DNA of 64,000 bases from an uncultured Gammaproteobacteria bacterium. Its GTDB lineage: Bacteria; Pseudomonadota; Gammaproteobacteria; Pseudomonadales; Azotimanducaceae. The stretch is taken from assembly GCA_913050035.1 (NCBI GenBank), contig CAJXAC010000002.1:20813-84812 (forward strand). The letters are read 5' to 3'. The position numbers and the translations under genes are program-made. Shown here piece by piece: positions 1 to 64,000 of the stretch (positions within the stretch are counted from its first letter, which is position 1; each line of letters starts with the position of its first letter). Below the pieces are notes generated by a model. The model worked only from the letters and a program-made list of their open reading frames with translations, made no database searches and was not told the origin of the DNA.

Positions 1-270
1 GCTATAGAGGCGCTAAAGGCTCAATCCAGCGAGCAAAGTCTACAACTGGTGCGCCAAGGGCTAGAGGACGAAAGCTCGGCGGCAGCTGATATTGTCAGCT
101 TAAACGCAGGCGCTGCAATTTACGTTTCTGGTGTTGCAAACACACTCGCGGACGGCGTCGTTATGGCCAAGGATGCCATCGCTACTGGACTCGCACGCGA
201 GCGGCTGCGAGAACTTGCCGCAACCAGCAGTCTCATGGCTGAGCAAAACGGCGAATCAGACCCGACATGA
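1..270 (+). CDS. trpD: anthranilate phosphoribosyltransferase, C-terminal part (truncated by window start)
   Basis: Open from base 1; ...[30 protein letters not shown] is a TrpD C-terminus; stop overlaps trpC start. Confidence 0.9.
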
Positions 271-1055
271 ATAACATCCTCGAACAAATACTCGCGACCA
301 AACGTCAAGAAGTTACCAACCGCCGCACCTTGGTGCCGGAACAAAAGCTCCTCGACGACATTACGGGCGCGCATACTCCATTGGGCTTTGTTAGCGCTTT
401 GTACCAGCGCGCCAATCAACAAAAACCAGGGGTTATTGCTGAAATCAAAAAAGCTTCGCCCAGCAAAGGCGTTATTCGGAAAGACTTCGACCCTGTTGCT
501 ATTGCGACCAGTTATGCGGCTGCAAACGCAACCTGCCTATCGATACTAACCGATGAGCAGTATTTTCAGGGGCACGACGACTACCTGCGTGATGTACGCC
601 GAGCAGTTTCGCTGCCATTGCTGCGTAAAGACTTCACCATTGATGCGTATCAAGTGTATGAGGCCCGGGCCATGGGCGCAGATTGCATCTTGCTCATTGT
701 CAGTGCGCTGACATCAGAGCAACTGCATGACCTTTATGCTCTAGCGCAATCACTGGGCTTAGACGTTTTGATCGAAGTACACGACGCTGACGAGTTAGCC
801 ACGGCCTTGACCTTGCAGCCAGGGTTAATTGGCATCAATAACCGGAATCTGAAAACCTTTGAAACCGACTTAAATAACACCATTGATTTATTGAACGATA
901 TTCCGCCGGACATCGTTGTTGTTACAGAGAGCGGGATTAGCACCACGGACGACATCAATCGTATGCAGGCACATGACGTGCATTGTTTTTTGGTCGGCGA
1001 GGCGTTTATGCGTGCGGCTGACCCGGGCGATGCCCTGGCAAAACTATTCGGCTAA
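267..1055 (+). CDS. trpC: indole-3-glycerol phosphate synthase
   Basis: [50 protein letters not shown] motifs. Confidence 0.97.
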
Positions 1056-1062
1056 AACTCTG

Positions 1063-1965
1063 TCAACGCGTGCCGTGCACAACCATGGTTTTGCCACGAA
1101 CCGTAATTAAACCCTCCGAAGACAACGCCCTAATTGCACGGCCGGCCATTTCTCTAGAGCAACCAACAATGTTGCCGATCTCGAGCCGCGTTACCTTAAT
1201 CTGCATGCCTTGAGGATGGGTTACTGCATCCGGTTGTTTCGATAGTTCCATAAGCGTGCGGGCGACCCTGCCCGTTACGTCCAAAAATGCCAGATCACTG
1301 ACTTTCTGTGTGGTGCGGACAAGCCGATTGGCCATCTGCGTTGCTACTGCAAAAACCAAGTCCGGATACTGCTGTGACAGCGCTCTAAACCTCGCATAAG
1401 ACAACTCTGCCACCTCGCAGCAACATTTAGCCTTTACCCCGGCACTGCGCTGCCGGCTCTTTAAAAACATTGGTAACTCACCAAAAAATTCGCCAGCGCT
1501 AAGGTAATCTAAAATAATTTCTCTGCCGGCGGCGCCATCAATGTGCACTGACACCATGCCGCGCAACAACAAAAACACTGAGTCGCAATTTTCCCCGCCA
1601 AAGATAATGGTGCTACGCGGCTGGAATTTACGTAGATTTGCCGCTGCGATAAAAGCTCGAAGATGAGGCTCTTCCGGCTCATACCGTTCACCCGGGATTA
1701 TTTGCGCATAGCTTTCCTGTTCTGGATCAAATTCAGCTATACCGTCATCGCAGCTAATCAATTGGTCGAACAAATGTCCGCCATATTCGGATTGCTGGCC
1801 TTTCAGTGCCTGCAGCATATGGGTTGATTCCATAACTGCCGCGGCATCCCAGGCCAGCGCAATATCATTGGATTGAGGCAACGAATCTTCGACATTCAAC
1901 GGATCTGCATCGGCTAACAAATGCACGGATTCGCGCTGAGAACTTCGGCTACTGTTTGGATTCAT
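1063..1965 (-). CDS. vfr: CRP/Vfr-family cyclic-nucleotide-binding transcriptional regulator with about 95-aa N-terminal extension
   Basis: C-terminal about 205 aa closely resembles Vfr/CRP (GEFFGELPMF, DLAFLDVTGRVARTL, EIGNIVGCSREMAGRAIRAL, KGKTMVVHGTR); located next to trpC. Confidence 0.85.
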   Translation of the reverse strand: MNPNSSRSSQRESVHLLADADPLNVEDSLPQSNDIALAWDAAAVMESTHMLQALKGQQSEYGGHLFDQLISCDDGIAEFDPEQESYAQIIPGERYEPEEPHLRAFIAAANLRKFQPRSTIIFGGENCDSVFLLLRGMVSVHIDGAAGREIILDYLSAGEFFGELPMFLKSRQRSAGVKAKCCCEVAELSYARFRALSQQYPDLVFAVATQMANRLVRTTQKVSDLAFLDVTGRVARTLMELSKQPDAVTHPQGMQIKVTRLEIGNIVGCSREMAGRAIRALSSEGLITVRGKTMVVHGTR

Positions 1966-2094
1966 CGAACCACACCTGCACCACTTTTTCGACTGCCATG
2001 CTAGCTGCGCTTAGCAAATCAGGTAGGGGGCGTTAAGACGAACGGTAGTAAATAGCTCCTAGACGGTGGCATACATACCCTTAAAGACGATGCG

Positions 2095-2745
2095 CTAGAT
2101 TCTATAGCTGCTCTTTGTCATCAGCTTCGCTGCCAAGCTCATACCGCGCTTGACCATTGCTGAGAATTCTTCGCCACCCATTTCCAAAGCGTGGGCGCCA
2201 TGGCGTGCTTCGTCAGCACGCATAGCCTGCAAAATCACGCGGGTCTTGGCATCATTTTGCGGAATTGAATCTAAGTGCTCATTCAAATGCTCTACCACCT
2301 GAGCTTCGGTAGCTTCGACAAAACCGAGGCTAACTCGGTCACCAAGCAGCCCCGCTCCAGCACCCAGCACAAACGATGCACCGTAAAATAACGGATCTAA
2401 TACGCTGGGTTTGGCATCTAGTTCCTCAAGACGCTGGGCACACCAATTCAAATGATCTTGCTCTTCGGCAGCCGCATCCAGCAACGAGCGCTGGGCAATC
2501 GGGTCACGCGCCGTCATAGCCTGACCCTCGTACAACGCCTGGGCACAGACCTCACCAGTATGGTTTACCCGCATCAAGCCGCCCACATGGCGCTTTTCGA
2601 CATCGCTCAGTTCCGCATCTTGAATTTGCTTTGCAGGATTTTCGCGCTGGGCAGCACGGCCCCCGGTTAACGTTTTAAGTGCTCGATCGAACCCGCTAAT
2701 CAGTTGATCCACCGGATCGCTAGGATTTCTTTGTGCACTGTTCAT
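2095..2745 (-). CDS. coq7: 2-polyprenyl-3-methyl-6-methoxy-1,4-benzoquinone monooxygenase
   Basis: MRVNHTGEVCAQALYEGQA, EEQDHLNWC, E-x-x-H di-iron ligands (DEARHG). Confidence 0.95.
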   Translation of the reverse strand: MNSAQRNPSDPVDQLISGFDRALKTLTGGRAAQRENPAKQIQDAELSDVEKRHVGGLMRVNHTGEVCAQALYEGQAMTARDPIAQRSLLDAAAEEQDHLNWCAQRLEELDAKPSVLDPLFYGASFVLGAGAGLLGDRVSLGFVEATEAQVVEHLNEHLDSIPQNDAKTRVILQAMRADEARHGAHALEMGGEEFSAMVKRGMSLAAKLMTKSSYRI

Positions 2746-2774
2746 TATCTTTCCAAAATATCAAACAACGTCTG

Positions 2775-4052
2775 CTACTGCCGATCGATGGCCCGATACC
2801 CAATATCCTTGCGGAAGTAGCGATTACGCCAGCCGATTAAATCTAGCCGTTCATAGGCCCGCGCCTGAGCGAGTGCCACATCCTCACCTAAGCCAACAAC
2901 ACACAGCACCCGGCCCCCTGCGGTTACGATCTCTGATTGTTGTTCACGGGTACCGGCATGAAAAACTTTTGTGTCCGCCAACTCTTTATCCAGACCTGTG
3001 ATTACATCACCACTCTCATACGATCCTGGGTAACCGCCAGCAGCCATAACAACACCCAGTGCTACACGCTGATCAAATTGCAACTGCGCATCAGCGAGCT
3101 TGCCCGCTACCGCAGCCTGACAAGCCTGCAACAAATCGGATTGTAAGCGCATCATCACCGGCTGAGCTTCAGGATCACCAAAGCGGCAATTAAATTCAAT
3201 GACCTTGGGCCTACCTTCATCATCGATCATTAGGCCAGCATATAAAAACCCGGTATACGGTGCGCCATCTTTCGCCATACCCGCCAAAGTTGGCTCAATG
3301 ACTTCTCGCATAACCGCCGCATGGACTTGCCGAGTCACTACCGGGGCTGGAGAGTATGCGCCCATGCCACCTGTGTTTGGACCTTTATCGCCATCATCCC
3401 GGGCTTTATGGTCTTGTGAGGAAGCAAACGGAATTGCGTGTACACCATCACAAAGACAGATAAAGCTGGCTTCTTCGCCCGCTAAGAATTCCTCGACAAC
3501 TACTTTATGGCCAGCCTCGCCAAATACATTACCCGCTAGCATATCGCGTACCGCCGCCAAAGCTTGCGACTCGTCAGTGGCGACCACCACGCCCTTACCG
3601 GCGGCGAGCCCATCGGCCTTGATAACGATAGGCGCCCCTTGAGCGCGCACATATTCACTGGCTTCGTTTACATCAGTGAATGTCGCGTGAGCTGCCGTGG
3701 GAATACCGTGGCGCTGCAGAAAGTCTTTACTGAAGGCCTTCGAGCCTTCTAGCTGAGCTGCAGCCCTACTAGGCCCAAAGCAGGGCAGCCCTGCCGCCGT
3801 AAAGTCATCGACTATGCCCGCGACTAAGGGCAACTCGGGCCCAACTAAGGTGAAATCTACAGCTTCGCGCTGGGCCAACGCCAACAGACCCGCGCAATCG
3901 TCTGCCGCAACATCCACGTTACGTAAGCCCGGCTCGATGGCGGTTCCAGCATTACCTGGCGCAACCAACACTTCATTGACTCCGGCGCTTTGCCGCAGCT
4001 TCCAAGCCAACGCGTGTTCGCGACCACCGCTGCCGATTACCAGTATTTTCAT
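2775..4052 (-). CDS. purD: phosphoribosylamine-glycine ligase
   Basis: MKILVIGSGGREHALAWKL; GPNTGGMGAYSPAP; FNCRFGDPEAQ. Confidence 0.97.
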   Translation of the reverse strand: MKILVIGSGGREHALAWKLRQSAGVNEVLVAPGNAGTAIEPGLRNVDVAADDCAGLLALAQREAVDFTLVGPELPLVAGIVDDFTAAGLPCFGPSRAAAQLEGSKAFSKDFLQRHGIPTAAHATFTDVNEASEYVRAQGAPIVIKADGLAAGKGVVVATDESQALAAVRDMLAGNVFGEAGHKVVVEEFLAGEEASFICLCDGVHAIPFASSQDHKARDDGDKGPNTGGMGAYSPAPVVTRQVHAAVMREVIEPTLAGMAKDGAPYTGFLYAGLMIDDEGRPKVIEFNCRFGDPEAQPVMMRLQSDLLQACQAAVAGKLADAQLQFDQRVALGVVMAAGGYPGSYESGDVITGLDKELADTKVFHAGTREQQSEIVTAGGRVLCVVGLGEDVALAQARAYERLDLIGWRNRYFRKDIGYRAIDRQ

Positions 4053-4093
4053 CTATTCATCCAGTATGTTTACGGCACCCATGCACCGCACTA

Positions 4094-5653
4094 TTAATGG
4101 CGGAAATGCCGAATGCCTGTGAAAACCATTGCCAGACCGTGTTCATCTGCAGCGGCAATCACTTCTTCGTCGCGCATAGATCCGCCCGGTTGAATGACTG
4201 CACTTATACCAGCCTCTGCTGCAGCATCTACGCCGTCCCTAAACGGAAAAAATGCATCAGACGCCATCACCGCACCTGGCACACTCAGCCCCTCTTCTGC
4301 TGCTTTTAATCCCGCGATCTTCGCGCTGATGACCCGACTCATTTGGCCTGCGCCAACACCGATGGTTTGCGCATCCCGCGCATAAACAATTGCATTAGAT
4401 TTAGTGAACCACGCCACCTTCCATGCGAAGTGCAGATCTGCCAGTTGCGCAGCTGTCGGCTGAAGTTTAGTGACTACCCGAAGGGCCGCATCATCAAGAC
4501 AGGTCTCGTCTGCATCCTGTAGCAACAAGCCTCCTCCGACCCGTTTAAATTCCATGCCACGCCCGGCACCACCACGTTCACCACAACTCAGCAGCCGCAC
4601 ATTTTTCTTCTGCCGGGCGACGCCAACCGCCTCAGAATCAACCGTGGGCGCAATTACGACCTCAACAAACTGTCGCTCAAGGATCAGGCCCAGCAGTTTT
4701 GCATCCAGTGGACGGTTGAAAGCTATGATGCCTCCAAATGCCGATGTGGGATCCGTGGCAAAGGCTTTTTCGTATGCTTCAAGGAGGTCGCCGCCTAGGC
4801 CTACGCCGCATGGATTTGCGTGTTTAACAATCACACAGGCGGGCTCCTCGAATACGGCAACGCACTCTAATGCAGCATCAGTATCCGCAATGTTGTTATA
4901 CGACAGCGCCTTACCTTGCAGCTGGGTATAACCCGCAATCGTACCCTCTGGATTCGGAGTAAGGCCGGCACCACCTATCTCACGATAAAAGCCTGCGCGC
5001 TGATGCGGATTTTCGCCATAACGCATGTCATCTATCTTTTCGAACGTTAGGGTCAATGAATCCGGTAGTGGCTCCTCTGCCCCAAGATATCCAGCTACCG
5101 TTGCGTCGTACTGAGCGGTATGGCGGAATGCCTTAAGCGCAAATTGGCGCCGCATCGTCTGATCTACTCCATCTTCACTCAGCGCACGCAAAACCTCAGA
5201 GTAATCGTTAGGGCTTACCACCACCAAAACGTCGGCATGGTTTTTTGCTGCAGCTCGAACCATTGTTGGTCCACCAATATCAATATTCTCGATCGCCATT
5301 GCATCCGTGCAATCTTGCCGAGCAATTGTCGCGGCAAAGGGATATAGGTTAACTACCACTAAATCGATGAGGTCTATGGACTGAGCCGCGAGCACTGCGT
5401 CATCAATGCCACGCCGCGCGAGGATGCCGCCGTGTATTTTCGGGTGCAGGGTTTTTACCCGCCCATCCATTATTTCCGGCGATCCGGTATGCTCTGATAC
5501 CTCGGTGACTTTTATGCCAGCCTCAAGCAATGTGTTGTAGGTTCCACCCGTCGACAAAATTTCAACATCAGCGTCAGCCAACGCTTGGGCAAAGTCGGTT
5601 ACTCCAGTTTTATCTGAAACGCTGATCAACGCTCTGCGAATCTGCAGTGCCAT
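4094..5653 (-). CDS. purH: bifunctional AICAR formyltransferase/IMP cyclohydrolase
   Basis: [50 protein letters not shown]. Confidence 0.98.
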
Positions 5654-5662
5654 GTGGATCTC

Positions 5663-6691
5663 CTAGCAAGAGAGTGAATTTACCGCCAACGGGGGCTTCG
5701 CCTTTACCCGTTGTTGCTGTTCTAAAATCGTCGCCTCGGTTAACGCGCTAAGCCAAGCTACCTGTGCAAAGGCAGTATCGAGTCGCATGAACTCAGGGAC
5801 TAATGCGGCGGCATCTAATCGCTGCAGGTATGCCTGTATATGTTTACGCGCAATCCGCACACCTTGCTGGAGGCCATAAAACCTGTGCATATGGTCCAGA
5901 TGCTCACACATAATGTGTAAACGCTGGGCCAAGGTCGGCGTGCCAGCACCTGCTAACTCTTGAAAAATCCATGGCTGCCCGATGGCACCACGCCCAATCA
6001 TAATGCCGTCTGCGCCACTCTGTTCCAGTGCCTGCACCGCGCTTTGCGCATCGTCGATATCACCGTTGGCCAACACCGGGATGGACAAATCCCTGCTTGC
6101 TTCGGCGACCGCCGCGAAGCGCACCGCCCCGGCAAATTTACAGGCGCGGCTGCGACCATGCATAACCACCATACGTGCACCCGCTTGCTCGGCAGCACGC
6201 ACTGCCGCCGCACCTATTCGGTCATCGACAACTAACCCAGTCCGAGTTTTTATCGTGACCGGAACAGCAACCGCTGTCGCGACGGTCTCAACAATAGCGG
6301 CCACTCGATCAAGGTCCCCAAGCAATGCTGAGCCTGCAGCTCGACGACACACCTTTTTTGCCGGACAACCAAAATTGATGTCGATTAACTCGGCCCCTTC
6401 ATCAACCAGACGGCGCGCAGTTTCCGCCATGACCGCAGGCTCATTGCCGGCCATTTGCACCGCAGTCGGCGCCGCACAGGGCAAGGCCTCTCGGCGCAGC
6501 TGACTTTTTTGGGTATGCCAAAGGTCCAACTTGGACGCAACCATTTCGCTAACCATATGCCCGACACCAAACCGCCACGCCAAGGTGCGGAACGGCACAT
6601 CGGTCAATCCAGCCATAGGCGCCAATGCAATACGGTTACGCAACTGCATGGATTCAAGGCTTAACGGAGAATGAAGGCTTGACTGGCTCAT
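5663..6691 (-). CDS. dusB: tRNA-dihydrouridine synthase B
   Basis: LAPMAGLTDVPFRTLAWRFG, DINFGCPAKKVCRR, GADGIMIGRGAIGQPWIF. Confidence 0.92.
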   Translation of the reverse strand: MSQSSLHSPLSLESMQLRNRIALAPMAGLTDVPFRTLAWRFGVGHMVSEMVASKLDLWHTQKSQLRREALPCAAPTAVQMAGNEPAVMAETARRLVDEGAELIDINFGCPAKKVCRRAAGSALLGDLDRVAAIVETVATAVAVPVTIKTRTGLVVDDRIGAAAVRAAEQAGARMVVMHGRSRACKFAGAVRFAAVAEASRDLSIPVLANGDIDDAQSAVQALEQSGADGIMIGRGAIGQPWIFQELAGAGTPTLAQRLHIMCEHLDHMHRFYGLQQGVRIARKHIQAYLQRLDAAALVPEFMRLDTAFAQVAWLSALTEATILEQQQRVKAKPPLAVNSLSC

Positions 6692-6700
6692 ATTAAGGGC

Positions 6701-6728
6701 AAAAAAACAGGGCGGTATGATACCGCCC
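6701..6728 (-). terminator. intrinsic-terminator-like hairpin immediately upstream of dusB
   Basis: On the minus strand GGGCGGTA-TCA-TACCGCCC (6728-6710) followed by TG then a T7 run (6707-6701). Confidence 0.75.
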
Positions 6729-6758
6729 TCGTTTGCAAACCAACAGCCGCGACTGGGG

Positions 6759-7130
6759 TTACATTTTCATTTCGTAAAAACACAATTTATTACCGTCTGG
6801 GTCACGCACATAGGCGCCGTAAAAAACGGGCAGTCGCTCCCCTGGCGCGCCTTCATCTGTAGCACCCAGCTCTATTGCCTTGGCATACAGCTTATCGACA
6901 CCGGCGCGGTCCCCACCCGGAATCGCAATCATGTTACCGTTACCATGATGGGGAGTTTGTTCATCGTAGGGAATACAAACAGCCAACATTGGAGCGCCAG
7001 GACCGGTGCCGTAAAACTTAATGCGATCCTGGCCAAACAATTGCTTCGCACCTACCTCGGCAAGCAGTCCGTCGTAAAAGCTGCAGGCGTTATCCATGTC
7101 ACTGACACCGATAGTGATATACCCAATCAT
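6759..7130 (-). CDS. VOC (glyoxalase/bleomycin resistance) family protein
   Basis: GYITIGVSDMDNACSFYDGLLAEVGA ... VRDPDGNKLCFYE. Confidence 0.85.
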   Translation of the reverse strand: MIGYITIGVSDMDNACSFYDGLLAEVGAKQLFGQDRIKFYGTGPGAPMLAVCIPYDEQTPHHGNGNMIAIPGGDRAGVDKLYAKAIELGATDEGAPGERLPVFYGAYVRDPDGNKLCFYEMKM

Positions 7131-7152
7131 TTCGTCTCCCTATTACTACAGT

Positions 7153-8052
7153 TTATGAATTTTTTGTGCCAATCAAGCACGCCCAGTCATCTTCGATCAC
7201 CGGCTTAACAAAATCAATCAGCGGATAAGCTTCGATTACGCTGTTCACCTGTTGCGGCAAAATGCCCGACAACACGACCTGACCGCCAGGCTGCAATAGT
7301 GCACAAAAGTGCTCGGCCAATTGCTGCAACGGCCCAGCCAGAATGTTTGCCGCGATCACGTCAAAGGGCACGATGTCTGATTCGATTTGTCGATGCCAAT
7401 CTTGTAGGTTAAAGACTTGCAGTTGATCGCTGCTTACGGCGTTAAATTGTGCATTTTCATTAGTCGCCAACACCGCTTGATCATCGTGGTCTACACCAAC
7501 AGCAGTGGCTCCGAGCAGCGCTGCCGCGATAGCAAGAATTCCCGAGCCACAGCCGAAGTCGAGCATCCGCTGACCTGGCCGAAGAGATTCGGCCAGATAC
7601 GACAAACACATCCGTGTAGTGGGATGACTGCCACTACCAAACGCTAACCCGGGCTCTAAGTAGAGACAGGCAATGTTCTCTGGTCGTGGATCCGCTGCAC
7701 GGGCTTTTGGTAACAACCACAGACGATCTGCAAAGCGCTGGTCAATAGCATGCTGATGCAGAGCGGCTTGCCAATCTTGCTCTGCAATGAAATCAAATTC
7801 GCAATGCTCGTGAAGCTGCGGATCCAACTGTCGTAACCCAACACCGAGTTCCGCAACATCCAGATCAAGATGAAAGAATGCTTTGACCCGCACCAACTGC
7901 CAGATCGGCGTGGCGCCCGGATCCGGTTCTAGCACCACCTCATCCGCTAAGCTTTCCAACACCACCGCTACCGCACCATGGTCGGTTAACAGTTTCTCGG
8001 CCTGTGCTACTTGGTCAGACTGCAAGTGCCAGCGCAGTTGAATCCAACTCAC
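7153..8052 (-). CDS. prmA: ribosomal protein L11 methyltransferase (GTG start)
   Basis: FGSGSHPTTRMCL, MLDFGCGSGILAIAAALLGA, AANILAGPL; GTGA overlap with accB stop. Confidence 0.95.
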   Translation of the reverse strand: MSWIQLRWHLQSDQVAQAEKLLTDHGAVAVVLESLADEVVLEPDPGATPIWQLVRVKAFFHLDLDVAELGVGLRQLDPQLHEHCEFDFIAEQDWQAALHQHAIDQRFADRLWLLPKARAADPRPENIACLYLEPGLAFGSGSHPTTRMCLSYLAESLRPGQRMLDFGCGSGILAIAAALLGATAVGVDHDDQAVLATNENAQFNAVSSDQLQVFNLQDWHRQIESDIVPFDVIAANILAGPLQQLAEHFCALLQPGGQVVLSGILPQQVNSVIEAYPLIDFVKPVIEDDWACLIGTKNS

Positions 8053-8471
8053 GAAAGTTCAAATAGTCGGTCGCCAGTGCTTATCGGCTCCCCATCAGCG
8101 CCAAGAATGGCAACAACCACACCCTCCACAGGCGTCTTGATCTCATGCATCATCTTCATGCTTTCGATAATGCACAGCACTTCGCCAGCCTGAACAGTAT
8201 CGCCCACCCGCACGAAAGGCTCTGCGTCAGGATTGGGCGCTTGATAAAAGGTGCCAGCCATGGGTGCAGGAACCCATGTTGTCTTAGCACTCGGTCGCGG
8301 TGCTGCGGGTGACAGGGCCGGTGTCTGCGTAACTGTTACAGCACCACTTGGCATGGCGCTAGGCCGAGCCAAGGCGATACGGACGGATTCGTCACCACTG
8401 GTCACTTCCAGTTCAGCCAACCCCGCTTCTTCTGCAAGCTCGATGAGTTTTTTTACTTTGCGCAAGTCCAT
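8049..8471 (-). CDS. accB: acetyl-CoA carboxylase biotin carboxyl carrier protein
   Basis: MDLRKVKKLIELAEE N-terminus, Ala/Pro linker, biotinylation motif ESMKMM. Confidence 0.92.
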   Translation of the reverse strand: MDLRKVKKLIELAEEAGLAELEVTSGDESVRIALARPSAMPSGAVTVTQTPALSPAAPRPSAKTTWVPAPMAGTFYQAPNPDAEPFVRVGDTVQAGEVLCIIESMKMMHEIKTPVEGVVVAILGADGEPISTGDRLFELS

Positions 8472-8475
8472 CTAA

Positions 8476-8949
8476 CTAACCCTCCCGATTCTGCAAAATC
8501 GATAATGCTGCACTGAGGGCGAGTTCGTATCCCTGGGCACCCAAACCAACAATCACCCCTTCAGCAATATCGCTGAAATACGATCTGTGCCGAAATTCTT
8601 CGCGCTGATGGATATTCGACAAATGCACCTCAATCAATGGCACCCCAACGCCAAGGAAGGCATCGCGTAACGCGATACTGGTGTGGGTAAATGCCCCGGG
8701 ATTGATCAAAATAAAATCTACCCCGCCAGCGGCAGTCCCTTGCACCGCATCAACTAATTCATGTTCAGCGTTACTCTGCAGGGTGGACAGTTCAGCACCG
8801 GCCGCTCGCGCTTGCTCAGTCAAGGCTTGCTCAATCTGCGCTAACGTTTGTTGCCCATAAACATCGGGCTCCCGTGTGCCCAGCAAATTAAGATTTGGTC
8901 CGTTCAGCAGTAATAATCGATAGGGTTGTTCTGACATAAGAAATCTCAC
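8476..8949 (-). CDS. aroQ: type II 3-dehydroquinate dehydratase
   Basis: [53 protein letters not shown]. Confidence 0.97.
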
Positions 8950-9021
8950 ACGAAATTTTTGATTTACCCGAAATTATCGCACATATGTTAATTTTAACGG
9001 CATTTTAACAGATGTTATATT

Positions 9022-10956
9022 CTATTTTCCGGCATTTTGCGCCAAAATCGCCTGTAGATGTGGCACAAGTTGTTGTTCGGATACCTCACCCTGAAGCCTA
9101 AGTTCTTCGATTTCGCTGCCATCTTTCCGAAAAAATACCAAACTGGGCGGCCCAAAGAGGCCATAGTGGTTGAGTAGCTCTCGGTCTATCGCATCATTAC
9201 GTGTTACATCTGCTCGCAGTAGTTCAAAGCGCCCAAGTAACGGCGCCACCGCAGCGCTGGGAAAAACTTGCTCCTCCATCACTTTGCACGAGATACACCA
9301 ATCCGCATAGAGGTCTAACAATACCGGCGTCTGGCTGCCGCGCGCGGCCTGCTGAACATCGGCAAGACTTTTCACTGCCCGCCACTGCAAAATCTGCTCA
9401 TTTTTGCCAGCTTGGGCCATATCGGAACCAAAGCCGCCAAGCGGCTTCAATGGGTCCGTGTTGCCCAAACCCGCGCCGACAACACACATCACGCCCCAAA
9501 CGAGAGCGAGGATGCCCACCACCTGAAGCCCTCCTTGCCCCTGTTGTCGCTCTGAGAAAACCAAGGCTCCGAGAAATACCCCGCACCCAATAAGTAATGC
9601 ACCCCACAATAGCAGCACCAGAGGTGCAGGCAGCAAGCGCGCCAACAGCCAGATAGCTACCGCGAGCAAGCCAACGCCGAAAGCAGCTTTCACCAAATCC
9701 ATCCAGCCACCAGCCCTTGGCAACCAATGCCCGCCAGTACCACCGACTATCATTAATGGCACCCCCATGCCGAGCGCCAAAGTAAATAACGCGCTGCCGC
9801 CTAACACTACATCGCCGGTATTCGACAAATAAATCAAAGCGCCCGCGAGCGGTGGCGTAATGCACGGCGAGACCACAAGACTAGACAAAGCACCCATGAC
9901 AAAGACCGAGCGGTGGCTACTGCCAGAGGCCACCTGAGCTTGTTGCGCCCGCGCACGATCATCCAGCCACTGCTGCACCGCCTGGGGCAACGCAAGCTCA
10001 TAGAAACCGAACATTGCGCCGGCAAGCAAGGTGAAAATCAGTGCCGATATGATTAGCACCGCTGGCGACTGCAGCTTTGCTTGCAGATTCAGCTCAGCAC
10101 CAAACAGACCCACCAATAATCCGACAGCGGCAAATGTCACAGCCATGCCCAGGACATAGGCTGCTGATAACGATAGGGCGCGCCGTTTTGCCAGATCCTT
10201 GCCCTGGCCGACAATAATGCTCGAAAGAATCGGTAGCATGGGAAACACACAGGGTGTGAAGGTCAGCCCGACACCTGCAACAAAGAACACTGCCAAGATG
10301 GTGATTAAGCTCGCATTCGCGAGGACGTCCGCTAACGCTCGATCTTCACCGATGACCTGAGTCGTGTTAGCCGATGCTGCCGACTCAGTAACCCCATAGC
10401 TGGGCAGCAGACGTCCGCCGGTATAGATAAATTGCCTTTGCTCCGGGGGATAGCAAAGCCCACGCTCAGCGCAACCTTGATACATCACCACCAACTGAGC
10501 GCCCTCGTCGAGGCGTGTTTCGGATAACGTCAGCTCGGCAAATTGATAGTAAACCTCAACATCACCAAAAAATTCGTCGAACTTTTCTTGGCCCGACGGA
10601 ATTTGCAGTTGATCTATCTTTACGCCATCAACGCGCACCGAAAATTGATGGCGGTAAAGGTAATAATCAGGAGCGACGTCCCATGTGATTCGTGCTGCTC
10701 CCGAATCTGCGAGCTCTGCGCGTATAGCGAAGGCGTCATCAACAGGCAAGAACGCTGGTTCTTGAAAAGGCTGAGCAGGTGGGCGCGTAAAGTCCTCGGC
10801 GGCGACAGAAAAAGTGGCAAGACAGGACGCTGTGAGAACAAGCAACAACGGGAAAAACCGTTGCCCCGAAACGGCGCTACTGCACCCCCTGCGCTTTGCG
10901 CCGTTGCGTGCATTCAGACTCAACAGCCCATTAACCCGCTCGCGAAAAAAAACCAT
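9022..10956 (-). CDS. dsbD: protein-disulfide reductase DsbD
   Basis: N-terminal periplasmic domain (YQGCAERGLCYPP), membrane domain (FTPCVFPMLPILSSII), C-terminal thioredoxin domain DLYADWCISCKVME. Confidence 0.93.
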   Translation of the reverse strand: MVFFRERVNGLLSLNARNGAKRRGCSSAVSGQRFFPLLLVLTASCLATFSVAAEDFTRPPAQPFQEPAFLPVDDAFAIRAELADSGAARITWDVAPDYYLYRHQFSVRVDGVKIDQLQIPSGQEKFDEFFGDVEVYYQFAELTLSETRLDEGAQLVVMYQGCAERGLCYPPEQRQFIYTGGRLLPSYGVTESAASANTTQVIGEDRALADVLANASLITILAVFFVAGVGLTFTPCVFPMLPILSSIIVGQGKDLAKRRALSLSAAYVLGMAVTFAAVGLLVGLFGAELNLQAKLQSPAVLIISALIFTLLAGAMFGFYELALPQAVQQWLDDRARAQQAQVASGSSHRSVFVMGALSSLVVSPCITPPLAGALIYLSNTGDVVLGGSALFTLALGMGVPLMIVGGTGGHWLPRAGGWMDLVKAAFGVGLLAVAIWLLARLLPAPLVLLLWGALLIGCGVFLGALVFSERQQGQGGLQVVGILALVWGVMCVVGAGLGNTDPLKPLGGFGSDMAQAGKNEQILQWRAVKSLADVQQAARGSQTPVLLDLYADWCISCKVMEEQVFPSAAVAPLLGRFELLRADVTRNDAIDRELLNHYGLFGPPSLVFFRKDGSEIEELRLQGEVSEQQLVPHLQAILAQNAGK

Positions 10957-11027
10957 ATGAATTACATTCCCGATTTAACCGAGCGCCGCAACAACCGCTT
11001 GCTGAATCATTCGCTCACAACACGCCC

Positions 11028-11726
11028 ATGATAAAAGTACCAAGGATTCACTACCACCAAGGATTAACGCTGTTAATTAAGACAGCGCTAACCACCATAC
11101 TTTGTTTAATGATCATGAGTTGCACAACAGCTCCCCAGGCGCCGGTGAAAAAGGTGCTTACTACAGAGCAACAAAGTCGTCTGGTGAATTTGGAATACGC
11201 TGCTTTGGACGCACTGGAACGCTTGCACTTCAGCAGGCCTTATGCCGACAGTGCGGAACAAATATTTAGCCAAATGCTGACGCTCGACCCTAACAATAAA
11301 GAGGCGCAACGCGGCATCGAACAAATTGTTGAGCATCATATTGACGTTGCCTTGAAGGCGTTAGCAGGTCGCCAACAGGCGTCCGCTGAGCGTGCATTGG
11401 CTCATGCACGCCGCCTAGATCCCCAACATCCTTCTATCGCACCAACAGAAAATCAGCTGAACTTACTTGCAAATTCGAAATTCGTCCGCATTGACCTACC
11501 TAGAGGCGACGTACGACAAGCAACAAAGGCTACTAAAGAGCAACTGCAGCGCTTGCAAGCACAGCTGGATGCAAACTTAAGGTGTCGCTTTAGCATAGCG
11601 GTCAGCAGCGACGATCAAGGAAGATTTGTCTACCAGCTGCTTAAAGAACGTCTTCAACACGCATTAACGATGAGCGCAGCTATTATAATTTCAAGCCCCA
11701 ATCGGGTGGAGGGCACATGTTTCTGA
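11028..11726 (+). CDS. TPR-like lipoprotein, function unknown
   Basis: Signal sequence plus lipobox-like LMIMSC; TPR-like repeats (AEQIFSQMLTLDPNNKEAQRGI). Confidence 0.6.
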   Translation: MIKVPRIHYHQGLTLLIKTALTTILCLMIMSCTTAPQAPVKKVLTTEQQSRLVNLEYAALDALERLHFSRPYADSAEQIFSQMLTLDPNNKEAQRGIEQIVEHHIDVALKALAGRQQASAERALAHARRLDPQHPSIAPTENQLNLLANSKFVRIDLPRGDVRQATKATKEQLQRLQAQLDANLRCRFSIAVSSDDQGRFVYQLLKERLQHALTMSAAIIISSPNRVEGTCF

Positions 11727-12178
11727 CACGATTTCGGGCCCTAATTAGCGCTACATGTATCTGCGTCTCGATGGTGGGGATGATCGGATGCACGCCGTCC
11801 ACACAAAACCCAGCAACCTACGATGTGAGCAATGCCAGCATTCGTACGCCGGTGCCTGGGCGTACGGTTACTGCAGGCTACTTTGATTTCAAGAACAACA
11901 GCGATGTAAGCGTGACGATTGTTGGTGTTAGTGGCGATGTTGCCGCAAGCATCGAAATGCATACCATCAAAAAAATCGACGATCAGATGCGTATGCGACC
12001 ACTGCCTGAGATTAGCGTTGCGCCCGGCACGGTGGTCAATTTTGCCAGCGGCGGCAATCATCTGATGTTGTTCGATGTACAACTGGGTAATAGCCCCAGT
12101 GTTCTGAAAATTGAACTGGCCAACGGTGTTATCGTCGAGGCGCCGTTCCAGCACACTCAACTGATCGACTCGGATTAA
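11717..12178 (+). CDS. PCu(A)C-type periplasmic copper chaperone
   Basis: IRTPVPGRTVTAGYFDFKNNSD...IEMHTIKKIDDQMRMRPL...VNFASGGNHLMLFD matches the H(M)X10MX21HXM-type PCu(A)C pattern. Confidence 0.85.
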   Translation: MFLTRFRALISATCICVSMVGMIGCTPSTQNPATYDVSNASIRTPVPGRTVTAGYFDFKNNSDVSVTIVGVSGDVAASIEMHTIKKIDDQMRMRPLPEISVAPGTVVNFASGGNHLMLFDVQLGNSPSVLKIELANGVIVEAPFQHTQLIDSD

Positions 12179-12189
12179 CGAATAACGCT

Positions 12190-13251
12190 ATGCAATGGAA
12201 ATTTTGGCAACGAGGCACGACCAATACCGATGACATCATGGACAAGCCTATTGAGCCATCCGCTACGGGGACATTGCTGCGCAGAGTGGGCGGGGTTGTA
12301 ACCGGATTAATCATTCTCACTGGCGCGATCGGCTGGTGGTGGGATAATGAACCAAGCAATTTTGATGTCCGCGCCAAGGCTCTAGAGCATGCTACCAGTG
12401 CTAATCAGCAAGTAGTCACGGGCTACATCACCACCACCGCAGTTATTGAGCTGGCAGACACGCTGCTGAGCAAGCGCGGCGGCTATCTGTCTAATGATCT
12501 GCTACCGCCTGGCGTATGGATGGACAATATTCCAGAGTGGGAATTCGGCACTCTGACCTTACTGCGCGACACTGCCCGGGTTTACCGTAATGACTTTTCG
12601 CGCTCGCAGAGTCAATCAACAGAGGACCCGGATCTGGCAGAGGCAGAAGCTAAGTTCTTTTTTGACAACAACTCATGGCTGCTGCCACAAACCGAGGATC
12701 AATACCGCGAAGGCATTGAATATTTTCAGGCATACCGAAATCGCTTAGCAAACCCGCTTGAGGCGAACGCACAGTTCTATGCCCGTGCCGACAATCTGCA
12801 ACAGTGGCTTGCAGCGGTGGAAACGCGCTTAGGCAGCCTGTCGCAGAGACTTTCTGCCAGCGTTGGCAAACGCCAGCTGAACACTGATCTCGCCGGCGAT
12901 AGCGCAGCCAGCCAGGCAACTCTGAGTCCTCAAGAGCAGGTGGTAAAAACGCCATGGCTGCAGATCGATAATGTCTTTTACGAGGCGCGTGGTTTTACCT
13001 ATGGTCTCATTCATATGTTGCACGCGGTCGACCACGATTTTGCCGACGTCCTAGACAAAAAGAACGCCCGGGTTTCGCTAAAACAAATTATTCGCGAGTT
13101 GGAACCGGCGCAAGAAACCCTCTGGAGCCCGCTGGTTCTCAACGGCGACGGCTTCGGCCCGCTGGCTAATCATTCATTGGTTATGGCATCGCATATTTCA
13201 CGCGCAAATGCCGCGATCATTGATCTAAGGACGCTGCTGACCCAGGGCTAA
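12190..13251 (+). CDS. DUF2333 family membrane-anchored protein
   Basis: Single N-terminal TM; GGYLSNDLLPPGVWMDNIPEWEFG...LRDTARVYRNDFSRSQSQS. Confidence 0.75.
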   Translation: MQWKFWQRGTTNTDDIMDKPIEPSATGTLLRRVGGVVTGLIILTGAIGWWWDNEPSNFDVRAKALEHATSANQQVVTGYITTTAVIELADTLLSKRGGYLSNDLLPPGVWMDNIPEWEFGTLTLLRDTARVYRNDFSRSQSQSTEDPDLAEAEAKFFFDNNSWLLPQTEDQYREGIEYFQAYRNRLANPLEANAQFYARADNLQQWLAAVETRLGSLSQRLSASVGKRQLNTDLAGDSAASQATLSPQEQVVKTPWLQIDNVFYEARGFTYGLIHMLHAVDHDFADVLDKKNARVSLKQIIRELEPAQETLWSPLVLNGDGFGPLANHSLVMASHISRANAAIIDLRTLLTQG

Positions 13252-13427
13252 AACCGCCGCTTAGTCGGATCTGCAGGCCCATATTTTCGCCGCAATGTGT
13301 CTGGTAACCAGCCGTGACGCTGGTATCATACGCGCCGCAGACTTGCAGGGGGCTGGTTCTGGTTATTCAGAGCACCACATTTCTATGTCCTCTTGCAGAC
13401 CGATACACCAATCTGTTGGGGACTTAA

Positions 13428-15458
13428 ATGACTGATCTCTTGATATGGCCGCCATTACTTGGCGTACTCGGCATGGTTGTGGCCGTGATTATTTATATGA
13501 TCGTGCGCAGCTACGACCCGGGCTCGGAGGCCCTTCAGAAAATCGCAAACGCTATTCATGAAGGCGCCATGGTTTTCATGAAGAGAGAATATACGCAGCT
13601 GGCAATTTTCGCGGCGGTACTCATGGTCGCTATTTACTTTTCGCTTGGGTCGTCTACCGCCATAGCTTTCCTCGCGGGCGCACTGTCTTCAGCCTGCGCG
13701 GGTTGGTTTGGTATGTACACTGCTACCCAGGCCAATGTCAGAACGACTAATGCGGCGCATACTGATGGGCAAGCCAGCGCGCTCTCAGTTGCCTTCTTCG
13801 GCGGCTCTATCATGGGACTCGCAGTGGCGTCACTTGGCCTTATCGGATTGGGTTCTGTCTATTATTTCTTCGGTGGAGATCCTGAAACGGCGCATCACAT
13901 CCATGGATTTGGTATGGGAGGATCTGTGGTTGCCCTATTCTCTCGAGTGGGCGGCGGCATTTACACAAAAAGCGCAGACGTTGGTGCTGATTTAGTTGGC
14001 AAACTTGAGCAGGGAATCCCTGAGGACGACCCAAGAAACCCCGGCGTGATCGCGGATAACGTAGGCGATAATGTCGGCGACGTAGCGGGGATGGGATCTG
14101 ATATCTTCGAGTCATACGTAGGCTCTATGATTGCGACTATTGCCATAGCGTCTACGCTCGCAGTGGCGTCGATATCTGCTCTGGCACCCGACATGAGTGA
14201 GGCAGACGGTAGGTCGACTCTGATGTTCTTACCGCTGGCGCTCGCTTCCACTGGTTTAATTTGTTCTATCCTTGGCATTGGTGCCGTTCGTGCGATGTCT
14301 ACCTTTGAACCAGCAAAGGCCCTTAGATTTGGCATGATTGGAACCACCATTCTTTTCATGGCAGCGGCCTATGTCCTAGTGCATATGGTTGGTTTAACCA
14401 CCAACATTTGGTACGCAGTCCTGTTTGGAGCAGCCGGTGGAATTTTAATAGGGCTAATAACCGAGTACTACACGGCGTCAACTCCTGTGGTTAACATCGC
14501 TGAATCAGGCAAAACAGGGCCTGCGACGGTTATGATCACTGGCTTATCAGTTGGCATGCAGTCGGTCGTCGGACCGCTTCTCGTTATCTGTGCAATCATC
14601 TGGGTTTCTACTGACATGGCTGGATTATATGGAGTCGGCGTTGCCGCAGTGGGACTCCTAGCCACCGTAGGTATGACCATGGCTGTGGATGCTTATGGAC
14701 CCGTAGCAGATAACGCTGGCGGTATAGCTGAAATGGGTGGCTTGGGAGAAGAAACCAGAGCCATCACTGATTCTCTTGACGAACTGGGTAATACCACAGC
14801 GGCTATGGGCAAAGGGTTTGCCATCGGTGCGGCTGCACTCGCAGCACTGGCAATCATTGCAGCGTTCGTCGAGGTACTGACCTTGGAAAGAGGCGGCGAT
14901 TTTGTCCTGCACATTGGTGATCCAAATGTTCTCATTGGCCTATTTATTGGTGGCTTGGTCCCATTCTTGATTGCCAGCATTACCATGACAGCGGTGGGCG
15001 ATGCCGCTATGGATATGATCGAAGAAATCAGAAGGCAGTTCCGCGAAATCCCCGGCCTAATGGAGGGAACCGCAGAACCAGATAACGCCAAATGTGTAGA
15101 CATCGCGACGGCCGCGGCATTGAAGCGAATGCTTTTGCCCGGAGTAATCGCCGTGGCTGTTCCACCCGTAGTCGGTTTTACGTTGGGCGCAGAGGCTCTC
15201 GGAGGAACTCTTGGGGGTGGATTGATCGGGTGCGTTCTGCTCGCTCTTACCATGGCCAACGCAGGTGGCGCTTGGGACAACGCTAAAAAATACGTAGAGA
15301 AAGGCAATCTGGGCGGCAAAGGATCTGATGTCCATGCCGCAGCAGTTGTCGGCGACACCGTAGGCGACCCCTTCAAGGATACCTCTGGCCCATCAATGAA
15401 TATTCTCATCAACGTGATGGCGATTGTTAGCTTGGTGATTGCGCCACTGTTGGCCTAG
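13428..15458 (+). CDS. hppA: membrane-bound ion-translocating pyrophosphatase
   Basis: [104 protein letters not shown]. Confidence 0.97.
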
Positions 15459-15472
15459 GATTTTCCAAGCTT

Positions 15473-15500
15473 AAAAAAAGGGGGCCTTGGCCCCCTTTTT
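15473..15500. terminator. bidirectional intrinsic terminator between hppA and the PPi-type phosphofructokinase
   Basis: A7-GGGGGCCTTGGCCCCC-T5, near-perfect inverted repeat with A/T tracts on both sides. Confidence 0.9.
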
Positions 15501-15533
15501 ATTTGCGGTAACTGATGTAACTACGTCCTGCCG

Positions 15534-16793
15534 CTACCACTGCTTCGGCAACTTCTTGGCCACCCGCTGTTGCTTCAGCCGAACATATTCTGGCACTCCA
15601 TTTTTATACCTGGGGTAGTCTTCTCCCGCGATCAACGGTCGCAAATAACGCATCGCGCGAGCGGTTATATCAAAGCCATCTTTGCTGATGTAACTCTTCG
15701 GCATAAATCGCTCTACGTTCGCAACTTTTGACAATTTAGCTTCGCCAATTTTCCAGCGATAAGGGGAATCATTGGTACGCACAATAGTAGGCATAACCGC
15801 CGTCTTGCCTGCCACGGCCAATTTGACCGCCGCGCGACCCAAGGCATAGGCTTGCTCTACATCCGTCGCAGAAGCGATATGTCGCGCAGAGCGCTGTAAG
15901 TAGTCCGCGACCGCCCAATGATTTTTAAATCCCAGCTTAGCCGTCACCAAATTGGCTATCACAGGCGCCACACCACCCAATTGGGCATGACCAAAGGCGT
16001 CCTTAGCCGCACCGGACTCACCAACAAACTTGCCGTCGGCAAATCTCACGCCCTCGGAAACCACAACTACGCAAAAACCTTTTTCCGCCACAGTGGCTTT
16101 TACCCGGCGCAAAAATTGCTGCCGATTAAAGGGTACTTCGGGCAGCAAAATAATATGTGGCGGGTCTCCTGCTTGGTCACGCGCTAGCGCACCCGCTGCA
16201 GCGATCCAACCCGCATGTCGCCCCATCACTTCCAGCACGAATACCTTGGTCGATGTTGCACACATCGACTCAATATCTAGGGCGGCCTCCTTTGTCGATA
16301 CCGCAACATATTTGGCAACCGAGCCAAAACCAGGGCAACAGTCCGTTACCGGCAGGTCGTTGTCCACTGTCTTTGGCACCCCAATACACTGCAGCGGGTA
16401 GCCCAAGCGCGCACCGAGCTGTGACACTTTATTTGCTGTGTCCTGAGAATCGCCACCGCCGTTGTAAAAGAAGTAACGAATATTGTGCGCTTGGAATACT
16501 TCGATTAGGCGATGGTACTCACGTGGGTCCTCTGCATAAGGCTTGAGTTTATAGCGACACGAGCCAAAGGCCCCACCCGGGGTGCTACGCAGGCCCGCAA
16601 TGGCGCGTTTGCTTTCTTTAGAAGCGTCAATCAGTTCCTCATTCAACGCTCCTACAATACCATTGGCACCGACCAAGACTTTGCCAATCACATCTTTATG
16701 CTCAGCAGCGGTTTGTAATACGCCACAGGCTGTCGCATTAATAACAGCGGTAACGCCACCAGATTGGGCATAAAAGGCATTCGCCTTGACCAT
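15534..16793 (-). CDS. 6-phosphofructokinase, likely pyrophosphate-dependent
   Basis: FFYNGGGDSQDTANK and GVPKTVDNDLPVTDCCPGFGS (PPi-PFK type motifs); SD AAGGAG upstream of ATG at 16793 favours this start over 16865. Confidence 0.85.
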   Translation of the reverse strand: MVKANAFYAQSGGVTAVINATACGVLQTAAEHKDVIGKVLVGANGIVGALNEELIDASKESKRAIAGLRSTPGGAFGSCRYKLKPYAEDPREYHRLIEVFQAHNIRYFFYNGGGDSQDTANKVSQLGARLGYPLQCIGVPKTVDNDLPVTDCCPGFGSVAKYVAVSTKEAALDIESMCATSTKVFVLEVMGRHAGWIAAAGALARDQAGDPPHIILLPEVPFNRQQFLRRVKATVAEKGFCVVVVSEGVRFADGKFVGESGAAKDAFGHAQLGGVAPVIANLVTAKLGFKNHWAVADYLQRSARHIASATDVEQAYALGRAAVKLAVAGKTAVMPTIVRTNDSPYRWKIGEAKLSKVANVERFMPKSYISKDGFDITARAMRYLRPLIAGEDYPRYKNGVPEYVRLKQQRVAKKLPKQW

Positions 16794-16891
16794 ATTATTC
16801 TCCTTCAAGCAGCGTTGATTCGCTGAGGGCAGAATTGTCTGCGATTCCGTAAACTTGTGCGACAATTTCTGCCCGGTTTAGGCGTATCTTC

Positions 16892-18307
16892 ATGAGCAAA
16901 CATCTCTATTTTCTCGGCATCGGCGGCACTCTCATGGGCAGCCTTGCACAGCTCGCGAAGCAAATGGGATACGAGGTCAGCGGCAGCGATGGCGCTATAT
17001 ATCCACCCATGTCAGACCAACTCGCCCAAGCCAGCATTCGCGCCTTTGAGGGCTTCGACCCGGCCCAGCTCGATCCACCACCGGACCAGATCATTATTGG
17101 CAATGCTGGTCTCCCCAGAGGTCATGCTGCTGTTGAATATATTCTTGAACGCAACCTCAGCTACACTTCCGGTGCCGAATGGTTAGGCAGTACCGTACTA
17201 CGCGATCGCTGGGTACTCGCGGTTGCTGGCACTCATGGCAAAACCACCACTGCAAGTATGCTCGCCTGGATTCTAGACCAAGCCGGTCTTAATCCTGGTT
17301 ACCTAATTGGTGGCGCTCCCAATAATTTCGAACAATCCGCTCGACTTGGCAATGGCCCCTTTTTCGTCGTTGAAGCAGACGAATACGACACCAGCTATTT
17401 TGATCGTCGTTCAAAGTTTGTGCATTACCGCCCGCGAACGTTAATCGTGAACAATCTCGAGTACGATCACGCGGACATATTCCCTGACATCGGTGCGATT
17501 CAAGCGCAGTTTCATCTGCTCCTCAGAACTGTTCCCCAGGGCGGCTTGGTGGTCGCGCCCAGTGATGATGAAAGGGTAAATGACGTGCTGCATCAGGGTT
17601 GCTGGACTCCGATTGCTAGAGTCGGCAACAAGGCACCGCGCAAGCCTGTAGATCACGATAACGGCGATTTATGGTCGGCCACCCAAAGTGCAACAGGTCC
17701 TGGAAAATTCGAGGTACTGCTGAACGATGTCAGCCAAGGCATGATCGAATGGTCTTTGAAGGGTGGCCACAACCACAGTAATGCGATTAATGCGATTGCC
17801 GCCGCGCGTCATGCCGGAGTGCCTACCGACGTATCCATAGGCGCCTTAAATAGTTTCAGCGGTGTTAAACGTCGCATGGAAATCATTTTTGAGGACACTA
17901 ATACAGTCATTTATGACGACTTTGCCCATCATCCAACTGCAATCCGTACGACTCTGCAGGGGCTTCGCGATAACGCAAGCTCAGACGAGATCATCGCCAT
18001 TATCGAGCCGCGAACCCACACCATGTCCCTTGGCACCCTGCAAGCCGATCTGACCACCTGCTGTGCTGCCGCCGACCGCGTCATCTGGTTTCGCGGCAGC
18101 AATATCAAATGGGATCTACAACAAGTCGCTGCCGACTGTGTGGTCGCAGCCAAGGTCGAGGACAATACCGACCAGCTAATCGATAATTTGTTGCAGTTGC
18201 CAAATCTCGAGGGCGGACGCAAACGCCATCTCGTGATCATGAGCAATGGTGCCTTTGACAGTATTTATAGCAAAATCGTTACGAGTTTTACGGCTCGCAG
18301 CCAGTAA
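16892..18307 (+). CDS. mpl: UDP-N-acetylmuramate:L-alanyl-gamma-D-glutamyl-meso-diaminopimelate ligase
   Basis: IGGTLMGSLAQLAKQMGYEVSGSD; AGTHGKTTTASML; YDDFAHHPTAI. Confidence 0.95.
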   Translation: MSKHLYFLGIGGTLMGSLAQLAKQMGYEVSGSDGAIYPPMSDQLAQASIRAFEGFDPAQLDPPPDQIIIGNAGLPRGHAAVEYILERNLSYTSGAEWLGSTVLRDRWVLAVAGTHGKTTTASMLAWILDQAGLNPGYLIGGAPNNFEQSARLGNGPFFVVEADEYDTSYFDRRSKFVHYRPRTLIVNNLEYDHADIFPDIGAIQAQFHLLLRTVPQGGLVVAPSDDERVNDVLHQGCWTPIARVGNKAPRKPVDHDNGDLWSATQSATGPGKFEVLLNDVSQGMIEWSLKGGHNHSNAINAIAAARHAGVPTDVSIGALNSFSGVKRRMEIIFEDTNTVIYDDFAHHPTAIRTTLQGLRDNASSDEIIAIIEPRTHTMSLGTLQADLTTCCAAADRVIWFRGSNIKWDLQQVAADCVVAAKVEDNTDQLIDNLLQLPNLEGGRKRHLVIMSNGAFDSIYSKIVTSFTARSQ

Positions 18308-18339
18308 CGGCCATACAACACTTTAAAGGGGGTCTATTC

Positions 18340-19119
18340 GTGTTAAATGAAAAACGCATTGTGATTACCGGCGCGGGCAGCGGCATCGGCCGCGCCACCA
18401 GCATTCTTGCTGCTGGCTATGGTGCAAAGATTGTGTGTGTCGACCTCAACGACAGTGTTAATTCAACTGTTGAAGAAATCATGCACAACGGCGGCACTGC
18501 CATAGCAGTGCGAGCAGACGCCAGTGATGAGACTGCCGTGGCAGACTTCATTACACAATGTGTGACCCACTATGGAGGTATCGACGGCATTTACGCCAAC
18601 GCTGGGGTATCTGGAGGACGCAAGACGCTGACCGAATTAACCGTAGAAGACTGGCAACGCACCCTAGCTGTGAATACCGTTGGCGTGTTCCTGGCGATCA
18701 AGCACAGCGTGCCGCATTTCGTGAACCAGGGACACGGCGCGATAGTCTGCACCGCGTCAGTTGCTGGCCTGCGCGCAAATGCAGGCGGCGTGGATTATTC
18801 TGCCAGCAAAGCCGGGGTTATCAGCATCGTTCAGACCACTGCATATCAACTCTACGGTACTGGCGTAAGAATAAACGCCATCTGCCCAGGTCTTATTGAA
18901 ACCGGCATGACTAAGCCCACATTCGATCTCGCACGAGAACGTGGCAAAGAAGACCGAATTGGTCAAATCAATCCTGCAAAACGCTATGGCCAGCCCAGTG
19001 AAATCAGCGAAGCTGCGTGCTTTTTACTGAGTGACCGCGCGTCTTATGTCAATGGCCAAGCGCTGCCTGTTGATGGTGGTTTGTCCGCTTCCCATCCCTG
19101 GGTCTTTCCGAGAACTTAA
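18340..19119 (+). CDS. SDR family oxidoreductase (GTG start)
   Basis: ITGAGSGIGRATS; YSASKAGV; C-terminal YVNGQALPVDGGLSA. Confidence 0.92.
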   Translation: MLNEKRIVITGAGSGIGRATSILAAGYGAKIVCVDLNDSVNSTVEEIMHNGGTAIAVRADASDETAVADFITQCVTHYGGIDGIYANAGVSGGRKTLTELTVEDWQRTLAVNTVGVFLAIKHSVPHFVNQGHGAIVCTASVAGLRANAGGVDYSASKAGVISIVQTTAYQLYGTGVRINAICPGLIETGMTKPTFDLARERGKEDRIGQINPAKRYGQPSEISEAACFLLSDRASYVNGQALPVDGGLSASHPWVFPRT

Positions 19120-20849
19120 AACAACGCCTCTGGCATCGCCATAACCGCAGTAGACTCTGCCTCGATGCTTTGCTCCAGACCCAAGGTCTGGGGCAACAGC
19201 CGGGCAAAAAAGTATCGGGCGGTTGCGCGTTTGGCATCCCCAAATTCATTCTGCGGCGCACAACTGGCCATACGCGCCCACATCCAGGCGCATAGCGTAA
19301 GGCCAACGAAATCCAAAAAATCTACAGAGACCGCTCCCGGTAGGTTGGGATCCTGCTTAGTTCGCGCGACTAACGATTGAGTTACCGCTTCTAAGCGCTG
19401 GCAAACGTCGGCTAACGGCTCCACAAACTCAGGCGCTACCGCAGTGGCGGTGATGTCGCTGAGCAGATCCTGTAGCGTGTTGCCACCATCGCGGACGATC
19501 TTGCGACCCACTAAATCAATCGCCTGAACACCATTCGCGCCTTCATAAATCTGACCGATCCGCGCATCGCGGACGATCTGCTCCATACCCCACTCTTTGA
19601 TGTAACCGTGGCCACCAAGTACCTGCTGGCCAAGCACAGCACAATCCAAGCCGCGGTCAGTCAAAAAGGCTTTAACCACCGGTGTGAGCAGCTGTCCAAT
19701 ACGCCCCGCCCGCTGATCGCCAGCATACTTCTCCAGATCCAATTGCATGCCAACGTATAAGCCCATAGCACGACAACCCTCTGCATACGCGCGTTGGGTC
19801 AGCAACATGCGCCTGACGTCCGGGTGCACTAATAACGAGTCCGCCACCGCATCTGGGCTCTGCGGCCCGCTGGGCGCACGCCCCTGCAGACGCTCCCGCG
19901 CGTAATTGGCAGAATGCTGATAGGCCAATTGTGCAGCACCGAGTCCCTGCAAACCGACGCTCAGCCGCTCGTAGTTCATCATCGTAAACATGGCCGCAAG
20001 ACCCTGATTTTCTTCGCCGAGCAAAAACCCTTTGGCGCCATCGTAGTTGATCACTGAAGTGGCACTGCCCTTTATGCCCATTTTGTGTTCCAACGAACCA
20101 CTGGACCAACCATTGCGCGCGCCAAGGCTGCCATCGTCGTTCGGCAGGTACTTCGGTACGATAAACAATGATATTCCCTTACTGCCAACTGGCGCGTCCG
20201 GCAATCTTGCAAGGGTCAAATGCACGATATTTTCCGCCATATCGTGCTCACCGCTGGTAATAAAAATTTTCTGCCCAGTAATGGCATAGCTGCCATCGCT
20301 TTGCACCTCGGCCTTGGTGCGCATGATCCCAAGGTCAGTGCCGGCATGTGACTCAGTCAACGCCATAGCACCGGTCCACTCACCAGAATACAACTTCGGC
20401 AGATATACGCTCTTTTGCTCGGACGAGCCGTGGGCGTCGATACATAAGCATGTCCCCACAGTAAGCGTGCCGTACAAATAGAGGCTACTGTTCGCCGACC
20501 AAAACATTTCTTCTACCAAGCAACCAAGGCTTTTTGGCATTCCCTGGCCACCAAACTGAGGATTGCCAGATAGGCCCAGCCAGCCGCCTTGGGCCAGCTC
20601 AGCAAAAGCCGCAGCAAAGCCGGTAGGGGTAGTAACTTCACCGTCCTGCCACTGACAGCCCTCTGCATCGCCAGACTGATTTAGCGGCGCCATTACTTCA
20701 GCTGCAACACGCCCACCCTCGGCAACAATTGCTTTGACCACGTCTGGCGACAAATCAGCAAACGCTTCTATCTTGCTCCAAGAGCTTTGCACGTCAAAAA
20801 CATCATCCAGCAAGAACTCAATGTCCTGCTGCTGTACTTGGTATTCCAC
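19116..20849 (-). CDS. acyl-CoA dehydrogenase family protein
   Basis: AMALTESHAGTDLGIMRTKA; GQKIFITSGEHDMAENIVHL; GGHGYIKEWGMEQIVRDARIGQIYEGANGVQAIDLVGRK. Confidence 0.94.
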   Translation of the reverse strand: MEYQVQQQDIEFLLDDVFDVQSSWSKIEAFADLSPDVVKAIVAEGGRVAAEVMAPLNQSGDAEGCQWQDGEVTTPTGFAAAFAELAQGGWLGLSGNPQFGGQGMPKSLGCLVEEMFWSANSSLYLYGTLTVGTCLCIDAHGSSEQKSVYLPKLYSGEWTGAMALTESHAGTDLGIMRTKAEVQSDGSYAITGQKIFITSGEHDMAENIVHLTLARLPDAPVGSKGISLFIVPKYLPNDDGSLGARNGWSSGSLEHKMGIKGSATSVINYDGAKGFLLGEENQGLAAMFTMMNYERLSVGLQGLGAAQLAYQHSANYARERLQGRAPSGPQSPDAVADSLLVHPDVRRMLLTQRAYAEGCRAMGLYVGMQLDLEKYAGDQRAGRIGQLLTPVVKAFLTDRGLDCAVLGQQVLGGHGYIKEWGMEQIVRDARIGQIYEGANGVQAIDLVGRKIVRDGGNTLQDLLSDITATAVAPEFVEPLADVCQRLEAVTQSLVARTKQDPNLPGAVSVDFLDFVGLTLCAWMWARMASCAPQNEFGDAKRATARYFFARLLPQTLGLEQSIEAESTAVMAMPEALF

Positions 20850-21106
20850 AGATTTTCCTTGTTCGCCTGAATCGCCCTATTGCGATCGAAGTAGCCGTTC
20901 GCTCGAGCGCGAAATTCTAACCATAGCACGCGGGCTGTTCTAATTTTATGCGCGCCAGATTGACCATGTCTAATTGTGGTGGATGTTTCGGCTATTTATC
21001 TGGGTATGGCTCACCCTTTTTTCAGCTATGGCCTCATTGTATGAGGCCCGCGCTCATTTAGCCTTTCCGCGCCTACCGAGCATGAAACGCGAGCCTCCAA
21101 ATACCC

Positions 21107-21859
21107 ATGCGTAAAAGCGATATTAAGTGCGCTGCTCGTTTAGCGATTGACTGTGTCGTTGGCGACGTCTGCGTGCTATGCCAATTGCCATTACCCCCCC
21201 ATCAATGGCACGACCCATTACGTCTAAACAGCCATATGTGTCCCTATTGCAGAACTGCCGTGGCGCTGAATCCCAATTCCTGCCAGCACTGCGCGCTGCC
21301 TTTGCCTGATGGTCAGCACATCTGCGGACGCTGCATTACAACGCCTCTTGCCGATAGAGCCTTAGCCCCGGTACTGCACCAACACTGCGGCGCCTATTTA
21401 GTTCATCAGTTAAAATTCCATCGCGGCGAACGCGAGGCACTGGCGTTGGCAAGCTTTCTGCTCACTGCTGTTCACCAGCGCTACCCCAATACAAACGCTC
21501 TGCCAGATCTTCTTATTCCGGTGCCCATAGCACCTTGGACCCAATTGCGGCGTGGCTACAACCCCTCTGAATGGTTAGCGCGCACCTTGCATAAACAGCT
21601 TAACGTTGCTGTCGCTAACGATCTGTTAACGCGCAAGGTTGGGCCGTCCCAACGCACGCTGACACGACATCAACGTCTGCGCTTGGCGACAAACACTTTC
21701 ACCCTAAAACGCAAGGTCGCGCCTAGGGTGCTAGATTTCCGGCATGTTGCCATTATTGACGATGTGCTCACTACTGGCGCCACCGTAGCGGTACTCGCGG
21801 GTACCCTGCGGCGAGCCGGCGCTGTGCGGGTAGACGTCTGGTGCGCAACGCGCGCCTAA
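21107..21859 (+). CDS. comF: ComF family protein (phosphoribosyltransferase)
   Basis: N-terminal CxxC zinc-ribbon motifs; LIPVPIAPWTQLRRGYNPSEWLAR; VAIIDDVLTTGATVAVLA. Confidence 0.9.
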   Translation: MRKSDIKCAARLAIDCVVGDVCVLCQLPLPPHQWHDPLRLNSHMCPYCRTAVALNPNSCQHCALPLPDGQHICGRCITTPLADRALAPVLHQHCGAYLVHQLKFHRGEREALALASFLLTAVHQRYPNTNALPDLLIPVPIAPWTQLRRGYNPSEWLARTLHKQLNVAVANDLLTRKVGPSQRTLTRHQRLRLATNTFTLKRKVAPRVLDFRHVAIIDDVLTTGATVAVLAGTLRRAGAVRVDVWCATRA

Positions 21860-21901
21860 CGGCAGATCTGACCCAATAGTTAGATGCTGCTACAGTGCGG
21901 T

Positions 21902-22897
21902 ATGCAGCAATCAGCAACGACACCATACGAAAGCCTTACCCCAGATGCCATTCTCGATGCCCTAGAAAGTATCGGCCTACAACCCAATGGCAGCTTGCTG
22001 GCGCTCAACAGCTATGAAAACCGGGTCTATCAGGCAGGGTTGGAAGATCAGAGCTTTGTTATTGTTAAATTCTATAGACCCCAGCGCTGGAGTGATGCGG
22101 CTATCGCCGAGGAGCACGACTTCACACAGCAGTTGGCAGATGCCGAATTGTCCGTTGTAAACCCTATGGCCATAGGAGCAACAGCTACCCCGCCCCGCAC
22201 TGTGTTTAAGCATCTTGAATTCCGCTTTGCTGTGTTCCCACGTCAGGGTGGGCATCCCCCCAACCTCGAGAATCTGGATGACCTCGAAGTCCTCAGCCGG
22301 ACCATCGCGCGTATGCATGCGGTGGGTGCGCAACAGCCGTTTCAGCACCGACCGCAAATAAACGCACAGCGTTTCGGCCACGATAGCCGCGACTTTCTGC
22401 TTGCAAACAACTTTTTACCCGCTGAGATGGAATCAGCATATGCATCCGTAAGCGAGCACCTGCTGCAACGTATTGACCCCTTAATGACTGACGCGCCAAA
22501 TATTCGCATCCATGGCGACTGTCACATGGGTAACATTTTGTGGCGGGATGAAATTCCTCATTTCGTCGACTTTGACGACTGCATGATGGGGCCACCAATT
22601 CAGGATCTGTGGATGCTCCTGAGCGGCGAGCGCCACGACCAAACCGCGCAACTGGCAACCATTCTCGATGCCTATAACGACTTTTATCCCTTCGCCGTGA
22701 ATACGCTGAATTTAATTGAGCCACTGCGCACACTGCGCATCATGCATCACGCAGCCTGGATTGCCCGGCGCTGGAACGACCCCGCCTTTCCGCCAGCGTT
22801 TCCGACCTTCGACAGCGTCAATTATTGGTCTAAGCACGTTTTGGAATTACGCGAGCAACTCGCCTTATTGGACGAACCGCCATTAACCTATCTATAG
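21902..22897 (+). CDS. srkA: YihE/SrkA-like serine/threonine protein kinase
   Basis: SLLALNSYENRVYQ...IVKFYRP; IRIHGDCHMGNILW...FVDFDDCMMGPPIQDLWMLL; internal ATG at 21902 preferred. Confidence 0.85.
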   Translation: MQQSATTPYESLTPDAILDALESIGLQPNGSLLALNSYENRVYQAGLEDQSFVIVKFYRPQRWSDAAIAEEHDFTQQLADAELSVVNPMAIGATATPPRTVFKHLEFRFAVFPRQGGHPPNLENLDDLEVLSRTIARMHAVGAQQPFQHRPQINAQRFGHDSRDFLLANNFLPAEMESAYASVSEHLLQRIDPLMTDAPNIRIHGDCHMGNILWRDEIPHFVDFDDCMMGPPIQDLWMLLSGERHDQTAQLATILDAYNDFYPFAVNTLNLIEPLRTLRIMHHAAWIARRWNDPAFPPAFPTFDSVNYWSKHVLELREQLALLDEPPLTYL

Positions 22898-22929
22898 CTT
22901 TAGGCAGCGTGCCCTGCCAGCATCAGCGA

Positions 22930-24084
22930 CTAACCATCAAGACCGAGTTCGCGACGATTAACGCAGATGTTTGCGTATTGCTGTAATAGGAATGTACGCT
23001 CGGAATCAGCACAGTTACTTAACTGGGACTGCAGAATATTCATCGCTTTTGAACCCGCCGAGTTCTCGGAGACCCGACCCGCCAATACTGAATCGGCATA
23101 GCGGTTAGTGGAAAATACTCGAATGCCCCCGACGATGGCCTGATCTAAGCGCTGAACGAGATCCTCAACGTTATTGCAATCATCACCGATCGGCCCGTTG
23201 AAATGTACATGCACCCGGCCTTTTTCACCCACCAACCCTTGAATCATGCTGTTTAGATCTTCTTGTTCGCCCTTTGCGTAGTGCCCAACGCGATCAATTG
23301 CAGCCAACTCACGCGCTTTTGCCGGTCCACAAGGATCGATTTCGTAAGACAAAGATACCGGCACTAGCGCGCCGTTATTTAACAGACTGGCCATGGGATC
23401 GGGTTGTTTGCGATAGGCCAGTAATAACATTTTTAACAGTGCCGGATCCGTGCGATCAAAGCCATCTTTCGCTCGACCCTGGCGTTGCGCGATCCAAACC
23501 GAGACATGTTCCTGCAGACTATGGCGGATGTACTGGCTTGTGCGTGTCATGGCGCGATAACCCGCACGAGCACTGGCTAAATCTCGCTCGACGACGAAAC
23601 TTTTGTTCAACCGCATCAGGTCCGCAGCTAAAGGGTTGTTGAGCAGATTGTCGCCTACCGCCATCCGGCAGGTTTCGTTACCCGCCCGCAGTATGAGCAG
23701 ATTGATCAAACTCGAGTCCATGACGATATCGCGATGATTCGAGATAAAGAGGTATTGCCGAGTCGGATCCAAATGCTCCAAGCCGGAAACCGTCAGGGCA
23801 TCTGTGGAATTGTCTACCAGCTGCTCAAAATATTTTGAGACCAGCCGCTGAACATCGTCGACGTTGCGCAGATTGCGCACGCTGAACTGCAACACCAACT
23901 TGGTCAGCCACGGGGCAAAAAAACGCTGTGCCAGGAAAGTTGGTAAAACCAAATGCTTGGCCGCCGCGGCAAGCTGCGACGACCGACTGATCCGCGCCAA
24001 CACCTCGGGAACTTCGCGGTCCCGATACGGCCGGATTGGATCAAAGTCCATCACGTCTATCTTTTGCGTCGAGGTGGTCGCCAT
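22930..24084 (-). CDS. 1-acyl-sn-glycerol-3-phosphate/glycerol acyltransferase family protein
   Basis: YLFISNHRDIVMDSSLINLL acyltransferase HX4D block. Confidence 0.75.
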   Translation of the reverse strand: MATTSTQKIDVMDFDPIRPYRDREVPEVLARISRSSQLAAAAKHLVLPTFLAQRFFAPWLTKLVLQFSVRNLRNVDDVQRLVSKYFEQLVDNSTDALTVSGLEHLDPTRQYLFISNHRDIVMDSSLINLLILRAGNETCRMAVGDNLLNNPLAADLMRLNKSFVVERDLASARAGYRAMTRTSQYIRHSLQEHVSVWIAQRQGRAKDGFDRTDPALLKMLLLAYRKQPDPMASLLNNGALVPVSLSYEIDPCGPAKARELAAIDRVGHYAKGEQEDLNSMIQGLVGEKGRVHVHFNGPIGDDCNNVEDLVQRLDQAIVGGIRVFSTNRYADSVLAGRVSENSAGSKAMNILQSQLSNCADSERTFLLQQYANICVNRRELGLDG

Positions 24085-24103
24085 GGGTTCCTAGAACCTT
24101 TTG

Positions 24104-24910
24104 CTAAAGCACTAGCGTACCACTCATTGCGGCGGTAACCCCCACCCAGATACCCATAACTAGGATCAACCAGAACGCTGCTCGTTTTAACGCTGCGTCG
24201 CTGACCGGTGGTGCAAGTACATGGCCAAGCCATGTGCCCACCAACACCACAGGCAGGGCCAGTAGGGCAACACCCAGTACCGCTTCAGTGAGTTCGCCGC
24301 GCCAACCGACCATCACCGTACGGGAACTGGTGACCAGCAAAAAACTCGCGAGCAGTGTGGCTCTAATTACGTTTAGCGGCAGCGGCTGACTGAAGCCGAA
24401 AAGCCCAAGCACAGGGCCACTGGCAGAAAACATACCCCCGAGGGTGCCGCCACACAATCCAGTGAGCCAGGCCACCCAGGATGGCGAGACACGCTGTAAA
24501 GGTTTTGGTTTGAGCAACATCCCCAGTGCACCTAGGGTCAAAAAAACACCCAAGCAGAGCTCTAATAGCCAGCGCGCATTGGCGCCAAGTTGATCGAGAA
24601 AATACAGCCCCAGCACAAGGGCTGGCAGTTGTCCTGCTGCGAGCCAGCAAAAAAGGCGCCAATGCACGTATTGACTCTGTCCCCACAACGATAGTGCAGA
24701 GTTAGTAAGACTAAGAATACTCACCACCGCAGCCAAGGTTTCAATTTCGAGCAACCGCAGCCCACCGGCTACCGCAACAATAAGCATGCCCATCGCAAAT
24801 CCAGCGACCGCCTGGATATAGCTACCAAGCAGAGTGATCAGCAAGAAAATAATAAGAGCAGGAACGTCCACGGACCCATTGTGCCACAGCTGCCGGCAAG
24901 CAACGCTCAC
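24104..24910 (-). CDS. TauE/SafE family sulfite exporter-like membrane protein
   Basis: Multiple hydrophobic segments; LTGLCGGTLGGMFSASGPVLGLFGF. Confidence 0.82.
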   Translation of the reverse strand: MSVACRQLWHNGSVDVPALIIFLLITLLGSYIQAVAGFAMGMLIVAVAGGLRLLEIETLAAVVSILSLTNSALSLWGQSQYVHWRLFCWLAAGQLPALVLGLYFLDQLGANARWLLELCLGVFLTLGALGMLLKPKPLQRVSPSWVAWLTGLCGGTLGGMFSASGPVLGLFGFSQPLPLNVIRATLLASFLLVTSSRTVMVGWRGELTEAVLGVALLALPVVLVGTWLGHVLAPPVSDAALKRAAFWLILVMGIWVGVTAAMSGTLVL

Positions 24911-24969
24911 ACACCCACCACACTCGGTCTGCTATCGTCGACGTGAACTGCTATTGGATTAAGCACAAC

Positions 24970-25746
24970 ATGGATTTTTCTCTTACAGACAAAACGGCCC
25001 TTGTGACAGGCAGCTATCGCGGGACGGGCTTCGCGATTGCTAAGACTCTGATAGCCGAGGGGGCTAAGGTATTAGTGCATGGAATAACTGCCGAGCAAGC
25101 CGCCGCCGCTGTAGCCGAGTTAAATGGCGGCATACCGGTGGCCGGAGACATCAGCGACCCTGCAGGCTGCCAAAATTTGCTCGAAGCCTGTGCCGGGCAG
25201 TCAATCCAAATTCTTATCAACAACTACGGCGGTGCTGACCAAAGCACCTGGTTAGACAGCAATGCTAATGATTGGCACAGCGCTTTTGAGAAAAACGTAT
25301 TGTCTGCGCAGCGGTTAACCCAGGCTTTGCTACCCAGTCTGTTGGCAAGCCCGTGGGCACGCATCATCAACATAGGCACGGTTGGCTCTACTCGGCCTAA
25401 TTCGCGAATGCCTGCCTACTACGCGGCCAAGGGCGCCTTAGCAACTATGACTATGAGTCTGGCAAAAGAGGTTGCCGGCAGCGCCATCCGCGTGAATCTC
25501 GTGTCACCCGGCATCATCCTGACCCCAGAGGTCAAAGCCGCTTATATCAAACGAGGCCAAGCTAAGGGTTGGGGCGATGACTGGTCGGAGATCGAGGCTA
25601 AGGTGGCTGCAGACATTCCCACTCGACGTATTACTCGACGTGACGAAGTCGCAGCTCTGGTTGCTTTCTTGTGCAGCGAACAGAGCAATGCTATTCACGG
25701 CCAAAATTTGCGCATCGATGGCGGCCAGTTGGACATTTTGACATGA
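24970..25746 (+). CDS. SDR family oxidoreductase
   Basis: LVTGSYRGTGFAIAKTL; INNYGG; YYAAKGALATM; internal ATG 24970. Confidence 0.9.
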   Translation: MDFSLTDKTALVTGSYRGTGFAIAKTLIAEGAKVLVHGITAEQAAAAVAELNGGIPVAGDISDPAGCQNLLEACAGQSIQILINNYGGADQSTWLDSNANDWHSAFEKNVLSAQRLTQALLPSLLASPWARIINIGTVGSTRPNSRMPAYYAAKGALATMTMSLAKEVAGSAIRVNLVSPGIILTPEVKAAYIKRGQAKGWGDDWSEIEAKVAADIPTRRITRRDEVAALVAFLCSEQSNAIHGQNLRIDGGQLDILT

Positions 25747-26102
25747 CCGCGCTGCCCGAGAGATTCATTGGCGTGGCGCTAACGCTGGGCAGTATCTTTG
25801 TCATTGACCTAAATCAGATGACCCCTGTGCATCAGCTTTGGTTGCCTCTGCTGCTGGCAGCGGGCGCCTATTTTATGACTCAGTCGCTGATGGCGGTCGC
25901 CATCGCCTGCGGCACTTTGGCCTATATTCACATCAATACTGCATCGCCGTTTTGGGTTGAATCCACAGCCTATCCAATCATCGTTTTGCTCAGTGTCGCG
26001 GTGATCATGGTGACGCTGATGAGACGTTTTCGCCAACGTATTGCAGCCACCCATGAAGCCCGCTGGGCAGCACGTCGCGACGCAAATAAAGACAATCCGT
26101 GA
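25743..26102 (+). CDS. small multi-spanning membrane protein
   Basis: ATGA overlap with upstream SDR; hydrophobic segments; MTALPERFIGVALTLGSIF. Confidence 0.65.
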   Translation: MTALPERFIGVALTLGSIFVIDLNQMTPVHQLWLPLLLAAGAYFMTQSLMAVAIACGTLAYIHINTASPFWVESTAYPIIVLLSVAVIMVTLMRRFRQRIAATHEARWAARRDANKDNP

Positions 26103-26758
26103 TAAGCCTTGAGTCCATCGATGCGGTGTTATTCGACTTCGATGGCACGCTGGCGCCAAACCTAGACTTAGCAGACATGCGCCGACAAGTTGTTGGGCTG
26201 ACAGTGGCAGCGGGTGTTCCGGAGGATATTTACACCGGTTTGTACATTGTGGAAGTTATCGAAGCCGGCGCTGCATGGCTGACCACACAAAGTAGCGCAG
26301 ACGCAGCTCTTTACCGACAGAGAGCACATCAGCTGATTCTAGACATAGAACTAGACGCAGCGCGCTCGACGCAGGTCTTCCCGGGCATCAAAGATATGCT
26401 CACCCAGTTGCGCAGCTGTGACATCAAAATTGGCATTGTCACCCGCAATTGCAGGGCCGCTATCGAGACAATTTTTCCTGATCGGGAGCAGTTCGTGGAT
26501 GCCCTTCATGCGCGCGATGATGTGGTTCATTTGAAACCTGACCCACGTCACCTATTAGCTAATCTGCAGGCCTTAAAAGCACGCCCAGACAGTAGCATTA
26601 TGGTGGGAGATGGTGCGCTGGATATGCAGGCGGGCAAGGCATTAAACATGCACTGTATTGGCGTGCTTACCGGCAGCAATGACTTTGCCACACTGCAAAA
26701 GGCTGGAGCAAACCAGGTACTGACCGACTGTATTTCCCTGCACGAGATATTGAGTTAA
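26099..26758 (+). CDS. HAD family hydrolase (GTG start)
   Basis: VLFDFDGTLAPNLDLADM; GIVTRN; KPDP; MVGDGALDMQAGKAL. Confidence 0.9.
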   Translation: MISLESIDAVLFDFDGTLAPNLDLADMRRQVVGLTVAAGVPEDIYTGLYIVEVIEAGAAWLTTQSSADAALYRQRAHQLILDIELDAARSTQVFPGIKDMLTQLRSCDIKIGIVTRNCRAAIETIFPDREQFVDALHARDDVVHLKPDPRHLLANLQALKARPDSSIMVGDGALDMQAGKALNMHCIGVLTGSNDFATLQKAGANQVLTDCISLHEILS

Positions 26759-26818
26759 CGCATTGGCTTTCAAGCGTTCTAGCGGCAAACTAGAGCTAGG
26801 CTGCACGGAGATTGCGTT

Positions 26819-27112
26819 ATGGAAACGGGAACCCTGGTTCGAAACGAACTCGCCCCACTGCTGGATCGACTTATCGTGCAGCTAGAAGACGAAGGCCAAT
26901 TGACCTATCGAGCACACTTTACCCGAATTCGTACCCGCCTCATCCGCGCTCATAGCGATTGGGAACTCGCAAGCCCCATCATCGATTTATCCGCCGCCAA
27001 TGCTATGGGCTTCGAGTTTTCCAATACCGCCGACGCTCTGGTGACCCGAATCTTGAGCAAATCAATGGGACTAATTCGTCAGATTAACGGCATCGACCAA
27101 ATCCGCCACTGA
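26819..27112 (+). CDS. hypothetical protein (97 aa)
   Basis: ORF in a tight cluster, stop abuts the MOSC gene. Confidence 0.55.
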   Translation: METGTLVRNELAPLLDRLIVQLEDEGQLTYRAHFTRIRTRLIRAHSDWELASPIIDLSAANAMGFEFSNTADALVTRILSKSMGLIRQINGIDQIRH

Positions 27113-28003
27113 GTGACTATGCAAGCAACAATACATTCCCTCTATCGCTATCCCATCAAAAGCATGGGTGGGGATACCCTCAATAGCACTGCCTTAACTG
27201 CCAAGGGTATTCCAGGCGACCGCTGCTGGACCGTAAAGGATGAAGAACGGGGTGGGATTAAAGGCGGTAAAAGATTTCCCCAACTCATGGACATGCACGC
27301 AGCGCTAGAGCATGAACCCGATGCGTTAACACCATCGCCACCGGTTGCAATAAGACTCCCAGATCAAAGTAGTACTCATTCAAAAGATCCCAACGTAAAT
27401 CAGGCCCTTTCTGCGGCAATCGGTTCACCAGTGAGTCTTTGGCCGCTGCTGCCAGCGGATCAGCTCGAGCATTACAAGCGTCCGCCAAATCCAGAAAATT
27501 TCGATCAAATGGCGTACTTTCGCGAGTTGTTTGCACGTGCAGAGGACGAGCCGCTGCCAGATCTATCGACGTTTCCTAAAGAATTGTTCATTTATGAATC
27601 TTCCCCGGGAACTTACTTTGACGCATTTCCGCTACTGATCATGACCACGGCATCCTTGCAGGCAATGGCTGCAGCGAGTACTGAAAGCAACTTCGATGTG
27701 CGGCGCTTTCGACCAAATATCGTGCTCGATACTGATGCCAACGGTTTTGTCGAAAACGAATGGGTGGGCAAACGTTTGCAGCTTGGTAGCGCTGTGCTAA
27801 TCATCAATGCCATCTGCCCGCGTTGCGTTATGACCACTCATGGCTTTGCAGATTTACCCAAGGACCCAAAGGTCATGCGCCATCTAGTGCAGCAAAACGA
27901 CGGCAACTTAGGGGTTTACGCGAGTGTTGAAAAGCCAGGTAACATCAAGCTAGGCGATAACATTGAATGGCTGCCCTCGGACTCGTCTGCAACAGCAGGT
28001 TAA
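27113..28003 (+). CDS. MOSC domain-containing protein
   Basis: IHSLYRYPIKSMGGDTLNSTALTAKGIPGDRCW; FRPNIVLD; AICPRCVMTT; GTG 27113 or ATG 27119 start. Confidence 0.9.
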   Translation: MTMQATIHSLYRYPIKSMGGDTLNSTALTAKGIPGDRCWTVKDEERGGIKGGKRFPQLMDMHAALEHEPDALTPSPPVAIRLPDQSSTHSKDPNVNQALSAAIGSPVSLWPLLPADQLEHYKRPPNPENFDQMAYFRELFARAEDEPLPDLSTFPKELFIYESSPGTYFDAFPLLIMTTASLQAMAAASTESNFDVRRFRPNIVLDTDANGFVENEWVGKRLQLGSAVLIINAICPRCVMTTHGFADLPKDPKVMRHLVQQNDGNLGVYASVEKPGNIKLGDNIEWLPSDSSATAG

Positions 28004-28026
28004 ACAGGCCCTCTTCACTACTGCAC

Positions 28027-28050
28027 AAAAAAAGGGGCACTGGGTGCCCC
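28027..28050 (-). terminator. intrinsic terminator of the minus-strand acyl-CoA dehydrogenase gene
   Basis: Minus strand GGGGCAC-CCA-GTGCCCC followed by T7. Confidence 0.85.
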
Positions 28051-28099
28051 TTCCGATTCATCTACCGAGCGCCGATGGCGCCAGAATAGTCTGCGTCTA

Positions 28100-29311
28100 T
28101 CAATTGCTGCCCGTCGGGACCTCGGTAAACGGCATGCCTTTGTCCATACGCGGCTCCTGAGGCATTCCCAATACCCGCTCTGCAATGATGTTGGCCATGA
28201 TCTCATCGGTACCACCGGCGATTCGTCCACCTGGCGCGCCCATGTATGTCAGCTGCAGCATGCCCGCTTCTTTGGACAACTTTTCATCCCAGATTGCTCC
28301 GCTCATTTCCAACAGGTCCATACAAAATGACGCCATTTCCTGAGTCTTTGGTGCACCTACAAGTTTACCAATAGAGTTTTCTGGTCCTGGGATTTCGCCC
28401 CGTGACATAGCAGTCATGGAGCGGTAACCGGTGAACCGCAAACCCGATTCCTGCACATACCAGTTGGCTAGCTTGGCGCGGACCGCGCTGTCGGCAATTG
28501 CCGGCTTATCATCGATCATAACTTCGTTAGCAATGCGATAAGCCATTTCGACATTAACGCCAGCGCCGCCACCGCCAATGGCTGCTCGCTCATTCATCAG
28601 CGTAGTCAGCGCCACTTGCCAGCCCTGCCCTACCTCACCAAGGCGCTGACTGTCCGGAATACGCACGTCGGTGAAATACACCTCGTTGAAGTTGGCGCCA
28701 CCGGTCAACTGCTTGATTGGCTTGATCTCCACACCGGGAGACTTCATGTCTAAGAAGAAGTAGCTCAGTCCCTTATGCTTTGGCACATTGGGGTCAGTGC
28801 GCACAACCAAAATTCCATAATCAGAATAGTGCGCCCCAGAGGTCCAGATTTTTTGCCCGTTGATAACCCAATCGTCACCATCACGTTCCGCCTTAGTACG
28901 CAGAGCCGCGAGATCCGATCCACCCGCGGGTTCGGAGAATAATTGGCACCAAATTTCTTCGCCGCTGGCGAGTTTAGGCAGATACCGTGCGTGGTGCTCG
29001 GCCTGACCCCAAGTCATCAATGTCGGTGCTGCCATCCCCTGTCCAATAACAAAGAAGCCTGCTGGAACATTGTATTTGGCCTCTTCTTGATTCCAAATCA
29101 CCTGCTCAATCGCGCTGGCGCCGCGTCCACCGAACTCCTTGTCCCAGCGAATGCACGCCCATCCCGCGTCGTATTTGCGCTTTTGCCATAACTTCGCTGC
29201 AGCAAGTTCGTCTAAGCCGGCAAGTTCGTCTTTACTCGGTACGTTGTCTTTTAACCATGCCGCGGCCTCGGCGCGAAACGCTGCTTCGTCTTTTGAGTCA
29301 TTAAAATCCAT
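28100..29311 (-). CDS. acyl-CoA dehydrogenase family protein
   Basis: WCQLFSEPAGGSDLAALRTKAERDGDDWVINGQKIWTSGAHYSDYGIL; IAGGTDEIMANIIAERVLGMP. Confidence 0.94.
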   Translation of the reverse strand: MDFNDSKDEAAFRAEAAAWLKDNVPSKDELAGLDELAAAKLWQKRKYDAGWACIRWDKEFGGRGASAIEQVIWNQEEAKYNVPAGFFVIGQGMAAPTLMTWGQAEHHARYLPKLASGEEIWCQLFSEPAGGSDLAALRTKAERDGDDWVINGQKIWTSGAHYSDYGILVVRTDPNVPKHKGLSYFFLDMKSPGVEIKPIKQLTGGANFNEVYFTDVRIPDSQRLGEVGQGWQVALTTLMNERAAIGGGGAGVNVEMAYRIANEVMIDDKPAIADSAVRAKLANWYVQESGLRFTGYRSMTAMSRGEIPGPENSIGKLVGAPKTQEMASFCMDLLEMSGAIWDEKLSKEAGMLQLTYMGAPGGRIAGGTDEIMANIIAERVLGMPQEPRMDKGMPFTEVPTGSN

Positions 29312-29357
29312 TATATTCGTCCTTAAATTATCTCTTTCGCTGAGTGATACGCGCGCT

Positions 29358-30476
29358 CTACGCAGCGTTGGTCTGTTCGTAGGCTGTGATCAACTTGTCC
29401 TGCCAGTAGCCTTCGCTACCTATGTTGACGCTGAGCAATTTCGCCCGGCGATAATAAAACTGACAATCGAATTCCCAGGTAAAGCCCATGCCGCCATGGG
29501 TTTGAACATTTTCTTCCGCGGCGTGCACCGCCGCCTGGATAGCACCTACCCGAGCGGTCGCTGCCGCCAGCGCCAGTTCAGCACTGCCGCTGTCCAGCGC
29601 CCACGCGCCGTAGTAACAGTTGCTGCGCGCCAGCGTATTCTTCACATACATGCCGGCAAGCTTGTGTTTGATCGCCTGATAGGACGCGATCGAGCGGCCA
29701 AAGGCATAACGGCCCATGGCGTAATCGCGTGCTTGCTCAAGTGCTGCATCAGCCAGGCCTACCTGTTCCCAAGCAAACAGGACCGCTGCTCGATCGAGCA
29801 AACTTTCCATTGCTGTCCATCCGGACCCTTCGCCGCCCAGCAATTCAGACTGAGCATTAGCAAACTCAATGGCTGCATGACCGCGCGTGAAGTCCAGCGT
29901 ACGCACCGCTTCTCGGCTTACGCCAGCTTGATCCAGTTCAACCAGGTGCAAGCTCGCCCCATCGCCTTGATCGCTAGCGGCGACGACAACAGCAAAGTTC
30001 GCAATACCGCCATCTGCGACAGGTATTTTACGACCTGTGACGGCGCCACCAGAAGCAGAAGTCTTAAGATTGCTGGCCGCGGGCCGGCCATTGCCTTCGG
30101 CCAAGGCAAAGGTGCCGATGGCCTCGCCACTGGCCAGCATTGGCAGCCACTTTTCTTTCTGCTCTTGGCTACCCAGCATCAGCAGCGCTTCAGTAGCCAG
30201 ATAAACCGAAGAACTGAAGGGAATCGGTGCTGCCGCACGGCCCAATTCCTCAGCAATGACTACTAATTCGAGGTAAGACAGTCCGAGACCGCCAAATTCT
30301 TCTGGAATCACCGTTGCGGTCCAACCCATCTCCACGACCTTTTGCCACAACTCTGCATCGTATTCAGCGTCGCCATCCAATACTTTACGGACTGCGGCGG
30401 GCGGACAGTTGTCCGCCAAAAACCCGCGCGCCTGTTCACGCAGAAGCTCTTGTTCGTCAGAAAATTCAAAATCCAT
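29358..30476 (-). CDS. acyl-CoA dehydrogenase family protein
   Basis: MDFEFSDEQELLREQARGFLADNCP; QTHGGMGFTWEFDCQFYYRRAKLL; ATG at 30476 preferred over 30617. Confidence 0.92.
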   Translation of the reverse strand: MDFEFSDEQELLREQARGFLADNCPPAAVRKVLDGDAEYDAELWQKVVEMGWTATVIPEEFGGLGLSYLELVVIAEELGRAAAPIPFSSSVYLATEALLMLGSQEQKEKWLPMLASGEAIGTFALAEGNGRPAASNLKTSASGGAVTGRKIPVADGGIANFAVVVAASDQGDGASLHLVELDQAGVSREAVRTLDFTRGHAAIEFANAQSELLGGEGSGWTAMESLLDRAAVLFAWEQVGLADAALEQARDYAMGRYAFGRSIASYQAIKHKLAGMYVKNTLARSNCYYGAWALDSGSAELALAAATARVGAIQAAVHAAEENVQTHGGMGFTWEFDCQFYYRRAKLLSVNIGSEGYWQDKLITAYEQTNAA

Positions 30477-30741
30477 AATCGCCTTCCCCAATGTTGTTTT
30501 CGCTGACTTAGCCTCGCGCCAGTCCCTCAAGCGAACGACGGAATATAACAGAGCCTCGAGAGCTTTGACTATGCGCGCGATCAGCATCTGAGTGCTTGTC
30601 TCAATTACATCGCACATCTCATGAATATGGCCGTGACCACCACTAGAACGCAGTCAACTGTAGGACGCGGCATTCTTCGATGGAAATAAATTTACTTGGG
30701 TTGCCGTTTTTATCTGCGTCTAATCTCTCTAGAATCGCGAC

Positions 30742-32697
30742 ATGCATTCGCCAGACTTCAGCACCCATGGTTTTTTACGCGTCGCCGCAGCCACCCCTGT
30801 GGTCAGCATCGCTGATCCGATGGCAAACGCCGAAGCAATACTCATAGAACTGCAAGACCTGGCACAACAACACGTAGCCATCGCTGTTTTTCCGGAACTC
30901 TGCCTCAGCGGCTATTCCGCAGAAGACCTGTTCTTTACCGAGAATTTACTCGGCGATTGCCGCAAGGCTCTAGCACTACTGGTTAAGCGCTCTGATCTAC
31001 CCCTATGCGCTGTGGGCATTCCATGGCGTCTAGCCGATGGCCGGCTACTGAACTGCGCCGCACTTATCGGCAACGGCAAAGTGTTGGGTATGGTGCCTAA
31101 ATCCGTGCAGCCGAATTATGGTGAGTTTTACGATCAGCGGTGGTTCGTATCAGGCCATGGGATCAACGAAACAGAGGTTACTGCTGACCTTGGCAGCTTT
31201 CAGATACGCCGCGATCAACTATTTAACGTAGGCGGCCATTTGGTTGGCGTAGAGATTTGCGAAGACTTGTGGGCACCAATCAATCCGGGCAGCTTGGCGG
31301 CTCTGGCTGGCGCCCAAGTGATTCTTAATCTCTCGGCCAGTAACGAGCTCATCAGCAAAGCCGACTATCGCCGCGAATTAGTGCGCATGACCAGCGCCAA
31401 GAATTTGTGCGGCTATGTCTATGCAAGCGCCGGGGCCAACGAATCCAGCAAAGACCTGGTATTCGGCGGTCATCGAATGATCGCCGAAGCCGGCCAGCTA
31501 ATCGCAGACAGCGAGCGCTTTAGCTTGCAGGCAGCCACGCTGATAGCAGAAATTGATACCCAATGGTTGCAACATGACCGTGCCCAGAACACGACCTTTG
31601 CTCAAGCAGAGCGGCCCAGTGCCTATCGCATCGCTTCTGGCGCTGATACTTTGCCGCCATTACCGCAACTGCAACGCGAGTACCCAAGACAACCCTTTGT
31701 GCCGGCAGATGAGCATGAACTAGAGGCTCGGGCAGCGGAGATTATGCAAATTCAAGCCACTGGATTAGCGCGCCGCTTGCAGGCTGCGCGCAGCAGCACG
31801 CTGGTGATCGGCTTGTCTGGCGGTCTCGACTCAACGCTTGCATTTCTCGTGGCGGTAGACGCCCTGCACAAGCTCAACCTAGATATGGGCCGCTTGCATG
31901 CCATCACCATGCCGGGGCCTGGCACAAGCACGGGCACCTTGAGTAATGCCCAAGATTTGGCCGCAACCGCAGGCGCTAAGTTTTTGGAGGTGCCCATTCA
32001 TGCTGCGGTCGAGCAACACCTTGCCGACCTACGTCACGAGGGTGACTTCGATGTGGTATTCGAAAATGCTCAGGCGCGGGAGCGCACCCAAATTTTGTTT
32101 AATTATGCCAACAAAGAAAGTGGCATAGTCGTTGGGACCGGCGACCTCAGTGAATTAGCACTAGGCTGGTGCACCTTCAATGCAGACCATATGGCGAACT
32201 ACAACGTCAACGCCAGTGTGCCAAAAACCTTAATTGCTTACTTAGTGCGCTGGTACGCCCAGCATCGAGCGTCGGCACACTCTGAATTAGCTGACGTTCT
32301 AAACAGGGTGTTGGATACTCCGATCAGCCCCGAGCTGGTTCCCCCTCAGGATGATGAAATCAGCCAATTGACGGAATCGATAGTTGGTCCTTACGAGCTG
32401 CACGACTTTTTCCTGTTTCACTTTCTGCGCCACGGCAGCCGGCCAAAGAAGATTTTCGATCTTGCACAACGCAGTTTTGCTGGGGTTTATAACGAGGGCG
32501 AAATTAGCCATTGGCTACGACAATTTTTTCAACGCTTCATAAGCCAGCAATTCAAACGCTCGACCCTACCGCCTGGGCCAAAGGTTGGCAGCGTTAGTCT
32601 TTCGCCTCGTGGCGATTGGCGTATGCCCGACGAAGCCACGGCCAAGGCATGGCTCGATGAAATCGACCAAATCCAATCCAATGAGACCAATGTATGA
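30742..32697 (+). CDS. nadE: glutamine-dependent NAD+ synthetase
   Basis: N-terminal nitrilase/glutaminase domain plus LVIGLSGGLDSTLAFLVA, GTGDLSELALGWCTFNADHMANYNVNASVPKTL. Confidence 0.96.
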   Translation: MHSPDFSTHGFLRVAAATPVVSIADPMANAEAILIELQDLAQQHVAIAVFPELCLSGYSAEDLFFTENLLGDCRKALALLVKRSDLPLCAVGIPWRLADGRLLNCAALIGNGKVLGMVPKSVQPNYGEFYDQRWFVSGHGINETEVTADLGSFQIRRDQLFNVGGHLVGVEICEDLWAPINPGSLAALAGAQVILNLSASNELISKADYRRELVRMTSAKNLCGYVYASAGANESSKDLVFGGHRMIAEAGQLIADSERFSLQAATLIAEIDTQWLQHDRAQNTTFAQAERPSAYRIASGADTLPPLPQLQREYPRQPFVPADEHELEARAAEIMQIQATGLARRLQAARSSTLVIGLSGGLDSTLAFLVAVDALHKLNLDMGRLHAITMPGPGTSTGTLSNAQDLAATAGAKFLEVPIHAAVEQHLADLRHEGDFDVVFENAQARERTQILFNYANKESGIVVGTGDLSELALGWCTFNADHMANYNVNASVPKTLIAYLVRWYAQHRASAHSELADVLNRVLDTPISPELVPPQDDEISQLTESIVGPYELHDFFLFHFLRHGSRPKKIFDLAQRSFAGVYNEGEISHWLRQFFQRFISQQFKRSTLPPGPKVGSVSLSPRGDWRMPDEATAKAWLDEIDQIQSNETNV

Positions 32698-33614
32698 GAT
32701 TCCAGCTGCTGTTATTTCTATCCTGCTTTCTCGCAGCGCCCGCAGCCTTTAGCGACAGCGCGCACTGCGGCGACGAGGGTATCTGGATCGAAATTCTCGG
32801 TGCAGGCAGCGGCGAACTTTCCGATGGCCAAGGCCCACCGAGTTTTCTAGTCTGGCAAGACAATGTCGCACGCTTGCTTATCGACACCGGTTCTGGCTCC
32901 TCTGTCGGATTTGATCGTTCCGGCGCAGACATTAACGATATAGAGGTAATTGCCCTCACCCAACTCCATGCAGACAATAGCGTCGATCTACCAGCCTATC
33001 TTGCCGGTGCATTAGCCGCAGACCGCAGCAGCACCCTGACCATCCTTGGTCCCGACAGCAATACAGATGAATTCGTCGACACCGAAACATTCGTCCAACG
33101 CCTAATCGGTAATCAGGGCGCGTTCTCCCATCTGTCCGGCTTATTACGACCATCCGCTCCGGACGGTTTCCGGGTGAAAGTAAGCAATGTCCCCGCTGTC
33201 GGCTCTCGCAAGTGGTCACGCTACCGAAGCGCAAATGTTCGGTTGATGGCTGTGCCCGTGCAGCACAGTAATGTTCCTACCATCGCCTGGCGGGTGGAAA
33301 TAGGCGACCAAGTGGCTGTCTTTGCAGGGGACTTCAATAACGACAAAAACATTATCGGCACATTTGCAGCCGACGCAGATGCTCTTGTTGCGAGTCATGC
33401 GATCCCAGAAGTCAGTCGCGGCGCCCTGAGAGATGCCTTTGCGCTGCCCTCGGAACTGGGCAAAGTTGCCGCTGCAGCTGATGCTCGTATGCTGATCCTC
33501 GCCCATCGCACCAATCGCACACGCGGCCGCGAGAGCCTAAGTCGTGCGGCCATCGAAGAGTCTTACAACGGCAGCGTGCTGTTCGCTAATGACGGCGAAT
33601 GCTGGGGCCTCTAG
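32694..33614 (+). CDS. metallo-beta-lactamase-fold protein with degenerate metal motif, signal peptide
   Basis: LLIDTGSG, ALTQLHADNSVDLPAYL in place of THxHxDH, VFAGDFNNDKN; ATGA overlap with nadE. Confidence 0.75.
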   Translation: MRFQLLLFLSCFLAAPAAFSDSAHCGDEGIWIEILGAGSGELSDGQGPPSFLVWQDNVARLLIDTGSGSSVGFDRSGADINDIEVIALTQLHADNSVDLPAYLAGALAADRSSTLTILGPDSNTDEFVDTETFVQRLIGNQGAFSHLSGLLRPSAPDGFRVKVSNVPAVGSRKWSRYRSANVRLMAVPVQHSNVPTIAWRVEIGDQVAVFAGDFNNDKNIIGTFAADADALVASHAIPEVSRGALRDAFALPSELGKVAAAADARMLILAHRTNRTRGRESLSRAAIEESYNGSVLFANDGECWGL

Positions 33615-34921
33615 GGTGCCCCGGCGTGAAGGTAATCTATAGCTAATTGGGTCATGGCCTGCACTGCTGGCGCGAACGCAGCTTCATCGACATAGAAAAA
33701 CGGCGAGTGATTAGGAATCGCTTGGGCAGCGCTCAGTTCTGGTGGCCGTCCACCGATAAAGAAGAAAAATCCGGGCACCTGCTCTTGATAAAAAGAAAAG
33801 TCCTCCGCTCCAGTCACGCGGGGTGATTCAAAAACTGACTGCTCGCCATATATCCGCTCTAGCGTCGGCACCATCTGTCGGGTCAACAACGGATCGTTAA
33901 ACGTAACCGGCACTCCGGGGTCAATCTCCACCGTGGCAACTGCCCCCATTCCTGTCGCAGTTTGCTCAGCGATGGCGCGGATCTTTTTGTGAATAGAACT
34001 GCGCACCCCGGCATCAAATGTACGAATCGTGCCACTCAGTGTGGCCGTTTCTGGGACGATATTGTTACGCACACCAGCGGTAAAGGAGCCTACAGTAACC
34101 ACGGCTGGGTGCTGGGTGATATCAATCTGCCTACTGACGATGGTTTGTAAGCTGTTAATGATCTGTGCGCCTACCACAATAGGATCAACGCCGGCCCAAG
34201 GACGCGCGCCGTGGGTTTGCTTGCCTTGTATCTGAACATCAAAACGCTGGGCACTGGCCATAAAACCAAGGGATCGATAACTTGCTGTGCCGACCTCACC
34301 GCCTTGGGAGATATGTAAACCCATGACCGCGTCGACATCAGGGTTTTTCAATACGCCCTCAGCGATCATGAGTTTCGCACCACCCTCCTCACCCTTGGGA
34401 GCACCTTCTTCAGCCGGTTGGAAGATAAATTTCACCGTACCTGGAAGCCGGTCACGCATACCAGCAAGAATTTCTGCTGCACCCATGAGAATGGCCATGT
34501 GGGTGTCATGGCCACACGCATGCATAACACCCACCTCGCGCCCTTCGTATTCACTGCGCTGAATCGAGGCATAGGGCAGGCCAGTCCTTTCGACCACAGG
34601 TAAACCGTCCATATCTGCTCGGAGCGCTACTACGGGTCCGGGTAAGCCGCCTTTCAGCAGGCCAACTACGCCAGTCTTAGCCACCCCAGTTGTAACCTCC
34701 ATACCCAGATCACGTAGATGTTCGGCAATAACCTTGGCGGTGCGAAACTCTCTATTCGACAGTTCAGCATGCTCATGGAAATCTCGACGCCAACTGATAA
34801 CGTCGTCAATCACGGCATCAACTTCGCGCTTAATCTCTGTATTCGCAATAGCAGTTGCGCTTGAGAGTGAAAGCCAGGCCGCTATCACAGCAACCATTAA
34901 GCCAAGGAATTTCATAGCCAC
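33611..34921 (-). CDS. M20 family amidohydrolase (hippurate hydrolase-like), signal peptide
   Basis: VALRADMDGLPVVE; HACGHDTHMAILMGAA; FQPAEEGAPKGEEGGAKLMI; VTGAEDFSFYQ. Confidence 0.94.
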   Translation of the reverse strand: MAMKFLGLMVAVIAAWLSLSSATAIANTEIKREVDAVIDDVISWRRDFHEHAELSNREFRTAKVIAEHLRDLGMEVTTGVAKTGVVGLLKGGLPGPVVALRADMDGLPVVERTGLPYASIQRSEYEGREVGVMHACGHDTHMAILMGAAEILAGMRDRLPGTVKFIFQPAEEGAPKGEEGGAKLMIAEGVLKNPDVDAVMGLHISQGGEVGTASYRSLGFMASAQRFDVQIQGKQTHGARPWAGVDPIVVGAQIINSLQTIVSRQIDITQHPAVVTVGSFTAGVRNNIVPETATLSGTIRTFDAGVRSSIHKKIRAIAEQTATGMGAVATVEIDPGVPVTFNDPLLTRQMVPTLERIYGEQSVFESPRVTGAEDFSFYQEQVPGFFFFIGGRPPELSAAQAIPNHSPFFYVDEAAFAPAVQAMTQLAIDYLHAGAP

Positions 34922-35216
34922 ACTCCGTAAATGATCTCTGGGCCTTCAGTTTTAAACTGCACCACTCCGCACCCGCTTGATTAGTTAACTTTTGATAAAC
35001 ATATAACGCCGACGGGATTATGGATCTTTAATCCCAGATAACCCGATCACTGCGAAGCGTCGGCTTTGCAATCGACGGAAAAGCTAAAATATGAAGGTAA
35101 ATCTCGTAGGTTCGCAGTCGTGTGCTAGAGCTTAGCACCAGCGCGGGCGCTTCCCCTAGATCAAATTGAATAGTCAACTTTTTGCTAACTTTAGTAGCTG
35201 GAGGGGCTTTGAGCCT

Positions 35217-35534
35217 TTAACTTCCTTGATAGCCCAGCCGTTGCTGCATCTCGGCTTCAAACTCGGGGAAGTAACGCGCTATGTCCGGAAGGTCAAAGGT
35301 CTTGAGTATCGCCGTATTCGGTTCGCGCTCCAGGAGAAACTGAAACGCATTCAACAATACCCATTCATGGGTCGTAGTCGCGCCACATAATTTGCGGTAA
35401 TAGGCCTGAGACATATGTACGCGATGCACGGTCTCGTCGGTAATGTTGATCTCACCACGCTGTAACTCGCTGCTTACCCGCTGCCCGACCACCACTTCAT
35501 AGACATCTGCCTCAACCATATTCACACTGATCAT
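35217..35534 (-). CDS. hypothetical protein (about 105 aa)
   Basis: Start refined to MISVNMVEADVYEV at 35534 to avoid overlap with the divergent thioesterase. Confidence 0.5.
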   Translation of the reverse strand: MISVNMVEADVYEVVVGQRVSSELQRGEINITDETVHRVHMSQAYYRKLCGATTTHEWVLLNAFQFLLEREPNTAILKTFDLPDIARYFPEFEAEMQQRLGYQGS

Positions 35535-35570
35535 GGTGTCTAACCTCTCCAACGCTCGCGAGCCAAAACT

Positions 35571-36026
35571 ATGACCGAACTCCACGACCTTTGTACAGAT
35601 TTGCAGGCCATCTGGTACCAACAAATTCCACTGTCCAAAGCCATGGACATGCGCATTGTGGACTTTGCTGATAATACGCTGACTTGCTGCGCCAGTTTGG
35701 CACCTAACGTTAATGTACATGGCACCGCTTTCGCCGGCAGTCTATATGCCGTTCAGGCTCTAACCGGCTGGGGCATGATGCATTTACAGCTGCAGTTGCA
35801 CGAGCTTGATGCATCCATTGTTATTGCCAACGGCCAGATTGATTACGCTAAACCCGTGGCCGAGGAAATTGTCGTGAGTTGTTCTTTTGCCGGCCAAGAG
35901 GCGGCAATGGACAATCTGCAAAAATCCGGCAAAGGGCGTTTTCAACTCACTAGCAAAGTGCAGCTCAGTGACGGCTCGAGCGCTGGAAGTTTCTCCGGCC
36001 TTTACGCGGTGCGCCTTAACCGATGA
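35571..36026 (+). CDS. YiiD C-terminal-type thioesterase domain protein
   Basis: NVNVHGTAFAGSLYAVQALTGWGMMHLQL hotdog motif. Confidence 0.8.
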   Translation: MTELHDLCTDLQAIWYQQIPLSKAMDMRIVDFADNTLTCCASLAPNVNVHGTAFAGSLYAVQALTGWGMMHLQLQLHELDASIVIANGQIDYAKPVAEEIVVSCSFAGQEAAMDNLQKSGKGRFQLTSKVQLSDGSSAGSFSGLYAVRLNR

Positions 36027-36619
36027 CGTAGTGCAACCACCACTCTGAGCATGAACGCCAGCACCCCCGCTGCGGTCAAAGCGACATAGGTCGGATCGCC
36101 AGCAGTCAGAGCAATGCCGATAAAAGCTTGCATGAAGACCAACCACAGATAGTGCATACCGAATCGATGCAGCCGCGACCACCAGCGCCCTAAACGTTGC
36201 TGCGCAGCTCGATTACTAGTCAAGGCCATGACCCAAATACATAGGTAGGCAAAGCCACCAAAGATCGCTGTAACGGCTTCCAGCACGGCTTCGGTTAGCG
36301 CAAATAACGCGACAATGTAGGCAAAGTGCACTGTATGCACGAGTGCGGCCGTGAGACCAAGGTAACGCCGGTTTACCATCAACCATCGCCCTCTGCCCGT
36401 GAGCTTGTGCCATGGACGTGCAACATACGCCAGTAGCAACGCGATAAACGCAAGTCGCGCACTGACACGTAAGGCATAACCCAGTTCATCAGCTTGGCTG
36501 CCGTCCGGACCTAGCCACAACGGGACCATCGTCAGTATCCCGCTGGTGAAGACAATCCACCAACCGTTGAATATGGCTAGATTACCCGTCTCTGTTGCTT
36601 GTGCTGGCCTCAGCCCCAT
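36002..36619 (-). CDS. ferric reductase-like transmembrane protein
   Basis: About 6 TM segments; RRYLGLTAALVHTVHFAYIVAL; RLHRFGMHYLWLVFM. Confidence 0.65.
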   Translation of the reverse strand: MGLRPAQATETGNLAIFNGWWIVFTSGILTMVPLWLGPDGSQADELGYALRVSARLAFIALLLAYVARPWHKLTGRGRWLMVNRRYLGLTAALVHTVHFAYIVALFALTEAVLEAVTAIFGGFAYLCIWVMALTSNRAAQQRLGRWWSRLHRFGMHYLWLVFMQAFIGIALTAGDPTYVALTAAGVLAFMLRVVVALRHRLRRTA

Positions 36620-36962
36620 CTTTCTCGTCCGCAGATAATTTAAAGATCAGCGTGCTGACTTGCCCTTCCGCTAGGACCGGCGTGCCGCTACGCTGCATGG
36701 GCAAAAATTGCCAATCGCGCACAGCCGCTATAGCCGCATTATCAAATACACCCGCCGGTTCGGAATTGATCACACGCACGTTATCTACATTACCGCTAGC
36801 CGTTACGTCGTAGGCAAGAGTAACGAAACCCTCAAGGCGCTGAACCCGCGCAGATTGCGGATAAACCGGACCTTCGGCCACAAACAGCATAGGCGGGCGG
36901 TTGGGTGTTGCACAGCCAAATAGACCGAACCACAACAGGAAAGGCCCTAAACACTTATGCAC
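36582..36962 (-). CDS. lipoprotein consisting essentially of a TonB C-terminal-like domain
   Basis: Lipobox LFGC; GPVYPQSARVQRLEGFVTLAYDVTASGNVDNVRVINSEPAGVFDNAAIAAVRDWQFLP. Confidence 0.75.
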   Translation of the reverse strand: MHKCLGPFLLWFGLFGCATPNRPPMLFVAEGPVYPQSARVQRLEGFVTLAYDVTASGNVDNVRVINSEPAGVFDNAAIAAVRDWQFLPMQRSGTPVLAEGQVSTLIFKLSADEKDGAEASTSNRDG

Positions 36963-37748
36963 CTAGGTCACCAAAAATTGCCGCTGTGGATCATTTGCTG
37001 GTTGCGGTGCACCACCACGAGGATGAATCATCGCGCCATCCGGCGCATATTGCAGAATATAGGTCTTACGGATGCCTTGGGTGAGATTCGGGCCTGTACG
37101 GTGGGGTGTCAGGCTTGAGAAAACCGCCACCGAACCCGCTTTCACCTCCAGTGGCAGGGCATCTTGTGGATGCTCGGCCAAACACTGAAACCCAATGGAG
37201 GTCCAGTCATGATGCAGTGTGCCGTTGATGTGCTGACCAGGTGCTATCCATGGACAGCCGTTGTCTATTGTCGCGTCGGTAAGTGCGATCCAACATGTCA
37301 AATACTGCTGCGGCTGCACATAGTTGTAGCCATTATCTTGGTGCCATGGAAAATCTTCTCGCGTGCCTGGTCGCTTATATACCAACTGATCCCAGTACAA
37401 ACGCACCTCAGGGCCGATCAGATCTTGCACCAGATCGCGCATCACCGGATGCTGCGCAAAACGACGGGCTTGCTCTGAAACCATTACCGCGTGCGCCCGA
37501 AAAACGATTTCATCGGGTCGAGCGATGGTCGGCTGATTCGGATCTATGTCCTGTAAATCCGCATTACTCTGCGCCTCCAGAGGGTCTAGCTCTGCCAACA
37601 AATCCGCAACCTCTGTCGGTGAGAATGCATCTGGCAACACAAAGCCACCGATTTCAGCGTAGGCGTCCGCCTGCTCTTGAGTTAAATAACGCAGCGGTCC
37701 AGGCGCTCTCTGCCAAGAAAATTCTTGGTTTAATGGATGCAACTTCAT
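36963..37748 (-). CDS. phytanoyl-CoA dioxygenase family protein
   Basis: FPWHQDNGYNYVQPQQYLTCWIALTDATIDNGCPWIAPGQH; H-x-D plus distal His. Confidence 0.9.
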   Translation of the reverse strand: MKLHPLNQEFSWQRAPGPLRYLTQEQADAYAEIGGFVLPDAFSPTEVADLLAELDPLEAQSNADLQDIDPNQPTIARPDEIVFRAHAVMVSEQARRFAQHPVMRDLVQDLIGPEVRLYWDQLVYKRPGTREDFPWHQDNGYNYVQPQQYLTCWIALTDATIDNGCPWIAPGQHINGTLHHDWTSIGFQCLAEHPQDALPLEVKAGSVAVFSSLTPHRTGPNLTQGIRKTYILQYAPDGAMIHPRGGAPQPANDPQRQFLVT

Positions 37749-37814
37749 GTTTTAAGCATGACACTAGGGCGGCATATAATCCAACAACGACAGGAAAACG
37801 ACTGGCGCTGCAAC

Positions 37815-38066
37815 ATGGACGAATCAGACCAATCTTCAAGCCAGGAACCTGAGCAGGAAAACGAAAAGTTACCGCCGCTAACTTTTTTACAAATGCTCGG
37901 TAGCACTTTTTCTGCAGCATTCGGCGTGCAATCCCAGCGCAACCGCGAGCGCGACTTCAGCCGCGGCAAAGCGGGGCACTTTATCCTGATGGGTATCGGT
38001 TTTACTGCCGCCTTCGTGATAACTATCGTGCTGGTCGTAAAACTGGTTTTAGCGCAGCTGACCTGA
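37815..38066 (+). CDS. DUF2970 domain small membrane protein
   Basis: LTFLQMLGSTFSAAFGVQSQRNRERDFSRGKAGHFILMGI then a TM segment. Confidence 0.8.
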   Translation: MDESDQSSSQEPEQENEKLPPLTFLQMLGSTFSAAFGVQSQRNRERDFSRGKAGHFILMGIGFTAAFVITIVLVVKLVLAQLT

Positions 38067-39116
38067 CTTAACATGTTCGGATAGTTGCGCTAGCGCACAT
38101 TCAAACAGCTGCGCCCGCAGCCCATTAAATTGCTGCAGCAGGGTAAATTGCTCAGCCGCTCGGTGCAGATTTTCACCGCGCTGGGAAACTCGAAAATACT
38201 CGTCACCACGCAGGTGGTCGATTAGGAACCGCACGCCAAGAGTGAATGCGATATACGCAGGTGCGATGCTCATTTGTTGAGCTGTTATTTGGGCCGTTTG
38301 CCCGAAAATTCCACGACCGCAACTGAAACCTTTTACACAGGCTTGGAATAGCTCTAGTTCCACGCTGCCATGACTAAACGCGACCGAGCGTACTAGGTCG
38401 CCAAAGTCCCAAGCCCAATGCCCGGGACCCACGGTATCTAAATCTATCACCGCTAGCGCCTGATCTTTATCGTCGTGAAATAGCACATTATTTATTTTAC
38501 AGTCGCCATGAATGAACCCGCGCGACGGACCAAGTGCCGTAACCAAATCCAGATTAGCCTCAATAACTGCGGCTAGATCGGCCGGTACTACGTCAGTTGA
38601 GCTTGCTTGCACGCACCGTCGATAACTTTCTATATAGCCGGACAATTCCAAAAAGCCGGGAATAGGCGGTCGCCAAGAGTGCGGTTGAAAGCCGGCTAAA
38701 CTGCGCTGAAACGAACCAAACGCATGGGCCGCAGACTCCACTTGCTGCAAATTTTTAAACGGATCTAGTACGCGGCTACGCTCTATATATCGCCAAGCGC
38801 GCCAAGTTTGGTGACCGACCGAATGTAAAATACTCCCAAGCCTAGTAGGCAGAGCATCGGCAACAACAAAGGCGTTTGTGTATTCACGATCCCCAGCAAG
38901 ATGCTGAAGCAGCACAGGCATTTGCTGAGCCATCTGCTGCACATCTGCAAATACTGTTTGATTCACCAACTGCAATACGAACCGTTCGTCGGTTTTTGCT
39001 ACTTGGGCTAAAAAGGTCTGATGTATATGGCCATCACCCAGGGGGCTGATCTCCGTCTCACCCCACCAGGCCGAAGCTGCTTGCGCTGCCAGTTTAGTGC
39101 CCGCCTTTAAACTCAC
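38049..39116 (-). CDS. phosphotransferase, N-acetylhexosamine kinase (NahK)-like
   Basis: RGFIHGDCKINNVLFHDD...AVIDLDTVGPGHWAWDFGDLVRS; 4-nt overlap with GH20 gene. Confidence 0.78.
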   Translation of the reverse strand: MSLKAGTKLAAQAASAWWGETEISPLGDGHIHQTFLAQVAKTDERFVLQLVNQTVFADVQQMAQQMPVLLQHLAGDREYTNAFVVADALPTRLGSILHSVGHQTWRAWRYIERSRVLDPFKNLQQVESAAHAFGSFQRSLAGFQPHSWRPPIPGFLELSGYIESYRRCVQASSTDVVPADLAAVIEANLDLVTALGPSRGFIHGDCKINNVLFHDDKDQALAVIDLDTVGPGHWAWDFGDLVRSVAFSHGSVELELFQACVKGFSCGRGIFGQTAQITAQQMSIAPAYIAFTLGVRFLIDHLRGDEYFRVSQRGENLHRAAEQFTLLQQFNGLRAQLFECALAQLSEHVKSGQLR

Positions 39117-41062
39117 TGCGCTTCCGTCAACCAGTTGATCAAATGCGGAATCAGCGCTGGTATGTACTCACCGTGGGGCTGATAACGTTCTTCAAGCACC
39201 GATATCACTTGATCTTTGGCTCGCCGACCTGCCGTCGCATCCTGGGTTAGTTGCAGTGCGTCCCAGGTCGCCGTTAACGCAGTTACCACATCTTCATCAA
39301 TCCCCGACCACGACTGCGCGAGGGCACGGTCACATTTTTCCGTTAGCTCTTGCAGGTTCGCCTCACGCACTAAGTTTCTGGCACTTAAGCTTTCCGGTGC
39401 CAAATAATCTACTACTCGATTAAGCGGCGTGTGCACTTGATACGGTCTGGCCTGGGGCATTTCGCTCCCTTGTAACCGAGCTTGCATGGCTTGAGTTCCC
39501 AGTAACCGGCTGTACCACTTGGTCGGCTCGAGCCAACGCACAACTTCAATTTGAAGAGCGCTTAAACCCAGGTCCTGCAGACACTGGCTTTGGTGCGCGT
39601 CCCATGATAATTCTGGAAATTCCAGCAGCGTCGACAACCTTCGATAAAAATCTACCGAGTCACGGCAATCTGCTGACGACCACAACCTCTCGGCTATGGC
39701 AGGAAGACGACCCCACAATCGCATGGGCAGCGTTGGGCCATCTACGAGTTCGGCCCACAAACACGCCTCGCCTCCGAGCACCTTGGCCGCTGGTTCATGG
39801 TCAAGCTCAATCGCGCCAGCGCGCCATTGATGGGTCCAGCTGAGGGCTGGGGCAATATGCCGAAGACGCCGATCCTCAGCCAACGCATTCTCCATAGCCA
39901 GCCAGCTTTGCTGAGGCGCTTGTGGATCGAACTGATAATGAATGTCTGCAGGGAAGTGCAGATCTAAGTAATAGGGGGCTGAAACAATACACGATCGTGC
40001 TACCGCTAACGCTCGATCGCGGGTCGTGGCACCACGCCAATTCTGTACCACGCACTCAGGCATCTGCTCATGCAACACTTCATCCCAACCGATAATCTGC
40101 TTATCCAGTGATGCCAGTATTTGCTGTACGCAGTGGAGGAAGTAATTCTGTAACCCGCGCTCATCCTCTAAACCATGCTCAACGATAAACGCCTGCACCG
40201 CCTCCGAGCGCTGCCACCACTTTGGATTAACCTCGTCACCTCCAACGTGAACATATTGATCTGGGAACACTTCTGCGATTTCTGCGAACAGACTGGCTAA
40301 GGCGGCATATACCTCTTCGCGAGTGGGGTCCAAACAACCAGGATGAACGCCAAAACGCTGGCTGGGATATGCCTTCTCACTGCCCCATTGCGGATAGGCC
40401 AATAACCAATGCGTCACATGTCCAGGAACATCCAACTCTGGAATCAATCGAATACCGCGATCAGCCGCATACGCCACTAACTCGGCAAGCTGCTCCATGG
40501 TGTAGTGCTCATCACTCACCAGCTTCGGCCATATCCGACTGCCAAAACGAAACCCCTGGTCGTCAGACAAATGCAGATGCAGCACATTGAGCTTTAACAG
40601 CTGCAGGCCATCCACCACCTGATACAACTGGGCCAGCGGAATGAAATGCCTTGTTACATCCAACATGCAGCCGCGCCAGGAAAATCGCGGGCTGTCATTG
40701 ATATGTAAACCATTAGGCAACCCGCTAGTCGACGTCAGCTGTCGAAGGGTGGTTATACCGTGCAAAGCACCCCAGGTAGTGTTGGCTTTGAGCAAGACCT
40801 GTTCAGACGCGACACGCAATTCATAGTGCTCGTCCATATCAAATTGGGGCGCGTTGACGACATCGCTATCATCAATCTGAATCGCAACCGAACCGCACTG
40901 CAGCCCGCCTAGGATACGTGCAGCGTAAGCCTCAACGCGCGCATCAGCATCGCCAACCCAGCTAATCTTAGTCGCAACCCGAGGCAGCACCGGAGCGCCC
41001 CGCCCGACCACTTCACGAGGCTTGGGCAACAAGTTTTCAGTTGTTTCTTCAGCGCTACTCAT
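39113..41062 (-). CDS. GH20 beta-N-acetylhexosaminidase, apparently cytoplasmic
   Basis: SWRGCMLDVTRHFIP, LNVLHLHLSDDQGFR, IPELDVPGH, YVHVGGDEV; no obvious signal peptide. Confidence 0.93.
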   Translation of the reverse strand: MSSAEETTENLLPKPREVVGRGAPVLPRVATKISWVGDADARVEAYAARILGGLQCGSVAIQIDDSDVVNAPQFDMDEHYELRVASEQVLLKANTTWGALHGITTLRQLTSTSGLPNGLHINDSPRFSWRGCMLDVTRHFIPLAQLYQVVDGLQLLKLNVLHLHLSDDQGFRFGSRIWPKLVSDEHYTMEQLAELVAYAADRGIRLIPELDVPGHVTHWLLAYPQWGSEKAYPSQRFGVHPGCLDPTREEVYAALASLFAEIAEVFPDQYVHVGGDEVNPKWWQRSEAVQAFIVEHGLEDERGLQNYFLHCVQQILASLDKQIIGWDEVLHEQMPECVVQNWRGATTRDRALAVARSCIVSAPYYLDLHFPADIHYQFDPQAPQQSWLAMENALAEDRRLRHIAPALSWTHQWRAGAIELDHEPAAKVLGGEACLWAELVDGPTLPMRLWGRLPAIAERLWSSADCRDSVDFYRRLSTLLEFPELSWDAHQSQCLQDLGLSALQIEVVRWLEPTKWYSRLLGTQAMQARLQGSEMPQARPYQVHTPLNRVVDYLAPESLSARNLVREANLQELTEKCDRALAQSWSGIDEDVVTALTATWDALQLTQDATAGRRAKDQVISVLEERYQPHGEYIPALIPHLINWLTEAQ

Positions 41063-41234
41063 ATTACGACTCGAGCGAATACCGAACTTTGAAATTTAAC
41101 TTATCCAGAGTAAGTAGAGTAGTTAGTTTGCGAATCGAGACTTGTGGCTACCCTTCCGATTGGGAGTTTCGTGCATCGCCGTGGTCACGTAATATGCGCA
41201 CCGCGCGCCTAACTTAAGATCAGGAACCAAAACT

Positions 41235-41822
41235 TTGGACATCAAACAACGCATGCAAGCAGTGCTACGCGCTGAAGCAGACGCTATTCGTGGCATCAAT
41301 ATCAGCAACGATTTCATAACCACGGTGGAGGTCATGCTGAACTGTAAAGGCAAAATTTTAACCACCGGCATAGGTAAGGCGGGCCACATTGCGAAAAAAT
41401 TCGCGGCAACCCTATGCTCAACCGCAACGCCTGCTGACTTTATTCACCCTGCCGAGGCCGCCCATGGCGACTTGGGCTTGGTTGGCGTAAATGACGTGAT
41501 GATTGCATTCTCAACGAGCGGCAAGAGTCGCGAAGTCATTGAAATTCTTGAGATGTCGCGGCATCTGGGCGTCACCACTATTATCGGCGTTACATCGCAC
41601 CCAGATTCCGAACTCCGCGACTACTCAGATCTGGTCTTGGACATGGGTATTATCACCGAACCCTGCCCGCTGGGCCTTACGCCAAGCGCGTCCATGGCTG
41701 TGATGTTGGCAATCAGTGATGCCATAGCGTTGGCATTGATGGAGCAGAAAGGCGTGACCCGAGAAGACTATGGCCTACGTCATCACGGCGGCTACTTGGG
41801 AACGGCTGCGAGAAAAAACTAG
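41235..41822 (+). CDS. SIS-domain sugar isomerase, KdsD/GutQ-like but lacking CBS domains
   Basis: ILTTGIGKAGHIAKKFAATLCSTATPADFIHPAEAAHGDLG; ends YGLRHHGGYLG where KdsD continues into CBS domains. Confidence 0.85.
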   Translation: MDIKQRMQAVLRAEADAIRGINISNDFITTVEVMLNCKGKILTTGIGKAGHIAKKFAATLCSTATPADFIHPAEAAHGDLGLVGVNDVMIAFSTSGKSREVIEILEMSRHLGVTTIIGVTSHPDSELRDYSDLVLDMGIITEPCPLGLTPSASMAVMLAISDAIALALMEQKGVTREDYGLRHHGGYLGTAARKN

Positions 41823-41833
41823 CCGTCGCGCCT

Positions 41834-42220
41834 TTATTCCGGAAAAAACTCCAGCGTGAATCCGCCGGTTGGCACAGCCGTAAATCCTAGTACGCGGAAA
41901 AACTTCTCGGACTCTCTATGTCTGGTCCTCAATCCACGGCCACTCTTGCTTTCAGCGACCCCCATGGCATGGCCGGCCATCCAGCGCCCAACGCCCTGCC
42001 GACGAAATTCCGGCAACACGCTAATCCAATTCAGATCAAAGTAGCCTTGTCGCTCAATCGGGCTGAGTAAGGCATAACCTGCAACGATTTGTTCGTTGAT
42101 TCTAGCGATTCGCAGCAGGTCCGCTTCGTTTCCATATGCCTTGTGCAGCTCAGCCAAAACTTTGGGTAGGTCCGCCTCATCCGCTCGAAACATTTCTATT
42201 TGCCGGTGATTTATCGCCAT
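41834..42220 (-). CDS. GNAT family N-acetyltransferase
   Basis: DLNWISVLPEFRRQGVGRWMAGHAM. Confidence 0.85.
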   Translation of the reverse strand: MAINHRQIEMFRADEADLPKVLAELHKAYGNEADLLRIARINEQIVAGYALLSPIERQGYFDLNWISVLPEFRRQGVGRWMAGHAMGVAESKSGRGLRTRHRESEKFFRVLGFTAVPTGGFTLEFFPE

Positions 42221-42651
42221 ATCCCAACAAACTTCTTAAGTACAATATCCAGCCACGATGTTACCGACTTGGACGGCTGTCCATATAAATCACGCACTAG
42301 AACAGTCGCCATGCATTGATAGTTCTCCCAATTGTCTTTGAGCTGCCAGCTGTCTTCACCAAAAAGTTCGCAATAACAATCAGCGTAAGTGGGCAATACC
42401 CGACGGGCAAAAGCTTGACCCGCAGGACTCAGATGTCGCTCCTCTAATTCCGCACCAAGAGCAACAAACAGAGCGCTTACCGGCCCTTCCTGAAGCCGAC
42501 ACCGAACTACCGTATCCCGATGCATTTGCTCGACATCTGGGCTCAGCAATTGATGCTGCAAACAAAATGCAGTGAAAAACCCCAAAGGGATACAGGCTTG
42601 GCTCAGATCACCAGCATCAGGGAGATAGCTGTCGACGCTGGCAAGACGCAT
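42211..42651 (-). CDS. hypothetical protein
   Basis: MRLASVDSYLPDAG start at 42651 forms a TGATG junction with the upstream gene. Confidence 0.6.
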   Translation of the reverse strand: MRLASVDSYLPDAGDLSQACIPLGFFTAFCLQHQLLSPDVEQMHRDTVVRCRLQEGPVSALFVALGAELEERHLSPAGQAFARRVLPTYADCYCELFGEDSWQLKDNWENYQCMATVLVRDLYGQPSKSVTSWLDIVLKKFVGIWR

Positions 42652-43148
42652 CAGGGTGCAAAACTCGAACGCGCACGAATTCCCCACTGCCCCCTGGCAT
42701 TTCGTTGCAAAATGTAAAGTGAATCAAAACTCGCCTGTGGGTTTTGCTCGGCGTCGTAGCGGGTGAATTGCACCGCTATATGCACCTTGTTTGGACCCAC
42801 CTGAATCACCTCGAGACGATCCCAAGCGCTACGCTGCCAATTGTAATTTCGGGCAAATGCTTGGAAATCCATTTGCGCGACAAATTCTTCGCGCGACGGA
42901 TGCACTACCACACCGCCGCTGCTAATACGCACATGCGGAAACAATAAGGTCTGGGCCCAACGATCAGGATCTTGCGCGTTAAAAGTCAACATGAATTCGC
43001 GCATTACCTCCGACGCCTCGGCAATTGCATTTCTTTGTGCTGGCGTCAGCGCTCCTAGATCAGCACTAATCCGCATGTCGGGCTGCGCCATTGCAGTGGA
43101 ACACGACAGACTAACAAGCAATAGCAAGCCCGCACCGCGTATTTGCAT
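42651..43148 (-). CDS. secreted SnoaL/NTF2-like protein
   Basis: Signal peptide MQIRGAGLLLLVSLSCSTAMAQ; NTF2-like pattern. Confidence 0.6.
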   Translation of the reverse strand: MQIRGAGLLLLVSLSCSTAMAQPDMRISADLGALTPAQRNAIAEASEVMREFMLTFNAQDPDRWAQTLLFPHVRISSGGVVVHPSREEFVAQMDFQAFARNYNWQRSAWDRLEVIQVGPNKVHIAVQFTRYDAEQNPQASFDSLYILQRNARGQWGIRARSSFAP

Positions 43149-43228
43149 TACTCTGTACTCCTTGTAATCTTTTGGTTGACGGTCTTGGCGCGCTAGCGCC
43201 CTGTAACCAACATTATTGGGGGAGATGT

Positions 43229-43828
43229 ATGAACCGGCAACTATTATCGCAGACGCTAGTCGTGCTCTTTGCATTGACTATTGCACATCCACAAGGTTTA
43301 GCGGCTGGATCCAGTATCGAAGATATGGAACCACCTTTTGGCAGCGGCTATGCCCCGGAGCAGGAGTCACAGAAACTTACAAATAAAGGCTATCGCAGTT
43401 ACCAACAAGCGCTCTACTACCAGTCTCTGGACACTCCCAATGATGCAGCCAAATCCAAAACCGCGCTAAAAAAGGCGCAGAAGTATTTGCGCCAGGCGGC
43501 TAAAAAAGACCAAAAAAACGTTCGCGCCTTTGCGCTATTAGGTGACGTATTAGCAATGCAGGGGGAACGGCGCAAAGCCATTGGCGCATTTAACTTCGCA
43601 CTACAGCTTAGCCCTAAGTACTTTGATGCATGGTTGTCACGCGCGAAAGTCCTACTGGATATGGGATTGGTAAATGATGTGCAGAAATCATATGCAGTAC
43701 TAGCACGCAACGAACCGGACCTTGCAAATGACTTGCTGGCGGCCATCGACATTTGGCTGACTGAGCGGGAATTACCATTAAGCGACGCCGAGGGCGCGTT
43801 CATGGAGTGGCGGAACTCGCAAACCTAG
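43229..43828 (+). CDS. secreted TPR protein
   Basis: Signal peptide; RAFALLGDVLAMQGERRKAIGAFNFALQLSPKYFDAW TPR. Confidence 0.75.
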   Translation: MNRQLLSQTLVVLFALTIAHPQGLAAGSSIEDMEPPFGSGYAPEQESQKLTNKGYRSYQQALYYQSLDTPNDAAKSKTALKKAQKYLRQAAKKDQKNVRAFALLGDVLAMQGERRKAIGAFNFALQLSPKYFDAWLSRAKVLLDMGLVNDVQKSYAVLARNEPDLANDLLAAIDIWLTERELPLSDAEGAFMEWRNSQT

Positions 43829-43839
43829 CCAAATAATTA

Positions 43840-44715
43840 CTATCGGGGTCTATCGCCGCATAAAGTGACTCGATGCATTTTCCGATGCTGGGGGAAAAAG
43901 TCGTTTACCGGCTTATGCTGGGTAGATCGGTTATCCCATATTGCCACCGTACCAGGTGCCCAAGACAGACGAACTGTGTGCTCATCAGTCACCACATGGC
44001 GGTATAGAAACTCAAGCAAATGCTGACTTTCCAGGGCCGATAACTCCTTTATCCGTGTTGTAAACAAACGATTCACGTATATGCTCCGAGCTCCGGTTTC
44101 CGGATGGGTACGCACTAGCGGGTGTTCCACCGGCGGGTTTGCTGCAATGGCTGGCGCCAAGCGTTCCGCTCCGCCAGGCTCGGCAAGAGATTCAGCGAAG
44201 CCGTGAGCGAAATCATGCACCGCAGTGAGAGGGGCTAGCAATTCTTGCATGTTTTTAGACAAATTCGCGAAAGCGGCGGTAGCACTGGCCCACAGAGTAT
44301 CGCCGCCAATTGCAGGAATAATCTGGCCCTGCAGCAACGTATAACTCGGCGGTTGCGCCATAAAGGTCATGTCTGAGTGCCACAACTCAATCTTCGATGG
44401 ATGTTCCGGCGTACTCTCCAAAATCTGCACCGCATCGCTTTGCTCGGTCTTGGCGTAAGCTGGATGATCAAGGATTTCACCAAAACATTTGGCAAACGCG
44501 GCAAAAACCTCCGGCGCCGTATTTTGGCCACGGAAAAACAGTACTTCATGCTGATTTAAGGCATCCCGTACCTGTGCATAGACTCGGTCCGACGCAGCAA
44601 CATCAGCCAACCCAACACCACTTATAAAAGCACCCAATGCGCCTGCGGCCCTCCGCAAACCCAGTTCACTCATGCCGCCGCTCCAGTGGATAAAGATCGA
44701 ATTGTAGCGACCCAA
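43840..44715 (-). CDS. TauD/TfdA family dioxygenase
   Basis: ELWHSDMTF (HxD) and distal TVAIWDNRSTQHKPVNDF. Confidence 0.92.
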   Translation of the reverse strand: MGRYNSIFIHWSGGMSELGLRRAAGALGAFISGVGLADVAASDRVYAQVRDALNQHEVLFFRGQNTAPEVFAAFAKCFGEILDHPAYAKTEQSDAVQILESTPEHPSKIELWHSDMTFMAQPPSYTLLQGQIIPAIGGDTLWASATAAFANLSKNMQELLAPLTAVHDFAHGFAESLAEPGGAERLAPAIAANPPVEHPLVRTHPETGARSIYVNRLFTTRIKELSALESQHLLEFLYRHVVTDEHTVRLSWAPGTVAIWDNRSTQHKPVNDFFPQHRKMHRVTLCGDRPR

Positions 44716-44812
44716 TCGTGCCTAGCAACAAAAACCATTAGTGCGACGGATTTGCCACAGTAATACGTATAACCTAAACATTAATCTTAAAGAGACAACA
44801 AGGACCACCCCC

Positions 44813-45394
44813 ATGATTATCGCGATAGTTGCAACAATAGCCGGTATGACCGTAAGTAACGTAAGCGCAGCAGAAGAACGAAAAGTCCGATTTCCTATCA
44901 GCATTACCGACATTGAAGCCCGCACAAATGCCAGGTTTACAGAGGCGGACAGCAATATGGACGGCCTACTATCAAGAGAGGAATTTGCGCAATTGAGGCT
45001 TGAACGGCCCGGCGCAAAATCTAGAGGTCCGCTGGAAAAACGTAACGGTAAAGCAGGCAAGGGCGGCCCACTAAATCGGCAACGGGCTGCGGAACAGAAA
45101 CAGATAAGAGCAGCAGCGGCAAAGGAGATGTTTAAATTATTGGACACTAACGCCGACGGAGTCATCGACGCTGATGAGTACACCGGGGCAAATAGCCGCA
45201 AACTAAGACGTCAGGCACATAAGCGAGCCGCTTTCGCACAACTTGATGTTAATAACGACGGGTTTCTAGCGCCCAACGAAATGCCCAGCCCAGTCCGTCG
45301 TCTAAAGCAATTGGATACCAACAGGGATGGCCGAGTCAGCAAACGCGAGATGCGAAGAGGCATTCGCGCCCAGCGCGGACGATTAATAAAATAG
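44813..45394 (+). CDS. secreted EF-hand protein
   Basis: Four EF-hand loops: DSNMDGLLSREE, DTNADGVIDADE, DVNNDGFLAPNE, DTNRDGRVSKRE; signal sequence. Confidence 0.85.
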   Translation: MIIAIVATIAGMTVSNVSAAEERKVRFPISITDIEARTNARFTEADSNMDGLLSREEFAQLRLERPGAKSRGPLEKRNGKAGKGGPLNRQRAAEQKQIRAAAAKEMFKLLDTNADGVIDADEYTGANSRKLRRQAHKRAAFAQLDVNNDGFLAPNEMPSPVRRLKQLDTNRDGRVSKREMRRGIRAQRGRLIK

Positions 45395-45584
45395 TTGCAC
45401 TGAATTGGGGCCAAGATTCACGATAACGAGCTAAGGAGAGCGAGCTACTTGCATGGCATCTAAAAAACGAAGCAAACGGCGGAGATCGCCCCAAGGTTTG
45501 CCTGAATTACACGCCCCCAGGCGCCACGGAGAGGTGGACCTCCAAAACGACTTAACAAACCCCTCCAGAGATTTAAGCGCTTGC

Positions 45585-46151
45585 TTATTCGATTCGAAAA
45601 CTGGGCCGAAGCTGATACCGAGGCTTCGTGCTTGGCATGGCAGAGGGTTCACCTGACGGAGCAGTAAGTAAGTGTTTACTTACGTCTAAGTCCGCTTCAT
45701 GTTTGGTGCGGCCAAAAGCCAGCCGACACAGTAACAAATACAAAAGCTGCCAATCGTGGTCTTGCAGCTCCGAACTAACCACTGGGCCATCCAAGAATCG
45801 ACGTAGGATAATCTGGGCAGCCCTTTGCAGCCTTGACGCAGTTATTGGCGATTCGTTAATAGACATAGGCGCTGGCGAATTCATCAAGAGTTCTGCGCGC
45901 AGAAAAGCTTTTGCTACGTCACTCAGTTCAGGCAGAGACGCACACAAATCCACAACGGACTGATCTAACACTCGTAACCACAACCCGTTCTTACTGCCGA
46001 AGTAGTGGTAGATCATGCGCTTGTTAATTCGTGCCTGCTTGGCAACCTCATCTACGCGCAACCCAGCAACGCCGTGCACTGCAATGATGGCTGCCGCAGT
46101 TGCGATAAGGCGCTGTTGAGTGTGGTCTGGATTCCGCACCATGTATTTCAA
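45585..46151 (-). CDS. TetR family transcriptional regulator
   Basis: VAGLRVDEVAKQARINKRMIYHYFGSKNGLWLRVL HTH. Confidence 0.92.
   Translation of the reverse strand: MKYMVRNPDHTQQRLIATAAAIIAVHGVAGLRVDEVAKQARINKRMIYHYFGSKNGLWLRVLDQSVVDLCASLPELSDVAKAFLRAELLMNSPAPMSINESPITASRLQRAAQIILRRFLDGPVVSSELQDHDWQLLYLLLCRLAFGRTKHEADLDVSKHLLTAPSGEPSAMPSTKPRYQLRPSFRIE
45664..45683. promoter_or_regulatory. 20-bp perfect palindrome of TetR-operator architecture inside the 3' end of the tetR gene
   Basis: GTAAGTAA-GTGT-TTACTTAC. Confidence 0.55.
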
Positions 46152-46160
46152 TCGACCATT

Positions 46161-46178
46161 AGTAACTATTCAGTTACT
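46161..46178. promoter_or_regulatory. candidate TetR operator 1
   Basis: AGTAACT-ATTC-AGTTACT, 10 bp upstream of the tetR start. Confidence 0.7.
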
Positions 46179-46220
46179 TCAAGCATACCAGCAACTGCAG
46201 AGGGTCGCCAAACCATATTA

Positions 46221-46240
46221 AAGTAACTATCTAGTTACTT
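46221..46240. promoter_or_regulatory. candidate TetR operator 2
   Basis: AAGTAACT-ATCT-AGTTACTT, overlapping the ogt stop codon. Confidence 0.7.
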
Positions 46241-46725
46241 AAGCGTAACCCTAGGTTGCGGGATTCTAAATCCAACAGGAAACGCTTAGCGGCCAGCCCA
46301 CCACCAAACCCCGTTAAGGTGCCATTGCTCCCCACCACACGATGACACGGAATAACAATAGCAACGGGGTTATTACCATTAGCGGTGCCCACAGCGCGTA
46401 CCGCCTTGGGCTGACCTATCTCCTCGGCAATATCTTTGTAGCTGCGCAACTCGCCGTAGGGGATTTCGCCCAAGGCCCTTAAAACCCGACTTTGGAAGGG
46501 CGTTGCACGCGGGCGCAGAGGCAAGTCGAACATACGTAATTCGCCCGCAAAATAGGCCTGCAATTGCGTTACCGCCTCAGCTAACGTGCCCTTATCAGGC
46601 AGCCATACTGGATCAGCTGTCCGAGCTTTAGGACCCGTAGAAAAATACAGGCCTGTCAGTGCATCACCATCGCCGGTCAAAGTAAGATCACCAATTGGGC
46701 TTGGTACGGTAATGAAGTAGGTCAT
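46231..46725 (-). CDS. ogt: methylated-DNA-[protein]-cysteine S-methyltransferase
   Basis: TPFQSRVLRALGEIPYGELRSYKDIAEEIGQPKAVRAVGTANGNNPVAIVIPCHRVVGSNGTLTGFGGG; start MTYFITVPSP. Confidence 0.95.
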   Translation of the reverse strand: MTYFITVPSPIGDLTLTGDGDALTGLYFSTGPKARTADPVWLPDKGTLAEAVTQLQAYFAGELRMFDLPLRPRATPFQSRVLRALGEIPYGELRSYKDIAEEIGQPKAVRAVGTANGNNPVAIVIPCHRVVGSNGTLTGFGGGLAAKRFLLDLESRNLGLRLSN

Positions 46726-46727
46726 AG

Positions 46728-48191
46728 CTAATCTTGCCTCGAGCGTCTTTGAGCGGCAGCGAACCATAAATACATCAGCGCATAACTGCGCCACGGTTGC
46801 CATGCATCAGCCCGGGCCAACGCCCGGGCTGGCGTGGTGGCCAGTTGCTTCAATACCACCCAATCGTTGTGCACAAATGCGTTTGGATCCTTACAAACAC
46901 GCAGCTTGATGTAGTTAACGGTCCAAGGACCAATGCCCGGAATAGCCATCAATGCCGCGGTTAGCTGATCTGGGTCACAGGCATCAGAGAAATCTATCCT
47001 GCGATCAACCACCGCCTGGGCCAGGCTACTGATCGCCCGGCCTCGACGACCCGGCATACCGATCTCAGCTATTTCTTTATCACACAACTGCGCAGGGGTA
47101 GGGAAGCTACCTTGGCCATAGCGCTGGATCAAAGCGTTCGCCAATTCCGTGGCTCGCACAACGCTCACCTGCTGACCCAGAATCGCCCTTACCGCGGTTT
47201 CAAAACCATCCCATGCCCCTGGCACACGCAAACCACCAGCCTTCTTGACCCAGGGCGCCAGCTGCCCGTCCCGCCGCAAATGCGCATCAATGGTTGCGCT
47301 GTCCGCATTCAAGTCAAACATACGCACTACCCGGCGCAACAGCGTGTAGATCGATTCCACGCTCGATGGCAATTGCACCCGCAGCCGCTGACCCTCCCGC
47401 GCCACCACCACAGAGCCCTGCTGATCAGGCAGCTGTCGCACATAACGATGCCCTTGTACGGCTTCAATGCCTTCCATAGCGCGTGTGCTTAGGTAATCGA
47501 AGACCCAATCAAAGTTGTAGGGTTGGCGCACCGGTAAGGTCAGGGTCATAACCTGCGGGGCTCGAGTTGATCCCCGGCCTCGACGCAATGCACTGGGCGT
47601 ACATTGATAGAACTTGCGTATTTCACGATTGAATTGGCTAGCGCTACCGTAACCGGCATGGGCGGCAACCTGAACTAATGGCAGTTCTGTTGTCAGCAAC
47701 TGGCGCGCCATCTGCAGGCGTTTAAATCGCGCTATCGCTAGCGGCGACACCCCTAGGCGTTGTTCAAACAGCCGGTCCAAATGCCGCTCACTTAGGCCTA
47801 GGCGGCTCGCGAGCGCCGCTACCGACTGATCATTAAGAAACCCCTCTTCGATAAGCCTTAATCCCCGAGCCACATAAGGGCTGCCTAACAGCCATTCCGG
47901 CATCGACACAGCCAGCTCCGGACGGCAGCGCTTGCAAGGGCGATAGCCACCCTCTGCCGCCGCCGCTGCAGTAACAAAATAGCGGACATTGCGCTCTGCA
48001 GGTATACGCGCAGGGCAGCTCGGGCGACAAAAGATACCGGTACTCAATACCGCCACAACAAAACGTCCGTCGAACCGGGGATCGCGGCTGAGCCGGGCAT
48101 TTTTGCACACAGCCGCCGACGGCAGCGCCGCGTAGCTACCGACCTGCTCGGCCTTCGCTCCTGCGTCAATGCAAGCCTTGCTGTTTTTCAT
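46728..48191 (-). CDS. fusion of Ada N-terminal (metal-bound Cys) domain, AraC-type HTH and AlkA DNA glycosylase
   Basis: RFVVAVLSTGIFCRPSCPARIP...YRPCKRC; AraC HTH; GQQVSVVRATELANAL...AIPGIGPWTVNYIKLR. Confidence 0.93.
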   Translation of the reverse strand: MKNSKACIDAGAKAEQVGSYAALPSAAVCKNARLSRDPRFDGRFVVAVLSTGIFCRPSCPARIPAERNVRYFVTAAAAAEGGYRPCKRCRPELAVSMPEWLLGSPYVARGLRLIEEGFLNDQSVAALASRLGLSERHLDRLFEQRLGVSPLAIARFKRLQMARQLLTTELPLVQVAAHAGYGSASQFNREIRKFYQCTPSALRRGRGSTRAPQVMTLTLPVRQPYNFDWVFDYLSTRAMEGIEAVQGHRYVRQLPDQQGSVVVAREGQRLRVQLPSSVESIYTLLRRVVRMFDLNADSATIDAHLRRDGQLAPWVKKAGGLRVPGAWDGFETAVRAILGQQVSVVRATELANALIQRYGQGSFPTPAQLCDKEIAEIGMPGRRGRAISSLAQAVVDRRIDFSDACDPDQLTAALMAIPGIGPWTVNYIKLRVCKDPNAFVHNDWVVLKQLATTPARALARADAWQPWRSYALMYLWFAAAQRRSRQD

Positions 48192-48319
48192 AGCTTCACT
48201 ATAGCCAAAAGCTCTGAAAAAACTGCGCGAAACCAGACATTGATCAAAATTCTATCGTGCCCACGCAATGGTGGGATTTTCTCACCTCATGTACCCTAAC
48301 TGGCAAGTAAGGAGGGACT

Positions 48320-49018
48320 ATGTCTGAAGAACAGTGGACTGAACCAAGCAATCTCATTGTTGAACAAATAGAGATTGGTCCGATGCAAAATTTTACCTAT
48401 GTCATAGGTTGTCGTCGCACTCATGAAGTGGTCATCGTAGATCCGGCCTGGGACGTCACTAATTTGGTAGAGCATATCAATAACAAGGGCTATAACTTAA
48501 CTGCTGCGCTGGCTACCCACTATCACCCGGATCACGTCGGTGGCTCTTTCGGCAACAACGAAGTGGAGGGTGTGGCGAAACTTATGGAAATTAATCCTGT
48601 AAAAGTGCACGCCCACAAGCTCGAAGTACCGGGATTGAAAAAAGTCACAGCATTATCAGACTCGGACATCGTCAGCGTGGAATCCGGCGACACCCTTAAG
48701 GTCGGCGACATTGAAATAGAGTTCCTACATACCCCCGGGCACACCCCGGGCAGCCAGTGTTTTCGGGTCAAAAACACCCTCATCAGCGGCGATACGTTAT
48801 TTATCAATGGCTGCGGTCGAGTAGATCTTCCAGGCTCAAACTCCGAGGACATGTATCACAGCATGTGCAAGCTATGCAGCTTGCCCGACGACACTCTGTT
48901 GCTACCCGGGCACAACTATGGGCACGTGCCCAACGCCACCATGGGTGAAACCAAGCAGATGAATACCTATCTACGCATCGACGATATAGATACGTGGAAA
49001 ACCATCATGGGCGGCTAG
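48320..49018 (+). CDS. MBL-fold hydrolase (glyoxalase II-like)
   Basis: ALATHYHPDHVGG; LHTPGHTPGSQCF; LISGDTLFINGCGRVDLPGS. Confidence 0.93.
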   Translation: MSEEQWTEPSNLIVEQIEIGPMQNFTYVIGCRRTHEVVIVDPAWDVTNLVEHINNKGYNLTAALATHYHPDHVGGSFGNNEVEGVAKLMEINPVKVHAHKLEVPGLKKVTALSDSDIVSVESGDTLKVGDIEIEFLHTPGHTPGSQCFRVKNTLISGDTLFINGCGRVDLPGSNSEDMYHSMCKLCSLPDDTLLLPGHNYGHVPNATMGETKQMNTYLRIDDIDTWKTIMGG

Positions 49019-49052
49019 CGCTTTTGCAACTTCACGAGGAGAAATTATCCGG

Positions 49053-49805
49053 ATGGACGTCAAAATAAATGACCTAGTGACTTACCAATCTGTCGACCAC
49101 ATTGCCACAATTACGATCAACCGCGCTGATCGAATGAACGCCCTTAATGAGGATGTGATTCTTGGCCTTCAGCAAGCTTGGCAACATCTGGAACAAAGCA
49201 ATGACCGCGTGGCGGTTCTGCATGCTGCCGGCGACAGAGCCTTTTCCGTAGGCGCAGACGTCAAAGATCCGCCTAAAGAAATGTGGCAGGGCGTACCGAG
49301 TATCGGTGCAACCACCAGCAAACCCGTCGTCGCCGCCGTCCATGGCTGGTGTATCGGTGGTGCCTACGTGATCGTCCAAATGTGCGATATGGTGGTGGCT
49401 GCCGATAACACGAAATTCAAATACCCAGAGGCCCAGCTTGGATTTACTGGCGGTTTAATCAGCAGTGCTGTCGCCCGCATCCCGCATAAAATTGCGATGG
49501 AATTTATGCTCCTTGGCGAGGACTTTGATGCCAAACGAGCTCTGGAAGCTGGGATGGTGAACAAAATCGTTGCCGCTGGAGACGAGCTGGCTGCCGCCAC
49601 CGAATGGGCTAAGATTCTTGCGAATTCCGCGCCATTAGTAGTGGACACCATCAAGCGTTTTGCAATGGAAACCCTGAACAAAAGCCCAGCGGAAGCGGGC
49701 GCCATTGCGCGGGATCAATTGCTCGCGGTGCGCAACAGCGAAGACGGCGCCGAGGGACGGCGCGCCTTCGCTGAAAAGCGGACTCCCGAATTTAAGGGCC
49801 GCTAA
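49053..49805 (+). CDS. enoyl-CoA hydratase/isomerase family protein
   Basis: ITINRADRMNALNEDV; AFSVGADVKD; KPVVAAVHGWCIGGAYVIVQMCD. Confidence 0.92.
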   Translation: MDVKINDLVTYQSVDHIATITINRADRMNALNEDVILGLQQAWQHLEQSNDRVAVLHAAGDRAFSVGADVKDPPKEMWQGVPSIGATTSKPVVAAVHGWCIGGAYVIVQMCDMVVAADNTKFKYPEAQLGFTGGLISSAVARIPHKIAMEFMLLGEDFDAKRALEAGMVNKIVAAGDELAAATEWAKILANSAPLVVDTIKRFAMETLNKSPAEAGAIARDQLLAVRNSEDGAEGRRAFAEKRTPEFKGR

Positions 49806-49812
49806 TCCCCGC

Positions 49813-52104
49813 TTACGACAATGCAGCTTTTACGGCGTCTGCAGTAATGGGCAGATGTCGTACCCGCGCTCCCACCGCATTAAAAACCGCATTGCCAATC
49901 GCCGGCCCTACCGCGGTCGTCGCCGGCTCGCCTAGCCCAACGGCCTGATGCCCATTGTCCAAGAACTCAATGTCCATCTCCGGCACATCGGCCATACGCA
50001 TAGGGGTATAACTATTTAGGTTCACATCCTTGACCTGACCATTCACAAACTCGGTGCCCTCATGCAGCGCCATGCTAGCGCCCCATAGTGCCGCTCCCTC
50101 GGTCTGCGCCAGTGCGCCATCCGGATGCACGATGGTACCGGCATCAATAACCACATTGAGTTTCTTCAAGGTAACTTTGCCGCTGTCGCGATCCACATGC
50201 ACGTGCGCAATCACGCCGGTCCAAGTCGGCATGTCCCTCTCCTGACCGAAGGTCACCGCAACACCTAAGCCCTCGTCCTTGGGCAAGTCACTGCCCCAAC
50301 CCGCTTTCTCCGCAACCCGCTTTAACACCGCCGCCATGCGCTTAGCACCACCAACCGAATTCGGTGCGCTGCCGGCATTAGCGCCTTTGGCCGTAAGGTG
50401 CCGCATGCGGAATTCAACTGGATCCACACCCACTTTATGGGCTGCTTCATCCATGAAGCTTTCCAGCGCCCAGTTAGTCCAGCCTGGGCCGACAGAACGC
50501 AACCAGCCGGGCCTAAAGGTTTCATTTGCCAGGTCATTCATGACCGCACGTACACGGTGAGCGCCAACGTCATACCAGTGGTTTGCGCCGTTAATAGAGA
50601 ACGGATCAAACTTTTCGCCGTTGGCTCCTGGTCCCAAAAAGAACGGTGCCATAGCCGCTGTAGGCCAACCCGCCGCTGCGGCATGTTGCATAGCCGTAAC
50701 GTTATCGTTGGCGTCAAATGACATACTTACATTTTGCACCGAAGCCGAACGCGGTGAGTCAAAGCGCGAGTCGTCTTCGCGACTAAAGACCACTTTCACA
50801 GGCTTACCCAGCGCTTTTGCTGCAAGCAACGCCGGTACACCATAGTCACCATTAAGTCGTCGGCCAAAGCCACCACCCAGCATATAAGTGCGCATAACAA
50901 CCTTTTCAGGCGCCACACCAAGGGCCTGGCCCAACGTCGGCAAAATTAACGACTGCCATTGGTTGCCCGTATGCAATTCCCAGCGCCCGTCCTTCTGTAG
51001 ACCAATTGCATTCACTGGCTCTAACTGAAAATGCAGAACCGTGTTAGTGGTATAGCTGGCCTGCAAAACCGAGTCGGCGGCCTGGAACATGTGATCTACG
51101 TGCTCATTGTCGATCACCAGCGAACCGCTGGTGCCTTCGAGTAACTCAGCACCGCGCTTTAATAAATCAGCTTCTGATACCTGCGCGCCTGGTCCAGCTT
51201 GCCAGTCAATCTTAATCACTCGTGCCGCGCGTTGGGCAGCGTGATAGGAATCTGCAATAACTAGCGCCCAACCCGGGACCGTATTGGATGGATCGTCTAG
51301 CACCAAGGTTTGCTGATATCCCGCTACAGATTTCGCGGCACTGTCATCAACACTCTTGACCACCGAACCATGACGCGTAGGCGGCATCATTGGCTTGGCA
51401 TAAACCATCCCAGGATAGGTCGCATCGATACCGTAAACGGCGGAACCATCGGTCTTAGCCGGGATGTCGTTGGCTACGGTCTGCATGCCCACAAGCTTGC
51501 GCTCATTAGGCGCCTTGATCGGCAAGGACGCTAACTGCTCATCGGAATAAGTGCGAGTGAGATCACCTTTGGCAACAATGTCGCCATAGCTTATGCGTTT
51601 GCCCTTACACACCACATAACTGTTCTCTGCCACACAGGCGCTGGGCTTTTCGCCTAACAACTTTGCCCCCTCTTCGATTAAAGAGGCGCGACCCGCTGCA
51701 CCCGCACGACTTAGCAGGTCAAAATTTTGCCATACCGACCAGCTGCCACCGGTAACAAAGAGGCCGTACTTATCTTCTGTGTCCACATGATTAATGCGTA
51801 CATCAGCCCAATTAGCCTCCAGCTCTTCTGCAACGATTCGCGCCAGAGCGGTACCCACATGCTGGCCCATTTCAGCCTTTGTTATATTCACCGAAATCTC
51901 ACCGTTAGGCGCAATGGCGTACCAAATGGTGGGCTCGAAAAGTTTTTGTGCCATTGCTTGAGCTGGCGTAGCAGTAAGCAGTGCTGAGGGCACAAACGCT
52001 AGGGTAAAACCCGCACTAGTAGCGCCAATCATAAAGCCGCGACGTGAGACGCCCTTGGTATTTTCTGGTCGGCCAGTCATTTCTTGCTGTGATGTTTTAG
52101 ACAT
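49813..52104 (-). CDS. molybdopterin-binding aldehyde/isoquinoline oxidoreductase large subunit (IorB-like), Tat signal
   Basis: [18 protein letters not shown] Tat motif; [49 protein letters not shown]. Confidence 0.9.
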
Positions 52105-52567
52105 TAGCTTCAACCTCCCCAGCTGCCGCGAGTTTGATCGCTTTTTTAATTCGCGCATACGCCATGCACCGGCATAAATTACCGTTCATAGCCTCATCAA
52201 TGTCCGCATCCGTTGGCGCAGCATTGGTCGCAAGCAAACTGGCCGCCTGCATAATTTGACCAGACTGACAGTAACCGCATTGCGGTGTCTGGACAGCGAC
52301 CCAGGCTTGTTGCAGCGGATGCTCGCCGGTTTCGCTTAGCCCTTCGATGGTTGTAATGTCTTTACCACTTACCGCTGCAACCGTGGTTATGCACGAGCGC
52401 TGGGCAACGCCGTCGATATGGACCGTACAAGCGCCACACAATCCAATGCCGCACCCAAACTTGGTACCTTTCAATTCAAGTTCGTCCCGTACCGCCCACA
52501 ATAGTGGCGTATCACCAGGCACATCTAAGGCCACGGCTTTACCATTAATCGTCAATTCAATCGCCAT
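52097..52567 (-). CDS. (2Fe-2S)-binding small subunit (IorA-like)
   Basis: [54 protein letters not shown]. Confidence 0.95.
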
Positions 52568-52770
52568 TAAATCGCTCCCCAAAAATGTATCCAAACCATA
52601 GCTAAAGGATAGGGCTGCGGGCAAGAGTTAACTGAATAGTTGTAAAGACGAGCGTGGGATAGGAAATCCGGGAGTTGCGCGGCAAGAATGCTAGATACCA
52701 GCGCCCATCGGGCTGATTGAAGACCGGCGAGGTGTTCGTGCAATTAGCCAAACACCCCGCCATTGGCTCG

Positions 52771-53745
52771 TTATGGCAGCAAATGTGCGACCGCGTCGCG
52801 CTCCTCTGCCAGTTCAGTTTCGGTTGCGGTCATTTTCTCTTGGCTGAAATCGCCAACCTCAATACCCTGAACAATTTTCCAATCGCCACCAGAACAGCGC
52901 ACTGGGAAGGAATAGATCAGCCCTTCAGCGATGCCATAACTACCATCCGAGTACACACCCATGCTGACAATGCTATCGCTGCCTAACGCCCAATCATGCA
53001 TATGATCTATTGCAGCATTAGCCGCCGATGCCGCACTGGAAGCGCCGCGTGCTTCGATGATAGCGGCACCGCGCTGTTGCACCGTTGGAATAAAGTCACC
53101 GGTATACCAATCCATATCAACCAATGACATGGCATCAGCACCGCCAACGCTCGCGCGATGGATATCCGGATACTGAGTAGCTGAATGGTTGCCCCAAATG
53201 CACAAACCGTCAACATCGCTAACATGTTTGCCGGTCTTTTGCGCCAGCTGCGCCATTGCGCGATTGTGGTCAAGCCGAGTCATGGCAGTAAAGTTACGCG
53301 GATCTAAATCCGGCGCATTACGCTGGGCAATTAAACTGTTGGTGTTTGCAGGGTTGCCAACCACCAGCACTTTTACGCCACGCGAGGCATTGTCGTTAAG
53401 CGCCTTACCTTGGACAGAAAAGATCGCTGCGTTCGCTTCAAGCAAATCTTTGCGTTCCATACCCGGGCCTCGAGGCCGAGAACCGACAAGTAGGGCATAG
53501 TCGGCGTCTTTGAACGCGACATTTGGGTCATCTGTATAAATGACCTCCTGCAACAACGGAAACGCGCAATCGTCGAGTTCCATCACAACCCCAGCCACAG
53601 CACCAAGCGCAGGAGTGATTTCCAACAATTGCAAAATTACAGGCTGATCTTTTCCTAACATGGCTCCTGAGGCAACTCGGAACAATAGCGCATAGCCAAT
53701 TTGGCCTGCGGCACCGGTGATGGTTACACGAACGGGATCTTTCAT
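52771..53745 (-). CDS. mdh: malate dehydrogenase
   Basis: [61 protein letters not shown]. Confidence 0.97.
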
Positions 53746-54004
53746 TTTCTCTCTCTTGATTTCAGTTAAGGCAAAAAGCAGCGGCGCATTCTAGTTCGAT
53801 TTGACAATAAATTCTGCACTCCAACGCGTTGAATCGACCAACTGCACGAAAACTAATGCTCGCCAGTTGCGCTATACCCAGTCGTACGGTGGTGTCCCCT
53901 TTATGCTTTATTTTCGATCAAAAACGGGCCTAGAACTCAAGCACACTGGTTGTAGGACTTGTACAGGACTTGAAAACCACAATTTTCCGCCAAATCAACC
54001 CCGA

Positions 54005-54025
54005 TTTGCACCACAATGGTGCAAA
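54005..54025. promoter_or_regulatory. perfect inverted repeat matching the NtrC operator pattern, upstream of gltB
   Basis: TTTGCACCA-CAA-TGGTGCAAA; core TGCACCANNNTGGTGCA. Confidence 0.6.
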
Positions 54026-54274
54026 AGCTACTAAGGCCGGCTTGAAAAAAAAGGCGATTTTTGAGATCTTTTCCAACCGGTTTGGGAGGGCTAAATGGCA
54101 AGCAGCGAAGACTGCTACCATAACGACCCATACATCACCGAACCGGCGTTTATTGAACAGTCTCTTGCCTCCTGTTGAGCAAGCCTATTTACCAAATTGC
54201 GAAGTCCGCTTACTCGTTAAGCAGACGGAATTCCGCGCCCTCGAACCGGCGTTTTTACCGGCGCGAGAACGCTA

Positions 54275-54298
54275 GCGGAATCGCTGGCGGAATCGCTA
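54275..54298 (+). repeat. 12-bp tandem duplication in the gltB leader
   Basis: GCGGAATCGCTG GCGGAATCGCTA. Confidence 0.8.
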
Positions 54299-54322
54299 GA
54301 AAATATGAATTAGAGCAAACAT

Positions 54323-57300
54323 ATGACCTTAACCTACCAAGGTAACTTGCCCGCCAAACACGGCTTATACGACCCGGCTAACGAAAAGGACGGCTGTGGC
54401 GTTGGTTTTATTTGCGACATAAAAGGCAGACCCAGTCACCAGATCGTGGCAGATGCAGCGGCAATGAATTGCTGCATGGAGCATCGTGGCGGTGTCGGCT
54501 ATGAGAAAAATAGTGGCGACGGCGCAGGGATCCTCACCGGACTGCCTCACGCGTTGTTGCAAAGTCTGGCGCAAGAAACCTTCGGGCAACAGCTCCCAGA
54601 GATTGGTGGTTACGGTGTAGGCAATATTTTCCTGCCTACCGACTCAGCAGAACGCGATCACTGCAAACAGGTTATTGCAGATGAAATCGCAGCGGCCGGA
54701 CAAACCCTAATTGGCTGGCGCACCCTACCAACCAATGCTGATGGTGCGGACGTCGGCAAGGCTGCACGCGCCAAAATGCCACATTTTGAGCAGCTGTTTA
54801 TCGCCCGCGGTGACGATCGCGACGCACAGGCTTTCGAGCGCACTCTCTATCTGATTCGTAAGCTCTCAACTCACCGGTTACGCGGTGATGAAAACTTGAA
54901 CCAGCGCCATCTCTTCTATGTTTGCTCGTTGTCTGCAAACGTTATCATCTATAAGGGCATGCTGACGCCCGACCAGTTGTTCCCTTTTTATAGCGATCTG
55001 CAAAATCCGCTCTACGAAAGCCACTTGGCCATGGTTCACTCTCGTTTCAGCACTAACACCTTCCCGTCTTGGGATCGCGCCCAGCCCAATCGATTTATGA
55101 GCCACAATGGCGAAATTAATACCTTGCTGGGCAACCAAAATGCTATGAACGCCAGAGAAGGTATTGCGGCAAGCCCGTACTTTGGCGAAGACATCAAAAA
55201 ACTCTTCCCAATTGTCGAGCCCGACTGTTCAGACTCCGGAAGCTTCGACAATGTACTGGAATTTCTGTTGATGTCTGGCCGCAGCTTACCCGAAGCATTA
55301 CTGATGATGATTCCAGAAGCGTGGCAGCAGCACGGCGACATGAGCGACGCCAAACGCGCGTTTTACGAATACCATTCATGCTTGATCGAACCGTGGGACG
55401 GGCCTGCATCAATCGCATTCAGCGACGGCACCTGCATTGGCGCTGTCCTCGACCGCAATGGCCTACGACCATCGCGTTATTACATCACCGACGATGACAA
55501 ATGCATCATGGCCTCGGAAGTGGGCGTAGTGGAAGTTGACCCGGCACGAGTAATCAAAAAAGGCCGATTACAGCCCGGGCGTATATTCTTAATCGATTTC
55601 AACGAAGGCCGAATGATTCCCGACGACGAACTCAAAAATGGTCTTGCCGCCGCCCACCCCTATCAAGAATGGGTGGCACAAAACCGCATTGAACTCGACG
55701 AGATCCCCAAGCAATCCGGCTTAGGTATTGATTCGGCCAACCTCACTCAGCGTATGCAGGCCTTCGGCTACACCCAAGAAACCATGCAGTTCATGCTCGA
55801 GCCGATGTTGCGCGAGTTACGCGATCCACTGGGATCAATGGGCAACGACGCCGCGCTGGCGGTGATGTCAGAAAAACCGCGCATGCTCTATGACTACTTC
55901 AAGCAGCGGTTCGCTCAGGTTACTAATCCGCCTATAGATTCGATTCGCGAAGAAGTCATTATGGCGCTGGAGTGCTATATCGGCCCCGAGCGCAATTTGT
56001 TGGAGTCAACACCAGAGCACGCACAGCGCTTGCGCCTCCCTCATCCGATCATAAGTAACGACGAGTTAGCAGCGCTAGCTGGCATGGACTACCGCGGCTG
56101 GCGCAGCAAAACGATCGATATTACCTACCCGCTAACGGCTGATGACAGCCTAGTGTCGCTGCGTGAGGCGTTGCAACGCATTGGCGACGAAGCAAAACAA
56201 GCCATCGCAGACGGCTTCAGCCTAGTAATTCTGTCAGATCGAGCCATCGCCGCAGACCGCGGCGCAATGAGCGCGCTACTTGCCGTTGGCACCGTACATC
56301 ACGCCCTGGTTGCGGCCCATATGCGCAGTCAAATCGGTCTGGTGATCGAAACTGGCGAAGCTCGGGAAGTTCACCACCACTGTTTACTTGTGGGCTACGG
56401 CGCCGACGCGATCAATCCCTACCTTGCCTTTGAAGCGCTGTGGGACAGTCTGGATCAGGGTAAATTCAACGACGTCGCTGACATCCAGAACAATAACGAT
56501 GTAATTACGAGATACCGTAAGGCCGTCGCCAAGGGCATGCTTAAAGTCATGGCGAAAATGGGCATATCTACCCTGCACTCCTATAAAGGTGCGCAAATCT
56601 TTGAAGCCGTGGGCTTGGCCGAGGACGTGGTCGAACTGGCATTCAAGGGCACTGCCAGCCGGGTATCAGGTATCGACTTGGCCGCCCTCGCCGACGAAAT
56701 GGTTCGCCGGCATCAGCTTGGCTTTCCAAACCGAACCGCGAGTACGGTTACAGTGCTGCCTAATCCTGGTGACTTCCATTGGCGACGCACCGGCGATATC
56801 CATTTGTGGGACCCACAATCCATCGCCAACCTGCAATCCGCCGCCCGCGCCAACAGCGAAGACGCGTACTGGGCCTTCGCCAAACAAGTTAATGAAGAGA
56901 ATACTCGTAAGGCAACATTGCGCGGCCTGCTGGAATTCGCCCCTAAAGACTCGGGCATTGACTTAAGTGAAGTCGAGGCAGCAGCAGAGATTGTTAAACG
57001 CTTTGCAACCGGGGCCATGAGCTTTGGCTCGATCAGTGCGGAAGCACATGAGTCATTGGCCGTTGCAATGAATCGGTTAGGCGGGAAATCCAATACCGGT
57101 GAAGGAGGCGAGGATGCCAAACGTTTTATTCCTCTTGCCAACGGCGATTCCAAGCGCTCAGCCATTAAGCAAGTTGCCAGCGGCCGCTTTGGTGTAACCA
57201 TCAACTATCTAACTAACGCTGACGAACTGCAGATCAAAATCATTCAGGGCGCTAAGCCTGGTGAAGGTGGCGAGCTGCCTGGCGGTAAAGTTGATGATTA

Positions 57301-58885
57301 TATTGCCAGCCTGCGTCACTCAACACCCGGTGTTGGCCTTATTAGCCCACCCCCGCACCATGACATTTATTCCATCGAAGACATGGCGCAATTGATTCAC
57401 GACCTGAAGAACGCCAATCCAAAAGCGCGTATTAGCGTGAAACTGGGGGCCGAAATTGGCGTAGGCACGGTTGCCGCTGGCGTTGTGAAAGCTCGCGCCG
57501 ACCATCTGGTCATCGCCGGCGATTCGGGTGGCACCGGCGCATCGCCGCTGACCTCAATAAAGCATGCTGGAGTACCTTGGGAATTAGGCATTGCCGAAAC
57601 ACACCAAACTCTGGTTATGAATAATTTGCGCTCGCGCGTAGTGCTACAAACCGACGGCCAGATCAAGACCGGGCGCGATGTCGCCATTGCCGCATTGTTG
57701 GGGGCAGAAGAGTTCGGCTTTGCTACTGCGCCGCTTATCGCACTGGGTTGCATTATGATGCGCAAATGTCATCTTAATACCTGCCCGGTAGGTATCGCGA
57801 CCCAGGATCCGGAGCTGCGTAAAAAGTTCACCGGCTCGCCGGAACATGTCGTTAACTATCTTTTTATGGTGGCAGAGGAATTACGCCAGATCATGGCAAT
57901 GTTGGGTTTAAGTACCATCGACGAAATGATCGGCCGGGTAGATCTGCTGCAAACCGATAAAGCGCTCGCACACTGGAAAGCCAAGGGATTAGACCTCAGT
58001 GCCATTATTACCAAGGCACAAGAACCCGAGGAATTTCTCGGCAGCTATGCAATTCATGAGCAAGATCATGAGCTCGACAAGGCCTTGGATAACCAGCTAA
58101 TTGCATTAGCGGAACCGGCCCTCACCCGTGGCGATGCCGTGCGCGCACAGTTGCCGATTGTTAATACCAATCGAGTTGTCGGCGCCATGCTCTCCAATAA
58201 GGTGATAACCGACGTCGGGCCACAGATGCTTGCTGATGACACCATCCATTTTAAATTCGACGGCAGCGCCGGTCAGAGTTTCGGATGCTGGCTGGCCAAG
58301 GGCATCACCCTGGAAGTCGAGGGCGACGCCAATGACTTTATCGGTAAGGGTATGTCTGGCGGGCGGGTCATTGTTTATCCGCCGAAAAACAGTTCCTTCG
58401 CTCCGGAGGACAACATCGTGGTCGGCAACGTGGCACTCTACGGCGCCACCTCCGGCGAGGCTTACTTTCGAGGAATTGCTGCCGAGCGCTTTTGCGTGCG
58501 CAACAGCGGTGCCAGCGCCGTGGTTGAGGGTGTAGGCGATCATGGTTGTGAATATATGACCGGCGGCCGCGTTGTGGTTTTGGGCAATACGGGGCGTAAC
58601 TTTGCTGCAGGCATGAGCGGAGGTATAGCCTACATTTGGGATCCCGAAGGCGCATTTGCCGGCAATTGCAACGCCGAAATGGTCGACCTAGACCCCGTAG
58701 TAGCTGACGACGATATTGCCGAGCTGAAGCAACTCATCAGCAATCATGCAGAGTTCACCGGCTCCACAGTTGCTACTGCGGTGCTTAATGACTGGGACAA
58801 ACAAATGGCGTGCTTCGTCAAGGTCATGCCCAAAGACTACAAGCGCGTACTGGCTCAGCGTGAGCAACGTTTCAGTGCTGGCTAA
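54323..58885 (+). CDS. gltB: glutamate synthase large subunit
   Basis: CGVGFICDIKGRPSHQIV; SRFSTNTFPSWDRAQPNR; FGSISAEAHESLAVAMNRLGGKSNTGEGGE; CHLNTCPVGIATQDPELR. Confidence 0.98.
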   Translation: MTLTYQGNLPAKHGLYDPANEKDGCGVGFICDIKGRPSHQIVADAAAMNCCMEHRGGVGYEKNSGDGAGILTGLPHALLQSLAQETFGQQLPEIGGYGVGNIFLPTDSAERDHCKQVIADEIAAAGQTLIGWRTLPTNADGADVGKAARAKMPHFEQLFIARGDDRDAQAFERTLYLIRKLSTHRLRGDENLNQRHLFYVCSLSANVIIYKGMLTPDQLFPFYSDLQNPLYESHLAMVHSRFSTNTFPSWDRAQPNRFMSHNGEINTLLGNQNAMNAREGIAASPYFGEDIKKLFPIVEPDCSDSGSFDNVLEFLLMSGRSLPEALLMMIPEAWQQHGDMSDAKRAFYEYHSCLIEPWDGPASIAFSDGTCIGAVLDRNGLRPSRYYITDDDKCIMASEVGVVEVDPARVIKKGRLQPGRIFLIDFNEGRMIPDDELKNGLAAAHPYQEWVAQNRIELDEIPKQSGLGIDSANLTQRMQAFGYTQETMQFMLEPMLRELRDPLGSMGNDAALAVMSEKPRMLYDYFKQRFAQVTNPPIDSIREEVIMALECYIGPERNLLESTPEHAQRLRLPHPIISNDELAALAGMDYRGWRSKTIDITYPLTADDSLVSLREALQRIGDEAKQAIADGFSLVILSDRAIAADRGAMSALLAVGTVHHALVAAHMRSQIGLVIETGEAREVHHHCLLVGYGADAINPYLAFEALWDSLDQGKFNDVADIQNNNDVITRYRKAVAKGMLKVMAKMGISTLHSYKGAQIFEAVGLAEDVVELAFKGTASRVSGIDLAALADEMVRRHQLGFPNRTASTVTVLPNPGDFHWRRTGDIHLWDPQSIANLQSAARANSEDAYWAFAKQVNEENTRKATLRGLLEFAPKDSGIDLSEVEAAAEIVKRFATGAMSFGSISAEAHESLAVAMNRLGGKSNTGEGGEDAKRFIPLANGDSKRSAIKQVASGRFGVTINYLTNADELQIKIIQGAKPGEGGELPGGKVDDYIASLRHSTPGVGLISPPPHHDIYSIEDMAQLIHDLKNANPKARISVKLGAEIGVGTVAAGVVKARADHLVIAGDSGGTGASPLTSIKHAGVPWELGIAETHQTLVMNNLRSRVVLQTDGQIKTGRDVAIAALLGAEEFGFATAPLIALGCIMMRKCHLNTCPVGIATQDPELRKKFTGSPEHVVNYLFMVAEELRQIMAMLGLSTIDEMIGRVDLLQTDKALAHWKAKGLDLSAIITKAQEPEEFLGSYAIHEQDHELDKALDNQLIALAEPALTRGDAVRAQLPIVNTNRVVGAMLSNKVITDVGPQMLADDTIHFKFDGSAGQSFGCWLAKGITLEVEGDANDFIGKGMSGGRVIVYPPKNSSFAPEDNIVVGNVALYGATSGEAYFRGIAAERFCVRNSGASAVVEGVGDHGCEYMTGGRVVVLGNTGRNFAAGMSGGIAYIWDPEGAFAGNCNAEMVDLDPVVADDDIAELKQLISNHAEFTGSTVATAVLNDWDKQMACFVKVMPKDYKRVLAQREQRFSAG

Positions 58886-58923
58886 AAACAGCACAGATTT
58901 AGATAGGTATAAAGAATTAAAAT

Positions 58924-60387
58924 ATGGGTAAACCAACCGGCTTCATAGAATTTCCACGCGACGCAGCTCCGTACCGGCCGCCTCAGGAGCGGCTACTGGA
59001 TTTCAACGAAATCTATACGGACCACGACGTCCAGCGCCTCAACACTCAGGGCGCCCGCTGCATGGATTGCGGCATTCCTTTTTGCCAATCTGAAGAGGGC
59101 TGTCCTGTCCACAATCTCATCCCTGAATGGAATGATTTGGTATTTCGGGATCAATGGCGCGATGCGCTGGATCGATTGCATAAGACGAATAACTTCCCCG
59201 AATTTACCGGCCGCGTATGCCCAGCGCCATGCGAAGGGGCCTGTGTATTGGGCATTACTGACCCTGCAGTAACCATCAAGAATATTGAAATGGCGATCAT
59301 TGATCGCGGCTTTGCAGAAGGTTGGGTCACGCCAAATACGCCCAGCGTGCGCAGTGACAAGAAGGTTGCGATCGTTGGCTCCGGGCCAGCAGGTCTCGCC
59401 GCGGCGGATCAGCTAAATAAGGCCGGCCACACTGTGACCGTTTACGAGCGCGCCGACCGCGTGGGCGGATTGCTTATGTACGGCATACCGAACATGAAGC
59501 TGGCCAAGAACGATGTGGTAGAGCGGCGTGTGCAGCTGATGCGCGACGCTGGCATCGAGTTTGTGACCAACACCGAGGTTGCTGACGGTGACAATGGCAG
59601 TATTGCCGTGGATGCACTGCGCTCGACTAATGACGCTGTGTTACTGACTACTGGAGCAACCGTGCCTAGAGATCTGCCAATTCCCGGTCGGGAACTGAGC
59701 GGCGTGCACTTTGCCATGGATTTCTTGTCGGCAAATACCAAGAGCTTGCTCGACTCAGATCTCCAAGACCAAGCGCATATCTCTGCTAAAGATAAAAACG
59801 TCATCGTTATCGGCGGCGGCGATACTGGCACTGATTGCATTGGCACATCACTGCGCCATGGCTGTAAGTCTCTGGTTAACTTCGAACTGTTCCCGCAGCC
59901 CCCCGAAGATCGGGCAGCCAATAACCCATGGCCAACCTGGCCAAAGATCTTCCGCGTCGACTATGGCCACGAAGAAGCGCGCGCGCGCCAAGGTGAAGAC
60001 CCCCGGGTCTACTCGGTCTCGTCATTGTGCTTTATCGGCGATGACAATGGCCAACTCACCGGTGTAAGAACGGTCGAAGTGGTTATGCAAGATGGCAAAT
60101 TTGAAAACGTCCCAGGCACAGAGAAAGACTGGCCTGCGGACTTAGTATTTTTAGCCATGGGGTTCCTTGGTCCGGAGCACACGGTCAGCGATCCGCTAGG
60201 GCTGGATTACGACGAGCGGTCGAACTATCAAGCCGAGTACGGCCGCTATACCACCAACGTCGAAAAAGTCTTCGCTGCCGGAGACTGCCGTCGAGGCCAG
60301 TCTCTGGTAGTACGCGCGATCAATGAAGGTCGCGAGGCTGCACGGGAGATTGATCGCTTTCTTATGGGCACTACAGAACTGCCCTAA
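58924..60387 (+). CDS. gltD: glutamate synthase small subunit
   Basis: [11 protein letters not shown]...[61 protein letters not shown]. Confidence 0.98.
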
Positions 60388-60417
60388 CAAAGCTACGCTG
60401 AGTGGATTGCGTAATGC

Positions 60418-60798
60418 TTATTGCTGAAGCGTCGTGCGGATCGCGCGCTGCACAGATGCCAACCGCCGCACCCACAATTGCTCCGGTGGCAGGCTCATGA
60501 TCGCGGCTACTTCGTCGCGCAGGCGCTCTGCTTGGGCTGCATCTTCGAATACCCCGTAGGTAAGCACGTACAACAAGCGCTTCTGCCCTTGCACGCGAAA
60601 ACGCGCTAATTCTTCTGGGCGCTGATGCCGTTGTGCCATACGGTCGAGCTGATCAGCATTCGATAGGGTCACCAGTTGCAGGGTAAAGGCCTTGGGGTTT
60701 TGACGCAGTAACCATTCAGCATTGCGCACGGTCTGGGCATGGGTCAAACCCATCAGGCAGCAAAGCAAAAAAATTAACCCCGCTCGACTCAGCAACAT
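60418..60798 (-). CDS. short secreted SPOR-domain protein in the damX position
   Basis: Signal peptide; AFTLQLVTLSNADQLDRMAQRHQ...LYVLTYGVFEDAAQAERLRDEV. Confidence 0.78.
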   Translation of the reverse strand: MLLSRAGLIFLLCCLMGLTHAQTVRNAEWLLRQNPKAFTLQLVTLSNADQLDRMAQRHQRPEELARFRVQGQKRLLYVLTYGVFEDAAQAERLRDEVAAIMSLPPEQLWVRRLASVQRAIRTTLQQ

Positions 60799-61889
60799 TG
60801 GCTTAGTAAGTCTCTTACAACCCCGTCATCGATATCATCCCGCACTGCAACCTCACCCAATTCACTCGCGACAATAAAGCGCAGTCGTCCATCGACAACC
60901 TTCTTATCCAAGCCCATAGCATCCATCATTGCCGCCACCGTGACGACCTTTAAGCTCTGCTGATCCAACTCAGTGGGAAGCCCAAGCTTGGCCAACAAGG
61001 CTGTTAACCGCTCTACCTTATCGGGCGCAAAACCTGCTACTCGCTGGGACAATTGTGCAGCCATGACCATGCCGATCGCTACCGCCTCGCCATGTAACCA
61101 ATGCCCATAACCACTGAGTTTTTCAATTGCGTGCCCAAACGTGTGGCCGAAGTTCAAAATGGCGCGGCGTCCGCTTTCACGCTCATCGGCACTCACCACT
61201 TTGGCCTTGATTGCACAACAGCGAACAATCACCTCGGTTAATACAGCCCCATCTTTAGCCAACAAAGCGTCGCAGCGATCTTCAAGAAAAACAAAAAGCT
61301 CCGGGTCATCAATTACCCCATACTTTACGACCTCTGCTAGCCCTGCAGCATATTCTCGCGGCGGCAAAGTCGACAACGTTGCAGGGTCCGCAAGCACAGC
61401 CACCGGCTGGTAAAAAGCCCCAATCAAGTTTTTGCCCTGAGGATGATTAACTGCTGTCTTACCACCCACCGACGAATCCACTTGGGCAAGCAGAGTCGTT
61501 GGGATTTGAATAAAGTCAACGCCGCGCTGAAAAGTTGAGGCCACAAAGCCACACAAATCACCAACAACACCGCCGCCTAGCGCAATCAGCGAGGTTGAGC
61601 GGTTATGCCGTGCACCAAGCAAAAAATCCATAGCTTGTTCATAGGTCGCCAATGTTTTAGCGCTCTCACCGTCGCGCATATGTAATACATCGACTTGTAA
61701 TCCATCCAATGCAGCGACCACCTGATCTAGGTACAACGGCCCAACGATATCGTTAGTGATAATCGCCACCTGACTGCCACGGATATGCGGGCGTAGCTGC
61801 GCCCGCAACGTCTGCGCATCAGCAAGTAAACCGTCAGCCACCAATATTGGATAGCTGCGTTGCGGGATTTCTACCATTAACTCTTGCAT
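60789..61889 (-). CDS. aroB: 3-dehydroquinate synthase
   Basis: LIALGGGVVGDLCGFVASTFQRGVDFIQIPTTLLAQVDSSVGGKTAVNHPQGKNLIGAFYQP; start refined to MQELMVEIPQ. Confidence 0.97.
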   Translation of the reverse strand: MQELMVEIPQRSYPILVADGLLADAQTLRAQLRPHIRGSQVAIITNDIVGPLYLDQVVAALDGLQVDVLHMRDGESAKTLATYEQAMDFLLGARHNRSTSLIALGGGVVGDLCGFVASTFQRGVDFIQIPTTLLAQVDSSVGGKTAVNHPQGKNLIGAFYQPVAVLADPATLSTLPPREYAAGLAEVVKYGVIDDPELFVFLEDRCDALLAKDGAVLTEVIVRCCAIKAKVVSADERESGRRAILNFGHTFGHAIEKLSGYGHWLHGEAVAIGMVMAAQLSQRVAGFAPDKVERLTALLAKLGLPTELDQQSLKVVTVAAMMDAMGLDKKVVDGRLRFIVASELGEVAVRDDIDDGVVRDLLSQCC

Positions 61890-61902
61890 TGCGCGCCTTG
61901 TA

Positions 61903-62430
61903 CTAGCCCGAAGTCCTCTGAGCCTTGATTTTTTTAGCCAACTGACTGACCAAGCCGTTAACACTCTGCTGAGCGGTGACGATTTTGACGTCGGCAATCT
62001 CCGCATACAGCGGCTCACGCTGGGCATACAATTCTTCAAGCACCTTGCGTGGGTCATCCGTTTGTAATAACGGGCGATTTCGATCGTTCTGCGTCCGCGC
62101 CACCAGCCGATCTAACGGACTATGTAAATGCACCACGAAGCCACGCTGGGCGAGCCGTTGACGATTGACATTACGCAGCACCGCACCGCCCCCCGTAGCC
62201 AGCACTATACCCTCGCGTTGACTCAGGTCATCAATAACTTGTTGCTCACGGTCGCGAAAACCCGACTCGCCCTCAACGTCGAATATCCAGGATATCGCGG
62301 CGCCTGCGCGCCGTTCAATTTCTTCATCGGAATCGAAAAACGGACAGTCTAAAACATTGGCCAACCGCCGCCCGACAGTGCTTTTGCCCACCGCCATTAA
62401 ACCAATTAAAAATATATTTTGCGTGCTCAT
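61903..62430 (-). CDS. aroK: shikimate kinase
   Basis: IFLIGLMAVGKSTVGRRLA; DSDEEIERRAGAAISWIFDVEGESGFRDRE; LATGGGAVL. Confidence 0.96.
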   Translation of the reverse strand: MSTQNIFLIGLMAVGKSTVGRRLANVLDCPFFDSDEEIERRAGAAISWIFDVEGESGFRDREQQVIDDLSQREGIVLATGGGAVLRNVNRQRLAQRGFVVHLHSPLDRLVARTQNDRNRPLLQTDDPRKVLEELYAQREPLYAEIADVKIVTAQQSVNGLVSQLAKKIKAQRTSG

Positions 62431-62542
62431 GTGGGTGGTAACAGTACTGCTTTGCAAGGTTAGTTCATAGCAATTGGCACAAAATCGTCGCCATGGATTT
62501 GCTTGAAGCAGCTGCGTGCCTCTGACCTGGCGCCACTGCGGC

Positions 62543-63844
62543 TTACTGCTCAACCCCGCGGTCAAATAAGGCACTAGACGATGGATTCGCAGTCGACAGT
62601 GTTGCTTCAGGGGTCTGCACTATTACCGGGGTAACAAATACCAACAATTCTTGCTGGTCGTCTCGCACAATGCGATGCCGAAACAATCGCCCCACTAGGG
62701 GCAATGAACTCATTAACGGCGTACGGGTTGTGCTTTGATTATAGTCCGTTTGTAAAATGCCGCCGAGCACTAAGGTTTGACCATCGGCAACGGTAATGCG
62801 TGTTTCCATTCGGTTGGTATTTATTGAGGGCACGCCGTTAAGCACTTGGCCAACGGTATCCTGCTTTATCTGCAGTCCCATTATTACTTGATCGTCTGGG
62901 GTAATCTGCGGCACCACAGCTAAACTTAGCGTCGCTTCTTTAAATGAGGTAGACGTGGAGCCACTGGTACTGACTTCCTGATAGGCAATTTCTACGCCTG
63001 ACTCTATAAGCGCGGTGGCGTTGTCCAATGTCATAATTCCTGGCCGTGCCAGCACCCTAGCCTGACCCTTGGCGACGAGGGCCGACAACTGAGTGTCTAA
63101 CCAAGCACCTCCGTGGGCACGCGTGAGTTCAAGCGTTGTTACGCCCACACCCTGTGCCAATGCGCCCGCCCCCAGCTTCACCTCTGTCTGGGCTGCAGCT
63201 GCATCAACCTCTGACCCTTGCATACGCCAACGCACTCCAAATTGCTCTGACAAGCCACTGTTAACGATGGCAATACGCGCTTCAATCTGCACCTGGCGTA
63301 ACGGCACATCAATCTGCTCAAGGGTTTTTCGCACCCACGTCAAGCGCTTGGGGACATCCGTGACGACAAGGGTATTCGTCCTTTCATCTACGCTGACCCC
63401 ACCGCGCTTGGTCAACAAACGATTGCCCTTGCCAGCGATCAGTTTGGCCAGCGCACTTGCCTGCGCATAGCGCACCTGCAGCAGGGCTGTACTCAGGGGT
63501 TCCACTTGCTGCAAATCCTTTAGATGCTGGAGTTCCGCCTGTTTCGACGCAGCAATCTCCGCAGTTGGCGCAATTAAAAGAACCTCGCCAATGCGCTGCT
63601 CTCCGAGATTATGCGCGCGCAAAACCAGATCCATGGCTTGCCGCCAACTGACTCCCTGCAAATTCACAGACAATCGGCCCGAAACTGCATCGCTGATCAC
63701 AATATTCTGGTCGGTTTTTGTGGCCAAAATCTGTAACGCGCGCCGCACGTCTATGTCTTGAAATTGCAGTGACAACGACTGCGAAAAAGTGTCTTGTGCC
63801 GACAGTGCAGCAATGAAAATCAATAGCCAGCCGCCAGCAGCCAA
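62543..63844 (-). CDS. short type IV pilus/competence secretin (HofQ/ComE-like, PilQ family), TTG start
   Basis: LSLQFQDIDVRRALQILATKTDQNIVISDAVSGRLSVNLQGVSWRQAMDLVLRA (STN domain), secretin domain ...LVLGGILQTDYNQSTTRTPLMSSLPLVGRLFRH; no AMIN domain. Confidence 0.9.
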   Translation of the reverse strand: MAAGGWLLIFIAALSAQDTFSQSLSLQFQDIDVRRALQILATKTDQNIVISDAVSGRLSVNLQGVSWRQAMDLVLRAHNLGEQRIGEVLLIAPTAEIAASKQAELQHLKDLQQVEPLSTALLQVRYAQASALAKLIAGKGNRLLTKRGGVSVDERTNTLVVTDVPKRLTWVRKTLEQIDVPLRQVQIEARIAIVNSGLSEQFGVRWRMQGSEVDAAAAQTEVKLGAGALAQGVGVTTLELTRAHGGAWLDTQLSALVAKGQARVLARPGIMTLDNATALIESGVEIAYQEVSTSGSTSTSFKEATLSLAVVPQITPDDQVIMGLQIKQDTVGQVLNGVPSINTNRMETRITVADGQTLVLGGILQTDYNQSTTRTPLMSSLPLVGRLFRHRIVRDDQQELLVFVTPVIVQTPEATLSTANPSSSALFDRGVEQ

Positions 63845-64000
63845 CAGCCAGCAGAGGGCAGGCAGTGGCCATCAGAAGCCAGCCAGCAGCCTACAGTGAA
63901 TAGCCATCGCCTAGGGGCTATGAGCCAACAGTTAATGGCCAGCACTAAACAGCTGACAGCTGGCAGCCAGCAGTCAGCAGCCATCGGGCAGCAGCCAACT
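63822..64000. repeat. degenerate heptanucleotide tandem repeat array, consensus ARCAGCC, continues past window end
   Basis: Parsing in 7-bp steps from 63822 gives AATAGCC AGCCGCC AGCAGCC AACAGCC AGCAGAG GGCAGGC AGTGGCC ATCAGAA GCCAGCC AGCAGCC TACAGTG AATAGCC ATCGCCT AGGGGCT ATGAGCC AACAGTT AATGGCC AGCACTA AACAGCT GACAGCT GGCAGCC AGCAGTC AGCAGCC ATCGGGC AGCAGCC AACT, with no phase slip. Confidence 0.9.

Follow-up and report, generated by a model that had tools for sequence, protein, structure and literature searches.

A decayed heptanucleotide array in place of the pilQ start at the end of a draft contig

The window, a 64,000-nucleotide stretch of draft genome G000, ends in a degenerate tandem array of 7-bp units, probably a pre-existing, decayed heptanucleotide array that was joined to the secretin gene pilQ, either in vivo or by chimeric assembly. 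The array is a further case of the known heptanucleotide repeats, and it is most likely explained by an error of assembly or by a repeat of a common kind at a breakpoint, rather than by a new genetic device. A function of the array is unlikely; no evidence of one was found, and no regulatory or structural function is proposed. The features of the locus are listed in Table 1.

Table 1. Features at the pilQ locus and orthologous sites of a second heptamer array (positions in the window unless a genome and contig are given).
Feature	Position	Strand	Basis
aroB, 3-dehydroquinate synthase; listed frame begins upstream of likely start	60789..62057	-	TIGR01357
aroK, shikimate kinase; listed frame begins upstream of likely start	61903..62574	-	PF01202, NF003456
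pilQ (secretin), 433-aa frame; start codon and charged signal-peptide N-terminus replaced by the array	62543..63844	-	TIGR02515, PF00263, comparison with G004
Native pilQ signal-peptide codons reading as about 2 repeat units; putative seed or joining site	63821..63837	-	CAATAGCCAGCCGCCAG on +, aligns with CAACAGCCAGCCGCTAG of G004
Array proper, about 23 degenerate heptamers, consensus ARCAGCC, noncoding	63838..64000	.	Lag-7 autocorrelation, unit table, without counterpart in G004, ends with contig C2
(RGGTGCT)n orthologous sites	G000:C114 and C118, G002:C115:21521, G004:C43:74008		

The 7-bp register over 63822-64000 is real, as the earlier note had proposed. Autocorrelation gave an identity of 0.55 at lag 7 against a background of 0.24 (mean of 179-base stretches of the window, sd 0.035), and nowhere else in the window did it exceed 0.36; the lag-7 excess on which that note had made its claim depend is thus present. 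Identity at lags 7, 14, 21, 28, 35, and 42 was 0.55, 0.55, 0.57, 0.51, 0.55, and 0.53, respectively, and it stayed at 0.48-0.64 up to lag 105. The mean over lags 7-42 was 0.542, compared with a top value of 0.379 for periods 4-12 in 5000 dinucleotide shuffles. The stretch comprises 25.6 units and, as had been reported, carries substitutions with zero indels. The majority unit AGCAGCC (ARCAGCC if A or G is allowed at position 2) is matched by 128 of the 179 bases, and the 51 departures consist of 31 transitions and 20 transversions. The units are 24-28% off consensus, the longest near-exact run spans about three units, and neighboring units are no more alike than random pairs, so that likeness is flat. 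Either old age or a maintained register had been suggested; the divergence supports old age, whereas the likeness of neighbors is that expected of independent point mutation and gives no hint of maintenance. Tandem Repeats Finder, which had been recommended as a check, detected the array only as a 55-bp piece (63837-63891) with a 21-bp unit, i.e., its first third, because the rest is too degenerate. The array contains unusual 24-mers such as GGCAGGCAGTGGCCATCAGAAGCC. Stops within the array in the pilQ frame rule out a coding reading and bear out its presumed noncoding character. The genome-wide search for further (ARCAGCC)n arrays proposed earlier, carried out by pattern searches, yielded no second array of this unit in G000.

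The gene into which the array runs is pilQ, with a TIGR02515 score of 387 bits, above the cut-off, and a match to Secretin PF00263. The nearest relative with the locus is G004, in which PilQ is 93% identical and pilQ is intact, beginning MVNRVRLKPSGWLLIFIA. The alignment of the window with G004 holds up to CAATAGCCAGCCGCCAG (63821-63837; CAACAGCCAGCCGCTAG in G004) and stops there, and from 63838 on the array substitutes for the pilQ start. These 17 native bases account for two and a half units at the left end of the array as originally delimited; the register thus extends over 63822-64000, but the array proper covers only about 63838-64000. The native site matches the repeat at 13 of 14 positions and is the only place with at least 12 of 14 in the 3.5-kb pilQ-pilM region of G004, and matches of this quality occupy 0.03% of positions in the rest of the window. 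In G004, the native unit AACAGCC is a perfect repeat unit. The anchoring of the array at the most repeat-like spot nearby fits a similarity-guided join, made in the cell or by an assembler, or growth from a seed.

The window corresponds to G000:C2:20813-84812, and contig C2 has 84,812 bases, so that position 64000 is its physical end. The array had been described as running off the window; it does reach 64000, but it therefore runs off the assembly and not only off the window, and this assembly shows it, without its right flank, up to 64000. G000, which appears to be a metagenome-assembled genome, is a draft of 120 contigs that is 92% complete. When the G004 stretch was used as a DNA query, a facing contig, C14, was found that resumes inside pilM. 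Its first approximately 60 bases are unrelated to pilM, and one frame of this tip (RVNQISGVTVNMPQFLTD) weakly resembles a flavin monooxygenase of a relative. Both tips that flank the pil gap thus switch to alien sequence; the C14 tip differs in sequence from the array and is connected to it by no contig, and both breakpoints carry ATAGCC plus GC. Other contigs of the same draft behave in a comparable manner. C114 and C118 both cover an (AGGTGCT)n array beside a gene that we take to be dsbA-like, with clearly different flanks, and the right tip of C118 turns into sequence of lower GC that reads like a hisF end; the G000 assembly therefore contains foreign tips and a mixture of strains. Perfect heptamer arrays terminate contigs elsewhere in the genus (G005:C39, G005:C42, and G023:C70), and at least eight arrays in the genome collection sit at contig ends. 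A chimera test based on open reading frames at 46 contig tips had a mixed outcome. The left ends of C19, C20, C27, and C28 of G000 have a GC content of 0.31-0.45 over their first 800 bases, compared with approximately 0.52 in other contigs, and these are possibly foreign contigs or islands in the draft.

The placement of the array in the pil/hof-aro locus, where pilP would be expected, was correct. Past the pilQ start of G004 follow a gene of 249 aa, which overlaps this start and takes the pilO/P position, one of 184 aa where pilN would lie, then pilM, and finally a divergent ponA, with an interval of about 2.3 kb between pilQ and ponA; of the first three, only pilM has a family match, and the other two are named by position. 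No array was found at the pilQ locus of G004, and it is likewise absent from the sister loci. The missing pil genes were not found on other contigs of G000, and approximately 1.9 kb is absent from the assembly. The array is not supported as a feature of the locus: it has no counterpart in G004, begins within pilQ codons, removes the start, and sits on a contig tip whose partner begins with alien sequence. In G002, the operon was lost by a real deletion within a 33-kb contig, and G001 is also without these pil genes, which makes a true rearrangement in G000 quite possible. The G002 deletion (L066, G002:C78:1-4000, at about 1069-1078) removed pilM, pilN, pilO/P, and most of pilQ; its joint, a shared 5-bp GGCAA, lies at about codon 350 of pilQ and connects this gene with the ponA promoter. 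A Pfam search for PilP was uninformative, as it gave nothing in the control genomes, and the PilB (pilus ATPase) cut-off was passed by no genome of the subgroup, G004 included, and does not discriminate a living pilus. The pilQ-aroK spacer of the window (about 62446-62511) holds one copy of a block reading LLQANPWRRFCANCYELTLQSS, which is a tandem duplicate in G004 and occurs as three similar tandem copies in G015.

Between G000 and G004, pilQ has a dS of 0.31 and a dN of 0.031 (ratio 0.10) and is under purifying selection; ponA is similar (0.35 and 0.023). With G015 as outgroup, the pilQ branches over 407 codons carry 34 silent and 10 replacement changes in G000, and 22 and 12 in G004. The ratio and the branch counts therefore give no sign of a pilQ that has long been dead. 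Less divergence would be expected of an array that arose here after the split, and decay of a pilQ that had been disabled for so long. The array looks too decayed for a recent birth at pilQ, and, on the assumption that its mutation rate is close to the silent rate, it either predates its arrival at pilQ or does not truly lie there. These results bear on growth in place, in which the native CAATAGCCAGCCGCCAG would have served as a slippage seed for an array that grew in this lineage and destroyed the pilQ start. Such growth would account for the start of the array at the region's closest match to the repeat, where G004 already has a perfect unit. It is nonetheless unlikely, because the divergence of the units faces so few silent changes on the G000 branch of a pilQ without relaxed selection, because fresh slippage would make neighboring units more alike than distant ones, and because the alien tip of C14 and the missing pil genes are left unexplained. 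Birth in place from the two-unit pilQ seed by error-prone expansion that wrote degenerate units from the start is very improbable; if true, it would mean that heptamer arrays can look old while young.

The preferred explanation is that of a pre-existing array. It would have been born elsewhere through replication slippage, would then have decayed by independent point mutation, and would finally have been joined to pilQ where the signal-peptide codons resemble two units, presumably by way of 14-17 bp of similarity. This explanation is weakened by the fact that a start exactly at the native seed is also predicted by growth in place. Also against it, no donor array was found in G000, the genus, viral contigs, phages, or plasmids, so that an origin of this particular array from a virus, phage, or plasmid was rejected. 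We tentatively lean toward a join made in the computer, i.e., a chimeric contig tip in a strain-mixed draft, over a join in the cell; the assembly artefact that the earlier note had named as refuting its claim is thus one of the two leading readings. The in vivo form, which is included in the preferred explanation and is by itself rather doubtful, would be a recent deletion or insertion between pilQ and pilM that captured the array at its breakpoint and cost the locus the pilQ start, both genes named by position (pilO/P and pilN), and the greater part of pilM. The real deletion in G002, the lack of the genes in G001, and the ATAGCC plus GC at both breakpoints argue for it, but both breakpoints are contig ends, with no contig joining the array to the dissimilar C14 tip. 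That the array acts as a regulatory or translational element upstream of pilQ, comparable to the TAACTGA repeats of Beggiatoaceae, or as a phase-variation tract, is exceedingly unlikely. It does lie directly upstream of the remaining pilQ with its register kept, and many TAACTGA sets occur just upstream of start codons (PMC4679880). However, the array does not precede the start codon and the charged signal-peptide portion but stands in their place, is absent from the sisters, and is the single array of its unit in the genome. An RNA hairpin was also rejected, as folding on the minus strand was not clearly beyond that of column-shuffled arrays (24 of 400 fold as well), and no RNA family match to the array was found. 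The case advises caution, as a repeat that lies where a draft contig ends can mimic a gene control region and yet be foreign. If the join took place in the cell, it would add to the recurrent losses of the pilMNOPQ operon in this genus, here at a repeat-like seed.

Heptamer arrays, those of the ARCAGCC unit included, are widespread, and the unit is not special. The pattern GCCARCAGCCARCAGCCARCAG occurs in at least 119 stretches from many phyla in the genome collection and is carried by 32 viral contigs, and ARCAGCC-unit arrays are also present in closed plasmids and chromosomes. In Xanthomonas (L182) and Lysobacteraceae (L189), the likeness of neighboring units is as expected of recent slippage. 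Degenerate arrays of the ARCAGCC unit with flat unit likeness were observed in L180, L151, L131, and L146 (Planctomycetota, Bacteroidales, and Flavobacteriales drafts); slippage with ongoing turnover does not explain this flatness, error-prone expansion would, and it poses a small question on how such arrays expand. An (RGGTGCT)n array that is close to perfect and flanked by a conserved ATTATT(A/C)TGCCGCTCTG occupies one orthologous place in three species with differing copy numbers, and its unit recurs at several places in G005 (G005:C26, C39, and C42). A (GCCAAAA)4 array (L070, G000:C64:14382-14412) lies just upstream of the start codon of an aldehyde dehydrogenase-looking gene.

Cyanobacterial STRRs form families in which one unit is present in many dispersed copies. 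The earlier note had likened the array to them, and both are tandem heptanucleotides, of which three are described from Calothrix PCC 7601 (STRR; cited in PMC4692102); ARCAGCC-unit arrays also occur in cyanobacterial drafts, e.g., Tychonema (L192 and L204). In contrast to the many dispersed STRR copies, G000 has one array of the unit, and the likeness holds only for bacterial heptamer repeats in general. Among long-unit repeats, heptamers form the most frequent class in most bacterial genomes, and polymerase slippage has been proposed to cause them (PMC4679880, PMC4692102). The LSSR with 7-nt units of Mrazek et al. (2007), as presented in PMC4679880 and PMC4692102, resemble the array in their tandem 7-nt units in noncoding DNA, here in register beyond chance (0.54 vs. 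at most 0.38 in 5000 shuffles). As presented there, LSSR are defined by runs longer than expected, whereas the array is degenerate, is seen by a standard finder only in its first third, and, unlike LSSR, covers a gene start at a contig end. GGGAATC-type heptamers of Xanthomonas and Nostoc form G-quadruplexes and number well over a hundred dispersed copies (PMC4692102). They are likewise heterogeneous noncoding tandem heptamers, with substitutions and length variation (PMC4692102), but the ARCAGCC unit has no run of three G. TAACTGA direct repeats of marine Beggiatoaceae number 169 sets in one genome; most sets have two to six copies, most lie immediately before start codons, and a translational or regulatory role was proposed for them (PMC4679880). 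They share 7-nt direct repeats and, up to rotation, the purine/pyrimidine pattern with the array, which, unlike these sets, is long, degenerate, and replaces a start codon; instead of a recurrent position a few bases upstream of starts, there is a single array over the lost pilQ start. RRYRRYY, which links ARCAGCC, TAACTGA, and several arrays of the genus, was rejected as a rule for heptamer arrays because the (AGGTGCT)n and (AGCATGC)n classes are also common in the genus; a reversed control was useless, as the pattern is its own mirror image up to rotation. As in chimeric contig tips, the homology of C2 to relatives ends at a short similar stretch near the contig end and is followed by unrelated sequence, where G004 continues into the next pil gene, and the same assembly contains other foreign or strain-mixed tips (C14 left, C118 right, and the diverged C114 and C118). 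C118 behaves like such chimeric tips, and for C2 a chimera is a candidate reading.
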